From Aestuariivivens sediminis (GTDB lineage Bacteria > Bacteroidota > Bacteroidia > Flavobacteriales > Flavobacteriaceae): 64,000 bases of DNA. Positions within the stretch are counted from its first letter, which is position 1. Each line of letters opens with the position of its first letter. The stretch spans positions 1 to 64,000 of the forward strand of contig NZ_JAKMCP010000003.1 in the NCBI RefSeq assembly GCF_022662105.1, written 5' to 3'. The translations under genes and the position numbers were made by a program. This document shows, piece by piece, positions 1 to 64,000 of this stretch. The notes beneath the pieces were generated by a model, which saw only the letters and a list, made by a program, of their open reading frames with translations, ran no database searches and was not told the origin of the DNA.

Positions 1-127
1 TGGTGCTCCTGCAACGCTCCGCGTTGATAACAGTACAAACAAATTCCTTCGAATGCCATTGGTATTCAGGATTCACCACTCACGTGATGCTCCTGCAACG
101 CTCCGCGTTGATAACAGTACAAACAAA
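1..127. repeat. Two copies of a 43-bp repeat, 84-bp period
   Basis: Bases 1-43 and 85-127 are identical except for one position (base 3 versus 87). Each copy contains the small inverted repeat CAACGC-tcc-GCGTTG. The first copy begins at the window edge, so the array probably extends upstream. It lies just downstream of tRNA-Arg on the minus strand. No coding function is visible. Confidence 0.85.
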
Positions 128-156
128 AAAACGCTCAAGCAAGCTTGGCGTTTTTT
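125..156 (-). terminator. Rho-independent terminator after tRNA-Arg
   Basis: Stem ACGC(t)CAAGC / GCTTG-GCGT with a two-base loop, flanked by A-run and T-run so it can act on either strand. It lies about 20 bases after the 3' end of the minus-strand tRNA-Arg. Confidence 0.75.
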
Positions 157-176
157 CTTATTATACTGTTTATTCG

Positions 177-250
177 TGATCGCGACAGGATTCGAACCTG
201 TGACCGTCTGCTTAGAAGGCAGATGCTCTATCCAGCTGAGCTACGCGACC
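177..250 (-). tRNA. tRNA-Arg (anticodon TCT)
   Basis: The reverse complement folds as a full cloverleaf. The acceptor stem is GGTCGCG/CGCGATC with one G-T pair, the anticodon loop is CTTCTAA in the stem TCTG/CAGA region, and the T arm contains GTTCGAATC. The discriminator base is A and CCA is not encoded. Read by eye; no covariance model was run. Confidence 0.95.
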
Positions 251-328
251 CCTTTTTTATTTTTACCGTGCAAATATATAAATGTATTTTAATTTAAAAA
301 TACAAAATCTCACATATTTAACCCCTTT

Positions 329-372
329 ATGACTATTGTCATGTTTATCTTCAACTTCATATTTTACTTTTA
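329..372 (+). promoter_or_regulatory. Palindromic operator and promoter of the nickel-transporter gene
   Basis: ATGAC-TATT-GTCAT (329-342) is a 5+4+5 inverted repeat. It is followed after exactly 22 bases by TACTTTTA (365-372), which resembles the Bacteroidota -7 box TAnnTTTG. The gene starts at 407. The same palindrome type and the same 22-base spacing occur at both divergent hydrogenase-locus promoters (9749-9822). The palindrome centre would be near -41, the usual place for a Crp/Fnr-type activator. The sequences and spacing are seen; the regulator class is inferred. Confidence 0.6.
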
Positions 373-406
373 ATTACATAGAAGAATTTTAATTTGTAAA
401 CGTATA

Positions 407-1117
407 GTGGAATCCCTTCCTTTGATTGCAGGGTTAACCGTTGCCCTATTACATGTTGTTACAGGACCTGACCACCTGGCAGCAGTGACCCCTTTCGCCA
501 TAGAATCTAAAAGAAAAGCCTGGAAGATTGGCCTGGCATGGGGGTTGGGACATGTTTTTGGAATGTTATTGATAGGCCTTCTATTTCTCATGTTTAAAGC
601 GTTCATTCCTGTGGATAAAATATCAGCTTATAGCGAGCAACTTGTTGGTCTGACTTTAATAGGAATTGCCTTGTGGGTCTTTTACAGGCTCATTAACCCA
701 AAACATAAACACAAACATTTGCATGTACATATTGAAAATAATCCTTTAATTCACAAGCACGAACATGTACATACCCACCGAGATTCACACCGTCACACCC
801 ATAGCCTGACCTTAAAGCAAACCAAATTTACCTCATTCGCCATTGGTGTTTTACATGGTTTTGCCGGTATAGCCCATTTCTTGATGTTATTACCTGCCTT
901 GGGTTTTCAATCCCTAATGGCTTCCGGAACCTATATTTTTGGTTTCGCCATCGGAATTATCCTGGCCATGACTACCTTTGCCTTTACCATTGGTAAAATT
1001 TCTTCATTTTCAAAACAGGGTCATAATGCCCTATTCTTTAACAGCATTAGAATTGGTGGAGGTGTATTTGCCGCCGTAGTTGGTGTGTATTGGCTGTTAG
1101 GTTTTATGATTTTTTAA
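407..1117 (+). CDS. Nickel transporter-like membrane protein (NiCoT/UreH-like)
   Basis: Predicted inner-membrane metal transporter of 236 residues, most likely supplying or balancing nickel for the neighbouring hydrogenase. The first membrane segment carries HVVTGPDH (H16, D22, H23), resembling the HxxxxDH signature of NiCoT-type nickel/cobalt carriers. A second conserved-looking histidine lies in GVLHGF (about residue 150). A cytoplasmic-type loop at residues 100-132 has 13 histidines. About six membrane segments are visible. GTG at 407 is the only reasonable start before the in-frame stop at 371. The gene runs toward hypE and ends 4 bases from its stop codon. Family membership is fairly clear. 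Nickel specificity and direction of transport are inferred from the histidines and the context. Confidence 0.75.
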   Translation: MESLPLIAGLTVALLHVVTGPDHLAAVTPFAIESKRKAWKIGLAWGLGHVFGMLLIGLLFLMFKAFIPVDKISAYSEQLVGLTLIGIALWVFYRLINPKHKHKHLHVHIENNPLIHKHEHVHTHRDSHRHTHSLTLKQTKFTSFAIGVLHGFAGIAHFLMLLPALGFQSLMASGTYIFGFAIGIILAMTTFAFTIGKISSFSKQGHNALFFNSIRIGGGVFAAVVGVYWLLGFMIF

Positions 1118-1121
1118 AAAG

Positions 1122-2147
1122 TCAACATATTCTTGGAAGTTGTTCTCCTATCAACGGACTTACTATCCGCTTGCCTCCTATCCTACTATTCAAAATGACT
1201 TTAGTGGAATGGGCATCGGTCATTTCGCCAATACAAACTGCCTTAGCCCCTTTTACATCATTATGCATAAAATTAATGACCGAATCTACAATGTCCTTAT
1301 CAACAATCGCAATAAAAATGCCTTCATTGGCCACATAAAGCGGATCCAAACCCAAAATTTCACAGGCCGCTGCAACTTGCTTCTCGATGGGTATTTGGTC
1401 TTCAAAAATGGAAATGCCAATGCCGGTATCCTCAACAATTTCCGTTAAAACACTGGATAGGCCTCCCCTGGTAGGATCGCGTAGGAAATGAATATGATCA
1501 CCAAAAGTATCTAAAAGCCCATTGACTATATCATTCAGATTGGTGGTATCACTCACAATATCGGATTCAAACTCCAGGCCTTGACGTTCAGACATGATGG
1601 CCATCCCATGTGTTGCTATAGACCCGCTTAACACTATCTTATCCCCCGCCTTGATACGACTTGTTGAAATATTGGACTTTGGATGCACCTCACCAAAACC
1701 TGTCGTATTGATAAAAATTTTATCCCCTTTCCCTTTTTCAACAACTTTAGTGTCTCCCGTAATGATTTGAACCCCACTTTGGTCTGCCGCCGCTTTTATG
1801 GTGTTAACAATGCTTATGAATTCTGAAAGTTTTAGCCCTTCTTCAATGATAAAGGCTAAGGATATGTATTTTGGAATGGCTCCACACATGGCCACATCAT
1901 TAACAGTACCATTAACTGCAAGATCACCAATATTTCCTCCTTTGAAAAAGATTGGAGAAACCACGAAACTATCTGTTGAAATGGCTATTTGCCCGTCAAA
2001 TTTTACAATGGCCCCATCATGTTTTTGATCTAAAATGGGATTATTGAAGGTTTCAAATATAATTTTATCCAATAGGTCCCGAGTCATGAGTCCACCGCTG
2101 CCATGTCCTAAATTAATAGTGTCAAAACCAAGATTTTTGATGTCCAT
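1122..2147 (-). CDS. hypE: Hydrogenase maturation protein HypE
   Basis: HypE dehydrates a thiocarboxamide on its C-terminal cysteine to a thiocyanate, the source of the cyanide ligands of the hydrogenase Fe(CN)2CO centre. The 341-residue protein has the AIRS/PurM-like fold signature: glycine-rich GHGSGG near the N terminus and a DPTRGG segment mid-protein. It ends exactly in PRIC, the conserved C-terminal cysteine that HypF carbamoylates. Its ATG immediately follows the hypD stop codon, with no gap, suggesting translational coupling. It is the last gene of the leftward hydrogenase operon. Confidence 0.96.
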   Translation of the reverse strand: MDIKNLGFDTINLGHGSGGLMTRDLLDKIIFETFNNPILDQKHDGAIVKFDGQIAISTDSFVVSPIFFKGGNIGDLAVNGTVNDVAMCGAIPKYISLAFIIEEGLKLSEFISIVNTIKAAADQSGVQIITGDTKVVEKGKGDKIFINTTGFGEVHPKSNISTSRIKAGDKIVLSGSIATHGMAIMSERQGLEFESDIVSDTTNLNDIVNGLLDTFGDHIHFLRDPTRGGLSSVLTEIVEDTGIGISIFEDQIPIEKQVAAACEILGLDPLYVANEGIFIAIVDKDIVDSVINFMHNDVKGAKAVCIGEMTDAHSTKVILNSRIGGKRIVSPLIGEQLPRIC

Positions 2148-3245
2148 TTATTTCGAAAAAATTAAATTATTGGAAAAATGATAATAGGCAGCACAGGCCC
2201 CTTCTGAAGACACCATCGGAGCCCCCAAAGGATTGGAGGGATTACAGTGTTTTCCAAACTCGCTGCATTGATGGGGCTTTTTTATACCTTTAAGTATTTC
2301 GCCTGCTATGCATTTCTTATGTTCAGAAACTTTCAGCCTGTGAATGCCAAATTTTAACTCGGCATCATAGGCCTTATATGCCTCGGTAAGCACATAACCG
2401 CTGTTGGGTATTTCACCTATGCCTCGCCATTCTCTGTTTCCTATCTCAAATACGTCATGGATAACCTTTAAGGCAGCTTCATTTCCGTCCGCCGTTACCA
2501 CCCGTGCATATTGGTTTTCTACCCTGTAGATACCCCTCTCCAATTGGCATACAGCCATATAAATCCCCTGAACCAAATCAAGTGGTTCAAAGCCCGTGAT
2601 GATGATGGGTATCTTATATTTTTCTGCCAATGGCATATAATCCTTGTATCCCATAATGGCACATACATGACCTGCTCCTAAAAAAGCATTGATGTTACAG
2701 AATTCATCATCTAAAATAGCCTCCATGGCCGGAGGAACCAAAACATGGGAGACTAGGATGGAATAATTTGTAACACCCTCTTTTTGAGCTTGTATCACCG
2801 ATAGCGCATTCGCTGGGGCAGTCGTCTCGAATCCAACGGCAAAAAACACCACTTCTTTATGCGGATTTTCCTTAGCAATTCTAACCGCTTCCAAAGGAGA
2901 GTATAACACTCTTAAATCGCCACCATGGGCCTTAGCTTCCAATAGGCTTTTTTTACTTCCTGGTACGCGAATCATATCCCCAAAGGAGCACACAATAACA
3001 TCGTTCTCCAGGAGTTCAACCGCTTTATCGATTAAATTCAGTGGCGTAACACACACCGGGCATCCGGGACCATGGATCATTTGAACCTGATCCGGAAGCA
3101 AATCTAAAATTCCATTTTTAACTAAACCGTGGGTTTGACCTCCACAGACTTCCATGATCTTCCATGTTTTGGTCACTGTATCCCCAATAAGCTGCAAATA
3201 GCGTTTTGTCGCCTCAAAATTTCTGTATTCGCTGAGATATTTCAT
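2148..3245 (-). CDS. hypD: Hydrogenase maturation protein HypD
   Basis: Iron-sulfur scaffold on which, together with HypC, the Fe(CN)2CO unit is built. The 365-residue protein shows the family motifs CGGQTH (C34, H39) and HGPGCPVCVTP (C62, C65). The C-terminal cysteine set that binds a 4Fe-4S cluster includes CSEFGKHC and EGACAAY. The start overlaps the hypF stop as ATGA (3242-3245) and the stop abuts the hypE start, so hypF-hypD-hypE is tightly coupled. Confidence 0.97.
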   Translation of the reverse strand: MKYLSEYRNFEATKRYLQLIGDTVTKTWKIMEVCGGQTHGLVKNGILDLLPDQVQMIHGPGCPVCVTPLNLIDKAVELLENDVIVCSFGDMIRVPGSKKSLLEAKAHGGDLRVLYSPLEAVRIAKENPHKEVVFFAVGFETTAPANALSVIQAQKEGVTNYSILVSHVLVPPAMEAILDDEFCNINAFLGAGHVCAIMGYKDYMPLAEKYKIPIIITGFEPLDLVQGIYMAVCQLERGIYRVENQYARVVTADGNEAALKVIHDVFEIGNREWRGIGEIPNSGYVLTEAYKAYDAELKFGIHRLKVSEHKKCIAGEILKGIKKPHQCSEFGKHCNPSNPLGAPMVSSEGACAAYYHFSNNLIFSK

Positions 3246-5512
3246 TTCGCTGTTTTAATGTTTAAGTAATACATCATCTGGCCAAAAGCAATATTTTCGT
3301 CATTTGGAGATAAGTTACGATTAAAATACAATTTGTAATCCAATTTGGCCATTTCTTTTAACATATCAATCAATACGGTATTTTGAAACACCCCACCACT
3401 CAACACAATAGACCTGATGTTTTGCCTATCGGCCATCTGGAAAATGATATTAGCCAAAGTATACAGGAAATTGACAATGATAGACTCCATATTTACCCCC
3501 TTTTTAAAATCGAAGTAGATCTTTCTTAATATATCCTTAGAGGGTATCATTCCGTTATCGAGAATTGAGGCATACAATGTACTGTGCGCCATATCGTAAT
3601 TATGGATTTGATTTTCAAGTATTATGGCCGCTTCACCTTCATAGGTATTCAAATTACATATGTCGAGTAAAGATGCCACGGCATCAAATAACCTTCCCAC
3701 GGACGAGGTCTTGAGCCTATTCTGTTTTTTTATGGTTTGGTATACCGCCACTTCCTCATTTGTAAATTTTGGTAAGACCTCGTCCATAAGATCATCGGTT
3801 GCCAATGCGAGTAGTGATAGTCTTGGCTCTTTCGACATTTTGTCTCCGGCAAGCCAATCGAAGTATTCAAAATGAGATATCCTATGGATTTCATGTGAAT
3901 TGTACTCAAAAAATTCACCTCCCCAAATATGGCCGTCATCACCGTAGCCTGTTCCATCCCATATAACGCCCAAAATCGGAGTTTCCTTGTCAAAAAGATG
4001 ATGTTCACCCAAAACCGAAGCCAAATGGGCCTTATGGTGCTGAATTTGAATTGAAGGTACTTCAAGGTTCTGTGCCAATTCCTTACCGTATTGGGTAGAA
4101 TGATAGGTTGGATGCGCGTCTACGAGAATAACCGATGGTTTCTCTTCAAAGAGGGTAATAAATTTTGAAACGGTTTCGGTGAGTCGATTGTAAACGTCGG
4201 CATGATTCAGATTACCCAGATATTGACTGATGTATACATAGTCATTCGGTAAAAAAGCCACAGCACTCTTTAAATGGGCTCCCATGGCCAGTATTTTTTC
4301 ATCTGCCTTGAACGTTCCGAAATAATTGGGCGCGTATCCGCGAGACCTTCTGAACAGGACTTTATGACGATACTTTTTACTAAACTTTATCACGGAATCG
4401 TCTTGTGGATTGGATATGGAGAGATTATGATTCAAAAAATAATCAGCGACGCTTTTTAAGGCCTTAAGGGCGAGCTCCGATGAACTTATAATGGGTGAAT
4501 TATGAATATTGCCGCTTGTGGCAACAATGGGACATTCCAATTGATCGGCCAACAAAAGCAACAGGGGTGTGTAGGGCAGCATAACCCCCAATTGATTTAA
4601 GTTTGGTGTTATTTCCTCCAAAGCCAATGGTCCTGAATAATTTTCTTTCGGAATAATGACAATAGGGCTTTCCAATGAGGTCAGTGCTTCTGCGTGTTCC
4701 ACCGATATAGTCATGTGGTCCTTGAGCAAATTTAACGATGGGTAAAGTATGGCGAATGGTTTTTGAGGTCTGTTCTTTCTTTGTCGCAAGGTTTTTACAG
4801 CAGTACCATTTCTCGCATCACAACACAACAAATAACCCGCCGTATTTTTTATGGCAATGATTTGACCTTCCCTTATGAGTTTTGCAATCGTTGTGAATAT
4901 TTGAGAGTTGTCAATAGCCTGTTCTTTTCCATCTGTATCACATAAGCTCATTTGAATACCACATGTTCCACAGGAGTTGGTTTGGGAATGAAAACGCCTA
5001 TTGTTCGGATCGGTATATTCATTTTTACAAGCATCACACATATGGAACGCATCCATAGTCGTATGCTTGCGCTCGAAAGGGAATGTGTTGGTAATGGCCC
5101 ACCGTGGCCCGCAGTTAACACATGTAGTGAAAGGATAGTGGTAACGCTTATTGGTAATATCCAAAATTTCTATCTTACAGTCTTCACAAATGGCGAAATC
5201 TGAAGTAAGCGACAGGTTGAGCTTTCCTGTTTTCTGAGAGGGAACAATACTGAAATCTTCAAATTCAGTATGGGAGATCTCCGTTAATTGATGTGTCTTT
5301 ATTTTTGATAACTTCGGTGGATTTTGAACCAATCCCTTGTAAAACGAGTGGATATTTGATGCTATACCTGATACACATATGATAACCCCGTTCTCATTAT
5401 TCGAAACAGTTCCTTTTAAATTAAAAGTGTTCGCCAATACATAAACAAAGGGTCGAAAACCAACACCCTGAACCAGTCCTGTTATGGTTATTTTATAGGA
5501 TTTAATTGGCAC
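3242..5512 (-). CDS. hypF: Carbamoyltransferase HypF
   Basis: HypF converts carbamoyl phosphate and ATP to carbamoyl-adenylate and transfers the carbamoyl group to the HypE C-terminal cysteine. The 756 residues show all expected parts in order. An acylphosphatase-like domain contains GLVQGVGFRPFVY. Two C-x2-C...C-x2-C zinc motifs follow (CEDC/CVNC and CDAC/CGTC). A YrdC-like domain occupies roughly residues 200-370. The Kae1-like C-terminal half includes HHKAHLASV, DGTGYGDDG and SGGVFQN. Length is normal for the family. It begins 4 bases after the protease gene and overlaps hypD by 4 bases. Confidence 0.97.
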   Translation of the reverse strand: MPIKSYKITITGLVQGVGFRPFVYVLANTFNLKGTVSNNENGVIICVSGIASNIHSFYKGLVQNPPKLSKIKTHQLTEISHTEFEDFSIVPSQKTGKLNLSLTSDFAICEDCKIEILDITNKRYHYPFTTCVNCGPRWAITNTFPFERKHTTMDAFHMCDACKNEYTDPNNRRFHSQTNSCGTCGIQMSLCDTDGKEQAIDNSQIFTTIAKLIREGQIIAIKNTAGYLLCCDARNGTAVKTLRQRKNRPQKPFAILYPSLNLLKDHMTISVEHAEALTSLESPIVIIPKENYSGPLALEEITPNLNQLGVMLPYTPLLLLLADQLECPIVATSGNIHNSPIISSSELALKALKSVADYFLNHNLSISNPQDDSVIKFSKKYRHKVLFRRSRGYAPNYFGTFKADEKILAMGAHLKSAVAFLPNDYVYISQYLGNLNHADVYNRLTETVSKFITLFEEKPSVILVDAHPTYHSTQYGKELAQNLEVPSIQIQHHKAHLASVLGEHHLFDKETPILGVIWDGTGYGDDGHIWGGEFFEYNSHEIHRISHFEYFDWLAGDKMSKEPRLSLLALATDDLMDEVLPKFTNEEVAVYQTIKKQNRLKTSSVGRLFDAVASLLDICNLNTYEGEAAIILENQIHNYDMAHSTLYASILDNGMIPSKDILRKIYFDFKKGVNMESIIVNFLYTLANIIFQMADRQNIRSIVLSGGVFQNTVLIDMLKEMAKLDYKLYFNRNLSPNDENIAFGQMMYYLNIKTAK

Positions 5513-5516
5513 CTTG

Positions 5517-6047
5517 TTATAATTCAGCGGTTAACCGCTTTGTTAACTTAATAATGTCGTCTATGGTTCTGGGTATGGCTTGTTTTACTGTTGTAGATAA
5601 CTCCAGGCTCATTGGAACTACCTCATTGATGGAGATGGTGAACAAATGAATATCCGGTTTGTTTTCCAATAAATATACTGCTTCAATCATATCTTTTAAT
5701 CCAACATCATGAACACTCAGTGCCGATGGAAAATCTGAAGCAAACTTTGGTCGAATTAAGGAAATGGTTCCCTCCTTCTGACCATCCAGGGTTGCATCAA
5801 CAAAAATGACCGCTTTATAGGCCTCAAAGCAATGCAATAACAAAAATCCCCCTGTACCACCATCTAAAATATCCACATTATCGGGTAGTTTCATTGTGGC
5901 CATCTCTTGAATGACATGCACCCCAACACCTTCGTTTCCCATGAGATAGTTTCCGACTCCTAAGATAAGAATGCTTCTTGACTTATCCTTTTCAAAATAA
6001 AAAGCGTCACTACTTACCGCTACGGGTGCTTTCAATGAATCTGTCAT
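5517..6047 (-). CDS. Hydrogenase maturation protease (HyaD/HupD family)
   Basis: Endopeptidase that removes the C-terminal extension of the hydrogenase large subunit after nickel insertion. The sequence ILGVGNYLMGNEGVGVHV is the N-terminal signature. E39, D62 (in DGGTGG) and H113 (in SVHDVGL) fit the three nickel-sensing residues of the HybD/HycI family. Length is 176 residues. The gene lies between the cytochrome b gene and hypF in the same operon. The substrate is inferred to be the large subunit encoded at 6824-8557, the only candidate in the window. Confidence 0.93.
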   Translation of the reverse strand: MTDSLKAPVAVSSDAFYFEKDKSRSILILGVGNYLMGNEGVGVHVIQEMATMKLPDNVDILDGGTGGFLLLHCFEAYKAVIFVDATLDGQKEGTISLIRPKFASDFPSALSVHDVGLKDMIEAVYLLENKPDIHLFTISINEVVPMSLELSTTVKQAIPRTIDDIIKLTKRLTAEL

Positions 6048-6074
6048 AGTTTTTGTAGTTTATATCTCGAACTA

Positions 6075-6809
6075 TTACGAAGTTTCTTTGGTATTTTCTT
6101 GTTCTGGCTCTGTTTTTTTTTGTTTTACGCGCTGTCCAACCACAAATTTATAACCTCCAAACATTGAAGATACTTCCCCTCTACCATCTAGCCAATCGTG
6201 ATAAAATACAAGATAGAGATGTATCAAAACAAATAAGATAAATAGCCAAGTTGAAATATGGTGAATCTTTCTCACCATAAAATCGCTACCAAATAGAGGT
6301 ACTACCCAATCAAAAAGATCGGGCAACCACCAGTCCGACATATCAGAATATAATCCAAAACCCGTAAATATCTGAACCAGAGCGAGCAAGAATAATATAA
6401 AATAAGAAAGCCCCGCAACACTGTTATGACCCACGCTTAAATCAGTGATCTCAGGATGTTTTTTATGTCTCAATAAAATATCAACCTTGAGAACGTGTAA
6501 AAAATTACGCCAACTCTTTCTAGAAAAAGGAAAAAATGATCTCCAGCTGGCAAATTGATTTCCTACAAAAGACCAATAGATCCTCAAAATGAGATTAAAG
6601 AAGAAAATATAGGCCGTCATGAAATGGATAAAACGTACGGTTCCTAACCAAAAAGAATCACTCGCCTCAGCACTGGACAACAGGGCCGGAGGATTGGCAA
6701 TAATAAATCCCGTAACAGCCAAAACAGTTATTGAAATCGCATTAATCCAATGAAAAATTCGAACCGGAAGTTCCCAAACATATACACGTTTATAGTTAAT
6801 TGTTTCCAT
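6075..6809 (-). CDS. Ni/Fe-hydrogenase b-type cytochrome subunit (HyaC/HupC)
   Basis: Membrane diheme cytochrome b that anchors the hydrogenase and passes electrons from the small subunit to the quinone pool. The 244-residue protein starts WELPVRIFHWINA, with heme-ligand candidate H20. Further candidate histidines are H62 in RFIHFMTAY and several in HHISTWLFILFVLIHLYLV. Four hydrophobic segments are visible. The C terminus is charged (KQKKTEPEQEN). The gene follows the large-subunit gene by 14 bases. Confidence 0.94.
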   Translation of the reverse strand: METINYKRVYVWELPVRIFHWINAISITVLAVTGFIIANPPALLSSAEASDSFWLGTVRFIHFMTAYIFFFNLILRIYWSFVGNQFASWRSFFPFSRKSWRNFLHVLKVDILLRHKKHPEITDLSVGHNSVAGLSYFILFLLALVQIFTGFGLYSDMSDWWLPDLFDWVVPLFGSDFMVRKIHHISTWLFILFVLIHLYLVFYHDWLDGRGEVSSMFGGYKFVVGQRVKQKKTEPEQENTKETS

Positions 6810-6823
6810 GATATATGTGTTAT

Positions 6824-8557
6824 CTATATGTCACAACTTGAAATATTTTGTACTTGAGAAATATGATTTCCATGTTCGTCATACAAATGTACGGCACAAG
6901 CGATGCAAGGATCAAAAGAATGAATTGTTCTGAGGATTTCCAAAGGAAGTTCAGGATCTGCTACCGGTGTACCCAGTAAGGTCGATTCGTATGGCGACAA
7001 CTGTCCTTTCGGGTCTCTTGGAGAAGCGTTCCAGGTGGATGGAACCACTAACTGGTAATTCGCTGTTTTCTTGTCTTTTATCCTTATCCAATGTGCCAAG
7101 GATCCTCGAGGGGCTTCACTAAAGCCCACACCCTTTGATTCCGGTTCCCATTTATCCGGATCTCTTTTTTCGGAATGGGCCATTCGAGTATCTCCATTTT
7201 TAATATTGTTCATCAGGGTGTCATAAAATTCCATGGTCCAATTGGCCACTAATTGTGTTTCAATACCCCGAGCAGCTGTTCTTCCCAATGTTGAGAATAG
7301 GGCATCCACAGGCACGTTTAAATGGGTTAAAGCAGCATTAACGACTTCTTGAATTTCTTTATTACCCCTGGCGTAACCCACTAACAATCTGGACAAAGGC
7401 CCTACTTCCATAGGCATACCTTTCCATCGTGGCGTTTTTATGAAACTGTATTTTTCCTCTACATCTATATGATCATAAGGCGGTTTTGGTCCGGAATATT
7501 TGATTTTGGTCTCACCATCCCAGGGATGTCTACCGGTTTCCCGTCCTTCGGCATATTCCTCATACCAGGAATTATTGATGAACTCTTCAATATCATCGTT
7601 ACGGTGATTGACATCATGAACTTTGGATAAATCCCTGTTAAGAATAATACCTTGAGGGAATTTAAAGCTTGAAATATCGTTATACCCATTCGTTGGGAAA
7701 TCACCATAAGACATATAATTGCCAAAACCTTTGCCTATTGCACCCCAATCTTTATAGAACGATGCTATGGCCAATAAATCAGGAATATAAACTTGTTCAA
7801 TAAATGCTTTTCCATCTTTTAATAAATGGCCAACATAGGCCAATCGCTCGGCATTAATACCTCCTATGTCGTCCGTATTTATGGCACAGGCCATTCCACC
7901 CACAAGATAATTCGGATGTGGATTTTTTCCGCCGAAAATGGTATGTACTCGAACAATCTCTTTCTGCCATTCCAGGGCTTCCAAATAATGAGCCACCGCC
8001 ATCAAATTCACTTCAGGTGGTAATTTCATTTGAGGGTGACCCCAATATCCATTAGCAAAAATGCCCAACTGCCCACTTTCTACGAACTTGGTAATACGCT
8101 TTTTAATATCCGAAAAATAACCTGGAGAGCTTTTAGGCCATTTGGAAATACTTTGGGCCAGTTCGGACGTTTTAATGGGGTCGGCTTGTAATGCATTGAC
8201 CACGTCCACCCAATCTAAAGCATGTAAATGATAAAAATGTACCGTATGGTCATGCATGTATAAAGCCCCTTCCATGATATTTCTTACCATTTCCGCATTG
8301 GGCGGAATTTCAATACCAAGAGCATCTTCTACCGATCTTACAGATGCCAAAGCATGTACCGTCGTGCAAACGCCACAGGCCCTCTGTACGAAGGCCCAGA
8401 CATCTCTTGGATCCCTGCCTTTAACAATATTTTCAAGCCCGCGTACCATAGGACTGGAACTATAGGCATCGGTTATTTTACCATCTCTTACTTCTACTTC
8501 AATTCTTAAGTGACCTTCAATTCTTGTGATAGGATCAACGACTATTCTGTTTGCCAT
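6824..8557 (-). CDS. [NiFe]-hydrogenase large subunit, uptake type
   Basis: Catalytic subunit carrying the NiFe(CN)2CO site of a membrane-bound H2-uptake hydrogenase, 577 residues. The N-terminal metal motif RACGVC has C61 and C64. The C-terminal motif DPCIACAVH has C551, C554 and H557, so all four metal cysteines are present. By family knowledge the maturation protease cuts after H557, removing a 20-residue tail that ends SSCDI. RIEGHLRIE near the start is also typical. It is co-transcribed with the small subunit (12-base gap) and cytochrome b. The overall sequence resembles HyaB/HupL (group 1). Confidence 0.97.
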   Translation of the reverse strand: MANRIVVDPITRIEGHLRIEVEVRDGKITDAYSSSPMVRGLENIVKGRDPRDVWAFVQRACGVCTTVHALASVRSVEDALGIEIPPNAEMVRNIMEGALYMHDHTVHFYHLHALDWVDVVNALQADPIKTSELAQSISKWPKSSPGYFSDIKKRITKFVESGQLGIFANGYWGHPQMKLPPEVNLMAVAHYLEALEWQKEIVRVHTIFGGKNPHPNYLVGGMACAINTDDIGGINAERLAYVGHLLKDGKAFIEQVYIPDLLAIASFYKDWGAIGKGFGNYMSYGDFPTNGYNDISSFKFPQGIILNRDLSKVHDVNHRNDDIEEFINNSWYEEYAEGRETGRHPWDGETKIKYSGPKPPYDHIDVEEKYSFIKTPRWKGMPMEVGPLSRLLVGYARGNKEIQEVVNAALTHLNVPVDALFSTLGRTAARGIETQLVANWTMEFYDTLMNNIKNGDTRMAHSEKRDPDKWEPESKGVGFSEAPRGSLAHWIRIKDKKTANYQLVVPSTWNASPRDPKGQLSPYESTLLGTPVADPELPLEILRTIHSFDPCIACAVHLYDEHGNHISQVQNISSCDI

Positions 8558-8569
8558 AATAATTTATTT

Positions 8570-9697
8570 TTAAGAATCCAATGCTTTTTCGTTTTCTTTT
8601 CCTCTCGAGATACTTTCCTTTAGTTCCTTCTTCTTCGAAATATTCGCAGCTACGGCATGTGCTGCCAGGCCACCGGCTACGACACCGGCTGCTACTTTAC
8701 CTATGGTATCTGCAGAACTTTCTATACCAAAACCATGCAGACCGGTTAATCGTTCATACAATGGACCATTATCCCAGAAGTTTTCCTCGCTACAGCCAAA
8801 ACAACCATGGCCGGATTGAATGGGATAACTTACACCATTATTCCATTTAATTGTTCCACAAGCATTGTAGGTCATTGGACCCTTACATCCTACCCTGTAA
8901 AGACAATACCCTTTTTTAGCGTTTTCATCATCAAAGGATTCCACAAACAGACCAGCATCGTAATAGGATCTCCTGTAACAGGTATCATGAACCCGTTTGG
9001 AGTAGAATGCTTTGGGTCTTCCAATTCTATCCAATTCCGGTAATTTACCAAAGGCTACCAAATGAACTATGACCCCAGCCATAACTTCCCCAATTGGCGG
9101 ACATCCCGGTACACGTACTATGGGCTTATTTTTGATTATTTTGTGAATTGGTGTGGCCCCGGTTGGATTGGGGTAGGCCGCTTGAACACAACCATTGGAT
9201 GCACAACTTCCCCAACAAATAATTGCTTTTGCTCCTTCGGCTGCCTCCAATAGAATATCCTTTGCAGATCTTCCTCCAATACAGCAATAATTTCCATCGT
9301 CACCTATAGGTACAGATCCTTCAACGCAAAGAATATACGCTCCTTTATGCTTATCCATCGTCGCCTTTTTCGCAGCTTCTGCCTGATGTCCGGAAGCAGC
9401 CATTAAGGTCAAGGTATAATCTAAAGATATTTTGTCCAATATAATATCGGCAACAATGGGATGATCTGATCTAATAAAGGATTCACTGCAGCAAGTACAC
9501 TCTTGAAAATGTTCCCAAATAACGGGGACTCTATAGCTTGTCTCAAGAGCCTTGGCCACTTGACCAACCATGGAATTTTCCAATCCCAAATATGCACTGA
9601 TATACGTAACGAACTTCATAAAATCCCGTCTGGAATACCCTTGCTTTATGATGCTTTCGTAATACGTGCTTTCTTTTGTTTCATTTTTTGTAATCAT
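8570..9697 (-). CDS. [NiFe]-hydrogenase small subunit, oxygen-tolerant type
   Basis: Electron-transfer subunit with three iron-sulfur clusters, 375 residues. A twin-arginine signal SRRDFMK (residues 22-28) implies export of the folded heterodimer. The proximal cluster motif reads ECTCCSES (C67, C69, C70), with C165 and C170 in WGSCASNGC and C199 in VPGCPP. Cysteines at the C69 and C170 positions, where oxygen-sensitive enzymes carry glycine, mark the 4Fe-3S cluster of oxygen-tolerant group 1d enzymes such as E. coli Hyd-1. Distal and medial cluster residues follow (H237, C240, C265, C271; C280, C299, C302). A glycine/alanine-rich hydrophobic anchor lies near residues 331-351. Confidence 0.97.
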
Positions 9698-9748
9698 GAT
9701 GGAAAGTTGAGTTTAGAAGCTTTGAACTTAATTTTAAAGTAATCGTTT

Positions 9749-9822
9749 TAAATATATCCAATAAAAAGGGTAGAAAACATGATTTAAATCATATTTACCG
9801 AACCGTTATTAGGATAACTTTA
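9749..9822. promoter_or_regulatory. Divergent hydrogenase/hyp control region with 14-bp palindrome
   Basis: ATGATTTAAATCAT at 9779-9792 is a perfect palindrome (ATGAT-N4-ATCAT). TAACTTTA (9815-9822) lies 22 bases to the right and serves hypA. On the minus strand TATATTTA (9756 to 9749) lies 22 bases to the left and serves the small-subunit operon. Both boxes match TAnnTTTA, close to the Bacteroidota -7 consensus. One symmetric site could therefore control both directions at about -41. A second, weaker minus-strand promoter candidate is TTG (9761-9759), 17 bases, TACTTTAA (9741-9734). Confidence 0.65.
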
Positions 9823-9858
9823 TGGATTCCAATAGTTTAATTTTATTAACCCTTTATA

Positions 9859-10200
9859 ATGCATGAATTATCGGTAGCTATGGGCATTGTGAAAATTGCC
9901 GAAGATGTGGTTGAAAAAGAAAAGGCAAAATCAGTGGACCTGATTGAACTGGAAATCGGAATCTTGGCCGGAATTGAATTTGATTCCTTAGATTTTGTTT
10001 GGGAATCTGCTGTTAAAAACACGGTATTGGAACATGCCAAAAAACGTATTAACCGTATTAAAGGTGAGGCCAGGTGTGCGGACTGTGATACTGTTTTTGA
10101 ACTCCAACATCTTTATGATTCCTGTCCGGAATGCCACAGCAATTTTAAAGGAATTTTAAAGGGAAAAGAATTAAGGGTAAAAGCCCTGGAAATAATTTAA
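9859..10200 (+). CDS. hypA: Hydrogenase nickel-insertion protein HypA
   Basis: Nickel metallochaperone that works with HypB to load nickel into the large subunit. The 113-residue protein begins MHELSVAM, whose H2 is the nickel ligand. A structural zinc site is formed by CADC (C73, C76) and CPEC (C89, C92). It is the first gene of the rightward hypABC operon and diverges from the hydrogenase structural operon across a 161-bp control region. hypB follows after 13 bases. Confidence 0.97.
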   Translation: MHELSVAMGIVKIAEDVVEKEKAKSVDLIELEIGILAGIEFDSLDFVWESAVKNTVLEHAKKRINRIKGEARCADCDTVFELQHLYDSCPECHSNFKGILKGKELRVKALEII

Positions 10201-10213
10201 ACCTATTTTTGCT

Positions 10214-11038
10214 ATGTGTGGAACTTGCGGTTGTGGAAACGGAGAAAACAGGATGACCATTACCAATCCCTTGGAAGTCAAATTACATGACCATGGACAT
10301 CACCATGGGCATGATCATGATCATCATTCCCATGAACATCATCACGCTCATGACCATGATCACAGCCATGTACACGAACACTCACATTCAAAAGTAGTGA
10401 AGATTGAGCAGGACATTCTCCAGCAAAATGATATCATGGCCGCTAGAAACAGAGGTTATTTTGAGGCTCTAAACATTTTTGCCATTAACCTGGTGAGTTC
10501 ACCGGGATCGGGAAAGACCACATTGTTAGAACGGACCCTAAAGGATTTAAAACATGAGCTGTCATTTTATGTCATAGAGGGCGATCAGCAGACCCTGAAT
10601 GATGCTCATAGAATTTCAGCACTCGACATTCCGGTAATCCAGATTAATACAGGAAAAGGGTGTCATTTAGAAAGTGATATGGTTTATGAGGCCGTTAAAA
10701 AATTAGAGGTTAAAAACAACGCTGTTTTAATGATTGAAAATGTGGGTAATCTGGTATGTCCATCCATGTTCGATTTGGGTGAAAACAAGCGTGTTGTAGT
10801 CATCAGCACAACGGAGGGTGTCGATAAACCCATAAAATATCCCGACATGTTCCATAGCTCGGATATCTGCATTATCAATAAAATAGATTTATTGCCGTAT
10901 CTCGATATCGATATTTCGAAGCTCAAACAAAATGGGTTAAAAGTAAATCCAAACTTGATTTTCCTTGAAGTGTCCGCAACAACAGGTGAGGGTATGCAAG
11001 ATTGGTATACCTGGCTGAAAGAACATAAGATAAAATAA
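10214..11038 (+). CDS. hypB: Hydrogenase nickel-incorporation GTPase HypB, His-rich form
   Basis: SIMIBI-class GTPase that delivers nickel with HypA. The N terminus MCGTCGC provides the C-x2-C-G-C high-affinity nickel motif (C2, C5, C7). Residues 25-58 contain 20 histidines in 34 positions, typical of HypB forms that also store nickel. The P-loop SSPGSGKTT is at about 95-103. The family's metal-site cysteine and histidine lie in GKGCHLESDM, and NKIDLLPY is the guanine-specificity motif. 274 residues. HypC starts 9 bases downstream. Confidence 0.97.
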   Translation: MCGTCGCGNGENRMTITNPLEVKLHDHGHHHGHDHDHHSHEHHHAHDHDHSHVHEHSHSKVVKIEQDILQQNDIMAARNRGYFEALNIFAINLVSSPGSGKTTLLERTLKDLKHELSFYVIEGDQQTLNDAHRISALDIPVIQINTGKGCHLESDMVYEAVKKLEVKNNAVLMIENVGNLVCPSMFDLGENKRVVVISTTEGVDKPIKYPDMFHSSDICIINKIDLLPYLDIDISKLKQNGLKVNPNLIFLEVSATTGEGMQDWYTWLKEHKIK

Positions 11039-11047
11039 CCAACACTC

Positions 11048-11296
11048 ATGTGCTTATCCATACCCGGTAAATTAATAGCCATAACATCACAGTTGGATGA
11101 CACTTTTAGAATTGGAAAAGTGTCCTTTGACGGTGTTATTAAAGAAGTGAATTTAACCTTGGTACCCGAAGCTAAAATTGGTGATTATGTCATGGTACAT
11201 GTAGGGGCTGCCATTAGCATTGTTAACGAAGAGGAGGCCAAGAAAACTTTCGAAATACTGAAGCAGCTGGGCGATTTAGATGATCTGGATACCTAG
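11048..11296 (+). CDS. hypC: Hydrogenase assembly chaperone HypC
   Basis: Small chaperone that holds the Fe(CN)2CO unit with HypD and carries it to the large-subunit precursor. 82 residues beginning MCLSIPGK; after removal of the first Met, C2 is the essential ligand. It is the only HypC/HybG-type protein in the window and the last gene of hypABC. A strong terminator follows at 11380-11405. Confidence 0.96.
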   Translation: MCLSIPGKLIAITSQLDDTFRIGKVSFDGVIKEVNLTLVPEAKIGDYVMVHVGAAISIVNEEEAKKTFEILKQLGDLDDLDT

Positions 11297-11379
11297 CAAA
11301 ACATCCTGATAAATTTTAATCAGTCTTTTTAATTTTCAATTCGATTAAAACGCTAGCTTCAATCGCGTTCAAACAAAAT

Positions 11380-11405
11380 AAGCCGAACAAAATGTTCGGC
11401 TTTTA
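11380..11405 (+). terminator. Terminator of hypABC
   Basis: Perfect stem AGCCGAACA / TGTTCGGCT with a short loop and a T-rich tail, 83 bases after the hypC stop. Confidence 0.9.
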
Positions 11406-11407
11406 TG

Positions 11408-11424
11408 GTCGGGGTGGCAGGATT
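11408..11424. repeat. Detached 17-bp copy of the tRNA-Pro 3' end
   Basis: GTCGGGGTGGCAGGATT matches 11541-11557 exactly, that is the last 16 bases of the minus-strand tRNA-Pro plus one flanking base. The copies are direct repeats 133 bp apart. Between them are two AT-rich hairpins: AAATTAAAGC-atg-GCTTTAATTT at 11456-11478, and a longer imperfect one at 11494-11526 centred on AGAAAGT/ACTTTCT. This could be an old attachment-site scar or a tRNA-gene remnant. Confidence 0.6.
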
Positions 11425-11541
11425 AACAAGGTTGATCCTGAAAAAGGGTTGTTGCAAATTAAAGCATGGCTTTAATTTATAAATAAACCTTTCGTTTTTT
11501 CAAGAAAGTAAACTTTCTAAAAAAACTCCACGCTTTATTTG

Positions 11542-11616
11542 TCGGGGTGGCAGGATTCGAACCTGCGACCTCCTGCTCCCAAAGCAGGCGCGATAACCGG
11601 GCTACGCTACACCCCG
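11542..11616 (-). tRNA. tRNA-Pro (anticodon TGG)
   Basis: The reverse complement has acceptor stem CGGGGTG/CACCCCG, anticodon loop TTTGGGA in stem CCTGC/GCAGG, and T arm GCAGGTTCGAATCCTGC. CCA is not encoded. It lies six bases downstream of tRNA-Ser on the same strand, so the two are probably co-transcribed. Confidence 0.95.
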
Positions 11617-11622
11617 AAAAAG

Positions 11623-11706
11623 CGGAGAGACGGGGACTCGAACCCCGGCAACACTTTCGCGTTGACAGATTAGCAATCTGCTGCATTACCACTCTGCCAC
11701 CTCTCC
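11623..11706 (-). tRNA. tRNA-Ser (anticodon GCT)
   Basis: The reverse complement has acceptor stem GGAGAGG/TCTCTCC with one G-T pair, anticodon loop TTGCTAA, a long variable arm (CAACGCGAAAGTGTTG) as expected for tRNA-Ser, and T arm CGGGGTTCGAGTCCCCG. The discriminator is G. Confidence 0.95.
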
Positions 11707-11799
11707 TAAGTATATCACATACTTATGTGATAAAATTGCGGTTGCAAATGTAATTTATATGTATAAAGCACGCAACTATTTTTTTGTTTTTTTAAATAA

Positions 11800-13857
11800 T
11801 TATTCAGGGTACTCAATACGTAAATGATATATGTTTGCCAGTTTGTGTTTTAACACTTTTTTTATGGATTCAATTTCTTTAAATGTAATATTGGCATTTA
11901 AGAACTGGTCTTCTTCGATTTGTTTATTAATAATATTTTCAACAAAAGCATCAATTTTAGTCGAAGTGGGTTCTTTTAAACTTTTGGAAGCGGCCTCCAC
12001 ACTGTCGCACATCATTAATATGGCCGTTTCTTTACTAAATGGCTTAGGTCCTGGATAACTGTAGTCGCCTTTATCTACAATGACGTCCTGCAATTCCTTT
12101 TCCTTCATATAAAAATAATAGACCATGCTTGTCCCATGATGTGTCCTAATAAAATCAATCACCCGATCCGGTAAATTATTTCTTCTGGCAATCTCAATCC
12201 CATTGATAACATGTTCAATGATAATTTTTGAACTTTCCCTTGCCGAAAGTTCATCATGAGGATTAATTCCGGTGGATTGATTTTCAGTAAAATAGGTAGG
12301 ATTCTTCATTTTGCCGATGTCATGGTATAACGCCCCTACTCTTATGAGCATCGCATTCGCTCCCACCTCATTGGCACAAGCCTCTGCAAGATTGGCCACA
12401 TTTAGGGAATGATGAAACGTTCCAGGGGCCTTGTTCGACAATTCCTTGAGTAATTTCGTGTTGGTGTCCGATAATTCCAAAAGAGATACATCGGATACCA
12501 AACCAAAAATCTTTTCATAAGCGTAAATCAGAGGCTGAACAAATAAGGTTGCCAATCCACACAGGATAAACCAGACAAAGGTTTCTATGTTAATGGTGTC
12601 GATAGTGCCTTCATGGATAACAAAAAACGCAAAATATGCCACTATATATACCAAGGTTATCTGTCCGACAGAAATAAAAAGATTCGCCCGCTTATAAAGT
12701 TCTGAAACCGTAAGAATGGTAACGATTCCCGCTAAAATCTGAAGGAACATATATTCATAGCTGTTGGGAACAATAAATCCCAATAACAAAACCGTAATAA
12801 CATGAGCGAATAAGCCCAGCCGCGCATCGAAGAACGCTTTGAATACCAGGGGAAGAATACATATGGGGACCACATAAATGTATTTCGAGCTATAATTAAC
12901 AACTAGCGTGGTTAATAAAACAATTAAATATATATTGAAGAAAATAAAAGTAACCTTAGTATTATCATCAAAAACGGGTCGTCTGTATTTTCGCAAAAAC
13001 AGTAATAACATCAACAAGGCCAATGCAACTAATAAGGTGTAGGCAAATAAAATCCAGTTGTAATTGGACTCGTTCCATATTTGTGACTCATATTCAGATT
13101 TTATGGAATTGAGCAGTTTGTATTTATTCCCTTCAACGATTTCACCCTTCGATATAATTAATGTCCCCCGTTCAACACTTCCTCTGGAATAGGAAATATT
13201 CTCAAATTCGTCTTCCAAAGCCTTATCCGTAAACGATTTATCGAAGGTCAGGTTAGGTTCAATTAGATCAAAAAAGAGAGACACAAAATAACTTTGATAA
13301 GCCTCAAGACGTTTAGCCGTTAAACTATTACTAATTACTTGTGATACCGCATTAGGCCGTATTAAATTTGAAAAAACGGTCTTTTCATAAATGGTGCGAT
13401 CCTTAAGAATAATCACCTGCTTGTCATTGGGAAAATCATAAGCCTCATCCAGAATACCATAGGCATATAACTTATCTAAAATATCTTTACCGGCTTCGTG
13501 TAATTGATTTCGATCTGAACGCGGAATGGTATCCGAAAATACTTTACTGAACTCGGTTTTATACAATTCCTTAACCTTATTTGCCACAAGGCTGTCTAAA
13601 TTGAAATACAAAAAAGCATTTTGGGAAATTTCTTCTTTTTCCTCATTAATTTCTTCCGGGGATTTTATAATTGCAAAATCAAAAGGGGCATAATAGTTTT
13701 CAGACTGCCAGGGTTTTCCTTTTTCAAAATTATATTTAAATTTCCCGCTTATTGGAAACAAATACACAATTAAAAATGTGGTAGTGATATAAAGAAGCCC
13801 TTTATAAATTAAGGAATGGTTTCTGTAAAGTTTGTTTATCAAATCTTTCATCCGCAT
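11800..13857 (-). CDS. PgpH-like HD-domain membrane protein (probable c-di-AMP phosphodiesterase)
   Basis: A 685-residue 7TMR-HD family protein. One N-terminal membrane segment (about 16-36) is followed by an extracytoplasmic 7TMR-HDED-type domain (about 45-265). A block of about seven membrane segments (about 270-465) precedes a cytoplasmic HD domain with HHSLNVANLAE and GALYHDIGK. Family members such as Listeria PgpH hydrolyse cyclic di-AMP; activity here is inferred. ATG 13857 or the second ATG two codons later could be the start. It stands alone, with an upstream intergenic region that contains the palindrome TTATCATGATAA at 13870-13881. Confidence 0.88.
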   Translation of the reverse strand: MRMKDLINKLYRNHSLIYKGLLYITTTFLIVYLFPISGKFKYNFEKGKPWQSENYYAPFDFAIIKSPEEINEEKEEISQNAFLYFNLDSLVANKVKELYKTEFSKVFSDTIPRSDRNQLHEAGKDILDKLYAYGILDEAYDFPNDKQVIILKDRTIYEKTVFSNLIRPNAVSQVISNSLTAKRLEAYQSYFVSLFFDLIEPNLTFDKSFTDKALEDEFENISYSRGSVERGTLIISKGEIVEGNKYKLLNSIKSEYESQIWNESNYNWILFAYTLLVALALLMLLLFLRKYRRPVFDDNTKVTFIFFNIYLIVLLTTLVVNYSSKYIYVVPICILPLVFKAFFDARLGLFAHVITVLLLGFIVPNSYEYMFLQILAGIVTILTVSELYKRANLFISVGQITLVYIVAYFAFFVIHEGTIDTINIETFVWFILCGLATLFVQPLIYAYEKIFGLVSDVSLLELSDTNTKLLKELSNKAPGTFHHSLNVANLAEACANEVGANAMLIRVGALYHDIGKMKNPTYFTENQSTGINPHDELSARESSKIIIEHVINGIEIARRNNLPDRVIDFIRTHHGTSMVYYFYMKEKELQDVIVDKGDYSYPGPKPFSKETAILMMCDSVEAASKSLKEPTSTKIDAFVENIINKQIEEDQFLNANITFKEIESIKKVLKHKLANIYHLRIEYPE

Positions 13858-14070
13858 ACGTTTATATCTTTATCATGATAAGAGGTAACCTTTCAGCATG
13901 ATATACAGAAGAAATGATTGTTTTATTCATAATAGTTTCATCAAAAGAATTCAGGTTTTCCAAAAGTAATAAATTTATAAGCGCAGTTGGACTTTTAATA
14001 TAGCTATAAGGTTTAATTTAATCGTAAAAAAATCATTATTTTCGCAAGTAAATAATCTTATCACCTTGAA

Positions 14071-15252
14071 ATGAGTCAGGATGTAGTAATTGTTTCGGCA
14101 GTGAGAACTCCAATAGGGAGCTTTCTTGGGGCTTTATCTTCGGTTCCCGCGCCCAAATTAGGGGCTATAGCCATTAAGGGGGCCTTGGACAAAATAAGCC
14201 TTAACCCTAATTTGGTCGATGAGGTCATTATGGGACAAGTCGTTCAAGCGGGCTCGGGGCAAGCACCGGCAAGACAGGCTGCGATAATGGCCGGTATTCC
14301 CAATACCGTTCCATGTACCACCGTAAATAAAGTTTGTGCGTCCGGTATGAAAGCAGTTATGCAGGCAGCTCAAGCGATAGCCCTTGGAGATGCGTCGGTT
14401 ATAGTTGCAGGCGGAATGGAGAACATGAGTTTAATTCCGCATTACCTGTATGCTCGTACGGGTACCAAATTTGGACCAAGCTCTTTAATCGATGGCATGC
14501 AGAAGGATGGCCTGGTTGATGCATATGATCAAAATGCCATGGGGGTTTGTGCCGATGCGTGTGCATTAGAATATAAATTTTCCAGAGAACAGCAGGATGC
14601 CTATGCCATCCAATCATATAAACGTTCGAGTGAAGCCTGGAAATCCGGCAAATTTAAGAACGAAATTGTTCCGGTTGAAGTACCACAACGTCGCGGTGAG
14701 CCCATTGTTGTCGCAGAGGATGAAGAATACAGAAATGTGAAGATAGATAAAATACCTCAATTGCGCCCGGCATTTTCTAAAGAAGGTACGGTTACTGCCG
14801 CAAATGCATCAACCATTAACGATGGTGCTGGTGCCATGGTACTCATGCGTAAAAGTAAGGCCGATGAATTGGGTTTAAAACCTTTGGCAATCATTAAAGG
14901 CTATGCAGATGCCGCACAGGAACCAAAATGGTTTACGACGGCCCCTGCCAAAGCTTTACCAAAAGCATTGGATAAAGCCGGAATATCCCTGAAAGATGTT
15001 GATTTTTTTGAGTTCAATGAAGCTTTTTCGGTAGTTGGGCTTGCCAACATGAAGATCCTCGGCCTAAATGATGCAAATGTTAATGTTAATGGTGGTGCTG
15101 TTTCCCTTGGTCATCCCCTGGGATGTTCCGGAGTAAGAATTGTAATTACCTTGTTAAATATACTAGAACAAAACGATGCCAAAATTGGAGCAGCAGCCAT
15201 TTGTAATGGTGGCGGCGGAGCATCGGCAATGATCATAGAACGCCTTAGTTGA
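14071..15252 (+). CDS. Acetyl-CoA C-acyltransferase (thiolase)
   Basis: Thiolase that condenses or cleaves acyl-CoA units. The 393-residue protein has the acyl-enzyme cysteine in NKVCASGMKA (C89), GHPLGCSG and the C-terminal CNGGGGAS motif with the second catalytic cysteine. Length and motifs fit biosynthetic acetoacetyl-CoA thiolases (AtoB/PhaA) better than the larger FadA type, but substrate cannot be fixed from sequence. The stop codon overlaps the start of the NlpC/P60 gene (TGATG). A TATTTTCG box about 30 bases before the start is a possible promoter. Confidence 0.93.
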   Translation: MSQDVVIVSAVRTPIGSFLGALSSVPAPKLGAIAIKGALDKISLNPNLVDEVIMGQVVQAGSGQAPARQAAIMAGIPNTVPCTTVNKVCASGMKAVMQAAQAIALGDASVIVAGGMENMSLIPHYLYARTGTKFGPSSLIDGMQKDGLVDAYDQNAMGVCADACALEYKFSREQQDAYAIQSYKRSSEAWKSGKFKNEIVPVEVPQRRGEPIVVAEDEEYRNVKIDKIPQLRPAFSKEGTVTAANASTINDGAGAMVLMRKSKADELGLKPLAIIKGYADAAQEPKWFTTAPAKALPKALDKAGISLKDVDFFEFNEAFSVVGLANMKILGLNDANVNVNGGAVSLGHPLGCSGVRIVITLLNILEQNDAKIGAAAICNGGGGASAMIIERLS

Positions 15253-16001
15253 TGCAATACGGAATCTGTAATTTAAGCATTGTTCCCCTAAGACTGGAAG
15301 CTTCTGATAAAAGCGAACTTGTATCTCAAGTCTTATATGGGGAATTCTTTAAGGTCATTGAGTGTCGTAAATCATGGAGTAAAGTTAAATTGCATTTCGA
15401 TGGTTATGAAGGCTGGATGGATAATAAACAATACCTCCCCATTAATAAGGACACCTACAGCACCCTAAAAAATGAAGACCCTGTTCTATCGGGAGATTTG
15501 GTAGAGTTTGTTCAAGATGAAAATGAGCAATTGCATCCTATTGTAATAGGGTCCACTTTAAATGGACGACATATCCTTGGGCACCGTTTTGAAGGACATT
15601 TTTTTAAGAACAAATTCCATAAAGAACATTTAGTAAACACAGCTCTTCTATATGTAAACACCCCCTATTTATGGGGAGGTAAAACACCATTTGGAATGGA
15701 TTGTTCCGGCTTTACGCAAATGGTATACAAACTTAATGGTTACAAGCTGTTACGCGATGCTTCACAACAGGCCACACAGGGCGTGGCTCTTAGTTTTATT
15801 GAAGAAAGTGAACCCGGTGACCTGGCGTTTTTCGATAATCAGGAAGGCCAGATCATTCATGTTGGAATTATCATGAAGGATAATTACATTATACATGCCC
15901 ATGGTAAGGTAAGGGTGGATCGATTAGATCATTCCGGTATTTTCAATGCAGACAAAAAAAATTATACGCATAAACTTAGAGTGATAAAAAAGATCATATA
16001 A
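15252..16001 (+). CDS. NlpC/P60-family peptidase with bacterial SH3 domain
   Basis: Probable cell-wall endopeptidase cutting peptidoglycan stem peptides. An N-terminal SH3-like region (about 5-60, WSKVKLHFDGYEGWMD) is followed by an NlpC/P60 domain with catalytic C151 in MDCSGFTQ and a histidine in IIHVGIIM, with HAHGKVR downstream. No signal peptide is visible, which is unusual for a wall enzyme but common in this Bacteroidota subfamily. I prefer ATG 15252, which overlaps the thiolase TGA, to the in-frame TTG one codon earlier. The coupling to a thiolase gene has no obvious functional logic. Confidence 0.88.
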   Translation: MQYGICNLSIVPLRLEASDKSELVSQVLYGEFFKVIECRKSWSKVKLHFDGYEGWMDNKQYLPINKDTYSTLKNEDPVLSGDLVEFVQDENEQLHPIVIGSTLNGRHILGHRFEGHFFKNKFHKEHLVNTALLYVNTPYLWGGKTPFGMDCSGFTQMVYKLNGYKLLRDASQQATQGVALSFIEESEPGDLAFFDNQEGQIIHVGIIMKDNYIIHAHGKVRVDRLDHSGIFNADKKNYTHKLRVIKKII

Positions 16002-16005
16002 CAAA

Positions 16006-16047
16006 ACCGCTTGAATCTTGTGAGGGAGCCTCAGTGAAACAAGCGGT
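16006..16047. terminator. Nested hairpin between convergent genes
   Basis: Outer stem ACCGCTTG (16006-16013) / CAAGCGGT (16040-16047) encloses an inner stem TGAGG-gag-CCTCA (16021-16033). There is no clean T-run, so it may be a weak bidirectional terminator or a transcript-end structure between the convergent NlpC and TPR genes. Confidence 0.4.
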
Positions 16048-16078
16048 CTTATAGGTCTAAGATAATATAGAAACGATT

Positions 16079-17326
16079 TTATTCGGCTTCTAAACTCTCA
16101 ACCTTGGTTTTTAAAATTTTGTAATTTTCGGTATCTCCGGTAACACTGTAAATATTCATTAAGGTCTTGGCAGCATTAATGTTTTTTCCATCTATTTCCA
16201 GGGCCTTCGATAAATAAGGGATGGCATCTCTATAAAGTTGCTGACGCTCTTCTTTTAATTCCTCGTACCTTTTGTCATCGGCTTTGGAGGTGCCCAAACC
16301 ATTCATTTCTTCAATTAGTGGTTCTTCCCTGCTCAACACAAGGGCTGCCAGATTAATATAAGCATTTACGTAATTTGGATCCAGTTCAATGGCCTTCTTG
16401 TAATATTTTTGCGCGGATGCAATATCATCAGACTCCGAAGAAATCACGCCCAGGTTGTATTGCAATTCCGGATTTTTTGGATCCATAACAGTCGCTTTCT
16501 CCAAAAGACTTTTAAATTTTTCCACATTACCCATTTTATAGTGCACATTGGCTTCGCTAAGGATCAAATTAATATCATCCGGACTTTCTGCTCTGGCATC
16601 CTGCATAGCGGCCAGGGCTTTTTCATCACTCCCCTGATTAACATAAATAAGGGCCACATTTTTAACGATCTCTGCTTTTTTAGATTCGGTCTTACGCTCA
16701 CCCGGATTTTCGTGACTACCGGCTTTCACATATAAATCTCGCGTATTTTTATCTAAAATTTCTTCTTCACCGGTTTCTTTATTCGTCGCGAAATACTCTG
16801 TGGAAACACCGGTATACCCCAGGTCTTTTAATTCTTCATACAACTTTAAAGCCCGATCGAAATCCTGCACATTCACAGAGGTTGCGGCTGCGTAGTAAAG
16901 AAATAAGGTGTCCTTGGGAGAGGTTCTATAGGCATGCTCAAAATAATTGGAAGCTCCTTTAAAATCGTTGGCCTCATAAGCTTTGTTCCCTTTGGTTAAA
17001 ATATCATTTGTCATTTTTTGCTTAATCTCGGCAATTTCAGAACCATATTCATCTCCGGCCATATTAAAATTTTCTATGGCTTGATCGATATCCTGAATTG
17101 AACCAGCACCTCCGGCATATAGGGCTTGACCCAAAAGGAAATGGTATTTGGCCTTGTTATCTTCATCCATATCGGACATCATTGTCTTGGCTTCATTTAA
17201 AGCAGCTTTGGCTTCAGCATAATTATTGGATTTAATAGCTTTTTCAGCGTTTCTCAATTCTTTCTTTTGAGCAAACGTGAATACACTCATGGAAAATGCT
17301 AAAGCAATAATAATTTGTTTTCTCAT
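16079..17326 (-). CDS. Secreted or periplasmic TPR-repeat protein
   Basis: A 415-residue protein with a Sec signal peptide (about 1-19, ending TFAQ). Several tetratricopeptide repeats follow, for example around FKGASNYFEHAYRTSP, ELQYNLGVISSES and AQKYYKKAIELDPNYVNAY. TPRs form protein-binding scaffolds; the partner is unknown. It lies 20 bases downstream of gyrA on the same strand and may be co-transcribed with it. Confidence 0.85.
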   Translation of the reverse strand: MRKQIIIALAFSMSVFTFAQKKELRNAEKAIKSNNYAEAKAALNEAKTMMSDMDEDNKAKYHFLLGQALYAGGAGSIQDIDQAIENFNMAGDEYGSEIAEIKQKMTNDILTKGNKAYEANDFKGASNYFEHAYRTSPKDTLFLYYAAATSVNVQDFDRALKLYEELKDLGYTGVSTEYFATNKETGEEEILDKNTRDLYVKAGSHENPGERKTESKKAEIVKNVALIYVNQGSDEKALAAMQDARAESPDDINLILSEANVHYKMGNVEKFKSLLEKATVMDPKNPELQYNLGVISSESDDIASAQKYYKKAIELDPNYVNAYINLAALVLSREEPLIEEMNGLGTSKADDKRYEELKEERQQLYRDAIPYLSKALEIDGKNINAAKTLMNIYSVTGDTENYKILKTKVESLEAE

Positions 17327-17346
17327 TTTTAACTAATATTAGGATT

Positions 17347-19884
17347 TTATTGTTCTAGATTATTATCGTCCTGATCCATATCAAGAGTTGTGCCATCTTC
17401 TAAACCATCAGTCGGATTAATAGTTTCAGTATCTGCGACTTCATCTTCATCGTGTCTTACCTTGGCAACGGCAGCAATCGAGTCCCCATTTCTCAGATTT
17501 ATCAGTTTAACGCCCTGAGTGGCCCGTCCCATCACCCTTAAATCTTCAACGGCCATGCGGATGGCTATACCGGATTTGTTTATAATCATTAAATCGTCTT
17601 CATCAGTGACATTCTTTATGGCTACTAAATTACCGGTTTTTTCTGTAATAGAAATGGTTTTCACCCCTTTTCCGCCTCTATTGGTGATTCTGTAATCCTC
17701 CAGATCGGAACGTTTACCATAACCGTTTTCGGATACGACTAATATATTACTTTCCATATCATCAACAGCAATCATTCCAATCACCTCATCGTTCTCACCG
17801 GCCAAAGTAATGCCTCTCACCCCTGATGCGTTACGGCCCATAGGTCGGGTTTTAGCTTCCTCAAAACGAATGGCTTTCCCCGATTTTAATGCTAACATAA
17901 CCTGACTGTTACCCGTTGTGAGTTTGGCTTCCAGTAATTCATCATCCTCCCGAATGGTGATTGCATTGATACCATTGGTACGCGGACGGGAATATTGCTC
18001 CAAAGACGTTTTTTTCACTTGCCCGTTTTTTGTGGCCATGATCACATAATGACTGTTAATATAGTCTTCATCTTTCAGGTCTTGTGTACAAATAAAGGCC
18101 ATAACCTTATCATCCTGCTCAATATTTATGAGATTTTGAATAGCACGTCCTTTGGATGTTTTACTTCCTTCGGGTATTTCATAAACCCGCATCCAGAAAC
18201 ATTTTCCCTTCTGGGTAAAGAACAACATGTACTGGTGATTAGTACCGACAAATAAATGCTCCAAAAAGTCTTCATTACGTGTTGTTGAGGCCTTCTGCCC
18301 CACACCACCTCTGTTTTGGGTTCTATATTCCGTAAGCGAGGTCCGCTTAATATAACCGGCATGGGAAATCGTGATGACTACTTTTTCATCGGGAATCATA
18401 TCTTCAATGCTCAGGTCACCCCCGGCATATTCTATGACGGATCGTCGTTCATCACCGTATTTATCCTTAACCTGAAGCAGTTCGTCTTTAATGATATCCA
18501 TACGACGCTCTTTTTTATCCAGGATATCTTTTAAATCATCTATTGTTTTTAATAATTCATCGTATTCTGAACGTAACTTATCTTGCTCTAAACCAGTAAG
18601 CTGACGCAATCTCATTTCAACAATAGCTTTAGATTGTATTTCAGTCAGTTTAAAGCGTTCCATAAGCTTTTCCCGAGCTTCGTCTGCATTGGATGAGGCG
18701 CGAATTAAGGCAATCACCTCATCAATATTATCCGAAGCAATTATGAGTCCTTCCAAAATATGAGCACGCTCTTCTGCTTTACGCAACTCATATTGGGTCC
18801 GTCTAACCACCACCTCATGTCTGTGTTCTACAAAATAATGAATCAGGTCCTTGAGATTTAATAATTGCGGACGTCCCTTTACCAGGGCGATATTATTGAC
18901 ACTAAACGAAGATTGAAGGGCGGTATACTTATACAGTTTATTTAAAACAATGTTTGGAATGGCATCGCGCTTTAAGACATATACAATGCGCATCCCCTTT
19001 CTATCCGATTCATCGCGGATGGTTGAAATCCCTTCCAGCTTTTTTTCGTTCACCAAATCGGCAGTTTTTTTAATCATATCTGCCTTGTTGATTTGATACG
19101 GAATTTCAGTGACAATGATGCATTCTTTACCGTTAATTTCTTCTATATTGGCCTTCCCCCGAAGCACAATTCTGCCTCGACCGGTTTGAAAGGCCTCTTT
19201 GACACCATCATACCCGTAAATGGTTCCCCCGGTAGGGAAATCCGGTGCCTTAACGTATTTAATAAGCTCGTCAACTTCAATTTTAGGATTTTCAATATAG
19301 GCTACCGTACCATCAACAATTTCAGACAGGTTGTGAGGCGGCATATTGGTAGCCATACCAACCGCAATACCTGATGCACCATTAACCAATAAACCCGGAA
19401 TACGCGTAGGTAAAACCGTGGGTTCCTGTAAGGTGTCGTCAAAGTTTAATTTGTGGTCTACCGTCTCCTTATCAATATCGGCCAACATATCTTCAGATAT
19501 CTTACGCATACGCGCCTCGGTATAACGCATTGCCGCAGGGCTATCACCATCAACAGAACCAAAGTTCCCCTGCCCGTCCACCAGCATATATCTCAAGCTC
19601 CATTCCTGGGCCATACGTACCATAGCGTCGTAAACAGAGGTGTCGCCATGGGGATGGTATTTACCTAAAACCTCACCAACTATTCTTGCGGATTTTTTAT
19701 GTGCCGTATTCGCCCGTACTCCTAATTCGTACATCCCGTAAAGCACCCGTCGGTGTACCGGTTTTAAGCCATCTCTAACATCGGGTAGCGCACGTGACAC
19801 AATGACGGACATTGAATAATCAATGTATGCCGACTTCATTTCATCCTCAATATTAATAGGGATCAATTTTTCTCCTTCTGCCAT
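17347..19884 (-). CDS. gyrA: DNA gyrase subunit A
   Basis: Breakage-reunion subunit of gyrase, which introduces negative supercoils. 845 residues. The catalytic tyrosine is Y121 in MRYTEARM. The quinolone-resistance region reads [10 protein letters not shown], with Thr82 and Asp86 at the positions of E. coli Ser83 and Asp87. The C-terminal beta-pinwheel has the GyrA-box-like QNRGGVGQ, which separates it from ParC. The C-terminal tail is acidic ([11 protein letters not shown]). It is divergent from clpC across 248 bp with no other gene. Confidence 0.97.
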
Positions 19885-20117
19885 ATTTTATTTAGTTAAA
19901 TTTTTCGATTTTTCAAAACATGCTAATATAAGTATTTCATTAGTTACAGTAGGCCTTTGAAGCGTATTTTTTAGTGGTTTTTATTAACAATTTAGGCGGC
20001 TTTTTTAGTTAATAAGTAAATCCCAAAAAGTTTTGATTTTATAAAGAATTTTTCGTCAATTAGCAATTTAAGGTACAGTTTTTGACTTTAATTAAGTATT
20101 ATTAGTATTTTTAATGC

Positions 20118-20126
20118 AGAAAGGAG
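20118..20126 (+). promoter_or_regulatory. Strong Shine-Dalgarno sequence of clpC
   Basis: AGAAAGGAG matches the standard 16S anti-Shine-Dalgarno partner over nine bases and sits 6 bases before ATG 20133. Bacteroidota genes normally lack such a site, and the other genes I checked in this window do not show one. Confidence 0.75.
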
Positions 20127-20132
20127 ACCATT

Positions 20133-22682
20133 ATGGATGATAATTTCTCACCGAGAGTAAAAGATGTAATCGCTTACAGTAAAGAAGAAGCCTTAAGATT
20201 GGGGCATGATTTTATTGGTACTGAACACTTAATGCTTGGTCTTTTGAGAGATGGTAATGGTAAGGCCATAAATATACTTAATGCCCTGAATATAGACTTG
20301 GACCATTTGAGGCGCAAAGTAGAGATCTTAAGTCCGGCGAACCCAAATGTTTCCTCGGCTTCCAATGAAAAAAAGAACCTTCATTTAACAAGGCAGGCTG
20401 AACGCGCTTTAAAAACGACCTTTCTTGAAGCAAAACTGTTCCAAAGTACATCCATAAATACGGCACACTTGCTATTGTGCATACTCAGAAATGAAAATGA
20501 CCCCACTACCAAACTTTTAAATAAATTGAAAGTTGATTATGACAACGTTAAAGAACAATTTAAGCTTATGATAACAAATGACAGTGACTATATAGAACCT
20601 AAATCAGAATCTTTTCAAGATGATGATACAAGTACCGGTGATGAATCCTCAAAGGAGAATATTTTTAATTCGCCAGCGAGTAAGTCTAATAAGAAGTCTA
20701 AAACACCTGTTCTCGATAATTTTGGACGGGATTTAACGGTATTAGCCGAAGAAGGTAAATTGGACCCTGTTGTTGGTCGAGAAAAAGAAATAGAACGCGT
20801 CTCACAAATCTTAAGCAGGCGCAAAAAGAATAATCCCCTGCTCATTGGAGAACCCGGTGTTGGAAAATCGGCTATTGCCGAGGGATTGGCCTTGAGAATT
20901 ACCAAACGAAAAGTATCTCGTATTCTGTTTAACAAACGCGTGGTCACCTTAGACCTGGCAAGTCTCGTTGCCGGCACCAAATACCGCGGTCAGTTTGAAG
21001 AACGAATGAAAGCGGTGATGAATGAACTTGAAAAAAATGACGACGTCATTTTATTCATTGATGAAATCCACACGATAGTAGGTGCAGGCGGTGCTACTGG
21101 AAGTCTTGATGCCTCCAATATGTTTAAACCGGCTCTGGCTCGTGGTGAAATTCAATGCATAGGGGCGACCACATTGGATGAATACAGGCAATACATAGAA
21201 AAGGATGGGGCTTTGGAAAGACGTTTTCAAAAAGTGATTATCCAACCTACTTCTGTTGAGGAAACCATTGAAATCCTCAACAATATTAAGGGTAGGTATG
21301 AAGAGCATCACAATGTTGATTATACACAGGAAGCTATTGAAGCTTGTGTGAAGTTGACCAACCGCTACATGACAGAACGCTTTTTACCGGATAAGGCTAT
21401 CGATGCTTTAGATGAAGCCGGTTCACGAGTACACATCACGAATATCGAGGTCCCCAAGCAAATTCTTGAATTGGAAAAGAAACTGGAAGAAGTTCGGGAA
21501 ACTAAAAACTCGGTGGTTAGAAAACAAAAATATGAAGAAGCTGCAAAACTACGAGATGACGAAAAGCGTCTTGAAAAGGAATTAACTACGGCTCAAGAGA
21601 AATGGGAAGAAGAGACCAAGCAACACAGAGAAATTGTTACTGAGGATAATGTGGCTGATGTGGTATCAATGATGACTGGAATACCTGTTAATAGAATTGC
21701 ACAAACCGAAATTAATAAGCTGGCCCAATTGCCTGAACTTATAAAAGGAAAAGTAATCGGACAAGATGAGGCAGTCGCAAAAGTGGTTAAGGCCATACAA
21801 CGGAATAGAGCCGGACTTAAAGACCCTAATAAACCTATTGGATCGTTCATCTTTCTAGGACAGACCGGTGTCGGTAAAACCCAATTGGCCAAAGTGCTTT
21901 CCAGAGAATTATTCGACAGTGAGGATGCCCTAGTTCGAATTGACATGAGCGAATACATGGAAAAATTTGCCATTTCAAGATTAATCGGTGCGCCTCCAGG
22001 CTATGTCGGTTATGAAGAAGGGGGGCAATTAACCGAAAAAATACGACGTAAACCCTATGCGGTTATTTTACTGGATGAAATTGAAAAAGCCCATCCGGAT
22101 GTCTTTAATATGCTATTGCAGGTTTTAGACGACGGGTATTTAACCGACAGTTTAGGTCGAAAAATTGATTTTAGAAATACCATAATTATTATGACTTCCA
22201 ATATCGGAGCCAGAAAACTTAAAGATTTTGGTACAGGCATTGGTTTTGGAACCGCATCTCAAAAAGCGCAAGAAGATGCAAACGCAAGAAGCATCATTGA
22301 AAACGCCCTTAAAAAATCGTTTGCACCCGAATTTCTCAACAGGATTGACGACGTCGTGGTATTTAACTCTTTAGAAAAAGAAGATATTGATAAGATTATT
22401 GATATTGAACTTCAGAAACTCTTATCGAGAATCAGTGGTTTAGGTTATAACCTTTCAATTACAAAGCATGCCAAGGCCTATATTGCCGAAAAGGGATTCG
22501 ATAAACAATATGGCGCTAGACCCTTAAAGCGTGCTATTCAAAAATATGTGGAAGACGCTTTAGCTGAAGAAATTGTGGCATCCCACCTTCAGGAAGGAGA
22601 TAGTATTAAAATAGATTTGGATAAAAAATCCAATGAGTTAAGTATATCTATTGAAAAAGCGGAAAAGCCCACAGAGTCCTGA
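20133..22682 (+). CDS. clpC: ATP-dependent Clp protease ATP-binding subunit ClpC
   Basis: AAA+ unfoldase that feeds substrates to ClpP. 849 residues: two N-terminal Clp repeats (about 1-150), first AAA module with Walker [10 protein letters not shown], a UVR-containing coiled middle region (about 430-490, [17 protein letters not shown]), second AAA module with GQTGVGKTQ, then the ClpB-D2-small domain. The short middle domain with UVR fits ClpC rather than ClpB. Translation starts behind an unusually good Shine-Dalgarno site, and a clear terminator follows. Confidence 0.95.
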
Positions 22683-22706
22683 AATAACTCAAACGAATTA
22701 ATCATT

Positions 22707-22743
22707 AAGTCCTACTTCTCATTGAACGTAGGATTTTTTTTTT
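22707..22743 (+). terminator. Terminator of clpC
   Basis: Stem TCCTAC / GTAGGA with a 12-base loop and a run of ten T. Confidence 0.9.
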
Positions 22744-22771
22744 GAAAATATGTAACAAAAAAATAATTTAC
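22742..22771 (+). promoter_or_regulatory. Promoter candidate of the ECF sigma operon
   Basis: TTG (22742-22744), 19-base spacer, TAATTTAC (22764-22771), close to the Bacteroidota consensus TTG-N19-TAnnTTTG. The TTG overlaps the T-run of the clpC terminator. The sigma gene starts at 22800. Confidence 0.45.
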
Positions 22772-22799
22772 TCATCATTAGAATAAGAATTTGTTTTAG

Positions 22800-23363
22800 T
22801 TGACACCAACCCAATTAAATACGGAACAGTTAATTGAACTTTGTAAATCTGGAAACCAAGGAGCTCAAATGGAAGTTTACAACAGATACTACAAGGCGAT
22901 GTACAATGCTTCTTTTAGAATTGTAAAAAACAGTTTTGAAGCCGAGGATATTATGCAAGATTCCTTTTTAATGGCGTTTACCAAATTGGAGACCTTAAAG
23001 GATGCCAAAATTTTTGGATCCTGGTTAAAGCGGATTGTGATCAATAACAGTATTTATCATTATAAAAAAAATAAAAAAAATGCTCTCGTCCCTTTGGACG
23101 ACAAGCTTTATAAGATGAAGGATAAGGCTGATGAATCGGAAAATGGGCATGAGATCGCCAACCTGAAAGTAAAACAGGTATTGAATTCCATGCAATCGCT
23201 AAAGGCTAATTACAGAATTGCATTAACCTTAAATCTCATTGAAGGTTACGATTATGAAGAAATTAGCGAAATAATGAATATATCATATGCCAATTGCAGA
23301 ACGATAATTTCGCGGGCCAAAGAAAGCTTGCGACAAAACCTAAAAGCAACTGTAGAATATTAA
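22800..23363 (+). CDS. ECF-type RNA polymerase sigma factor
   Basis: A 187-residue sigma-70 family protein of the extracytoplasmic-function type. Region 2 includes YNASFRIVKNSFEAEDIMQDSFLMAF and region 4 includes EGYDYEEISEIMNISYANCRTIISRAKESL. The start is TTG (MTPTQLNTEQ). It is the first gene of a three-gene unit with a single-membrane-segment protein (10 bases on) and a secreted beta-repeat protein, suggesting an envelope-responsive module. Confidence 0.93.
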   Translation: MTPTQLNTEQLIELCKSGNQGAQMEVYNRYYKAMYNASFRIVKNSFEAEDIMQDSFLMAFTKLETLKDAKIFGSWLKRIVINNSIYHYKKNKKNALVPLDDKLYKMKDKADESENGHEIANLKVKQVLNSMQSLKANYRIALTLNLIEGYDYEEISEIMNISYANCRTIISRAKESLRQNLKATVEY

Positions 23364-23373
23364 ATGAACCATT

Positions 23374-23943
23374 ATGAGTAATATGAATTTGGAACATATG
23401 TTTAAAAGATTGGAGCATGAATTTGATATTGAAAACCCCGAATTAGGTCATGAATGGCGATTTCTAAACAAACTGAATGCACAGGACAACAAATCGACCT
23501 TCCAATTAAACCATGCTAAAAAACATCAATGGAAATCGTATTTAGCCATAGCCGCTTCGGTTTTGATTTTAATGGCCTTAGGTTTCTATTTAACACCTCA
23601 TTCTGAAAGTGGTGATTTGGCGGATGTATCCCCTAAAATGGCTGAGACCCAAGCATTTTTTATGACAACCATAAATGAAGAAATCAATACGATCAAAGAA
23701 GAACAGGCGCCCGAAGTTCAAAACTTAATACAGGATGCTTTACATCAAATTACAATTTTAGAAGAAGATTACCAACAATTAAAAACAGATTTAGTTGAAA
23801 GTGGTGATGACCATCGTGTCATCTATGCCATGATTTCGAATTTTCAAAATCGATTGGACATTTTAAAACAGACCTTACAACAAATTGAAACTGTAAAGGC
23901 ATTAAATTCCTCCCCGGCAAAACCTAATGAATCATATATATAA
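23374..23943 (+). CDS. Putative anti-sigma factor, single membrane segment
   Basis: A 189-residue protein with a cytoplasmic N-terminal part of about 50 residues, one membrane segment (about 52-67, YLAIAASVLILMALGFY) and a helical, coiled-coil-like periplasmic domain. The position directly after the ECF sigma gene and the topology fit an anti-sigma factor. I do not see a zinc-type HxxxCxxC motif. Function is inferred from context. Confidence 0.65.
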   Translation: MSNMNLEHMFKRLEHEFDIENPELGHEWRFLNKLNAQDNKSTFQLNHAKKHQWKSYLAIAASVLILMALGFYLTPHSESGDLADVSPKMAETQAFFMTTINEEINTIKEEQAPEVQNLIQDALHQITILEEDYQQLKTDLVESGDDHRVIYAMISNFQNRLDILKQTLQQIETVKALNSSPAKPNESYI

Positions 23944-23978
23944 CCCTAACATATTTCAACAATTAAAAAAAAGAACAG

Positions 23979-25070
23979 ATGAAACGCGTACTACCATTAA
24001 AAACCTTTGTAACATGTTTAATGTTACCATTGTTTATTTCTGCTGCAACAGAAATAAATTACAAACACACCAAATCAAAGACCATAAACAAGGAGTTTTC
24101 GGTGCATTCCGATGCCACCCTAAAAGTGAACAACAGCTACGGTAATTTAGATATCGTGACATGGAACAATAATAAAATTGTATTTGAAATAACCATTACA
24201 ACCTCCGGAAATAATGAAGAAAAGGTCATTGAAAAATTAAACCAAATCGATGTTATATTTTCTGCCACAAAAGACCTGGTATCCGCAGAAACAACATTCA
24301 ACAAGAAAGGATCGAAGTCCTGGTGGAATTGGGGTAAGACTAATAAAGTTAATATGAAAATCAATTATGTCGTTAAAATACCATTCACCAACCAAGTGGA
24401 TTTACAAAATGATTATGGCAATATCAACCTGGAGAAATTGGAAGGTAAAGCCAAAATTAATTGTGATTATGGTAAAATAACCACCAAGGAATTAATGGCT
24501 GATGGCAATGTTTTAAAATTTGATTATAGCAATGGCTGTTATTTTGATTATATAAAAAGTGGCCATGTAAATGCCGATTATAGTGAATTCACCATTTCAA
24601 AAGCACAGAATATCGACGTTAAAGCAGACTATACCAATTCAAAAATTGAAGTTGCTGAAGCGGTCACCTTTAACTGCGATTACGGCAATATAAAAATTGA
24701 CCGTGTCAATAATGTGACCGGTCAGGGCGATTATCTTACCATGATAATAGGCGATGTGTATAAAACGATTTCTCTAAGTTCCGATTATGGGGCCATTAAA
24801 ATTAATAGAATGAACGACAATGCCGGAAATGTAACCATAAAATCAGATTATACCGGAATAGACTTGGGATACGCCCCAAATTATAATTTTAAGTTTAATT
24901 TGAACCTGGACTATGCTCATTTAAAAAAGGAGGAAGACCTGACCATAACCAAAGAAATTAAAAATGCCGTTAACTTGAAATATGAAGGGTATTACAACAG
25001 TGCATCCTCAGACAATACCGTTACTATCGATTCGGACTATGGCCATGTAAAGCTATTTAAAAACGAATAA
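23979..25070 (+). CDS. Secreted DUF4097-like beta-repeat protein with an Asp-Tyr ladder
   Basis: A 363-residue protein with a signal peptide (about 1-22). From residue 145 on, an Asp-Tyr pair recurs about every 17-21 residues: D145, D163, D182, D200, D217, D234, D251, D269, D290, D311, then D353. Between them are short alternating hydrophobic strands. This looks like a beta-solenoid of the putative adhesin DUF4097/head-GIN type. It is the third gene of the ECF sigma operon, so it may be the envelope sensor or target. No enzyme motif is visible. Confidence 0.75.
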   Translation: MKRVLPLKTFVTCLMLPLFISAATEINYKHTKSKTINKEFSVHSDATLKVNNSYGNLDIVTWNNNKIVFEITITTSGNNEEKVIEKLNQIDVIFSATKDLVSAETTFNKKGSKSWWNWGKTNKVNMKINYVVKIPFTNQVDLQNDYGNINLEKLEGKAKINCDYGKITTKELMADGNVLKFDYSNGCYFDYIKSGHVNADYSEFTISKAQNIDVKADYTNSKIEVAEAVTFNCDYGNIKIDRVNNVTGQGDYLTMIIGDVYKTISLSSDYGAIKINRMNDNAGNVTIKSDYTGIDLGYAPNYNFKFNLNLDYAHLKKEEDLTITKEIKNAVNLKYEGYYNSASSDNTVTIDSDYGHVKLFKNE

Positions 25071-25094
25071 CATCATCAAACAACGAACCGTAAA

Positions 25095-25121
25095 GAACCA
25101 CTCAATTTGGGTGGTTTTTTT
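25095..25121 (+). terminator. Terminator of the ECF sigma operon
   Basis: Stem AACCAC / GTGGTT followed by seven T. It overlaps the last codons of the convergent MFS gene. Confidence 0.8.
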
Positions 25122-26421
25122 GTGTGCTGATGGGCCCCCTGGGGACTTTAAACAATAAGAATATCCCGATCAAAAAGAATATTACCAAAAACAAAATCGC
25201 ATTTCGCATGCTACCGGTAAACTGGTCTATGGCGCCATAGATAATCATTCCTATAACAATACCAATTTTCTCGGCAACATCATAAAAACTAAAATAAGAG
25301 GTGGTGTCTTCTGTCGGTGGTAAAAATTTGGAATAGGTGGATCTCGCCAGCGATTGTATGCCACCCATTACCAGCCCTACAATGCCGGCTGCTATATAAA
25401 AATCGGTGGGCGTAATCATAAAAAAAGCATATACACAAAGTACCATCCATATGAGATTAACACTTATAAGGGTTCTAATGTTTCCAAACTTTTCAGAGGC
25501 CTTCGAGGTTAAAATGGCACCGATTACAGCCACCAATTGAATAACCAGAATACTTACTATCAATCCTGAAGTTTTTTCCTCATTGGAGTTCCAGGCGATT
25601 TCTTCCTCACCAAAATAAACTGCGACCAACATGATGGTCTGAACGGCCATACTGAATACGAAAAAGGCGTACAAAAATCGCTTTAGTCTCAAATTTTGTT
25701 TGAGGTCTTTCCAAACGGACTGCAACTCCCTAAACCCATTCAGTAGAATAGTTTTCGTTATTTTATGTCTTTCCGAAACGCCTTTGGGTAACCAATAAAA
25801 AGTGTACTGGCTAAACAATGCCCACCATAATCCAACCGTGATAAAGGAGTATCGCATCATTTCCATCTTCGCTTCTCCGCCTTCCTGACTCATTACCATG
25901 AATAGGTTAACTATCAATAGAATGACACTGCCTATGTAGCCCATGGAAAATCCTCTCGCACTAATACGGTCCTGTTGTTCCGGAAAAGCAATATCCGGTA
26001 AATACGAATTATAATATACCAGGCTCCCCCAATAGCCTATAAGGCCCATGAAATAGAATAACAAACTGATATGGATGTGTTCTAAGCTAAACCAATATAA
26101 ACCCATACAACCAGCACTACCCAGATAACAAAAAAACTTCAGAAATGTCTTTTTATTACCAATGTAATCTGCAACACCGGAGAGTATCGGGGAAATAAAG
26201 GCCACCACTAGAAACGTGAATGCCGTAACAAAAGTGATTAATGCCGTGCTTTTAAATTCAAAACCAAAAGCATGAACTTTTTTTAATTCTGAAACGAATA
26301 ATGCCGAATAAAAAATGGGGAATATGGAGGATGCAATGGTTAGGGTATATACTGAATTTGCCCAATCATAAAAGGCCCATGCATTTAGAAGTTTTTTACT
26401 TCCTTTTTTAAGTTTTCTCAT
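25102..26421 (-). CDS. MFS transporter, UMF1/Atg22-like
   Basis: A 439-residue membrane protein with about 12 hydrophobic segments. It opens with LLNAWAFYDWANSVYTLTI, the hallmark start of the UMF1 (vacuole effluxer Atg22-like) branch of the major facilitator superfamily. The second half has GIVGLVMGGIQSLARSTYSKFLP, also typical. Substrate is unknown. It is convergent with the ECF operon, and the stop codon lies inside the shared hairpin. Confidence 0.87.
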   Translation of the reverse strand: MRKLKKGSKKLLNAWAFYDWANSVYTLTIASSIFPIFYSALFVSELKKVHAFGFEFKSTALITFVTAFTFLVVAFISPILSGVADYIGNKKTFLKFFCYLGSAGCMGLYWFSLEHIHISLLFYFMGLIGYWGSLVYYNSYLPDIAFPEQQDRISARGFSMGYIGSVILLIVNLFMVMSQEGGEAKMEMMRYSFITVGLWWALFSQYTFYWLPKGVSERHKITKTILLNGFRELQSVWKDLKQNLRLKRFLYAFFVFSMAVQTIMLVAVYFGEEEIAWNSNEEKTSGLIVSILVIQLVAVIGAILTSKASEKFGNIRTLISVNLIWMVLCVYAFFMITPTDFYIAAGIVGLVMGGIQSLARSTYSKFLPPTEDTTSYFSFYDVAEKIGIVIGMIIYGAIDQFTGSMRNAILFLVIFFLIGIFLLFKVPRGPISTQKNHPN

Positions 26422-26483
26422 ACAAGAAGCTGTCTTTGTTGACAGCTTCTAAAGTAATCAAATATTTTATTCTGGAACTAAAA

Positions 26484-27302
26484 CTATTCCTTAAATGAGG
26501 TTACCCCAAATTTTCTGGCTTCCTCTTTGGCTCTGGGAGCCCATTTGGTCAAATTGCCAATTCGTGTTTCATTTGATGGGTGGGTACTCAAAAATTCCGG
26601 TGGTGCCTGTCCTCCGCTGTTAGCATTCATGCGTTTCCATAACTCGGCAGCCTCGTCAGGATTATACCCTGCAACAGCCATTAAATAAAGACCGATTTGG
26701 TCGGCTTCACTTTCATGGCTTCTGCTAAATGGTAACATAACACCTACGGTTGAACCTACCCCGTAAGCCTGGTTAAAGATGTTCCTGTTTTCTTCATCCT
26801 TAATTGCCACATTTCCCGCTACGGCTCCAATTTGTTGGAGCATCCCCGCGCTCATACGCTGTTGACCGTGATTGGCCAAAGCATGGGCAACTTCATGACC
26901 CATTATGGCAGCAACACCCGTTTCACTTTCAGCAATAGGTAAAATTCCGGTATAGAATACGATCTTACCACCCGGCATGCACCAGGCATTAACGGTTTTA
27001 TCGTCCACCAGATGATATTCCCATTTATAGTCCTTTAAATACCCTTGATGACCATTGGCATCCAGCCAGCGTTCTGCGGCAACCGAAATACGCTTCCCTA
27101 CCCGCGTTATCATGGCCGCATCTTTAGTCCCTTCTACGACTTTGTTCTCACTTAAAAATTGGTTGTACTGGGCAAAGGATGTTGGAAATAACTGAGAATT
27201 TGGCACCAGGGCCATCGTTTTTTTACCTGTAAACGGATTGGTGGCACAGGCCACAACAAGAATAACCGCACTAATTATCAAAAAGGTTCTTTTTATTCGC
27301 AT
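26484..27302 (-). CDS. M48-family metalloprotease lipoprotein
   Basis: Zinc metalloprotease of the envelope (LoiP/YcaL-like group), 272 residues from the preferred start. The zinc motif is HEVAHALANHG, with the third ligand glutamate in SHESEADQIGL. Starting at ATG 27302 gives MRIKRTFLIISAVILVVAC, a lipoprotein signal with C19 as the lipid anchor; a longer reading from 27338 would place 12 residues before it and spoil the signal. It probably takes part in quality control of outer-membrane proteins. Confidence 0.9.
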   Translation of the reverse strand: MRIKRTFLIISAVILVVACATNPFTGKKTMALVPNSQLFPTSFAQYNQFLSENKVVEGTKDAAMITRVGKRISVAAERWLDANGHQGYLKDYKWEYHLVDDKTVNAWCMPGGKIVFYTGILPIAESETGVAAIMGHEVAHALANHGQQRMSAGMLQQIGAVAGNVAIKDEENRNIFNQAYGVGSTVGVMLPFSRSHESEADQIGLYLMAVAGYNPDEAAELWKRMNANSGGQAPPEFLSTHPSNETRIGNLTKWAPRAKEEARKFGVTSFKE

Positions 27303-27518
27303 AGTATCAATTTTATTACCGGTTAAAAATACAAACAATCACTTAAAAATGTCCTGTGTTTACCTCATTAGTTACGAAAAAAATGATAAAATAGATGTAA
27401 TCCATTTTAATATCACTGGGCTTCAATTAACTCCCAGGTGGATTTATTTATTAAATTTAACCTCAGTATTGTTAGTTAAAAAAGCGCCTTACGACTTTAT
27501 ATGAACAAAATTCATACC

Positions 27519-27998
27519 ATGAAACACATATTAGTCATACTATCATTTATGGTAGTGTTTAATTGCAACTCCAATGGGCAGAAAAAAGCCGAAAAGTCTC
27601 AATTTAAAATTTCAAAAACGGAATCGGAATGGCAAAAACAGTTGTCAGAATTGGAATATTATGTCCTGAGACAGGGCGGTACAGAACGCGCATTCACCAG
27701 TGATCTTAACAAGACCTACGAAGACGGTATTTATGTGTGCAAAGCCTGTGAAACACCACTGTTCAAAAGCGAACATAAATTTGATTCGGGAACAGGATGG
27801 CCCAGTTTTGACAGGGAAATTAAAGGCAATGTCGCCTACGCCAGCAGCAATCCCAATAGTTTTTATGGTGTAGAAGAGCATTGTGCCACCTGTGGCGGAC
27901 ATCTGGGACATATTTTTAATGACGGCCCAAAAAACACGACGGGCAAACGCCATTGTATTAATGGAGTCGCTCTAAAATTTATACCCAAACAGGAATAA
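27519..27998 (+). CDS. msrB: Peptide-methionine (R)-S-oxide reductase MsrB, exported
   Basis: Repairs methionine-R-sulfoxide in proteins. The MsrB domain has zinc cysteines CKAC and CATC, the signature GTGWPSF, and the catalytic cysteine in RHCINGVAL. An N-terminal hydrophobic segment ending near VFNCNSNGQ suggests export, perhaps as a lipoprotein, although the lipobox is not canonical. An in-frame ATG six codons upstream (27501) is the alternative start. An envelope location implies repair of oxidised surface proteins. Confidence 0.92.
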   Translation: MKHILVILSFMVVFNCNSNGQKKAEKSQFKISKTESEWQKQLSELEYYVLRQGGTERAFTSDLNKTYEDGIYVCKACETPLFKSEHKFDSGTGWPSFDREIKGNVAYASSNPNSFYGVEEHCATCGGHLGHIFNDGPKNTTGKRHCINGVALKFIPKQE

Positions 27999-28164
27999 TC
28001 AGGATATATTTTTTGGTATTGTAATCTCAGCTATCCTGATACTTTAACAATTAATTTAGGAACAAGTGTTGTGCTCTGAACCTCCTTTTTTCGTACCTTT
28101 CTAAGGACTCCCGTTTTGCGTAGTCAAACTATTGACTTGTAGTTTAATTTGAACACTTTCCGAT

Positions 28165-30333
28165 ATGAAAAACGTTTTATGTGCCCTGTCATTTTTTATG
28201 CCTCTAGTCATTATCTCCCAGGAAGCCGTAAAACCCGATATCATTCCTCAGCACATCGTCACCGATTCCTATCATGGTACAGATCTGGATGACCCCTACA
28301 GGTATTTGGAAAACCTAGATGATCCAAATGTGGTCACATGGATGAAAACTAATGCCACCTATTCCGAGTCTGTTTTAAATCAGATTTCAGGTAAGGAGAT
28401 GTTATTTAAAACAATGAAAGAATTGATTGAAAGGCGTGCAACTACCATATATAATTTGAGTATTACAGAGAACGACACCTATTATTATCTCAAGCGCCTA
28501 CCCGGGGAAGAAATAAGTAAAATGTATAAAAGACAGGGTTATGAAGGAGAAGAAATCTTATTTTTCGATCCAACCACCTATAAAGCGGAAGATGGAAAAA
28601 TCTATACCATAAGTACTATCAGTCCCAATATTCAAGGGGATAAAATAGCCGTGAGCGTGGCTGCCAATGGATCTGAAAACCAGGAGTTGCTCATTTTTAA
28701 CGCTATGGGAGAGCCCTACCCGGAAACACTGGAGCTTGCGCGTGGCATATCATGGCTTAAATCGGGAGATTCCTTCTTTTACAACAGATTGAATTCCAAA
28801 GATGTCACGGACCAGAGTCGGAAAATATACACTGCTGTCTTCACGCATAAGGTTGGAACGGACCCATCCATGGACGACAGGTGTTTTTCAAAAGAAGATT
28901 ATGCAGAATGGGGCATTTCGGAAATGGAAATTCCAGTGATAACCTATGCAAAGGAAGCCGATGCAAGACTTCTTTTTGCGAGTTCCGTAGATAAAAATAT
29001 CAAGGCCTTTATGAGCCGTTCGCAAAACCAGCTGCGTGATAATTGGAAACCGCTATTAAAAAGAGAAGATAAAGTAACGCATATGATTTTAGCTGAGGAT
29101 GCGGTGTACTATTTAACCTATAATGAGGCCCCCAACTACAAAATTGTTAAGGCCCCTTTAGATACGCCCGAATTTGAAAATGCAAAGACCCTTGTGGCTA
29201 ATTCCGATTCTGAAACGATCACGGATGTCGTGGTAACCAAGGATGGATTATATTATGCTACCATAGAACATGGTGTTGAAGCCAAGGTGTATTTTCTTCC
29301 CCATGGCAAAAAGGAAGCCCTGGCCTTAACATTGCCATTCGCTGCGGGACAAGCCGGAATATCCAATAAAGGGCCGGCATTTAGTGAGGTTTGGATATCC
29401 ATTTCCGGTTGGACCTCCCCCAATAAACGTTTTCTTTACGACCCCAAGAGCAACACCTTCACGCATCAGCCATTATCGACCCCCGTAGAATACCCCGAAT
29501 TGGAAAACCTCATAGCTAAGGAAGTCTTGGTTAAATCGCATGACGGCGTTATGGTTCCGGTGTCTATTGTCCATAATAAGGATTTACCAATGGACGGGCA
29601 AAATCCAACTGTTCTTTACAGTTATGGCGCCTATGGGAATTCTATTTTTCCTTTTTTCAGTCCCCTCATTTTAGCCTATACCATGTATAATGGGATCCTG
29701 GTTGTGCCCCATGTAAGAGGTGGAGGTGAATTGGGTGATGCCTGGCACAAGGCCGGACAGAAATTGAATAAACCCAATACCTGGAAAGATGCCATTGCTA
29801 CCGCCGAGTATTTAATAGATGAAGGCTATACCAATCCAAAAAAACTGTCCATTTTTGGCGGTAGTGCCGGAGGTATTTTAGTGGGGCGTTCTGTTACTGA
29901 GCGTCCGGATTTATTTGTTGCCGGGGCACCTATGGTGGGGGCCATGAACACCGTAAGAATGGAAGAAACACCAAATGGTCCTGTGAACACCCCTGAATTT
30001 GGTACGGTAAACGACCCGGAAGAATTTAAAGGATTATTGGAAATGGATTCCTATCACCATTTAAAACCGGCGACCGATTATCCGGCCATGTTGATTACAG
30101 CCGGTATGAACGATTCCAGGGTCATCGCCTGGCAACCTGCCAAATTTGCGGCAAAAATGCAACATGACAACACGAGTGATTCCCCCATATTATTTTTAAC
30201 CAACTTTGAAGGGGGCCATGGGGGACGCACGACTTTGAGTCAGACACTGGAGGACTTTTCAAACATATTTTCGTTCTTTTATTGGCAGTCGGGGCACCCG
30301 GATTTTAAATTGAACAAGCCTCTCAAAGATTGA
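28165..30333 (+). CDS. Prolyl oligopeptidase (S9A)
   Basis: Serine peptidase cleaving after proline in short peptides. 722 residues with a signal peptide (about 1-19, ending IISQ), so probably periplasmic. A beta-propeller gate domain covers roughly residues 80-430. The alpha/beta-hydrolase domain has the nucleophile S567 in GGSAGG, the aspartate near NDSRV and the histidine in EGGHGG. Length is normal for S9A enzymes. It appears monocistronic. Confidence 0.94.
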   Translation: MKNVLCALSFFMPLVIISQEAVKPDIIPQHIVTDSYHGTDLDDPYRYLENLDDPNVVTWMKTNATYSESVLNQISGKEMLFKTMKELIERRATTIYNLSITENDTYYYLKRLPGEEISKMYKRQGYEGEEILFFDPTTYKAEDGKIYTISTISPNIQGDKIAVSVAANGSENQELLIFNAMGEPYPETLELARGISWLKSGDSFFYNRLNSKDVTDQSRKIYTAVFTHKVGTDPSMDDRCFSKEDYAEWGISEMEIPVITYAKEADARLLFASSVDKNIKAFMSRSQNQLRDNWKPLLKREDKVTHMILAEDAVYYLTYNEAPNYKIVKAPLDTPEFENAKTLVANSDSETITDVVVTKDGLYYATIEHGVEAKVYFLPHGKKEALALTLPFAAGQAGISNKGPAFSEVWISISGWTSPNKRFLYDPKSNTFTHQPLSTPVEYPELENLIAKEVLVKSHDGVMVPVSIVHNKDLPMDGQNPTVLYSYGAYGNSIFPFFSPLILAYTMYNGILVVPHVRGGGELGDAWHKAGQKLNKPNTWKDAIATAEYLIDEGYTNPKKLSIFGGSAGGILVGRSVTERPDLFVAGAPMVGAMNTVRMEETPNGPVNTPEFGTVNDPEEFKGLLEMDSYHHLKPATDYPAMLITAGMNDSRVIAWQPAKFAAKMQHDNTSDSPILFLTNFEGGHGGRTTLSQTLEDFSNIFSFFYWQSGHPDFKLNKPLKD

Positions 30334-30452
30334 TGACCGCTGTCCATTTTTAGAATATCACATTGCTTTAGAAAGCCCTTTAACTCATCTGGGAGGCCTG
30401 TATTGCAGGGCGCCTTTTGAATGATATGTATCATCACTATAAAATCTACATC

Positions 30453-31004
30453 ATGGAAAGTTACCTGTCAAGTAGCATTAAACAATTTCAATATTATAAA
30501 AGCTTGGGAGACCGGACCTTTCATCAGCTTAGTTTCGAAGCACTTCAAAAAGAAATTTCTAAAGACTCCAATTCTATTGCTATCATTGTGAAACACCTGT
30601 CGGGCAATATGTTAAGCCGTTGGACCAATTTTTTAACGGAAGATGGTGAAAAGGAATGGCGTCAACGCGATTTGGAATTTGAAGACTCTTACACAACCCG
30701 AGAAGCGCTCATAGCGCAATGGGAAAAGGGATGGCAATGTTTGTTTGCCGCCCTCACCTCCTTAAGATCCGAAGATCTCGAAAACATTGTATTTATTAGA
30801 AACCAAGGGCATACCGTTACCGAGGCCATTAACAGACAATTAGCCCATTATGCATACCATGTGGGTCAAATCGTGTTTTTGGGAAAGGTTTTAAAAGGAA
30901 AAGACTGGAGCTCACTTTCGATACCCAAAGGACATTCAAAACGGTACAATGAAAAAAAGTTCAATAAAGAAAAAGAACGACGCCATTTTACAGACGATCC
31001 ATAA
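30453..31004 (+). CDS. DUF1572 / DinB-like protein
   Basis: A 183-residue four-helix-bundle protein of the DinB/YfiT-like superfamily (DUF1572). Candidate metal-site histidines lie in IVKHLSGN and LAHYAYHVGQI. I prefer ATG 30453 (MESYLSSSIKQF) because family members start here; an in-frame ATG at 30417 would add 12 residues. Possible roles in the superfamily are thiol or metal-dependent transfer reactions; the function of this subgroup is not established. Confidence 0.8.
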   Translation: MESYLSSSIKQFQYYKSLGDRTFHQLSFEALQKEISKDSNSIAIIVKHLSGNMLSRWTNFLTEDGEKEWRQRDLEFEDSYTTREALIAQWEKGWQCLFAALTSLRSEDLENIVFIRNQGHTVTEAINRQLAHYAYHVGQIVFLGKVLKGKDWSSLSIPKGHSKRYNEKKFNKEKERRHFTDDP

Positions 31005-31036
31005 AAAAACTCCTTTATCGGAATAAAGGAGTTTTT
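31004..31036. terminator. Bidirectional terminator
   Basis: AAAACTCCTTTAT / ATAAAGGAGTTTTT stem with a very short loop between the convergent DUF1572 and NTF2-like genes. Confidence 0.9.
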
Positions 31037-31057
31037 GATAAAAATTAGCTTGAAATA

Positions 31058-31987
31058 TTATTTTGCGTCCAAAGCTTTGGTGCTTATATACGATATCCCT
31101 CTTTCAATCATTCCCTCATCATTAAAGTCGTGGGTATACATAGCCGGGATTACAAATTTCTTGCCATCGGACTTTCTTGTTAGTCTAAAGTTCCACCAGG
31201 ACTGTACCGTATATCCATCTCCAATTTCATAATGCAAACAATCCGGATACCCTACAACATCAATACTCTCGATGGTGTACTTTTCTAGAAACTGACTATT
31301 GCGAGCCTTAAGTTCCTCAAGACCAATGGATTCTCCTATAGGCATTTCCAATCCGGTAAAGGTGGCCTTGTCATCAATAAAGCTATAGGCTTTATCCATA
31401 TCGCCATATTCAAATGCCGCAAACATTCTGCGAACTTTATTAATATACTCGTGCTCATTATATAAGGTACCGTTGGTCCTTGTAGAAAACGCCCTTCTTA
31501 TATCCCTCCCTATCGGATAATTGTAATAGATGGCCAATTCAATTTTACCCTCGTCATTCAACCGGTAAAGATTGTGCACGGGCATTTCAATTTTTATCCC
31601 TGTATCATCATGAACACCTTTCAGGTAATCCCAGGTTTGTACCCAGGTTTTGCCGTCTTTATATTCAATGGCATCAGGATAAGCTTCCCCGTGTCTGGAT
31701 AAACTTCTGTAAGCCGTCCATTTGTTTCTGTTCGCTACCCACTTCAAAAAATCTTCCTTATTCGTACCCTCTGCATTTTTATTCCTGGTAGTCCCGCTAT
31801 ATGATATAAAATCATCGGCTAAATAGGAAGCAACCGCTTCGACGTCCCCTTTAATATCTGCTTGCTGCATGGCTTCCACTGCAACTATTGCAGGATGCTC
31901 TTTGTAAACAGTACCATTTTTTTCTTTTTTTTGGGGAAACATTACGGCTACGGTAAGTAGCATGACAATTAAAACATGTTTTTTCAT
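31058..31987 (-). CDS. Secreted protein with two NTF2/SnoaL-like domains
   Basis: A 309-residue protein with a signal peptide (about 1-18). Two similar alpha+beta units follow (about 30-155 and 165-305), each with an AMQQADIKGDVEAVASYLADDFI-like opening (second: FAAFEYGDMDKAYSFIDDKATFTG). This matches tandem NTF2-like domains. No catalytic residues can be assigned. Such proteins are often small-molecule binding or unknown. Confidence 0.75.
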   Translation of the reverse strand: MKKHVLIVMLLTVAVMFPQKKEKNGTVYKEHPAIVAVEAMQQADIKGDVEAVASYLADDFISYSGTTRNKNAEGTNKEDFLKWVANRNKWTAYRSLSRHGEAYPDAIEYKDGKTWVQTWDYLKGVHDDTGIKIEMPVHNLYRLNDEGKIELAIYYNYPIGRDIRRAFSTRTNGTLYNEHEYINKVRRMFAAFEYGDMDKAYSFIDDKATFTGLEMPIGESIGLEELKARNSQFLEKYTIESIDVVGYPDCLHYEIGDGYTVQSWWNFRLTRKSDGKKFVIPAMYTHDFNDEGMIERGISYISTKALDAK

Positions 31988-32082
31988 ATTGATAAAAAAT
32001 TTTAAGTTAGTTAAGTCTTAAATGTAGGTAAAAAAACATTGATAATAAGAATTTTCAAAATGTTTTTTAAAGTGGAGCCTTT

Positions 32083-33375
32083 TTAAGGTTCCGGCATCCT
32101 GCTTTTTTTAAATGGTCTTATAATTAATCGTGCTTCCCTATCGAAACGCACATAATTATACACCCAGTTCACAAAAACGACCATACGGTTTCGAAAGCCG
32201 ATAAGAAAGAATAAATGGACGAACATCCATACATACCAGGCAAATACGCCTTGAAACTTAAATCGCTTTAAATCTACTACAGCTTTATTTCTGCCAATGG
32301 TTGCCATGACGCCTTTATCCTTATATTCAAATGGTTTCAGGGGTTCATTTCTTATCAATCGTAAAATATTAACCCCCAACTGTCCCCCTTGCTGAATCGC
32401 AGGCTGTGCCATCATGGGTAATCCGTTGGGATAGGCCGCACTTGGCATACAAGCCAAATCACCAATGGCAAAAATATGATTGAAGCCCTTTACCTGATTA
32501 AATTCATTTACCAGTACCCTATGACTATGGGGCGTGATAAGTGCTTCCGCATCCAAACCTTTAATGGTTGCCCCTTTAACGCCTGCTGCCCATACCATGG
32601 TGGCTGTTTCAAAAGTTAAGTCGGAATTCGTGGTAACCGTTTTTCCATCGTAATGGGTCACCCTAACATTTTTCCAAACATTAACCCCAAGCTTTTCCAA
32701 AAATTCCTCTGCTTTTTCAGAAGCCTTGGCACTCATTCCCTGTAACAGACAATCGGCAGACTGTATGATATGAATTTGAGCCATACGGGTATCCAAATCG
32801 GGGTAATCCTTAGGTAAAATACCTTTTTTAATTTCTGCCAGTGCACCGGCCAGTTCAACCCCTGTTGGTCCTCCCCCTACTATCACAAAATTCATAAGGG
32901 CGTTACGCTCATTTAAATCGGAAGTCAATAAGGCCTCTTCAAAGTTTTCAAGGATTAAACTTCTTAAATTAAGAGACTGGGGTATGGTTTTCATGGCCAT
33001 ACTGTACCTTTCAATTTCCGAATTTCCAAAATAATTGGTTTTAGACCCCGTAGCCATAACCAAATAATCGAACTTTAGTTTACCGATATTGGTAATAACT
33101 TTATTTTTTGCAGTGTCAATGCCCTCAACATGGGCCAATCTAAAATAAAAATTAGGGAAATTTTTAAGTATTTTCCTAATGGGATAGGCAATGGAATCCG
33201 GTTCTAACCCCCCTGTAGATACCTGATATAATAATGGCTGGAAGGTGTGATAATTGTTTTTATCCAGTAGCACTACCTGGACATCTTGTTTTGATAATTT
33301 CTTGGCTAAGGAAACCCCAGCAAATCCACCGCCAATAATAACAACGCGGGCACTACTGGTTCTTGGTATGTTCAT
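32083..33375 (-). CDS. Type II NADH dehydrogenase-like FAD oxidoreductase (NDH-2)
   Basis: Probable non-proton-pumping NADH:quinone oxidoreductase, 430 residues from ATG 33375. The FAD dinucleotide motif is VVIIGGGFAGVSLAK and the NAD motif FVIVGGGPTGVELAGALAE, with DLACMPSAAYP and AQPAIQQGGQLG in the FAD-binding C-terminal half. The C-terminal hydrophobic stretch (FAWYVWMFVHLFFLIGF) would anchor it to the membrane. It could feed the same quinone pool as the hydrogenase. A longer start at 33396 is less likely. Confidence 0.88.
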   Translation of the reverse strand: MNIPRTSSARVVIIGGGFAGVSLAKKLSKQDVQVVLLDKNNYHTFQPLLYQVSTGGLEPDSIAYPIRKILKNFPNFYFRLAHVEGIDTAKNKVITNIGKLKFDYLVMATGSKTNYFGNSEIERYSMAMKTIPQSLNLRSLILENFEEALLTSDLNERNALMNFVIVGGGPTGVELAGALAEIKKGILPKDYPDLDTRMAQIHIIQSADCLLQGMSAKASEKAEEFLEKLGVNVWKNVRVTHYDGKTVTTNSDLTFETATMVWAAGVKGATIKGLDAEALITPHSHRVLVNEFNQVKGFNHIFAIGDLACMPSAAYPNGLPMMAQPAIQQGGQLGVNILRLIRNEPLKPFEYKDKGVMATIGRNKAVVDLKRFKFQGVFAWYVWMFVHLFFLIGFRNRMVVFVNWVYNYVRFDREARLIIRPFKKSRMPEP

Positions 33376-33481
33376 AAATATAAACTTGGAATACAAATGT
33401 AGTACAAAGATAGAAATTTAGCCTGTTCTAAATTCTTTATTAAAATTCGATTTTGTAAATTCGTACCCTAAAAAATAACAG

Positions 33482-34858
33482 ATGGGTAAATACGATATTA
33501 TTGTTCTTGGAAGTGGTCCTGGCGGATATGTTACAGCAATTAGGGCATCTCAGTTGGGATTTAAAACGGCTATTGTTGAAAAGGAAAATTTAGGAGGTGT
33601 ATGTCTAAATTGGGGCTGTATACCCACAAAAGCACTATTAAAATCTGCACAAGTATTTGAATACCTAAAACATGCTGAGGATTATGGTTTAAAGGTAAAG
33701 GACGCCGAACACGATTTTGATGCTGTGGTAAAACGCAGTCGCGGTGTTGCTGAGGGCATGAGTAAAGGGGTTCAGTTTTTAATGAAAAAGAATAAAATTG
33801 ATGTCATTGAAGGGTTTGGCAAACTAAAACCGGGTAAGAAAATTGATGTCGATGGAAAAGAATTCAGTGCTGACCACATCATTATAGCAACGGGAGCGCG
33901 GTCCCGCGAATTGCCCAGTTTACCTCAGGATGGTAAAAAAGTGATCGGTTATCGTGAGGCCATGAGTTTACCGAAGCAGCCCGGCAGCATGATTGTAGTA
34001 GGCTCCGGAGCCATTGGTGTGGAATTTGCCTATTTCTATAAGGCTATGGGAACCGAAGTGACCATTGTGGAATATCTCCCCAATGTCGTGCCTGTTGAAG
34101 ATGAAGAGGTCTCCAAACAATTGGAACGATCCTTTAAAAAGAACGGTATCCAAATAATGACTTCGGCCGAAGTGACTTCAGTGGATACCTCTGGTAAAGG
34201 TGTTAAGGCCACGGTAAAAACAAGTAAAGGAGAAGAAACCCTTGAAGCAGATATCATTTTAAGTGCAGTTGGGATTAAAACCAACATCGAAAATATTGGA
34301 TTGGAAGATGTCGGTATTGTCGTCGACAAAGATAAAATTTTAGTAAACGATTATTACCAAACCAATATTCCAGGTTATTATGCCATTGGAGATGTTACTC
34401 CGGGTCAGGCTCTGGCCCATGTGGCTTCTGCTGAAGGCATTCTGTGTGTGGAAAAAATTGCGGGTCAGCATGTTGAACCCCTGGATTATGGAAATATTCC
34501 GGGTTGCACCTATTGCTCACCGGAAATTGCCAGTGTTGGCTTAACCGAAAAACAGGCTAAGGAAAAAGGCTTTGATATTAAGGTGGGTAAATTTCCTTTT
34601 TCGGCTTCCGGTAAAGCAAGTGCCGGAGGGAATAAGGAAGGTTTTGTTAAGGTCATTTTCGATGCGAAATATGGGGAATGGCTGGGTTGTCACATGATTG
34701 GTGCCGGCGTAACCGATATGATTGCAGAAGCTGTGTTGGGCAGAAAATTAGAAACTACCGGACATGAAGTTTTAAAAGCGGTACATCCTCACCCTACTAT
34801 GAGTGAGGCCGTTATGGAAGCGGTGGCCGCAGCGTACGATGAAGTCATTCATATTTAA
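33482..34858 (+). CDS. lpdA: Dihydrolipoyl dehydrogenase
   Basis: E3 component of 2-oxoacid dehydrogenase complexes and glycine cleavage. 458 residues. FAD motif GSGPGGY, redox-active disulfide C41/C46 in GGVCLNWGCIPTK, NAD motif VVGSGAIGVEFA, and the C-terminal HPHPTMSEA catalytic His-Glu motif. It is divergent from the NDH-2 gene. No E1/E2 gene is adjacent. Confidence 0.95.
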   Translation: MGKYDIIVLGSGPGGYVTAIRASQLGFKTAIVEKENLGGVCLNWGCIPTKALLKSAQVFEYLKHAEDYGLKVKDAEHDFDAVVKRSRGVAEGMSKGVQFLMKKNKIDVIEGFGKLKPGKKIDVDGKEFSADHIIIATGARSRELPSLPQDGKKVIGYREAMSLPKQPGSMIVVGSGAIGVEFAYFYKAMGTEVTIVEYLPNVVPVEDEEVSKQLERSFKKNGIQIMTSAEVTSVDTSGKGVKATVKTSKGEETLEADIILSAVGIKTNIENIGLEDVGIVVDKDKILVNDYYQTNIPGYYAIGDVTPGQALAHVASAEGILCVEKIAGQHVEPLDYGNIPGCTYCSPEIASVGLTEKQAKEKGFDIKVGKFPFSASGKASAGGNKEGFVKVIFDAKYGEWLGCHMIGAGVTDMIAEAVLGRKLETTGHEVLKAVHPHPTMSEAVMEAVAAAYDEVIHI

Positions 34859-35200
34859 AACAAAAAATAACCCGTTGTAAATTTTATGAATGGAAATGAA
34901 ATAAATTAGCCTGCCTTTGGTAGGTATCGAGAATCAAATTTTAGTTCTTAAACTCGTGTCCTCGATATCATTTTCTATCGAAAATCACTTGAACTGACAT
35001 TCATTTGTACCCTATAAATCAAAATGCACATCGATTAAAAATAAGGCACATCTATAACGAGGTTCTGATTTTACGGAACCTTTTTTTTGCGCGCTATTGG
35101 TTCTGGGTCCCATTGCTTTTAGACAGAGCAACACCACCCTTGTGGCACTCTACCCCGTGGTTTAGTGAGATTTATGTCATTGATTTTAGACCGGGCCCTC
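34859..35200. other. Intergenic region, no convincing gene
   Basis: Contains inverted repeat GGTATCGAG / CTCGATATC (34923-34931 and 34961-34969, one G-T pair), hairpin TTTTC-tatc-GAAAA (about 34971-34984) and a terminator-like hairpin AGGTTC / GAACCT followed by eight T (35060-35088). The rest (35090-35200) is richer in G+C than its surroundings and unexplained. An open frame at 35005-35295 overlaps the aroQ end and looks spurious. Confidence 0.55.
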
Positions 35201-35617
35201 CTATAAAAAGCTCTGTATGGCCAACTCATAGCTTTGAAGTCCGAATCCGAGAATCACCCCTTTGGCATTGGGCGATATATACGATTGGTGTCTGAATTCC
35301 TCACGCCCAAAAGTGTTGGATATATGCACTTCCACAACGGGCGTATCGATCGCTTTAATCGCATCGCCAATACCAACAGAAGTATGCGTATACGCCGCAG
35401 CATTTAAAATGATACCATCATAATCAAAGCCAACCTCATGTAATTTATCGATAAGCTCCCCTTCAACATTCGATTGAAAATATGCGATCTCGATCGTGTT
35501 ATATTTACCCTTAATTTCCTCTAAAAATTCTGTAAAGGAAAGACTGCCATAGATATTGGGTTCGCGTTTACCGAGTAGATTCAAATTGGGACCGTTGATG
35601 ATGATTAGTTTTTTCAT
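35201..35617 (-). CDS. aroQ: Type II 3-dehydroquinate dehydratase
   Basis: Third step of the shikimate pathway. 138 residues from ATG 35617, starting MKKLIIINGPNLNLLGKREP, the textbook N terminus. The catalytic tyrosine lies in PNIYG, with NAAAYTHTS and VEVHISN further on. A longer in-frame start at 35641 would overlap the upstream gene's stop and is rejected. Confidence 0.95.
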   Translation of the reverse strand: MKKLIIINGPNLNLLGKREPNIYGSLSFTEFLEEIKGKYNTIEIAYFQSNVEGELIDKLHEVGFDYDGIILNAAAYTHTSVGIGDAIKAIDTPVVEVHISNTFGREEFRHQSYISPNAKGVILGFGLQSYELAIQSFL

Positions 35618-35637
35618 GCTACAAAGATATTCAAAAA

Positions 35638-36522
35638 TCACATTTTAACTTTCAAAATATCTATTTGTGTGGATTCATCCTTTTTTAAATTAGAAAGCGC
35701 CTTTATGCTGTTCGTGCCATCCTCAATTTCCACGACTACGGTGTTCGGGGCTATGGTTCCCTCGTTTAGTGCCTTAATAATAATTTCTGTTTTATTATCA
35801 AGGAGATCTACCATTAAAACTTGTTTCGTGTTTTTCGCTTCATAATTGGATAGAATAGGTCGTCCATTGGCAAAAATTGAAATTCGGTCACCATCCTCCT
35901 TTCCTCCGTCATGAATAGAAAATGTTATTCGATTCCTTTTACTGAATAAGGATAATACTTCATTTTCTTTTAGAATATTCATATTCAAAGAATCCAGCAT
36001 CTTTAATGGCTTAAATCGTTGTTTTACACTATCGGGAATCCTTTTCATTTTATTTATCCTTTCAGTGACTTTCATCATTTTAGCTTGAATTTTTTCAGCT
36101 GAACTTATAAACAAATCGCCATTTATACATGGTGTATTATCCGCAAACAGACCCATAAACTTTGCCTTGGCCTCTTTTGTTTTTCCTAATGAAAAGTTTT
36201 TTAAAGTCGTATTGATATAGCAAAATTCATAATCAGGTTCTAGTTTAGTTTTGGTATATATGGTTTGTGTTTCTCGAAAACTTAATTCTTTCTTTTCTTC
36301 ATCATATTCACCAAAAACACTAGATTTGGTTTCATATGTACCCCCTAAATCAGTGATTGAATATCCCTTAACCTCACCATTAATTTCAGATATATCTAAC
36401 TTGTAAGTAATGGTTAAAGAATCATTTAATTGAATACCTCCTATAAATTGATAGTCCTTTTGTGCCATGCCAATACATGATACTGTAAAAATAAATGCAG
36501 TAACTAAAAATTTTCTTAACAT
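35638..36522 (-). CDS. Secreted protein of unknown function
   Basis: A 294-residue protein with a signal peptide (about 1-20, ending GMAQ). The N-terminal half is rich in beta strands (IQLNDSLTITYKLDISEING), the middle has a charged helix (about 145-185), and the C-terminal part resembles a beta domain (HDGGKEDGDRISIFANGRP). I do not recognise the family. It lies 20 bases upstream of aroQ and may be co-transcribed with it. Confidence 0.7.
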   Translation of the reverse strand: MLRKFLVTAFIFTVSCIGMAQKDYQFIGGIQLNDSLTITYKLDISEINGEVKGYSITDLGGTYETKSSVFGEYDEEKKELSFRETQTIYTKTKLEPDYEFCYINTTLKNFSLGKTKEAKAKFMGLFADNTPCINGDLFISSAEKIQAKMMKVTERINKMKRIPDSVKQRFKPLKMLDSLNMNILKENEVLSLFSKRNRITFSIHDGGKEDGDRISIFANGRPILSNYEAKNTKQVLMVDLLDNKTEIIIKALNEGTIAPNTVVVEIEDGTNSIKALSNLKKDESTQIDILKVKM

Positions 36523-36568
36523 TTATGAAATTTATGATTAAATTTAAACAAACATAAATTAATTAATT

Positions 36569-36901
36569 ATGAAAACTAAATTATTATTGACCCTGTTAGT
36601 CACTTTATTCATGTTTAGTGCCAGTTATGCTTCCTTTCCTGTGAAAAGGACGGTCTCCACATCGACCAATACGGAATTATCGGCTTCCGACATTGAAGTA
36701 GTTGAGCCTGTGGCAACTTTAGCTCCCCGAGACAAGTGGGTTGGAGTAGCGCTATGGTTCTTTTTGGGATGGCCCTTTGCCGCCCATAGATGGTATTATA
36801 AAAAACCCGTGGGCTGGAACATTTTATTCATCCTTACAATAGGTGGTTTGGGAATTTGGGCAATAGTAGATTTAATAAATATTCTCACGGATAATTTTTA
36901 A
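36569..36901 (+). CDS. Small TM2-domain membrane protein
   Basis: A 110-residue protein with a signal-like first segment (about 1-22). A TM2-type pair of membrane helices follows (VGVALWFFLGWPFAAHRWYYKKPVGW and ILFILTIGGLGIWAIVDLINIL). TM2 domains typically carry the GxFGxHrFY-like motif; here it is WPFAAHRWYY. Function unknown. Confidence 0.75.
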   Translation: MKTKLLLTLLVTLFMFSASYASFPVKRTVSTSTNTELSASDIEVVEPVATLAPRDKWVGVALWFFLGWPFAAHRWYYKKPVGWNILFILTIGGLGIWAIVDLINILTDNF

Positions 36902-36966
36902 TGGTGAATTGATTTCCACAACATTCCTTTTTCTTAAGGGAAACTATTAAATTGAGTTTGGAGACT

Positions 36967-37002
36967 AAAAAAACCGAAGTCCTGACGGCTTCGGTTTTTT
37001 TT
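36967..37002. terminator. Bidirectional terminator
   Basis: AAAACCGAAG / CTTCGGTTTT with loop tcctgacgg, between convergent genes. Confidence 0.9.
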
Positions 37003-37019
37003 ATGTATAACAATTCAGA

Positions 37020-37544
37020 TTAGAATTTATATCCTATTCCGGCAAAAAATCCGTTAAGCTTAATAGCATATCCACTTGGTGCATCCTCCAATAAATTGGC
37101 TAATCCTAAATTATATCTTGCTTCAATAAAGAAATTTTCTGTTATATCATATGAAGCTCCCCCTTCAAGGCCAAAATTAAAAGATTTTTCACCTTCTTCT
37201 GTATCTAAAATGAACCCTAAATTCGGACCAACTATTAAGTCAAGCTCATTAGAAACTGAATATTTCACCACTATTGGTATTGAAATATAATCAAAGTTCA
37301 TATCTTCAAAATCAATAACGACATACAACAATTCCGGTTGCAGGGCAAAATTATCCGATAATTGAATTTCTACAAGGGCTCCTATATAAAAGCCTGTTTC
37401 AGAGGTAGAAATATTTTCTCCTTCTGCTTCTAAACGAAGTGAAGCGAAATCAACACCTCCTTTTAAACCAAAATTTACCTCCTGCGCAGGTAAATTAAAT
37501 AATCCTAATACCGTTAATACGGTAAAAAATAATATTTTTTTCAT
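37020..37544 (-). CDS. Outer-membrane beta-barrel protein (porin-like, OMP_b-brl)
   Basis: A 174-residue protein with a signal peptide (about 1-20) and alternating amphipathic strands. NFGLKGGVDFASL at the start and NGFFAGIGYKF with a terminal phenylalanine are typical of small eight-stranded outer-membrane barrels in Bacteroidota. Probably structural; no ligand can be named. Confidence 0.85.
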   Translation of the reverse strand: MKKILFFTVLTVLGLFNLPAQEVNFGLKGGVDFASLRLEAEGENISTSETGFYIGALVEIQLSDNFALQPELLYVVIDFEDMNFDYISIPIVVKYSVSNELDLIVGPNLGFILDTEEGEKSFNFGLEGGASYDITENFFIEARYNLGLANLLEDAPSGYAIKLNGFFAGIGYKF

Positions 37545-37684
37545 AATTTTTAGTGTTATATGGAATGATTATTATGATCTTTAATGGTACTGATTAATTT
37601 TTGGGTACAAAATGATGGATATCAGTTTCTAAGGGGATTGGATTCCCTTAAGCTTTGTCATTAATTTGTTTTAATTTTACATTT

Positions 37685-38581
37685 ATGAAATGGAAACATG
37701 CTCTTAAAGACTACCAATCATACCTTAAGATAGAACGCGGTCTATCCAAAAATTCTATCGATAATTACTCCCGAGATATTAAAAAGTTAATGGATTACCT
37801 GGATACGCACAGCATAAGTGTTTCTCCAATTTCCATAGCAACCGAAACGATTCAGGAGTTTATTTATCAAACGGCTAAAACCATAAATGTCCGATCGCAA
37901 GCCCGACTTATTTCTGGTCTTCGGAGTTTTTTCAGTTATATGGTATTTGAAAATTACAGGAAAACCAATCCGTTGGAACGTATTGAATCCCCAAAAATTG
38001 GTCGAAAATTACCGGACACCCTTGAGGAAGTGGAAATCGATGCCCTTATCGGGGCCATTGATTTGGGCAAACCTATGGGCGAGCGCAATCGAGCCATTCT
38101 GGAAACCCTGTATGGCTGTGGTCTTCGGGTAAGTGAGTTAACCACCTTAAAGCTGTCGGATTTGTTCTTTGATGAGGGGTTTATAAGAGTGACAGGTAAG
38201 GGCAATAAACAACGGTTTGTGCCTATAGTCCAAACCACTCAAAAATACATTAGCATCTATTTGAATGAAGTGCGCTGCCATATAACCATTCAACCGGGAT
38301 ATGAAGACACCTTATTTTTAAACCGGCGAGGAAAGCAATTAACGCGTTCCATGATTTTTGAAATCGTTAAACAACTGGCTGAAACAATCGGATTAAAAAA
38401 ACGGATTTCACCCCATACGTTCAGACATTCCTTTGCAACACATTTATTGAAAAACGACGCCGACCTGCGATCCATTCAACTTATGCTGGGACATGAAAGT
38501 ATTACGACTACCGAAATATATGTTCATTTAGATAAAAGTCATCTCACCAAAGTCATGAACAAATACCATCCCAGGAAATAA
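37685..38581 (+). CDS. Tyrosine recombinase XerC/XerD
   Basis: Site-specific recombinase of the chromosome-dimer resolution type, 298 residues from ATG 37685. Catalytic residues are Arg in YGCGLRVSEL, Lys in GKGNKQR, His/Arg in HTFRHSFATHLL, His in LGHES and Tyr in TTEIYVHL. Full length and housekeeping surroundings favour Xer over an integrative-element integrase. In-frame ORF sequence extends upstream to 37655 without family similarity. Confidence 0.92.
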   Translation: MKWKHALKDYQSYLKIERGLSKNSIDNYSRDIKKLMDYLDTHSISVSPISIATETIQEFIYQTAKTINVRSQARLISGLRSFFSYMVFENYRKTNPLERIESPKIGRKLPDTLEEVEIDALIGAIDLGKPMGERNRAILETLYGCGLRVSELTTLKLSDLFFDEGFIRVTGKGNKQRFVPIVQTTQKYISIYLNEVRCHITIQPGYEDTLFLNRRGKQLTRSMIFEIVKQLAETIGLKKRISPHTFRHSFATHLLKNDADLRSIQLMLGHESITTTEIYVHLDKSHLTKVMNKYHPRK

Positions 38582-38608
38582 AAAACAAGGAATGGTCAGC
38601 GAAAACCA

Positions 38609-40183
38609 CTACTTGGCAATATTGACTGCTCTTGTTTCTCTGATTACCGTAATTTTTACCTGACCGGGATAGGTCATGTCGGTCTGGATTTTTTGTGAAA
38701 TATTAAAGGATAACTCAGCGGCTCTTTGGTCATCTACCTTTTCACTTTCAACAATGACCCTGAGTTCACGACCTGCCTGAATGGCATAGGCTTTTTTCAC
38801 GCCTTGAAAACCAAATGCAATATCTTCCAAATCCTTCAAACGCTGTATATAACTGTCCAGTACCTGACGTCTTGCTCCCGGCCTCGCCCCGGAAATAGCA
38901 TCACAAACCTGTACGATGGGTGCTAACAAGGATTTCATTTCAACTTCATCATGGTGAGCCCCTATGGCATTACAGACTTCCGATTTTTCACCATATTTTT
39001 CGGCCCATTGCATGCCCAAAATAGCATGTGGGGTTTCCATATCGATTTCAGCATCCGGCACCTTACCGATATCGTGTAATAAGCCGGCACGCTTGGCCAA
39101 TTTCGGATTTAGCCCAAGTTCGGCTGCCATGACCCCGCAGAGTTTTGCTACCTCGCGAGAGTGTTGTAGTAAATTTTGACCGTATGAGGACCGGTATTTC
39201 ATTCGGCCCACCATTTTTATCAATTCCGGATTCAAATTGTGAATACCCAGATCGATAACCGTTCGCTTACCGACCTCAATAATTTCCTGATCTATTTGCT
39301 TAGTAGTTTTCTTTACAATCTCCTCTATACGGGCCGGATGAATCCGTCCATCGGTCACCAGCTTATGTAAGGACAAACGCGCAACTTCCCGTCTTACAGA
39401 ATCGAAACACGATAAAATGATGGCTTCCGGCGTGTCATCCACAATAATTTCAACACCGGTGGATGCTTCCAGCGCACGTATGTTACGGCCCTCACGACCT
39501 ATAATTCTACCCTTTACATCATCAGATTCAATATTAAAGACCGAAACACAGTTATCGACAGCCTCCTCGGTGCCGATCCGCTGAATGGTATTTATGATCA
39601 CTTTTTTCGCGTCTTGTTCCGCGGTTAACTTGGCCTCTTCAAGGGCGTTTTGAATGTAGGCCATGGCATCGTTTTTGGCCTCACCTTTTAAGGATTCTAC
39701 CAGTTGGGCCTTGGCATCTTCGGCTGAAAGACTCGAGATGACCTCTAATTGCTCCACTTGACTTTTATGCAATTTATCCAATTCCTGCTGGCGCTTTTCA
39801 AGAAGTTCATGCATGTGGTTGTAGTCCTTAATTTTGGACTCCAATTCCCCATTTAACTTTTTGTTCTTGGAGAGCTCACTCGAGATTTGAGATTCCTTAT
39901 CTCGCGTACGTTTTTCGGCTTCGGCCATTTTTTTATCACGTGCCAAAATCACCTTTTCGTGTTCGGCCTTGAGTTCGATAAACTTTTCCTTTGCCTGCAG
40001 AATTTTATCTTTTTTTATCGCTTCCCCCTCATTATTCGCTTCCTTTAAGATCGAGGCAGCACTGCGTTTAGCGTCCTTTATCAGTTTGGAAGCATTGCTT
40101 TTTTCGATGGATTTGGCAATAATAAAGCCTATAATAAGCCCTAATACGACACCTCCAATGATGAATATAATTAAATTGTCCAT
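38609..40183 (-). CDS. rny: Ribonuclease Y
   Basis: Membrane-anchored endoribonuclease that starts mRNA decay. 524 residues: N-terminal membrane helix (about 3-25), long coiled coil (about 30-190), KH domain with [13 protein letters not shown], and HD domain with [10 protein letters not shown] and LLHDIGK. Length and order are typical. It lies downstream of the 6S-like RNA and zapA on the same strand. Confidence 0.96.
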
Positions 40184-40207
40184 TATGTTTAGTTAATTTG
40201 AATATAT

Positions 40208-40397
40208 AAAAAAAGCCTACACCGATTTAAAATTTTGTATAAACTCCTTAAAAACAAGTTTAGGGCTACCAAGCTGATCAAGGATCCGATAGGTACTGAA
40301 TTAAATTCTGTACAGCAGCATGCTTTTACAACTTAAACTCACCCTTTTTAAAGAATTAATGTTGAGTTTATCAAAAAAAATAACCAATGTAGGCAGT
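40208..40397 (-). ncRNA. ssrS: 6S-like RNA
   Basis: No gene fits between zapA and rny, but the minus-strand transcript would fold into a long rod. A 13-bp closing helix pairs 40394-40382 (GCCTACATTGGTT) with 40227-40215 (AATCGGTGTAGGC), using three G-T pairs. Inside it TTTTG pairs with CAAAA and ATAAACTC (40371-40364) with GAGTTTAT (40246-40239). Further in are AAGTTG/CAGCTT and a hairpin GTAC-a-GAA/TTC-a-GTAC. A T-run follows the closing helix. Size (about 190 nt), rod shape with a large internal bubble and position beside zapA (as in E. coli) all fit 6S RNA. No covariance search was run. Confidence 0.72.
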
Positions 40398-40423
40398 AAC
40401 TTTTTACTTTATTTTAAAGAACG

Positions 40424-40717
40424 TTAAGAAACTAAATGAGACCGTAATAACTCATCAAGGGCATTTAGTTTTTCCTCTAAATGCTCATTTACGTGCTCTT
40501 TATCTATTGACTTCTGTTCCAACTGAGAGGCAAACTGCAAAGCACACATCGCTAATACATCCTGCTTATCTCGAACAGAGTAACTTTGCTCAAATTGCTG
40601 AATCATGGCTTCAATGTTTTTGGCCGCCTTTCGCAACCCTTCTTCCTGTTTGGCATCAATAGTTAAGGGGTAAACCCTGTTTGCTATGGATAGCTTTATT
40701 TTAAGCTTTTCTGACAT
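40424..40717 (-). CDS. zapA: Cell division protein ZapA
   Basis: FtsZ-associated protein that bundles protofilaments at the division ring. 97 residues from ATG 40717: MSEKLKIKLSIANRVYPLTI globular head, then a coiled coil (about 40-95). A longer frame to 40765 would overlap the preceding gene and lacks similarity. It follows the coiled-coil gene by 16 bases and precedes the 6S-like RNA. Confidence 0.92.
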   Translation of the reverse strand: MSEKLKIKLSIANRVYPLTIDAKQEEGLRKAAKNIEAMIQQFEQSYSVRDKQDVLAMCALQFASQLEQKSIDKEHVNEHLEEKLNALDELLRSHLVS

Positions 40718-40733
40718 TGAACATGATGCAGCA

Positions 40734-41024
40734 CTATTCGGATAATTGAGCAATACAATGGTCAATATCCCGTATTAATGCATTTATTTTAAGCTTAGTC
40801 TCTCTTTTATTATCGTCACTGCCAAGCATTGAATTTGCAAGTTTCAGGGCTTCGTACTTTTCCTCCCAGGATGCAACAAGCAATTTTTGGTCTTTAAGAT
40901 CTTGCTGCGAGGTGGCTATGGCTGCACTCAGTTTTGAGTTTTCAAGCCTTAAAAGCTCTAATCTGTGTAATACTTTACTAATCTTGCTTTCTAAAGAATC
41001 TACAATATCTTCAATATTACCCAT
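40734..41024 (-). CDS. Small coiled-coil protein upstream of zapA (ZapB-like)
   Basis: A 96-residue, mostly helical protein with heptad-like repeats (LESKISKVLHRLELLRLENSKLSAAI) and no membrane segment. Size, coiled coil and tight linkage to zapA suggest a partner of the division ring similar in role to ZapB; homology to ZapB itself cannot be claimed by eye. Confidence 0.8.
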   Translation of the reverse strand: MGNIEDIVDSLESKISKVLHRLELLRLENSKLSAAIATSQQDLKDQKLLVASWEEKYEALKLANSMLGSDDNKRETKLKINALIRDIDHCIAQLSE

Positions 41025-41150
41025 TTACAAATTTCAATACTTATCTCACAAAGTTAACATACCTTACCATAAATTACAATTGTTTTTAAATAAAATTTTT
41101 TGTTATGCGTTTATGTAAATTGGATGCTGTCATAACCGGATTTTTACCCA

Positions 41151-41158
41151 TACCTTTG
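41151..41158 (+). promoter_or_regulatory. -7 box of the M23/TonB operon
   Basis: TACCTTTG is a perfect match to the Bacteroidota TAnnTTTG element, 43 bases before the M23 gene. No clear TTG lies at the usual distance upstream. Confidence 0.45.
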
Positions 41159-41201
41159 CACATTCAAATCAAATTAATATTTTAGCCTTAATGAGATATC
41201 T

Positions 41202-42887
41202 ATGAGATTAAACCTATTTATTCTTTTACTTTATTCTATTATCGCCTATCCCCAAAGCAATTATCCTCAGGATTATTTTGTCAATCCCTTGGAGATTCCC
41301 ACATCCCTATCCGGAACCTTCGCAGAGTTGAGGTCCAATCATTTTCATTCCGGAGTGGATATCAAAACCCGGCAACGTCAAGGATTTAAGGTACTGTCTG
41401 CTGCAAGTGGATTTGTGAGTCGCATTAAAGTCTCTTTTTTTGGTTACGGTAAGGCCTTATATATAACCCATCCCAATGGATATACCACCGTTTATGCACA
41501 CCTGCAAAAATTTGCTCCTGAAATCGAGGCTTATGTAAAAAAGCACCAATACGAAAAGGAATCTTATGAAATCGAGTTGTTTCCAAAAGCCGATGACCTC
41601 AAGGTCAGTCAAGGGGATGTCGTAGCCTTTAGCGGCAATAGCGGTGGGTCTTTGGCGCCTCACCTGCATTTTGAGATACGGGACAATCAAGAGCGCCCTT
41701 TAAATCCAATGTTGTTTGGTTTGGACGTTAAGGACACCACGCCACCCTTTGTAACTGCCCTGTATGCCTATCCCATGGATAAGACCTCCCATGTAAATCA
41801 TTCCAATGCCAGACAGAAATTACGCCTTATTCCACTTCAAAACGGGGATTATAGCGTTGAAAACATTGAGGCCTTTGGTAAAATAGGGATTGGAGTTGTG
41901 ACCAACGACAGGCAGGATTATGCCCCAAATAAAAATGGGGTTTACAATATCCAGACCTTTTTAAATGGCAGTCAGGCCTATGAGTTGGATTTCAGACGGT
42001 TTTCGTTCGATGAGACCAGACATATCAACCGCCTTATAGACTACGAACATTACAAAAAGAAAAAACAGTACATCCAGAAGCTTTTCAATGACGAAAACCC
42101 CTTGAGCATTATAAAACCATCCCTGTCGGATGGATTTCTGGTCATAAAAGATAGTGCCGACTACATGTATAAGATAAAGGTAAACGATTTTAAAAATAAT
42201 CCTACCTGGATTACCATGGAAATTAAGGGGATTAAAAACGATTCCCTGAACCCCGAAATACAAAAAACGACCCCGTACTTTATACAAGCCCATCAAGCCA
42301 CTACTTTAAAAGAAGGGCGTGTTTCCGTGAACATATTCAAAGATTCATTTTACGATGATTTTTATATGGACTTTGAAGTCCACAACGACACCTTAATCCT
42401 TCATGACGATACGTTACCGGTAAAAAAAAGTATCGCCATATCCTATGATATCAGTAATTATAAGGAAGTCGATAAAGAACGATTGTACATCGCTAACTTG
42501 CTGGGCTACTCAAAATACCCTGTGTATAGCGCTTCAGAAAGAAAGGGCAACCAACTGACCACACGTACAAAAAATTTAGGCACCTATGCCCTGGCCATAG
42601 ATACCATACCACCAACGATAAGACCCGGAAACTTCAAGGACAAACAGTGGGTCAGTAATTATCAGTATTTAAAAATTAAAATTGATGACACGCCGAGCGG
42701 GATCTCAAATTACAGGGCTACGGTAAATGGTAAATGGATATTAATGGAGTATGATTATAAAACGAAAACCCTAACTTACAATTTTAATGACGGTATCATA
42801 ACGGATACTAAAAATAATTTAAAACTAAATGTTACGGATAATGTTGGAAATAGTTCTACTTTTGAAACACTGTTTTATCGCAAATAA
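41202..42887 (+). CDS. M23-family peptidase (LytM), secreted
   Basis: Peptidoglycan endopeptidase-like protein of 561 residues with a signal peptide (about 1-17). The LytM zinc motifs are complete: HxxxD at H49/D53 (FHSGVDI) and HLH at 154-156 (PHLHFEIRD). The remaining 380 residues form beta-rich domains without catalytic motifs. It is the first gene of a tight four-gene unit (gap 9 bases to the TonB receptor), which suggests a role in letting the receptor complex pass or anchor in the wall. Confidence 0.92.
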   Translation: MRLNLFILLLYSIIAYPQSNYPQDYFVNPLEIPTSLSGTFAELRSNHFHSGVDIKTRQRQGFKVLSAASGFVSRIKVSFFGYGKALYITHPNGYTTVYAHLQKFAPEIEAYVKKHQYEKESYEIELFPKADDLKVSQGDVVAFSGNSGGSLAPHLHFEIRDNQERPLNPMLFGLDVKDTTPPFVTALYAYPMDKTSHVNHSNARQKLRLIPLQNGDYSVENIEAFGKIGIGVVTNDRQDYAPNKNGVYNIQTFLNGSQAYELDFRRFSFDETRHINRLIDYEHYKKKKQYIQKLFNDENPLSIIKPSLSDGFLVIKDSADYMYKIKVNDFKNNPTWITMEIKGIKNDSLNPEIQKTTPYFIQAHQATTLKEGRVSVNIFKDSFYDDFYMDFEVHNDTLILHDDTLPVKKSIAISYDISNYKEVDKERLYIANLLGYSKYPVYSASERKGNQLTTRTKNLGTYALAIDTIPPTIRPGNFKDKQWVSNYQYLKIKIDDTPSGISNYRATVNGKWILMEYDYKTKTLTYNFNDGIITDTKNNLKLNVTDNVGNSSTFETLFYRK

Positions 42888-42896
42888 GTTACGCTT

Positions 42897-45374
42897 TTGA
42901 ATACGAAATATATACTACCCACCTTGTTTCTGTTGTTGCTGACCCTGATTGGACAAACACAGAACGCTACGGTTAAGGGTGTTATTTTAGACGAAGACAA
43001 TAACCCCATAGTCAACGTGAATGTCAAAGCGGGGACGAATGGCACAGAAACCAATGAAAACGGATTCTACCTTTTAAAAATTCCGGCTAACCAGGATATT
43101 ACCGTCGAATTTTCCCATCTGTCCTTTAAAAAAGTGGTAAGTACTTTTAATTTAAAAAATGGTGAAGACTATGAATTCAACCCGGTCATGAATGCCTCAG
43201 TTGAACAAATAGCTACGGTCATTATTTCGGGTAACCGACGAAAGGACGTTGAGGGCATCACCGTGCTGGAGCCCGAAACCATTAGAAAAATTCCGGGCGC
43301 CAATGCCGGCGTGGAAAACCTATTGCTAACCCTCCCCGGGGTAAGCAACAACAACGAATTAAGCACCCAATACGCCGTTCGCGGGGGTAATTTTGATGAA
43401 AACCTGGTGTATGTTAACGATATAGAAGTATACCGCCCCTTTTTAATACGATCGGGTCAACAGGAGGGACTAAGTTTTGTAAATACCGATTTGGTACAAA
43501 ATGTAGATTTTTCGTCAGGCGGTTTTCAGGCAAAATATGGCGATAAACTGTCTTCGGTCCTGGACATCACCTATAAAATACCCTACCAATTTGAAGTCAA
43601 TGCCGATTTAAGCCTTTTAGGAGGAAGTCTGTCTGTTGAAAACATCAGTAAAGATTCCAAGTTCTCCAGTATTGTTGGATTGCGGTATCGGGATAACGGT
43701 TTACTGGTGAATGCTAAAGAAACCGAGACCAACTATGATGCGGCCTTTGCCGATGCCCAAACCTTCCTGACCTATACTTTTACGGATCGGTTCCAGTTAA
43801 GTTTTTTGGGCAATGCATCGCTAAATAAATACAACTATGCCCCTGAGGCAAGACAAACCAATTTCGGAACTTTGGCCGACCCCGTTGCCCTTATTGTTTT
43901 GTATCAGGGACAGGAGAAAGATCGATACCAGACCTTGTTTGGAGCCTTGAAAGGATCCTTCTTTGTCAATCCTGATTTAAATTTAAAGCTGATCACATCC
44001 ACCTACCATACAACTGAAGAAGAATACTTTGATATTCTGGCCCAATATCGTCTTGGAGAAGTGAATACCAATATTGGGGATGAAGATTTGGGTGAGGTGG
44101 AATTTAGTGAGGGTATTGGCAGTCAGTTGAACCATGGAAGAAACGATTTGGATGCCCTGATTACCACCGTTGAACATAAAGGAGATTTAAAAATTAAAGA
44201 CCATCGTTTGGAATGGTCCGTTAAGTATAATAATGAAGATATCAGGGACCGCCTCATCGAATGGGAGGTTATCGATTCTGCGGGGTTTTCCATTCGACCA
44301 CGATTTATCCCCGGTAACGAACAACCTTATGTGCCTTACAGTGGTCCACTGGAACCCTATCAAAATGTCAGGGCTACAAATCATGTTAAAATAGATCGGC
44401 TTCAAGGATATCTGCAATGGAGTAAGCGTTCTGCAATTGGAACGAGCGAGATATGGTACAATGCCGGTATACGGGTTCATAAGTGGTCCGTTAGTGATAA
44501 AAATGCGATGGCAAAAGGGGGTGTCAAAAAATCCAATCAAACGGTGTTCAGCCCGCGGGCCCAGGTTGCCATTAAGCCCAAATGGGAAAAGGATATGGTG
44601 TTTCGGTTTGCAACAGGACTGTATTACCAACCGCCGTTTTACAGAGAACTTAGGGATTCACTGGGTGCCGTGCAACCCCATGTTAAGGCCCAACGCTCGG
44701 TGCATGTCGTTTTAGGAAACGACTATAGTTTTAAAATGTGGGACAGACCATTTAAATTAACCACTGAAGCCTATTATAAGAATTTAAGTGATGTTAATCC
44801 CTACACCCTGGAGAATGTGCGTATTCGATATCGCGCAAAAAATAATGCCAAAGCATATGCTTATGGATTGGATATGCGCTTAAATGGTGAGTTTGTGCCG
44901 GGAACAGAATCGTGGTTTAGCTTCGGTTATTTAAAAACGGAAGAAAATATAGATCAGCGGGGTTACATTTCAAGACCTACAGACCAACGGTTAAAATTTG
45001 CGGCTTTATTTCAAGATTACGTCCCTAACATCCCCTCAATGAAAATGTACCTGAATTTAGTATACAACACCGGTCTTCCCGGTGGATCTCCAAGTTACGC
45101 CGACCCCTACGTGTATCAAACCCGATTACCTGATTATAAAAGGGCCGATGTTGGTTTTCAATTTGTATTGGTAGACGAAAATAAAACATTCCAAAGCGGT
45201 TGGAAAAAGCCCTTTAAGGCCTTGTCATTTGGTATTGAGATTTTTAATCTTTTCGATGTACAGAACTCCATAACGAATACCTGGGTGAGGGATGTATACA
45301 GCAAGCGTCAGTTTGCCGTACCCAATTATCTCACCCCACGGGTTTTCAATGTAAGGACAACCATGAAATTTTAA
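42897..45374 (+). CDS. TonB-dependent receptor with carboxypeptidase-like domain
   Basis: Outer-membrane active transporter, 825 residues from a TTG start. Signal peptide about 1-21, CarboxypepD_reg-like domain about 24-105 (ATVKGVILDEDNNPIVNVNVK), plug domain about 110-230 (LPGVSNNNELSTQYAVRGGN), then the 22-strand barrel ending in RTTMKF with terminal Phe. No SusD partner is adjacent, so it is not a standard glycan-uptake pair. Substrate unknown. Confidence 0.92.
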   Translation: MNTKYILPTLFLLLLTLIGQTQNATVKGVILDEDNNPIVNVNVKAGTNGTETNENGFYLLKIPANQDITVEFSHLSFKKVVSTFNLKNGEDYEFNPVMNASVEQIATVIISGNRRKDVEGITVLEPETIRKIPGANAGVENLLLTLPGVSNNNELSTQYAVRGGNFDENLVYVNDIEVYRPFLIRSGQQEGLSFVNTDLVQNVDFSSGGFQAKYGDKLSSVLDITYKIPYQFEVNADLSLLGGSLSVENISKDSKFSSIVGLRYRDNGLLVNAKETETNYDAAFADAQTFLTYTFTDRFQLSFLGNASLNKYNYAPEARQTNFGTLADPVALIVLYQGQEKDRYQTLFGALKGSFFVNPDLNLKLITSTYHTTEEEYFDILAQYRLGEVNTNIGDEDLGEVEFSEGIGSQLNHGRNDLDALITTVEHKGDLKIKDHRLEWSVKYNNEDIRDRLIEWEVIDSAGFSIRPRFIPGNEQPYVPYSGPLEPYQNVRATNHVKIDRLQGYLQWSKRSAIGTSEIWYNAGIRVHKWSVSDKNAMAKGGVKKSNQTVFSPRAQVAIKPKWEKDMVFRFATGLYYQPPFYRELRDSLGAVQPHVKAQRSVHVVLGNDYSFKMWDRPFKLTTEAYYKNLSDVNPYTLENVRIRYRAKNNAKAYAYGLDMRLNGEFVPGTESWFSFGYLKTEENIDQRGYISRPTDQRLKFAALFQDYVPNIPSMKMYLNLVYNTGLPGGSPSYADPYVYQTRLPDYKRADVGFQFVLVDENKTFQSGWKKPFKALSFGIEIFNLFDVQNSITNTWVRDVYSKRQFAVPNYLTPRVFNVRTTMKF

Positions 45375-45383
45375 TTTAGGGCC

Positions 45384-46571
45384 ATGACCAAACCCATTAT
45401 CAATTTCGTTTGTTGTTTCATTTGGGTCCATGTTGTTCTTGCCCAAAAAACAACCTTTAAAACCGGTAAACCTATCAGCAAAACATATTATGCCGAAATT
45501 GCTTATGAGGACGTTGGCGGTAAATTAATCATTCCGGTGACCATCCAAAACACCACCTATAGATTTTTATTCGACACCGGAGCTCCCAATGTCATTTCAG
45601 AGGATCTGGCAAAGGATATAAATGCCCGAATCACGCAATCCATTTCGGTATCCGACGCCAACCAAAAACGACAGCGCATGCGGATTGTAACCCTTCCACA
45701 ATTAACCATGGCCAATGTCTCATTTAAAAACACGAGTGCCCTGGTATTTGAAAAAGCACAAAACCTGGTGTTCGACTGTTTTCAGATTGATGGCATTATA
45801 GGCAGTAATCTCCTCCGCCATTCCGTGGTTCAAATTCAGCCTAAAAACAAGCTTATCATTGTCACCAATTACAGGAGGAAACTTGAGTTGAATGCACATA
45901 AAGGCGTAGAATTAATGCTGAGAGGCGATCAAAGCAGCCCCTATGTTTCCATAAGTTTAAAAGGCTCTAAAACGGCTAAGGAAGAGGTGCTTATTGACAC
46001 CGGTGCCAGTGGATTTTACGATATGTGTCATACCAATTATCAACTCATGAAGGACCACGAAATAGTACAGACCTACGCTAGCGGATCGGGAACCTCGAGT
46101 ATTGGTTTGTTTGGCAATGCCGAACACTTCCTACAATACCAGGTTCATATTCCTCAAATAGAACTGGATGGGCATGCGTTTAAAAATGTTTCAACAACCA
46201 CCTCAAGCGACAATAACTCGAGGCTGGGATCTGATATTTTAAAATATGGCAATATAACGCTTGATTTTAAACGAAAACGTTTCTATTTCCACCCTTTTAA
46301 TGATGAAACCGATGTTACCAAGCTTGACTTTGGTTTTACACCGACCATTGCCAATAACAAACTTATCGTAGGTGTTGTTTGGGAGGAGTACCTGAAAGAT
46401 ATCATCAAAGCCGGCGACGAAATTATTAAGGTCAATGATATGGATTATTCCAAATTGAACATTTGCGATGTCATTACCGGGGACTCCCCTTTTAGAACTT
46501 TCCAAACTGTAGACATTACCTTCAAGACCGCAATGGGTAAAATTATTTCGTTAACTTTAGAAAAACATTAA
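45384..46571 (+). CDS. Secreted retropepsin-like aspartic protease with PDZ domain
   Basis: A 395-residue protein with a signal peptide (about 1-20). Two retropepsin-like active-site motifs are present: FLFDTGAP (D64) and VLIDTGAS (D205), so one chain could form both halves of an aspartic-protease active site. A PDZ domain (about 310-395; GVVWEEYLKDIIKAGDEIIKVN) is C-terminal. It is 9 bases downstream of the TonB receptor. A role in processing surface or receptor-linked proteins is inferred. Confidence 0.85.
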   Translation: MTKPIINFVCCFIWVHVVLAQKTTFKTGKPISKTYYAEIAYEDVGGKLIIPVTIQNTTYRFLFDTGAPNVISEDLAKDINARITQSISVSDANQKRQRMRIVTLPQLTMANVSFKNTSALVFEKAQNLVFDCFQIDGIIGSNLLRHSVVQIQPKNKLIIVTNYRRKLELNAHKGVELMLRGDQSSPYVSISLKGSKTAKEEVLIDTGASGFYDMCHTNYQLMKDHEIVQTYASGSGTSSIGLFGNAEHFLQYQVHIPQIELDGHAFKNVSTTTSSDNNSRLGSDILKYGNITLDFKRKRFYFHPFNDETDVTKLDFGFTPTIANNKLIVGVVWEEYLKDIIKAGDEIIKVNDMDYSKLNICDVITGDSPFRTFQTVDITFKTAMGKIISLTLEKH

Positions 46572-46582
46572 TCGGCCTAAAT

Positions 46583-47116
46583 ATGTCCTTATCAAACGAT
46601 GTGATCCGAGAAGCCCGGTTCAATCCTAAAATAAAAACTTATATTCTTATTACTGTGGCCTTTTTTTGCACCATAAGCCTTATAGGTATTCCGTTTTTAT
46701 TGATATGGTTTTTAGGTTTGGGTCAGTATATTGGACAACGTTATTATGAAAACATCAGTTGCAGATTAACGAACAAGCATCTCGAATTTAAAAAAGGGGT
46801 TTTGTTTAAGGTTGAAAAAACCATCCCATTAGAAAATATTCAGGATATCACCTTTCTTGAAAATCCTTTTCTTAAGTATTTAGATCTCCGGATTCTTAAA
46901 ATTGAAACGGCAGGACATAGCAACCCCGGAGGAAGTGATATGAAGCTTATTGGCATAATAGATACACAGGGGTTTAAACAGGCCGTTCTAGACCAGCGGG
47001 ACCTATGGTCCTCCAAATCCAGCCCCGTAGATTCTGCCCATGACCATCTGGAACAAACAAATCGCTTGTTGCAAGACATCAAAGATTTACTGGAAATTAT
47101 AAAAAATAAACCTTAA
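46583..47116 (+). CDS. bPH2 (YdbS-like) membrane protein
   Basis: A 177-residue protein with a hydrophobic double segment (about 20-52) followed by a bacterial PH domain (about 58-135; SCRLTNKHLEFKKGVLFKVEKTIPLENIQDI) and a helical tail. This is the DUF304/bPH2 layout. Last gene of the M23/TonB/retropepsin unit (11-base gap). Confidence 0.82.
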   Translation: MSLSNDVIREARFNPKIKTYILITVAFFCTISLIGIPFLLIWFLGLGQYIGQRYYENISCRLTNKHLEFKKGVLFKVEKTIPLENIQDITFLENPFLKYLDLRILKIETAGHSNPGGSDMKLIGIIDTQGFKQAVLDQRDLWSSKSSPVDSAHDHLEQTNRLLQDIKDLLEIIKNKP

Positions 47117-47160
47117 AATGGGTGGTCCATCATTCCTCATGTTCCGAGCATGAAAAGGGC

Positions 47161-47907
47161 TTACCTAGCCTTATGGGTTCGAGTAATAACATATCTGATA
47201 TCGTAAATTTCTGCACTGGCATCCGAAACAATTTTTACGGTACCGCCATTCGTTTCCCAGGTATCTAAGGTATAGGCATTAAAAGAACTCAAATAGTAAT
47301 GTTCTACCCCGTTACCTTTAGACATGATAAAATCGCGAACATATATTTCGCCGACAGCACCTCCAATGTCTATAGCAACAGTTAGTTTAGTCACTGCGGC
47401 AGTAGTGGGTCGTGCTTTAAATTCTATGTTTATATTAATCCCATCTCCATTCCTTCCCGTTATTGTGGAATTTGAAGCGTTGTAAAATTCAATAATATCC
47501 GTAGGTTTTTGACTATCTCTAACGGTCATTGCATTATTTGGCAGGGTGACCTTATTTGAAGCTGTTAGAGATAATGGACTAGCTGAAGTATAAACACCAT
47601 CCACATAATCGGCCCAGCCCGAATAATCATTAAGACTATTTTCATTTATGAGTTTTAACCAACCCGTACCATTGTAATGAAAAAAAGCATTTTCATCGGT
47701 ATCATAAACAACCAATCCAATAGCAGGATTTGAAATAGCAAGGCGTTGCACGCCATTCATTCTAGGTGTTAGCACACCTTGAGTGGTTGATGCCAGGTCC
47801 AGAATTGAAGACGCGTCAGGAGAATTGGTCCCAATACCTACCTGTGCATACATCAGAGAATTCAATAAAATAGCAATTAAAACGAGTAAGGTTTTAAAAT
47901 GATTCAT
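47161..47907 (-). CDS. Secreted surface protein, tail-fibre-like N terminus
   Basis: A 248-residue protein with a signal peptide (about 1-21). VGIGTNSPDASSILDLASTT and GVLTPRMNGVQRLAI are the usual opening of flavobacterial surface proteins that resemble phage tail-fibre heads. The C-terminal half is beta-rich and unassigned. It is divergent from the T9SS-sorted protein across a region with tandem 13-bp repeats. Confidence 0.75.
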   Translation of the reverse strand: MNHFKTLLVLIAILLNSLMYAQVGIGTNSPDASSILDLASTTQGVLTPRMNGVQRLAISNPAIGLVVYDTDENAFFHYNGTGWLKLINENSLNDYSGWADYVDGVYTSASPLSLTASNKVTLPNNAMTVRDSQKPTDIIEFYNASNSTITGRNGDGININIEFKARPTTAAVTKLTVAIDIGGAVGEIYVRDFIMSKGNGVEHYYLSSFNAYTLDTWETNGGTVKIVSDASAEIYDIRYVITRTHKAR

Positions 47908-47948
47908 GATTTGGGGTTTTATTTGAGATGGACAAACATAGATAAAAA

Positions 47949-47982
47949 ATCGTTTAAATGCAATATATTATCGTTTAAATGC
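47949..47982. promoter_or_regulatory. Tandem 13-bp direct repeats, 21-bp period (LytTR-like operator)
   Basis: ATCGTTTAAATGC occurs at 47949-47961 and again at 47970-47982. The period of 21 bp is two helical turns, and CGTT at the core resembles LytTR-type response-regulator sites. The second copy ends 9 bases before the TTG of the promoter at 47992-48021. Confidence 0.6.
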
Positions 47983-47991
47983 GTTTTTTTC

Positions 47992-48021
47992 TTGTATTTC
48001 TAATATTTAATTCTACTTTTG
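47992..48021 (+). promoter_or_regulatory. Consensus Bacteroidota promoter
   Basis: TTG (47992-47994), 19-base spacer, TACTTTTG (48014-48021): a full match to TTG-N19-TAnnTTTG. The gene starts at 48044. Confidence 0.75.
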
Positions 48022-48043
48022 GTACCGATAAAACCCCAATACC

Positions 48044-48742
48044 ATGAAGTTAAATTCAACAAATTTAGTGTATTTATTAAGTATTATGAGCTTTTCCGGT
48101 TTTACTCAGGACCTATACATCACCAGTGGTTATGCCATCGATATTATGGGTGCTACACAGATGTATTTTAATGGATTAGAACTTATTCCCGGTACAGATT
48201 TTAAAATAAACGGGGCAAATGCGTTAACGAAAACCAATACTCCTATTAACAGCGAAAGTATTAACCGTGTTTTTAGTTTTGAAAGTACAATTGCTAATTT
48301 CGAGGGGGACCTTACCATGCATTATAAAGATACCGAGCTGAATGGCATTATAGAAAGTAATCTCGTGCTCCTACTGGAGGACGAAATGAATGTTTGGAAT
48401 CCGTATACTTCAAGTCTTAATGCTACCAACAATACCATAACTTACCATTTTATTAATCCGGTAAGTTTTCTATCGGTTACAGCTTCAGACGGAACCACAC
48501 TAAAAACAGATGAATTTGAAAACACGAATATTCAGGTATATCCAAATCCTACGGCTGAACGAGTAGAAATAAGAACGCCCTTACATGTCGAAACATCTTT
48601 ATTTGATGCAACTGGAAAACAGTTACTTAAAACACGTAATTCATCGATAGATATCTCTAATTTGGGAACAGGCATGTACTTGTTTGTAATTGAAAATTTA
48701 CAGACCCAACACCTAAAAACATATAAAATTATCAAACGATAG
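48044..48742 (+). CDS. Secreted protein with T9SS type A sorting domain
   Basis: A 232-residue protein with a signal peptide (about 1-21) and a C-terminal sorting domain (about 165-232; NIQVYPNPTAERVEI, GTGMYLFVIEN, KTYKIIKR). It is therefore exported by the type IX secretion system and attached to or released from the cell surface. The middle domain is unrecognised. Its promoter has LytTR-like repeats directly upstream. Confidence 0.88.
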   Translation: MKLNSTNLVYLLSIMSFSGFTQDLYITSGYAIDIMGATQMYFNGLELIPGTDFKINGANALTKTNTPINSESINRVFSFESTIANFEGDLTMHYKDTELNGIIESNLVLLLEDEMNVWNPYTSSLNATNNTITYHFINPVSFLSVTASDGTTLKTDEFENTNIQVYPNPTAERVEIRTPLHVETSLFDATGKQLLKTRNSSIDISNLGTGMYLFVIENLQTQHLKTYKIIKR

Positions 48743-48780
48743 CATATCCCGTCCATTTTGAAAATAAAATGTTTTATTTT

Positions 48781-48812
48781 TAGGCTTATTTCACCATAGG
48801 CCTATTTTTTTT
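48781..48812 (+). terminator. Terminator of the T9SS protein gene
   Basis: TAGGC / GCCTA stem with a 14-base loop and eight T. Confidence 0.65.
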
Positions 48813-48832
48813 AATATAATCTGTTGCATATC

Positions 48833-50425
48833 ATGACTATTAAATCAATCTTCCTCTTCGCCTTTACTCTAGGTGTCATAGTCTCATGCCAGACAAAGTT
48901 TGAAAAAGAAAATCTTAATAAACGACCTAATATTGTATTTATTTTGGTGGATGACCTCGGGTATCATGACCTTAGCTTTACAGGAAGTTCCTTTTATGAA
49001 ACGCCCAACATTGATAAAATTGCTCAGGAAGGTATGGTCTTTACCCAGGGTTATGCGGCAAGCCGGGTCTGTAGCCCCTCCAGGGCTAGTATTATGACCG
49101 GCAAGTTTACCGCACGGCATGGCATAACGGACTGGATTGGTGCAGCACACGGAGCGGATTGGCGCCGTCTTAACAGATATGACAAACTCCTCCCTGCAGA
49201 TTATGTTCACGCCCTGCCTAAAGATGAAATCACTTTAGCAGAGGCCATGAAATCGGGGGGCTATAAAACCTTCTTTGCCGGAAAATGGCATTTGGGAGAC
49301 CTTGGGTCCTATCCCGAGGATCATGGTTTTGATATTAATGTAGGCGGCTGGGAAAAAGGAAGTCCTATTGGCGGGTATTACTCCCCCTGGACCAATCCAA
49401 GACTTGAAAATAAGGAAAATGGCGAAAATCTCTCCATGCGACTGGCCAGGGAAACGGCAGATTTTATCACAAAACATAAAGACACGACCTTTTTTGCCTT
49501 TTTATCTTTCTATGCGGTACATGGCCCCATCCAAACCACCCAAACAAAATGGAATAAATACAGAGAGAAAGCGGAATCTCAAGGAATAAAAGATAAGGGA
49601 TATACCATGGAACGCGTACTTCCGATAAGGCAGGTTCAGGATAATCCCATCTACGCCGGCCTGGTGGAAAGTATGGATGACGCCGTTGGGTATGTTTTAA
49701 AAACGCTGGAAGATTTAGAGCTAGACGATAACACCATCGTCATTTTTACCTCCGATAATGGTGGCGTTGCTTCAGGGGATAGCTACTCGACCTCCAATTT
49801 ACCGCTTCGGGGCGGCAAGGGCTATCAATGGGAAGGCGGGATTCGTGAACCCTATTTCATTAAGGTCCCCTGGCTGGAATTACAGGGACATCTCAGTCTT
49901 TATCCTGTTATTGGTACAGACTTCTATCCTACTATCCTGGATTTGGCTAATATCGATTTATTACCGGAGCAGCATAAGGATGGCATGAGTTTAAGGCCCC
50001 TTTTGGAAGGCCAACCCATATCGGTTCAACGCCCTTTGTTTTGGCACTATCCGCACTACGGCAACCAGGGTGGCGAACCGTCATCAATTATTAGGGACGG
50101 CCAGTGGAAACTCATCCATTACTGGGAAGACGGTAGAAATGAGTTGTACAACCTGCATACCGATCCTTATGAGCAACAGAATCTGTCCCATGACCATTCT
50201 GAAATAACCATGGCCTTATACAATACCCTTATTAACTGGTTAGATTCAGTGCATGCCCAAAGGCCGGAAAGGGATGTGGAGTTTGATGACCTGCTGGCCC
50301 AGAAGCGACGGGAGGCGATTAGAAATACGCTTTTACCCGATCTCGAGCAAGAGCGAAAAGCGGTGTTATCGAAAAATTTTGAGCCTAATGACGACTGGTG
50401 GAATAGCAACATAACGTCCGACTAA
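48833..50425 (+). CDS. Sulfatase (arylsulfatase A type) lipoprotein
   Basis: Type I sulfatase, 530 residues from ATG 48833 (an in-frame TTG lies three codons earlier). Lipoprotein signal ending VIVSC (C19). The formylglycine motif is C80-SPSR followed by ASIMTG. Metal-binding DD in LVDDLGY and a TSDNGG segment complete the active site. Marine flavobacteria use such enzymes on sulfated algal polysaccharides, but no polysaccharide-utilisation genes (SusC/D, glycosidases) are next to it, and the maturase is not in the window. It overlaps the end of the convergent desulfurase gene by 4 bases (CTAA). Confidence 0.93.
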   Translation: MTIKSIFLFAFTLGVIVSCQTKFEKENLNKRPNIVFILVDDLGYHDLSFTGSSFYETPNIDKIAQEGMVFTQGYAASRVCSPSRASIMTGKFTARHGITDWIGAAHGADWRRLNRYDKLLPADYVHALPKDEITLAEAMKSGGYKTFFAGKWHLGDLGSYPEDHGFDINVGGWEKGSPIGGYYSPWTNPRLENKENGENLSMRLARETADFITKHKDTTFFAFLSFYAVHGPIQTTQTKWNKYREKAESQGIKDKGYTMERVLPIRQVQDNPIYAGLVESMDDAVGYVLKTLEDLELDDNTIVIFTSDNGGVASGDSYSTSNLPLRGGKGYQWEGGIREPYFIKVPWLELQGHLSLYPVIGTDFYPTILDLANIDLLPEQHKDGMSLRPLLEGQPISVQRPLFWHYPHYGNQGGEPSSIIRDGQWKLIHYWEDGRNELYNLHTDPYEQQNLSHDHSEITMALYNTLINWLDSVHAQRPERDVEFDDLLAQKRREAIRNTLLPDLEQERKAVLSKNFEPNDDWWNSNITSD

Positions 50426-51561
50426 ACAAAGGTCTTTAAGGCATCGATCACATAGTCTATTTCTTCTTTCGTATTATATATGCTAAAGGAAAACCGAACA
50501 GAAGGTTTCTGCAAGTCCTCATCGCTAAGCAGTTCTGCCAGTACATGGGAATTTTGATGACTACCACTTTGACAGGCACTTCCCTTCGAACAGGCTATCC
50601 CCTTTAAATCCAGTTGAAATAGGAACATAGCGGCTTTGTCAGGCGTTACCGGAAGGCAAACATTGACCAGCGTATAGGTGCTCTTTTCCAAATCTCCTGA
50701 GCAACCATTAAATTGCACCTCGGGAATTTCCGAAGTTATCCTGGCTATAAAATACCGTTTTAGGGCAACGATATAATCCCGTTCCTTTTCCAGGTTTTGG
50801 TAGGACAAGGTTATCGCACGCTCCAGCCCAACAATATTGTGTATGCTTTCCGTACCCGCTCTTAATCCACGTTCCTGTTCCCCGCCATGAATCAAAGGTT
50901 TCAGCCCTGAGTTTTTTCGAACGAAAACAAAACCAACCCCCTTGGGGCCATGAAACTTATGGGCACTGGCTACTATGAAATCTACAGGAATTTGATCCAA
51001 AGGCAATGCATAATGTCCCACAGATTGCACGGTGTCACTATGGAAAAGCGCGCCATTGGCCTTACACAACCGAGCCACGCGATCCATATCCAGAATATTA
51101 CCGATTTCATTATTGATATGCATCAGGCTCACCAGGGTGTTTTGCGACTGGCCCAATAAGGTTTCCAGATGATTATAATCTATCACACCTCTGGGATCTA
51201 AATCCACAAAGTTTACCGACAAATCGTAATCCATCTGCAGACGCTCAATACAATGTAAAACGGCATGGTGTTCCGTTTTTGCAGTAATTATGCGGGTAAT
51301 CCCCAAATCTCGTACCGCACTTTGAAGCACCAGATTATCGGCTTCGGTACCTCCCGAGGTGAAGACAATTTCACCTGCCGAGACCTTAAAATGCTTCGCT
51401 ATGGTTTTCCTGCAGGACTCAATGACCGCTTTGGACGCTCTTCCTACACCATGTGAAGACGAGGGGTTTCCGTAATTGGTTTTCATTGCACGAGCCATAT
51501 GGTCGACTATGTCGTCCCGCATTGGCGTTGTCGCGGCATTATCAAAATAAACCGTCTTCAT
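50422..51561 (-). CDS. Cysteine desulfurase (NifS/IscS-like)
   Basis: PLP enzyme that supplies persulfide sulfur. 379 residues from ATG 51561 (MKTVYFDNAATTP, the canonical start). PLP lysine K202 in SAHKFHGPKG. The active-site loop SKGSACQSGSH carries C330 as likely catalytic cysteine. No iscU or sufE gene is adjacent, so the acceptor is unknown. The upstream extension to 51618 is unlikely. Confidence 0.9.
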   Translation of the reverse strand: MKTVYFDNAATTPMRDDIVDHMARAMKTNYGNPSSSHGVGRASKAVIESCRKTIAKHFKVSAGEIVFTSGGTEADNLVLQSAVRDLGITRIITAKTEHHAVLHCIERLQMDYDLSVNFVDLDPRGVIDYNHLETLLGQSQNTLVSLMHINNEIGNILDMDRVARLCKANGALFHSDTVQSVGHYALPLDQIPVDFIVASAHKFHGPKGVGFVFVRKNSGLKPLIHGGEQERGLRAGTESIHNIVGLERAITLSYQNLEKERDYIVALKRYFIARITSEIPEVQFNGCSGDLEKSTYTLVNVCLPVTPDKAAMFLFQLDLKGIACSKGSACQSGSHQNSHVLAELLSDEDLQKPSVRFSFSIYNTKEEIDYVIDALKTFV

Positions 51562-51669
51562 AACTCCTGTGAAATCCTTTTCATCTGGCAAAAATACTTG
51601 AAATAAAATTATTTTCAATAACAGGCGTTATAAATTACAATTCTATTATTTTTGCCTAAAACCCAAACC

Positions 51670-52566
51670 ATGCGAAAGACAGTCTTTGTGGTATTACTTA
51701 TCGGTTTCTGTTTTCAAACTTCCTGTGACGACGGTGATATCCTTACCATTGAGTTTGATTTTGATGATACGTTTAAAACCTGTGGGGATTTAGTATTTTA
51801 TAAAACAAAAAGCGATCCTTCGGAATCTCTGTCACTCGCAGTAACAGACGTGAATTTTGAAGATTTATTCGATGTTATGCCGGGAGAAACCCTAAATGTC
51901 ACCTCCAATTCAAACACCTTTAATTATAGAACATACAGTAACACTACCCTCCCGTCAACTTTATTTTGTAATGACATACCGCCGTCTGAAATCAATATTA
52001 AGGAAGATTATGAGAGTGCCAATGATACGGCTACATTTACGGTAACCCTTACTGAGGATGACAACGATGGTATTCCTGCCGAATATGAAGACCTCAATAA
52101 CAATGGTGATTATGAGGATGATGATACGGACAATGATGGTATTCCCAATTATTTAGATCAGGATGATGATGGTGATAATGTGTTCACCGCTACCGAAAAA
52201 CCCAATTTCACCGATCAGGACGGCCTGGCAAATGCCCAGGATACCGATGGTGATGGTACCCCTGATTATTTGGATACCGATGATGATAATGATACGGTTC
52301 TCACCCGTGATGAAGAAAGTGTGGATCAGGACAACAACCCTACAAACGATATTAAAGACCCCAATGTAGGGGCTGATTACTTGAATAAAGATGTTGCTTT
52401 AAGTGTCCCGGCCGTTGGGTATCGCGAGCATACCATTTACCAAACATTTACCATTTCCCTCTATATTGAAAACGTAAATCTGGAGGTGATAACCCAGGAT
52501 TTCGATTTTGGGACTTTGGATAACAGCGCCACCTCCAAAACCAGAACATTAACTCCCGATTTTTGA
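51670..52566 (+). CDS. Lipoprotein with thrombospondin type 3-like calcium repeats
   Basis: A 298-residue protein from ATG 51670; MRKTVFVVLLIGFCFQTSC is a lipoprotein signal. Residues about 130-235 are very acidic with DxDxDG-type loops (DDNDGIP, DNDGIPNYLDQDDDGD, DTDGDGTPDYLDTDDD), as in thrombospondin type 3 calcium-binding repeats. The N- and C-terminal parts are unrecognised. Likely surface-exposed and calcium-stabilised. Confidence 0.85.
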   Translation: MRKTVFVVLLIGFCFQTSCDDGDILTIEFDFDDTFKTCGDLVFYKTKSDPSESLSLAVTDVNFEDLFDVMPGETLNVTSNSNTFNYRTYSNTTLPSTLFCNDIPPSEINIKEDYESANDTATFTVTLTEDDNDGIPAEYEDLNNNGDYEDDDTDNDGIPNYLDQDDDGDNVFTATEKPNFTDQDGLANAQDTDGDGTPDYLDTDDDNDTVLTRDEESVDQDNNPTNDIKDPNVGADYLNKDVALSVPAVGYREHTIYQTFTISLYIENVNLEVITQDFDFGTLDNSATSKTRTLTPDF

Positions 52567-53130
52567 TTATTTAGACTTTACATTTTGATATATGTAAATT
52601 TCGGTAGCCCCTAAGCCGTATTTTTGATAATTGGCATCATAAAACCTGATATTATCATATCGTCCAAATAAATATTCTAATTCCAGCTTAAGCACCCCCT
52701 CTCCAATACCATGGATAAATACCACTTTTTGAATTCGTTTTTTAATAGCATATTCGAGCTGCCGTTTTGCGGTATCCAATTGAAGGGTCAATATATCGTG
52801 TTTGGACATGCCTTTGGTGGATTCCACCAATTGGTTAATATGCAGGTCCACCTCCATTGGGGGTATAACGCGCTCCTTAGGCTTCACCTTTATCGATTTC
52901 TTTTTTGAAGTATGCTCCTTTTCAGAAACCACAGTGCTTAATTGCTCAAAAGAAAACATATGGTGTTTAAGCAAATGATCCTGCTTTTTAGCAACTAATG
53001 CCTTATGGGAAAATTCCATTACAAAACCATCTTTGGTCTCAATGGAAATGAGGTCACCATCAATCTTTTTAACCACCCCGGATAAATCTTCATCCAGCAC
53101 CAAAACATAATCCCCTATTTTAAATGTCAT
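52567..53130 (-). CDS. Smr-domain protein
   Basis: A 187-residue protein from ATG 53130. The N-terminal part is an SH3-like/KOW-type region (FKIGDYVLVLDEDLSGVVKKI) and the C-terminal half an Smr domain with VDLHINQL and the loop HGIGEGVLK. Smr domains act as nucleases in MutS2-like proteins; this stand-alone form lacks MutS parts. An ATG three codons upstream is the alternative start. Confidence 0.87.
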   Translation of the reverse strand: MTFKIGDYVLVLDEDLSGVVKKIDGDLISIETKDGFVMEFSHKALVAKKQDHLLKHHMFSFEQLSTVVSEKEHTSKKKSIKVKPKERVIPPMEVDLHINQLVESTKGMSKHDILTLQLDTAKRQLEYAIKKRIQKVVFIHGIGEGVLKLELEYLFGRYDNIRFYDANYQKYGLGATEIYIYQNVKSK

Positions 53131-53165
53131 CTTGTCCAATGGCTTTTTATCCTAAACATAATCTA

Positions 53166-53369
53166 TTAATTGCAATCCTCTGCTTCCTTTTCACGGTCGT
53201 CCATCGCCTTATCCCTTTTTCCGGGTATACGCTTCGTTAAACGGTAAACCCCGATCATGAGTACGACAATACCCCCAATCAACACAACTTCATTTTGATC
53301 CTCACCGGCCTTTGCATAAATGGCGACTAGTGCTCCTATACTAATGAACAGGTAATTTAAATATTTCAT
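53166..53369 (-). CDS. Small two-segment membrane protein
   Basis: 67 residues with two hydrophobic segments (about 4-20 and 27-43) and a charged cytoplasmic tail (RIPGKRDKAMDDREKEAED). Unrecognised. It lies 35 bases upstream of the Smr gene on the same strand. Confidence 0.6.
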   Translation of the reverse strand: MKYLNYLFISIGALVAIYAKAGEDQNEVVLIGGIVVLMIGVYRLTKRIPGKRDKAMDDREKEAEDCN

Positions 53370-53489
53370 GGTTTTAAAATTTTAGATGGTCTGTTAAAGC
53401 ATTCGAATATCGAATTTTAAATGATTAATTAATCCATAGGCCTTATCAAAAAGGCAAATTTAATATATTAGCAGCACAAACATATTATT

Positions 53490-53774
53490 ATGACCGGTTT
53501 TGAGGATTATATGCTGCCCTGTCTAAACAAAAAACTATTGGGTTTTGAATGCCTGGGCTGTGGTATGCAACGTTCTGCATTACTGGTACTCCGGGGTGAG
53601 TTTGCAGATGCATTTAACATGTATCCGGCCATTTATACCCTTATAATACTGCTTGGTGTTATTGCTCTCAATGCCTTTAAAAATTTCAAATATGCCCATA
53701 AGATTATTACTGTTTTGGTGCTCCTTAATGTTGTAATCATTATTGGAAATTATGTGATAAAACTAACCCATTAA
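53490..53774 (+). CDS. DUF2752 membrane protein
   Basis: 94 residues with the DUF2752 motif CLGCGMQRS near the N terminus and two to three membrane segments. Function unknown. The next gene follows after 9 bases. Confidence 0.82.
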   Translation: MTGFEDYMLPCLNKKLLGFECLGCGMQRSALLVLRGEFADAFNMYPAIYTLIILLGVIALNAFKNFKYAHKIITVLVLLNVVIIIGNYVIKLTH

Positions 53775-53783
53775 ATTAAAATT

Positions 53784-54110
53784 ATGGAACAACAAAAACT
53801 CAATCCTACCCTTGTTTACGTTTTAGCTGTATTCGGGCTGCTCTGTTGCTGCGTTGGCGGTACTGGTTTTATTTTATCAGGAATAGCTGTCTTCATTGCA
53901 CATAACAAATTGAACGCCGTTAAGGATGATCCGGATAGTTTTGATCCCGACAGCGTAAAAGCCATGAATACTGCAAAAATTGTGGCCATGGTGATATTAA
54001 TCATTAATGTGCTCTATTTTATAATGACCATCTACAGAATATCTACCGTTGGATGGGACGAAATAATGAGACAATCTCAGGAAATGATGGAACAAATGCA
54101 AACCAGTTAA
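53784..54110 (+). CDS. CCC-motif membrane protein
   Basis: 108 residues. The first membrane segment contains LLCCCVGGTGFILSG, the motif that names this flavobacterial family; a second membrane segment is at about 70-88 and the tail is Met/Gln-rich. Often next to DUF2752 genes, as here. Function unknown. Confidence 0.8.
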   Translation: MEQQKLNPTLVYVLAVFGLLCCCVGGTGFILSGIAVFIAHNKLNAVKDDPDSFDPDSVKAMNTAKIVAMVILIINVLYFIMTIYRISTVGWDEIMRQSQEMMEQMQTS

Positions 54111-54113
54111 AAT

Positions 54114-54140
54114 AAAAAAAGCACCACAGGTGCTTTTTTT
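54114..54140. terminator. Bidirectional terminator
   Basis: AAAAAAGCACC / GGTGCTTTTTTT between convergent genes. Confidence 0.9.
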
Positions 54141-54147
54141 ATTTGCT

Positions 54148-55392
54148 TTATGTTTTGAAGGTCTTTACAGTTTGACTAATAATATCCACACATTCTAAAA
54201 TCTGTTCCTCCTTCATGACCAGGGGTGGTGCAAATCGAATGATATTGCCATGGGTAGGTTTCGCAAGTAAACCGTTCTCCTTCAAGGTCATGCACATGTC
54301 CCAGGCGGTGGAACTATCTTCCGTATCATTGATAACAATGGCATTTAAAAGGCCTTTACCCCTAACCAGTCTAACAAGATCGGTGGTTTCAACAAGCGCC
54401 TGCATGTGTCTTCTAAAAATACCGCCCAATCGTTCTGCATTTTCAGCGAGATGCTCTTGTTCCACAACTTCTAATGCCGCTGTGGCTACCGCACAGGCCA
54501 ATGGATTACCTCCAAAGGTTGACCCGTGGTTCCCCGGCCTTATAACCTCCATCACCTCATCATCAGCCAATACTGCCGATACCGGTATGACACCCCCGGA
54601 AAGGGCTTTCCCCAAAATCAGAATATCCGGCTTAACTCCGAAATGATCGACAGCCAGCAATTTACCTGTACGCGCAATACCGGTCTGTACTTCATCTGCT
54701 ATAAAAAGCACATTGTGCGCCTTACACAAGTTATAAGCGTCCTTAATATAATGTTCATCAGGGACATAAACCCCGGCTTCGCCTTGAATGGGTTCCACCA
54801 GGAAAGCGGCAATCGTATTATCTTTTAAAGCGTCCTCCAGGGCTTCTAAATCATTATATCGTATCGATACGATCCCCGGTGTAAAGGGTCCAAAATTTTC
54901 CGTGGCAATCGGATCATTGGAGGCCGAAATTATAGTGATCGTTCTCCCGTGAAAATTATTTTGACAGACCACAATTTTGGCTTGATTGGCATGAATGCCT
55001 TTTTTTTCATAGCCCCACTTTCTGGCCAGTTTAATGGCCGTTTCTACAGCTTCGGCCCCGGTGTTCATGGGAAGTACCTTGTCAAAACCAAAATAGTGTG
55101 TCAGGTACTTTTCATAATGGCCCAACCGGTCATTATAAAAGGCCCTGGACGTTAATGTTAATCGTTCCGCCTGAAGCTTTAAGGCGTTGATAATTTTAGG
55201 ATGACAGTGCCCCTGGTTTACCGCCGAGTACGCCGATAAAAAATCATAATATTGTTTACCTTCAACATCCCATACAAATACGCCTTCTCCCCGCGTAAGC
55301 ACAACGGGTAAAGGATGGTAGTTTTGGGCACCATACCTGGTTTCTAAATCAATTGCTTGCTGTGACGTTAATTTTTTTTCTAAAACAGCCAT
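54148..55392 (-). CDS. rocD: Ornithine--oxo-acid transaminase
   Basis: PLP aminotransferase converting ornithine and 2-oxoglutarate to glutamate semialdehyde and glutamate. 414 residues. [45 protein letters not shown] and the PLP lysine in ILGKALSGG are typical of class III ornithine aminotransferases. It stands alone. Confidence 0.93.
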
Positions 55393-55900
55393 TTTAAATC
55401 ACATTTAAATTCATAAAACAACCATTCCTACTGTACCTTTATTCTTTCGAAGCATCCGAAAAAGCAGCGTGGGAGAGAAATCATCCTTAGACAGGCCTGC
55501 AAGTTAATAAATATGCGCTTCTTTATAAAATCTTATGCCGATATTCTAACAGATACGGTCGACATTCCCGAATCCAAACCAGGTATTCACGCCAGAAAGG
55601 CATTGAAGGTCCTTTTTAGTGCAGTTATTCCCCAAATACCCAGATACCAAATAAAAAGCCCATAGATCCTGTATTCATAGTTTATCCATGACAAGCAAAC
55701 CGTATAAAAACCTCCATATCTTATGGGGCCATGGGAAGTAAAGCCGCCTGACCACCAAAGTTGAAATTCAGAACTTCAGAATTTGACCCTTATAAAATTA
55801 AGACCGTACTGTTCAAATCAGGTTCTATTTTTTTTTGATGATCGTCTCAAAAACCGTTAAAGTTAATAGGTTTATGTCCAGCGATTACTATTTTTGCAGC
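55393..55900. other. Intergenic region, one doubtful 50-codon frame
   Basis: ATG 55513 to TAG 55665 on the plus strand would encode 50 residues starting MRFFIKSYADILTDTVDIPE; I recognise no family and see no promoter or ribosome site. An AAATTC/GAATTT inverted repeat lies at 55764-55784. The frame of rlmD is open back to 55835, but the extra 22 residues do not look like the family. Otherwise I see nothing. Confidence 0.5.
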
Positions 55901-57313
55901 ATGTCTAGAAGAAAATCCAAAACCCCATTTTTTGAACAGATAGAAGTTCTGGATGCCGGTGCCAAAGGGAAAAGTATAGCCAAAGCCCCTGATGGCAGAG
56001 TTATCTTTTTACCCAATGCGGTTCCAGGCGATGTGGTGAATATCCAAACCTTTAAAAAACGTAAAGCGTATTATGAAGGCAAAGCTACGGCATTCCTTAA
56101 GCTTTCAGATAAGCGGACCGATCCCCTGTGTGAGCATTTCGGCACCTGTGGCGGTTGTAAATGGCAACACATGGGGTATGAACATCAACTCCATTACAAA
56201 CAACATGAAGTGATCCATAATTTAACCCGAATCGGAAAGGTTGAATTATCGGAGATCCTTCCTATTGTCGGTTCTCAAAAACAGTATTACTACAGAAATA
56301 AAATGGAATTTTCGTTTAGTGATCGCCGCTGGCTGACCCAGGCGGAAATTGAATCCACAGATACCGTCGAGGATAAAAATGCTTTAGGGTTTCATATTCC
56401 AGGGATGTGGGATAAAATTTTGGATATTAAGCAATGTCACTTGCAGGCCGATCCTTCAAATGTCATACGTAATGCGGTGAAAAAATTTGCAACTGAAAAT
56501 GATTTGGAGTTCTTCAACACGAGGAACCAGACAGGTTTTCTGCGTACCCTGATGATTCGTACGTCCAGTACCGGTGACCTTATGGTATTGATTCAATTCT
56601 ATAAGGAAGATGTTTTTAAGCGCAAGTTATTGTTGGACTATATCGCTCAGCAATTCCCGGAAATTACAGCCCTGTTATATGTCATCAACGAAAAGGCCAA
56701 CGATACGATCTATGACCAGGACATCATTTGCTATAAAGGTCTGGATCATATTTTTGAAGAAATGGAAGGCTTACGCTTTAAAATCAATGCCAAATCATTT
56801 TATCAGACCAACTCCGAACAGGCCTACGAACTGTATAAAATTACTCGGAATTTCGCCGGACTGTCGGGAACTGAATTGGTGTACGACTTGTATACCGGCA
56901 CAGGTACCATTGCTCAATTTGTCGCCAAACAGGCCAAGAAGGTAGTCGGTGTGGAATCGGTACCCGAGGCCATTCAGGCGGCCAAGGCCAATGCAAAATT
57001 AAATCGTATTGAAAACGTGTCGTTTTTTGTAGGGGATATGAAACAGGTATTTAATGACCGTTTTATCGCCAATCACGGTCATCCCGATGTCATCATTACC
57101 GACCCCCCACGCGATGGCATGCATAAAGATGTGGTGCAGCAAATACTAAGTATTGCTCCCGAAAAAGTAGTGTATGTAAGCTGTAATAGTGCAACCCAGG
57201 CACGAGATCTTGCCTTAATGAATTCGATGTACAAGGTATCCAAAACACAAGCAGTAGATATGTTTCCACAAACCTTTCATGTGGAAAATGTTGTACTTTT
57301 GGAGCGTAGATAA
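55901..57313 (+). CDS. rlmD: 23S rRNA (uracil-C5)-methyltransferase RlmD
   Basis: Methylates a 23S rRNA uracil (U1939 in E. coli). 470 residues from ATG 55901 (MSRRKSKTPFFEQ). N-terminal TRAM domain, 4Fe-4S cysteines CEHFGTCGGC plus a later cysteine, SAM motif YDLYTGTGTIAQF, and catalytic cysteine in YVSCNSAT. It starts a three-gene unit with two flavobacterial DUF proteins. Confidence 0.9.
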   Translation: MSRRKSKTPFFEQIEVLDAGAKGKSIAKAPDGRVIFLPNAVPGDVVNIQTFKKRKAYYEGKATAFLKLSDKRTDPLCEHFGTCGGCKWQHMGYEHQLHYKQHEVIHNLTRIGKVELSEILPIVGSQKQYYYRNKMEFSFSDRRWLTQAEIESTDTVEDKNALGFHIPGMWDKILDIKQCHLQADPSNVIRNAVKKFATENDLEFFNTRNQTGFLRTLMIRTSSTGDLMVLIQFYKEDVFKRKLLLDYIAQQFPEITALLYVINEKANDTIYDQDIICYKGLDHIFEEMEGLRFKINAKSFYQTNSEQAYELYKITRNFAGLSGTELVYDLYTGTGTIAQFVAKQAKKVVGVESVPEAIQAAKANAKLNRIENVSFFVGDMKQVFNDRFIANHGHPDVIITDPPRDGMHKDVVQQILSIAPEKVVYVSCNSATQARDLALMNSMYKVSKTQAVDMFPQTFHVENVVLLERR

Positions 57314-57319
57314 ACCAAT

Positions 57320-57868
57320 ATGCCATTTATGAAGAATATTTGCCTGCTTATATTAGTCCTGTTCCTAACCAGTCCCTATGGCTGTGAACGCGACGATATT
57401 TGTCCTGAAACCACCCCTACCACCCCTCGATTAATTATCGATTTGTATGATTTCACCAATCAGGAAGAACAAAAGAATGTTTTCGATTTTCGTGTACAAG
57501 GTGTTGATAACGATAACGTTTTACCGGGGTATAATGTTATTGGAGCGACCAATTCCATAATGCTTCCATTACGAACCGATACCAATTCCACCGTATATAA
57601 ACTTCATATCAATTATGCGGTTAATAATAATGGCACTCCGGATAATCCGGATGACGACTTCCTGGAAGGCAATGAGGATACTATTACCATTAATTATTCC
57701 ACCGAAGAAGTATATGTATCCCGAGCGTGTGGTTACAAAACCATTTTTAGAAATGTAACCCTTTTGATTAATGCCGATAGCGATAATTGGATAAAATTGA
57801 AGGAATCCCTAACCGAAAATCAATCTGTAGAAGATGAATCAACGACCCACTTTAACTTATACCATTAG
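57320..57868 (+). CDS. DUF6452-type lipoprotein
   Basis: A 182-residue protein with a lipoprotein-like N terminus ending SPYGC. The body is beta-rich with an acidic loop (NNNGTPDNPDDDFLEGNED) and SRACGYKTIF. It matches the flavobacterial DUF6452 group that sits between rlmD and DUF6048 genes. Start could also be the ATG at codon 4. It overlaps the next gene by 35 bases. Confidence 0.8.
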   Translation: MPFMKNICLLILVLFLTSPYGCERDDICPETTPTTPRLIIDLYDFTNQEEQKNVFDFRVQGVDNDNVLPGYNVIGATNSIMLPLRTDTNSTVYKLHINYAVNNNGTPDNPDDDFLEGNEDTITINYSTEEVYVSRACGYKTIFRNVTLLINADSDNWIKLKESLTENQSVEDESTTHFNLYH

Positions 57869-58568
57869 TTGTTTATGTATAGTACTTTTGTGTTGTGTGT
57901 CCGTAAAAGCACAAAACGATAGTATTCCCGGTGCCGTCAGCGACTCGACTACCTACAAGTTGAAATACGGTTTACGGGTAGGCGGAGACCTGGGAAAACT
58001 TTTGCGTTCCTTTTTGGATGATGACTATAGCGGATTCGAATTGGTTGCCGATTATCGACTGAAAAATAAATTATACATCGCGGGAGAACTGGGAATTGAA
58101 GAAAAAAATACCATTACCGATTATATGGACATTACCACCAACGGCAGTTATTTAAAGGGTGGTATTGATTACAATTTATACCAGAATTGGCTGGACATGG
58201 ATAATATGATTTTTTCCGGGTTTAGGATTGGTGCAAGTTCCTTTAGCCATACCAGAAACCGTTTTCAGGTCTATAGTACCGATCAGTATTGGGCACCGCA
58301 ATATACCTCCACCGAAAGTGAAAAATTTAGTAACCTCACGGCCTTATGGATCGAATTGATAATCGGTATTAAGGCAGAGCTTTTGAATAACCTCTACTTA
58401 GGGCTGAATTTCCAGTTAAAGGGTTTAATAAGTGAGACCGAACCTGTTGGTTTTGAAAACCTCTACATTCCCGGATTTAACAAAACCTATGACAGCAGTG
58501 GTATTGGTGTGGGCTATGCGTATACGCTGTCCTATCGCATTCCACTTTACAAAAAGGACAAGAAATAA
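57834..58568 (+). CDS. DUF6048-type outer-membrane protein
   Basis: A 244-residue protein with a signal peptide (about 1-26, ending VKAQ). Amphipathic strands (YGLRVGGDLGKLL, FELVADYRLKNKLYIAGELGIEE) fit a small outer-membrane barrel. The start overlaps the DUF6452 gene by 35 bases, implying coupling. Its lipoprotein neighbour may be a physical partner. Confidence 0.82.
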   Translation: MNQRPTLTYTISCLCIVLLCCVSVKAQNDSIPGAVSDSTTYKLKYGLRVGGDLGKLLRSFLDDDYSGFELVADYRLKNKLYIAGELGIEEKNTITDYMDITTNGSYLKGGIDYNLYQNWLDMDNMIFSGFRIGASSFSHTRNRFQVYSTDQYWAPQYTSTESEKFSNLTALWIELIIGIKAELLNNLYLGLNFQLKGLISETEPVGFENLYIPGFNKTYDSSGIGVGYAYTLSYRIPLYKKDKK

Positions 58569-58640
58569 ATCATTAATATTCTTTTTTAATGCTATAAGGC
58601 AAGATAATAGAACGGTAAATCGTCCTATACGCTTCCGCTT

Positions 58641-59735
58641 TTAGACATTAAACAGGAAATGCATAACATCACCATCCTTAACGATATAGTTTTTGCCTTC
58701 CACACGCATTTTTCCGGCTTCTTTTACCTTAGCTTCACTCCCGTAGTTAACATAATCGTCATAGCTTATAACTTCTGCTCGAATAAATCCCTTTTCAAAA
58801 TCGGTATGAATCACACCCGCCGCCTGTGGAGCCGTCGCCCCTATTTTAACGGTCCAGGCCCGTACTTCTTTTACTCCTGCCGTAAAATACGTCTGTTGAT
58901 TTAATAATTTATAGGCCCCCCGGATTAACTTGGCAGACCCGGGTTCATCCAAGCCTATGTCCTGTAAAAATAGTTGCCGCTCCTCATAATCGTCCAATTC
59001 ATTAATATCGGCTTCCGTACCAACAGCCAATACCAGAACCTCGGCATATTCATCTTTAACCGATGCCTTGACTTGTTGCACATAACTATTTCCGGAAACT
59101 GCCGAGGCCTCATCGACATTGCAAATATACATGACGGGCTTATCGGTTATGAACTGTAGGGGTTTTACAAAATCGTTATAATCATCTTCACTAAATTCCA
59201 GGGCCCGTACCGATGTACCCGACTCTAAACCGGACTTTAACTGTAACAACACGATCTCTTCTTTCTGGGCCTCTTTATTACCTGTTTTAGCCGCCCGTTT
59301 AACCTTATCCAATTTCTTTTCTACGGTTTCCAAATCTTTAAGTTGCAGTTCCATATCGATGGTTTCCTTATCGCGTATCGGGTTTATACTGCCATCAACA
59401 TGCACAATATTATCGTTGTCGAAGCAGCGTAATACATGGATAATCGCATCGGTTTCCCGAATATTTCCCAGAAACTGATTTCCCAATCCTTCCCCTTTAC
59501 TCGCGCCTTTTACCAACCCGGCAATATCCACAATTTCCACGGTAGCAGGTACCACACGCTCTGGCTTTACCAGGGATTCCAGGGTCTCCAAACGCTGGTC
59601 CGGAACATTCACAACGCCTATATTCGGCTCAATAGTGCAAAACGGGAAGTTGGCACTTTGCGCTTTGGCATTAGATAAACAATTGAATAATGTTGATTTA
59701 CCCACGTTCGGTAATCCTACAATACCTGCTTTCAT
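58641..59735 (-). CDS. ychF: Redox-regulated ATPase YchF
   Basis: Obg/OLA1-family P-loop ATPase that associates with ribosomes. 364 residues. G1 motif [12 protein letters not shown], switch [17 protein letters not shown], and a TGS-like C-terminal domain ending [18 protein letters not shown]. The G4 position reads ICNVDE rather than NKxD, as expected for this ATP-specific family. Confidence 0.96.
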
Positions 59736-59918
59736 GATATACTGATTTTTAGCGAGTGCAAATATAATTCATATAATATGTTTTTTACCTCTTTTTTTAA
59801 GTTTAGTATGCATAAAATAAGACCGAACAACAACTATATTAAAGAAAAAGCCTACAATGCGTCGTTCCAAACCAAACTTTGACTTATATTAGTGTAACTA
59901 ACTCAAAAATATTTACTT

Positions 59919-62606
59919 ATGAAACACTATTATTTTTATTGGTTCATGTGCATCACTTCCCTGGCGTTAGCACAGCAGAACGTTACAGGAACCGTCACTG
60001 ATATTAACGGCACACCGCTTCCCGGTGTTAATATTACCGAGGAAGGGACGTCCAAAGGAACGGCCACCGATTTTGATGGTAATTTTTCCATAACCGTAGG
60101 AGAAAACGCAACACTAGTCTTCAGTTATGTGGGGTATAATACGGTAAGCATGCCCGTGGATAACCGGTCGACATTAACGATTACCATGGAAGAAGGGGTC
60201 AGTCTGGATGAGATCATCCTTGTGGGTTCTCGCAGTCCCCGGAGAACAGCAACAGATACCCCTGTTCCGGTAGATGTTTTGGATGTTTCGGGAATTGCTT
60301 CTACTACCGGTAAGGTTGAGGTTAATGACATCCTCCAATATGCAGCACCTTCATTCAATGCCACCAGGCAATCGGGATCCGATGGTGCAGATCATATTGT
60401 TCCGGCTTCTTTACGGGGTTTGGGTCCGGACCAAACTTTGGTATTAATCAATGGAAAACGTCGTCACCAGTCATCCCTGGTTAATATTTTTGGTACACGC
60501 GGACGCGGCAACTCAGGAACCGACCTCAATGCCATTCCTGCCTTTGCCATAAAGCGGATTGAAGTTTTAAGGGATGGTGCCTCTGCACAGTACGGCTCTG
60601 ATGCTATCGCCGGAGTTATTAACATAGTCTTAAAGGATAACACCGATGGGTTTTCAGGAGGAATAACTTATGGCGCCTACAGTACAGCCATAGGCGATGG
60701 CTGGGAGGAAGCAACGGGAGAGACCCTTTATAATGTTGAAGGGAAAAACCGATTGGATGGAAATGACAAAAATTTTGATGGCGCAACGGTTAAAATAGAT
60801 GCCAATTATGGCGTATCACTAAACGATCTCGGTGGGTTTGTTAATTTTACAACCGAATTTCTATCCAGAGATCGCACGCTCAGACCAGGCTTTCCATGGA
60901 GAAAAGGGTATGGTAGTGCCGGTGTGGATGGTTTTAATTTTATGGTTAATGCCGACTTACCGGTTAATGATAATACCGTAGTTTATGCCTTTGGAGGCAG
61001 AAACTACAGAGACACCGATGCCTATGCCTTTTCCAGAGACAGTTTTGACGATGGTGATAACCGTTCCGTCCCCAGTTTATACCCTAATGGTTTTACTCCA
61101 AGAATTACGTCGAATATTACCGATGTTTCCGTTTCTGTGGGGGTAAGACACCAAATGGATAACGGATGGAATGTCGATTTCAACAATACCTTTGGTAAAA
61201 ACAATTTCCATTATTACATTAAAGGGAGTAACAATGCCTCCATGCAGGAGGCCTCCCCAACCGATTTTGATGCGGGGGGACACTATCTGTCTCAAAATAC
61301 AACAGGACTGGATTTCAACAAATACATCGAGGACGTCGCTTCCGGGTTGAGTTTGGCTTTTGGTTTTGAATATAGAACCGAAAATTTCGGCATCTTCGCC
61401 GGCGAAGCGCCTTCCTATGGCCTTTATGATGAAAACGGGGTTATCATCACTAATCCAGAGGTGCAAACGGTGGCCTTTGATTCTAATGGGGATGACTTAC
61501 CCGGTGGTTCTCAAGGGTTCCCCGGGTATAGCCCGGCCAATGAAGTGGACCGTAGTCGAACCAATTATGGTATTTATTTTGATACCGAGCTGAATGCCAG
61601 TGAGTCGTTCATGGTTGGCGCTGCGGTACGATTTGAAGACTATAGCGATTTTGGCAATACCTTCAATGTTAAATTGGCCAGCAGATTAAAACTTAGTGAT
61701 GACTTTGCGTTAAGAGGGTCCATATCAACAGGGTTTAGAGCCCCTTCTCTAGCCCAACTCTATTACAATCTTATATTCAACAATATTGTGGCAGGACAAT
61801 CGGTACCGTCCTTATTATCGGCCAATAACAGTACCGTGACCAAGGCCTTCGGTATTGGACAGTTAAATGAAGAAAAAGCAGTAAATGCCAGTATTGGTTT
61901 TACTTTTAAATCCGGAAACTTTACGGCTACCGTCGATGCCTATTCCATTACGGTAGACGATCGTATTATCCTAACCGATAACTTTACCGATCAAGCCGTT
62001 TTAGGCCCTTTAAATGTAGATGCCGCACAGTTCTTTGCCAATGGGGTGGATACCAGGACCAGCGGTGTGGATATCGTTTTGGGCTATGAAACAGGTATTG
62101 GAAATGAGGGTAATATTAAAATAGGGCTCATCGGGAATGTCAATGATCTAAAAATAAAGGACATCAAAAATGGCAATTTAAATGAATTTACCTTCTTTGG
62201 GCCGTTTTCACAAGCCTATCTCGAGGCGGCGGCACCCGATTATAAATTTGGTCTCAATCTCGGATATACCTGTAAAAAGTTTGATGCGTCCTTATCATTG
62301 ACCCAATTCAGTGAAGTCGAACTCCAGGATTTCCAATGGGTGGATTCCCCGGCTACCAATCAGGCCGAGGCAGACGCGCTTTATGATGTAGCCACGGATG
62401 TCTATAAGGCTGCCATGGTTGTGGATTTAAGCCTCGGGTATCAAATTTGTGAAAATGCTAAATTCAGTATAGGGGCGAATAATCTATTCAACACCTACCC
62501 AACCCCTCAATTTGATGGTTGGACAGACCAGGGAGGCCTGGCCGATTCAGTACAAATGGGATCTGATGGTACCTATGTGTTTGGTCGATTGAATTTTAAT
62601 TTTTAA
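59919..62606 (+). CDS. TonB-dependent receptor with carboxypeptidase-like domain
   Basis: Outer-membrane transporter, 895 residues. Signal peptide about 1-18 (ending LALAQ), CarboxypepD_reg-like domain about 20-100 (VTGTVTDINGTPLPGVNITEEG, FSYVGY), plug domain about 105-235 (LRGLGPDQTLVLINGKRRHQ, LRDGASAQYGSDAIAGVINI) and barrel ending FGRLNFNF. No SusD or periplasmic partner is adjacent. The plug is of the siderophore/colicin receptor type; substrate cannot be named. Confidence 0.93.
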   Translation: MKHYYFYWFMCITSLALAQQNVTGTVTDINGTPLPGVNITEEGTSKGTATDFDGNFSITVGENATLVFSYVGYNTVSMPVDNRSTLTITMEEGVSLDEIILVGSRSPRRTATDTPVPVDVLDVSGIASTTGKVEVNDILQYAAPSFNATRQSGSDGADHIVPASLRGLGPDQTLVLINGKRRHQSSLVNIFGTRGRGNSGTDLNAIPAFAIKRIEVLRDGASAQYGSDAIAGVINIVLKDNTDGFSGGITYGAYSTAIGDGWEEATGETLYNVEGKNRLDGNDKNFDGATVKIDANYGVSLNDLGGFVNFTTEFLSRDRTLRPGFPWRKGYGSAGVDGFNFMVNADLPVNDNTVVYAFGGRNYRDTDAYAFSRDSFDDGDNRSVPSLYPNGFTPRITSNITDVSVSVGVRHQMDNGWNVDFNNTFGKNNFHYYIKGSNNASMQEASPTDFDAGGHYLSQNTTGLDFNKYIEDVASGLSLAFGFEYRTENFGIFAGEAPSYGLYDENGVIITNPEVQTVAFDSNGDDLPGGSQGFPGYSPANEVDRSRTNYGIYFDTELNASESFMVGAAVRFEDYSDFGNTFNVKLASRLKLSDDFALRGSISTGFRAPSLAQLYYNLIFNNIVAGQSVPSLLSANNSTVTKAFGIGQLNEEKAVNASIGFTFKSGNFTATVDAYSITVDDRIILTDNFTDQAVLGPLNVDAAQFFANGVDTRTSGVDIVLGYETGIGNEGNIKIGLIGNVNDLKIKDIKNGNLNEFTFFGPFSQAYLEAAAPDYKFGLNLGYTCKKFDASLSLTQFSEVELQDFQWVDSPATNQAEADALYDVATDVYKAAMVVDLSLGYQICENAKFSIGANNLFNTYPTPQFDGWTDQGGLADSVQMGSDGTYVFGRLNFNF

Positions 62607-62625
62607 ACCGCTCTGAATACAAGTA

Positions 62626-62783
62626 GAAGCGGGTATCTAAACAGGGGCAATCTGAAGGGAACACGGTAAGGTGAAGACCTTTTTACATGCTATCGTAACA
62701 CAGGGAAAGCCTATACTCTGAGGACCCTTACTCGGGATTAGGGCCTTAACCCGGATACCCATAATGGTTTAGACACCCGCTTC
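62626..62783. other. 158-bp element bounded by 17-bp inverted repeats
   Basis: GAAGCGGGTATCTAAAC (62626-62642) and GTTTAGACACCCGCTTC (62767-62783) are inverted repeats matching at 16 of 17 positions. Inside are hairpins AAGGT-gaag-ACCTT and CGGG(a)TTA/TAA-CCCG. GATACCC (62754-62760) can compete with the outer arm for GGGTATC. No ORF and no target-site duplication are visible. It could be a structured RNA or a miniature transposable element. Confidence 0.6.
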
Positions 62784-62801
62784 GTTTTGTTAGCGCACCG
62801 G

Positions 62802-63203
62802 TCATTCATAAGATGCCGATAAATCCTTTAAAACCTGCATGGCTTTGTCGGCATCATTTTTAGGTAAGAAAAGATGGTCATGATAATACCCTGCTATGAC
62901 GTTGCAGCTGATCTTGTGCTCTGCCAGGGCATTCGAAAATAGGGCCGTCAACCCTACGGCTTCCAGGGAAGCGTGTACAAATAAGGTTATCCATGAGGCC
63001 TCATAATCATAGGAAAGGCCCAGCTGATCGGCTAGGTCCTTTTTCAAAATAACCGTTGTGCCTTCCGGTTCCTTAATTTCACACAGTGTTTTTGTTCTGT
63101 CGATGCGATCCAAATCATGGGTAACCACAAAAACAAATGTCCCTTCATTCAACCTGGGGCTCATATGACGCACCAATGTCCTTAATTGCTTTTCTCCACT
63201 CAT
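62802..63203 (-). CDS. ACT-domain protein
   Basis: A 133-residue protein with two ACT-like halves (LNEGTFVFVVTHDL and ASWITLFVHASLEAVGLTALFSNALAEHKISCNVIAGYYHDHLFLP). Such stand-alone ACT proteins probably bind amino acids; ligand unknown. Monocistronic. Confidence 0.82.
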   Translation of the reverse strand: MSGEKQLRTLVRHMSPRLNEGTFVFVVTHDLDRIDRTKTLCEIKEPEGTTVILKKDLADQLGLSYDYEASWITLFVHASLEAVGLTALFSNALAEHKISCNVIAGYYHDHLFLPKNDADKAMQVLKDLSASYE

Positions 63204-63266
63204 ATTTTGTTTTTATACCTTGTAACAATATAGCATTTTATTCGTCATCATTACAAACCCTCATGC

Positions 63267-64000
63267 ATGAAGATTATTCTGGCAGGCCTTCTTTTTTTAA
63301 GTATTTCAATACCGGGGTATTGCCAATCCATTACCGCCAAACTTATAGATAAAGATAGTGGTCACCCCATTGCTTATGCCACCATCAAAACAGGTGCGGA
63401 CAGTGGTGTGATCTCCAACGAAGAAGGATACTTTACCATTCATACAGACCAGATCGATGCCCTTAGCATTTCCTGCATGGGCTATCAACCCAAAGACCTT
63501 AGCCTTGCATCGCTGGCATCCCTGAATTATGTCATCCCCCTCGAAGAGGCCATCAACCGGCTTGATGAGGTCTATCTAAGTAATAAACGCCCACATATCG
63601 ATACCATTATGGCTCGCGTGAAACGTAATATAAGCAAGAATTACAGTATCGACCTGAACACCTATACCCTGTTTTACCGAAGGACCGAGCATGCAGATTT
63701 TAAACATTTGGACTTTGAAATTGAAAAGGCCTCGCATGTCTCGTCCAAAAATCTGGATCAGGCCAACGTCGAATTGACTCAACTTTCAAATCACATCACT
63801 ACCAGTAAAATGGTCCATTTTACTGATGTTAAAGGCGTTCTTCATACCCTAAATCAGGATAGTAGTAAAATGGAAGTTCAAAAAATGACCAAACTGTTGG
63901 ACCATAAAAAAGATTTTTCATTGGATAAAGTGGAAGATAAAGCGAAAACCCTTGTGCTAAAGTACCTGGACACCACTAAGACCTATAAGGTCAAAACGGG
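63267..64000 (+). CDS. Carboxypeptidase-like regulatory domain protein (partial)
   Basis: Starts at ATG 63267 and runs off the window end, with 244 complete codons present. The signal peptide ends GYCQ (about residue 20). A CarboxypepD_reg-like domain follows (about 21-95; ITAKLIDKDSGHPIAYATIKTG and MGYQPKDL), then a charged region with no motif I recognise. Surface or periplasmic location is likely. The end and the full domain set are outside the window. Confidence 0.8.
   Translation, partial: MKIILAGLLFLSISIPGYCQSITAKLIDKDSGHPIAYATIKTGADSGVISNEEGYFTIHTDQIDALSISCMGYQPKDLSLASLASLNYVIPLEEAINRLDEVYLSNKRPHIDTIMARVKRNISKNYSIDLNTYTLFYRRTEHADFKHLDFEIEKASHVSSKNLDQANVELTQLSNHITTSKMVHFTDVKGVLHTLNQDSSKMEVQKMTKLLDHKKDFSLDKVEDKAKTLVLKYLDTTKTYKVKT

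Follow-up and report, generated by a model that had tools for sequence, protein, structure and literature searches.

A palindromic operator with fixed 22-bp spacing at hydrogenase promoters of Aestuariivivens sediminis points to a probable Fnr-type class II regulon in Flavobacteriaceae

Organization of the hydrogenase locus

The window, i.e., the whole stretch of 64,000 nucleotides that was analyzed, bears a [NiFe]-hydrogenase operon, a divergent hyp operon and a gene for a putative nickel/cobalt transporter (Table 1). The product of the latter gave a weak match to the nickel/cobalt efflux transporter model (28.6 bits vs. a cut-off of 195) and another weak one to DsbD_2, and its designation as a putative nickel transporter follows the genomic context. 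The cysteines of the small subunit are presumably those of the O2-tolerant Hyd-1 type. A sequence-only reading of this DNA had described two palindromes, with a promoter box 22 bp away in three directions, and a direct sequence check found both palindromes and all three gaps exact to the base. It had also stated that the window holds no regulator gene, which is true for Crp/Fnr genes, as none of the seven PF13545 matches of the genome lies there.

Table 1. Genes and promoter elements of the hydrogenase locus, in window positions.
Feature	Position	Strand	Remarks
Palindromic operator ATGACTATTGTCAT	329-342		Upstream of the NicO/HupE-like gene; pattern ATGAYN4RTCAT
-7-type box TACTTTTA	365-372	+	Gap 343-364, 22 bp to ATGACTATTGTCAT
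Putative nickel/cobalt transporter gene (NicO/HupE-like)	407..1117	+	GTG start codon, replaced by ATG in the same-genus genome G219
hypE	1122..2147	-	TIGR02124
hypD	2148..3245	-	TIGR00075
hypF	3242..5512	-	TIGR00143
Hydrogenase maturation protease	5517..6047	-	TIGR00072
b-type cytochrome subunit	6075..6809	-	TIGR02125
[NiFe]-hydrogenase large subunit	6824..8557	-	NF007550, E 6e-209, bits below equivalog cut-off
[NiFe]-hydrogenase small subunit, HyaA-like	8570..9697	-	TIGR00391, E 1.2e-143; ECTCCSESF and GCVQ cysteines
-7-type box TATATTTA	9756-9749	-	Faces hyaA; gap 9757-9778, 22 bp
Shared palindromic operator ATGATTTAAATCAT	9779-9792		Between divergent hydrogenase and hyp operons
-7-type box TAACTTTA	9815-9822	+	Faces hypA; gap to ATGATTTAAATCAT 22 bp
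hypA	9859..10200	+	TIGR00100
hypB	10214..11038	+	TIGR00073
Putative hypC, 82-aa ORF in its expected place	11048..11296	+	ORF only

The ATGAYN4RTCAT pattern occurs four times in the window, vs. 0.47 expected by shuffling, and none of 100 shuffles reached at least four. The two further matches, at 10311 (in His-rich codons of hypB) and 30421, both lack a TAnnTTT box at gaps of 10-40 and do not look like operators of the kind found at the hydrogenase promoters.

Concerning promoter geometry, the -7 box of flavobacteria has been reported at -12 to -5 (PMC9723704), so that with a 22-bp gap the palindrome spans -48 to -35 and is centered at -41.5. The earlier placement near -41, the class II position of Crp/Fnr proteins, is thereby borne out with the published box position, and the promoters combine the two features of a class II Crp/Fnr promoter, a site near -41.5 and a fixed distance to the box. 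The absence of a -33/-35 element was dropped as a supporting argument: TTG stands at spacer 18-19 in one of 25 promoters with the 22-bp gap, but the control of ordinary promoters (31 boxes) is not enriched in TTG either, which leaves the test powerless.

Genome-wide distribution of the operator

The 3.93-Mb genome contains 60 sites of the palindrome vs. 12 of the reversed pattern, and 44 matches of palindrome plus TAnnTTT at gaps of 10-40 vs. six for the reversed control, both definitions having been taken from the observation under check. Specifically, 25 of these 44 have a gap of 22, four of 23 and one of 21, the remaining 14 being scattered over 28 other gaps; once the three of the window are removed, 22 matches with the 22-bp gap are left. 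An ORF start follows within 70 nt for 20 of the 25 boxes at gap 22, vs. 280 of 1927 (15%) for all TAnnTTT boxes of the same 273 kb. Across 19 genomes of the family, which are phylogenetically non-independent, 156 matches with the 22-bp gap stand against one reversed match.

About 25 promoters of the genome obey the 22-bp spacing and form a global regulon. A hydrogenase-specific operator, as the wording of the sequence-only reading suggests, is ruled out by this regulon, which has the cbb3 oxidase among its members. That reading had named frequent occurrence upstream of unrelated genes as an argument against itself; the genome search did locate sites at other genes, and since they keep the same 22-bp spacing they point to a global regulon and not to noise. 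Promoters with a gap of 22 or 23 in this genome include those of ccoS-ccoNO (cbb3 oxidase), a hemN-like gene, PPDK and CBS-domain proteins, and members with no obvious low-oxygen role are DnaG primase, an EF-G-like protein and SucA (gap 23). The names hemN, DnaJ, ccoI/ccoQ/ccoP/ccoG and universal stress protein were assigned by eye from sequence.

Conservation in related flavobacteria

Hydrogenase loci of relatives, likewise phylogenetically non-independent, were compared at the hyaA promoter (79 of 80 counted; L086 was dropped because its upstream sequence was too short). The exact palindrome was present in 37 of 79 loci (0.12 by shuffling), and in 23 of them together with the 22-bp gap (0.02 by shuffling). 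With up to one mismatch, a palindrome with TAnnTTT at gap 22 was found in 31 of 79, and in 26 of the 29 non-Lutibacter relatives of 80% identity or more, so the earlier expectation that palindrome and spacing would be kept in related flavobacteria holds for this promoter. None of the 15 Lutibacter-like loci, a set to which L111 and L119 were assigned by eye on account of the shared promoter element, has a site with gap 22 at hyaA. In G219, of the same genus (family and genus names of such genomes are inferred), palindrome and spacing are kept in all three directions: ATGACTATTGTCAT is identical, with the NicO-side box at the same spacing, the hyaA box reads TATATTGA, and the hypA-facing box is kept.

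The other two arms are less widespread. The NicO gene sits at the same convergent place in 36 of 40 loci checked. Its upstream regions in relatives (46, including seven distant homologues with 25-30% identity) carry an exact palindrome within 250 bp in two cases and the 22-bp gap in one. A conserved NicO site is therefore rejected: the palindrome is rare there outside the genus, to which the shared control of nickel supply seems to be confined. The hypA-facing box stands at gap 22 in eight of 73 relatives.

An Fnr-type protein as the likeliest regulator

Outside the window, a gene adjoining the cbb3-oxidase genes (G000:C9:41942-42616) encodes a 225-aa protein that exceeds the cut-offs of both PF00027 (66.9 bits) and PF13545 (61.3 bits). 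This cNMP-binding domain and Crp-type HTH place it in the Crp/Fnr superfamily, and its best match among solved structures is 2gau, a Crp/Fnr-family regulator, followed by FNR-type chains (phmmer). We compared 46 orthologues (16 plus the best-scoring 30 of a second search, own protein included). The palindrome lies within 250 bp upstream of the gene in 46 of 46 with up to one mismatch (33 exact), and the recognition helix TE--IR is also common to all 46. In FNR and CRP, the Glu and Arg of this helix read the TGA core; the pair may be compared with R180/E181, treated in PMC1274295.

Cysteines 4, 7, 53, and 106 are invariant in the 46 proteins, and the phmmer alignment with solved FNR-type chains pairs Cys 4, 7, and 106 with the cluster cysteines of FNR, which we take to be C20, C23, and C122 (E. 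coli numbering). The equivalent of C29 is not a cysteine, with the extra invariant Cys53 instead, and so the protein departs from the four-cysteine set (C20, C23, C29, C122) of the canonical oxygen sensor. Hence it is called here Fnr-type and not FNR, and any oxygen sensing through a classical FNR cluster would be hypothetical.

A site with gap 22 or 23 precedes ccoS in seven of ten fnr regions, plus our own genome, and is lacking in the other three. Lutibacter-like genomes have the Fnr-type gene as well (11 of 11 searched), with the exact palindrome before it in seven of seven loci fetched. The mostly missing palindrome at distant homologues (L191-L204; 11 of 14 parsed: one exact, three with one mismatch, seven with none) suggests that the link between operator and regulator gene is a family-level feature. 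Co-occurrence was searched in 50 of the 80 hydrogenase genomes, nine of which lack an Fnr-type match below 1e-45; three of the nine, each a MAG, nevertheless carry the operator with gap 22 at the hydrogenase. A regulator gene adjoining the hydrogenase in relatives was also considered and rejected, with no Fnr-type match at E <= 1e-8 within the 80 loci.

Taken with the motif, its spacing rule, its conservation and the regulon content, the linkage of the operator to the Fnr-type gene makes it probable that an Fnr-type class II activator regulon exists across Flavobacteriaceae, a placement made by the named relatives, with the protein beside the cbb3 genes as the likeliest regulator and with low-oxygen induction of hydrogenase, cbb3 oxidase and haem synthesis. 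A Crp/Fnr-family dimer would bind ATGAY-N4-RTCAT centered at -41.5 and, from this class II position, would activate a sigma-A promoter whose TAnnTTT box lies 22 bp away; the shared site of the divergent hydrogenase/hyp region would activate both ways. We infer that the Fnr-type protein probably controls its own gene through such an operator and probably detects low oxygen by means of an Fe-S cluster, so that a shortage of oxygen would induce the hydrogenase together with the high-affinity cbb3 oxidase and haem synthesis. In F. psychrophilum, oxygen limitation has been reported to induce cbb3 oxidase and haem synthesis (PMC9723704).

Alternative regulators and readings

Three proteins of the genome share the E--IR helix: the Fnr-type protein, a REC-cNMP-Crp fusion (G000:C1:77781-78836; receiver domain) and the Crp/Fnr protein L018 (G000:C7, match 271632-271844). 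The sequence-only reading had proposed one regulator for nickel supply, maturation and enzyme synthesis. The Crp/Fnr-type class II site, the spacing conserved at hyaA and the retention of all three arms in G219 speak for this proposal, the genus-local nickel arm and the scarce hypA-facing box speak against it, and the word "one" is uncertain because of these three proteins.

Tentatively, a class II operator shared by interchangeable regulators can be envisaged in Flavobacteriaceae: the Fnr-type protein, with Cys53 for FNR Cys29, and the fusion, able to replace it at the cbb3 locus, would serve a low-oxygen/persistence regulon of the DosR-like kind, with universal stress proteins, CBS proteins, PPDK and cbb3 oxidase, and the uptake hydrogenase would have been wired into this regulon. 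That the fusion reads the operator mainly or also, so that the hydrogenase would respond to a two-component signal in place of, or in addition to, direct sensing of oxygen, seems rather unlikely. Apart from its recognition residues, it is favored by G383, where the fusion is present just before ccoI-hemN-ccoS-ccoNO, with a site of gap 22 at ccoS, and no Fnr-type match exceeds 33% identity over Fnr-like length (all candidates scored). Sites of gap 22 also lie near the fusion in our own contig C1, G032, G119, and G125, and the three hydrogenase MAGs carrying the site gave fusion-length matches only. Additionally, the Fnr-type gene occurs in 16 genomes of the family, of which the nine with the fusion have 4-26 sites of gap 22 and the seven without it 2-5; the first survey of fusion and Fnr-type genes scored part of the candidates in some genomes, and the absence in these seven was rechecked with all candidates scored, as were G383, G174, and G160. 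However, the hydrogenase promoter retains its site and the 22-bp gap in Muriicola jejuensis (exact) and Robertkochia sp. 3YJGBD-33 (one mismatch), two genomes with no fusion match at E <= 1e-12, and no exact palindrome lies within 250 bp upstream of the fusion in 23 parsed loci (of 30). Of 20 genomes from outside the family that bear the fusion, 19 have 0-3 sites and one has seven, and G174 has the fusion with no site of gap 22 in the 20 kb around it. Finally, G383 has, besides the fusion, a Crp/Fnr protein of the L018 type with an E--IR helix, which could read the ccoS site instead of the fusion; this lowers the odds of the Fnr-type reading, of the fusion and of interchangeable regulators alike.

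L018 itself is an improbable reader of the operator. It has an N-terminal CxxCxxxxC along with its E--IR helix, and its counterpart in G383 has CNNCLNTNC and E--IR, but the palindrome upstream of L018 has one mismatch and lies 142 bp away, and the G383 protein has none within 300 bp. Concerning the remaining Crp/Fnr proteins of the genome, L020 and L021 were set aside, with no E--IR helix and no palindrome upstream; L016 has the helix E--NR and a one-mismatch site upstream, and L022 has a stop in frame.

Crp/Fnr proteins also repress, and from a palindrome alone activation and repression are indistinguishable; a repressor operator or an insulator is nevertheless very improbable here, as a repressor site would tolerate many positions, whereas the fixed 22-bp spacing (25 of 44) and the -41.5 center are activator geometry. 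Chance or composition, with short AT-rich palindromes falling near AT-rich boxes that are weak alone (TAnnTTT, 1927 in 273 kb), can be dismissed in view of the reversed controls in this genome and the 19 of the family, the gap histogram and the 79 loci against their shuffles.

Comparison with known systems

The proposed Fnr-type activator resembles FNR (PDB 5cvr/9qlt) in its Crp-fold, N-terminal CxxC, the cysteine aligned with C122 and the TGA-N6-TCA core of its palindrome. Canonical FNR has the helix E--SR and the site TTGAT-N4-ATCAA; the protein described here appears to combine E--IR with ATGAY-N4-RTCAT, so that the half-site begins with A and not T, and it differs further in the missing C29 and the new Cys53. 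The center at -41.5 and the 22 bp between site and box are also those of E. coli class II promoters such as those of FNR, although the promoter here is of the Bacteroidota TAnnTTT type. Many Fnr regulons have targets of the cbb3/haem type, and rhizobial FnrN/FixK control hyp and fixNOQP genes. The likeness to the latter is that one low-oxygen Crp/Fnr regulator couples hydrogenase maturation genes with cbb3 oxidase, while phylum, operator sequence and promoter class differ. HcpR, DNR, and NnrR are likewise of the Crp/Fnr family with N4-centered palindromes such as TTGACnnnnGTCAA, and their operators and helices co-vary (PMC1274295). HcpR2 regulons of most Bacteroides and Porphyromonas gingivalis contain hcp genes only, with GTAACnnnnGTTAC as the common motif and another one in P. 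gingivalis; ATGAC at the start of a word is absent from the main text of that article (PMC1274295).

Significance for flavobacteria

A literature search gave no description of the ATGAYN4RTCAT motif that we recognized among the matches listed. A study of MalR sites in Bacteroides predicts carbon sensing for Crp/Fnr homologues of Flavobacteriales (PMC8510549). For apparent low-oxygen control in Flavobacteriaceae, our analysis supplies an operator together with its spacing rule and several candidate regulators. It also bears on Robiginitalea biformata, which encodes an uptake hydrogenase without substantial H2 consumption in culture, the authors of that study leaving undecided whether the enzyme is defective or works only under "very specific conditions" (PMC10305171). 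This species is outside our 80 loci and its enzyme has been put in group 1l (PMC10305171). All four Robiginitalea hydrogenase loci fetched (L095, L097, L100, L114) carry a one-mismatch site with the 22-bp gap, which makes low oxygen a direct test of this question. Flavobacteria with the site may make their hydrogenase mainly when oxygen runs low.

Palindrome and Spacing

The sequence-only reading placed the palindrome ATGAYN4RTCAT 22 bases from a TAnnTTTA box in front of the putative nickel/cobalt transporter gene NicO and, from one shared copy, in front of both hyaA and hypA; its coordinates and all three gaps proved correct on re-reading the window. The palindrome occurs there four times (0.47 expected) and in the whole genome 60 times, against 12 for the reversed pattern. 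The two other window copies, one within the His-rich codons of hypB, lack a TAnnTTT box within gaps of 10 to 40 and do not fit the three promoter arrangements. When the genome was searched for the palindrome and then TAnnTTT, with all gaps of 10 to 40 allowed, 44 matches emerged (reversed control, 6). The gap was 22 in 25, 23 in four and 21 in one, while the remaining 14 were scattered over 28 further gap lengths, 0.5 for each. The 22-bp spacing is a genome-wide rule. An ORF starts no more than 70 nt downstream of the box in 20 of the 25 gap-22 promoters, the figure for all TAnnTTT boxes in the same sequence being 280/1927, and the two central palindrome bases are A or T in all 25 aligned sites. 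The base following the box is A in 16 of these promoters and G in 6; PMC9723704 gives TAnnTTTG as the general flavobacterial box. The same paper locates the flavobacterial -7 box at -12 to -5, which, with a 22-bp gap, puts the palindrome centre at -41.5, as expected of a class II site for Crp/Fnr proteins.

Among 198 surveyed Bacteroidota genomes, at least one gap-22 match was present in all 19 of the same family (156 in total; reversed control, 1), while 36 of the 179 others had one to seven (69 in total; reversed control, 9).

Positions of the features discussed (G000, own genome, Aestuariivivens sediminis; G383, another genome)
Feature	Sequence	Position	Strand
Palindrome before NicO	Window	329-342	
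NicO gene	Window	407-1117	+
Palindrome shared by hyaA (-) and hypA (+)	Window	9779-9792	
Palindrome copy in hypB, no box	Window	10311	
Palindrome copy, no box	Window	30421	
Duplicated stretch before tRNA-Arg	Window	1-127	
Putative local repeat	Window	11320-11465	
Fnr-type regulator gene	Own genome, C9	41942-42616	
Gene of 482-aa PAS protein	G000:C7	238518 (L061:13626-15074)	
Fusion gene region, L277	G383:C3	285000-304900	

Conservation at the Hydrogenase Locus

The hydrogenase is patchily distributed: of 299 family genomes sampled, 22 have its small subunit (E ≤ 1e-60). The best 80 hydrogenase loci were fetched with flanks of up to 10 kb, and 79 had 300 bp upstream. An exact palindrome precedes hyaA in 37/79 (0.12 in shuffles), with gap 22 towards hyaA in 23/79 (0.02 in shuffles), or 31/79 when up to one mismatch is allowed. 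At this tolerance, palindrome and gap are kept in 26 of 29 relatives at least 80% identical outside Lutibacter, in 0/15 Lutibacter-like loci and in 5/35 more distant ones; the palindrome itself, with at most one mismatch, occurs in 22 of those 35, Chitinophagaceae included. A same-genus genome keeps all three arrangements, with the NicO site unchanged and TATATTGA as the hyaA box. A change of regulator is likely for the Lutibacter-like hydrogenase promoters. By eye, the hyaA upstream regions of these loci (L090, L091, L093, L094, L098, L104, L108, L110, L111, L112, L117-L120 and L142) share another common element close to TTATTTTAAAACATTCTAAATTA, and the divergent hypA/hyaA layout is kept in those inspected.

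NicO lies in the same convergent place in 36 of the 40 loci with a good NicO match. In relatives, however, the 250 bp upstream of NicO contain an exact palindrome in only 2/46 cases, and gap 22 occurs in 1/46; 39 of the 46 have an identity of 43% or more. The hypA-facing box stands at gap 22 in 8/73 relatives. The suggestion that one regulator coordinates nickel supply, maturation and enzyme synthesis was too strong here. The hydrogenase structural operon is the broadly conserved target; nickel supply seems to have joined it at the level of the genus.

The window also has one repeat and one putative repeat. At the contig start, before the tRNA-Arg gene, some 40 bases (tgctcctgcaacgctccgcgttgataacagtacaaacaaa) are present in two copies. 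Another stretch aligns to several overlapping places near tRNA-Pro/tRNA-Ser genes of the same-genus genome, pointing to a local repeat.

Genes Behind Gap-22 Sites

In the own genome, the genes preceded by gap-22 sites include ccoS-ccoNO (FixS, COX1, FixO), a radical-SAM gene resembling hemN, PPDK, genes for an MlaE permease, a thioredoxin-like protein, cytochrome c and a TonB-C protein, a 4Fe-4S/NrfD gene pair, and genes for CBS-domain proteins, of which two immediately follow a site and a third lies at 523 nt. An ABC1-kinase-like gene is second behind its site, and another ORF looks DnaJ-like, judged by eye alone. The set also contains DnaG primase, a glycosyltransferase and an EF-G-like protein, whose membership is less obvious, and SucA lies 357 nt behind a gap-23 site. 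The cbb3 oxidase and oxygen-independent haem synthesis are targets of Fnr-type low-oxygen regulators in other phyla. In F. psychrophilum both cbb3 oxidase and haem synthesis are induced under oxygen limitation, according to PMC9723704.

A 482-aa protein with three PAS stretches, in which Pfam detected no kinase domain at E ≤ 1e-5, is also encoded behind a gap-22 site, as is a homologue in G154. ORFs whose starts (such as MKNILLPTDFSEN...) resemble universal stress proteins by eye follow gap-22 sites around fnr in G154 (L270) and around the REC fusion gene in G032, G119 and G125 (L279, L280 and L281).

Candidate Regulators

All seven PF13545 matches of the genome lie outside the window, so the earlier statement that no regulator gene lies there stands for Crp/Fnr proteins. 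The best candidate is an Fnr-type protein of 225 aa, divergent from genes resembling ccoI, ccoS, ccoNO, ccoQ, ccoP and ccoG (Pfam on ccoS and ccoNO only). We compared 46 orthologues, 16 from the family-genome search and the best-scoring 30 of 41 from the hydrogenase-genome search. In all 46, the 250 bp in front of the gene contain a palindrome that is exact (33 cases) or has one mismatch, the chance level at one mismatch being about 6% of 300-bp stretches (4.56 of 79). Of more distant homologues (11 of 14 parsed), one has an exact palindrome, three have one mismatch and seven none. Of the 10 fnr regions fetched, 7 have a site at gap 22 or 23 in front of ccoS. Cys 4, 7, 53 and 106 are present in 46/46 orthologues; Cys 4, 7 and 106 correspond in the alignment to cluster cysteines of FNR, and no Cys aligns with the third N-terminal one. 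The recognition helix reads TE--IR in 46/46, keeping the Glu and Arg of FNR/CRP, with Ile in place of FNR Ser212. The non-canonical operator, with A at half-site position 1, would fit this changed helix.

A REC-cNMP-Crp fusion with the same E--IR residues also has to be considered. Orthologues of the Fnr-type protein (E ≤ 1e-70) were found in 16 of the 19 family genomes and of the fusion in 12. Since these searches scored part of the candidates in some genomes, ten of the 19 were rescored with all candidates: seven have the Fnr-type only, lacking a fusion-length match, and three the fusion only, lacking an Fnr-type match above 35% identity. The hydrogenase site is kept both in Muriicola jejuensis and Robertkochia sp., which show only the Fnr-type, and in three MAGs with fusion-length matches only. 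In the fusion-only G383, the fusion gene lies directly before ccoI, hemN, a gap-22 ccoS and ccoNO. However, the fusion need not read this site, because G383 elsewhere encodes a Crp/Fnr protein of the L018 type (L018 being another own-genome protein with E--IR) that has the E--IR residues and, near its N-terminus, CxxCxxxxC. The operator may thus have more than one reader, the Fnr-type protein being more likely its general binder than the other candidates.

In the literature searched, where subscription papers are thinly covered, we recognised no description of this motif in flavobacteria among the papers listed. PMC8510549 predicts Flavobacteriales Crp/Fnr homologues to be carbon-sensing, from Bacteroides MalR sites, and PMC10305171 reports no substantial H2 consumption by cultured R. 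biformata. That the palindrome is an Fnr-type class II operator is real and well supported, and oxygen would be its signal and activation its effect. It is ordinary in kind and, as far as our searches reach, new in its lineage, sequence and regulators.
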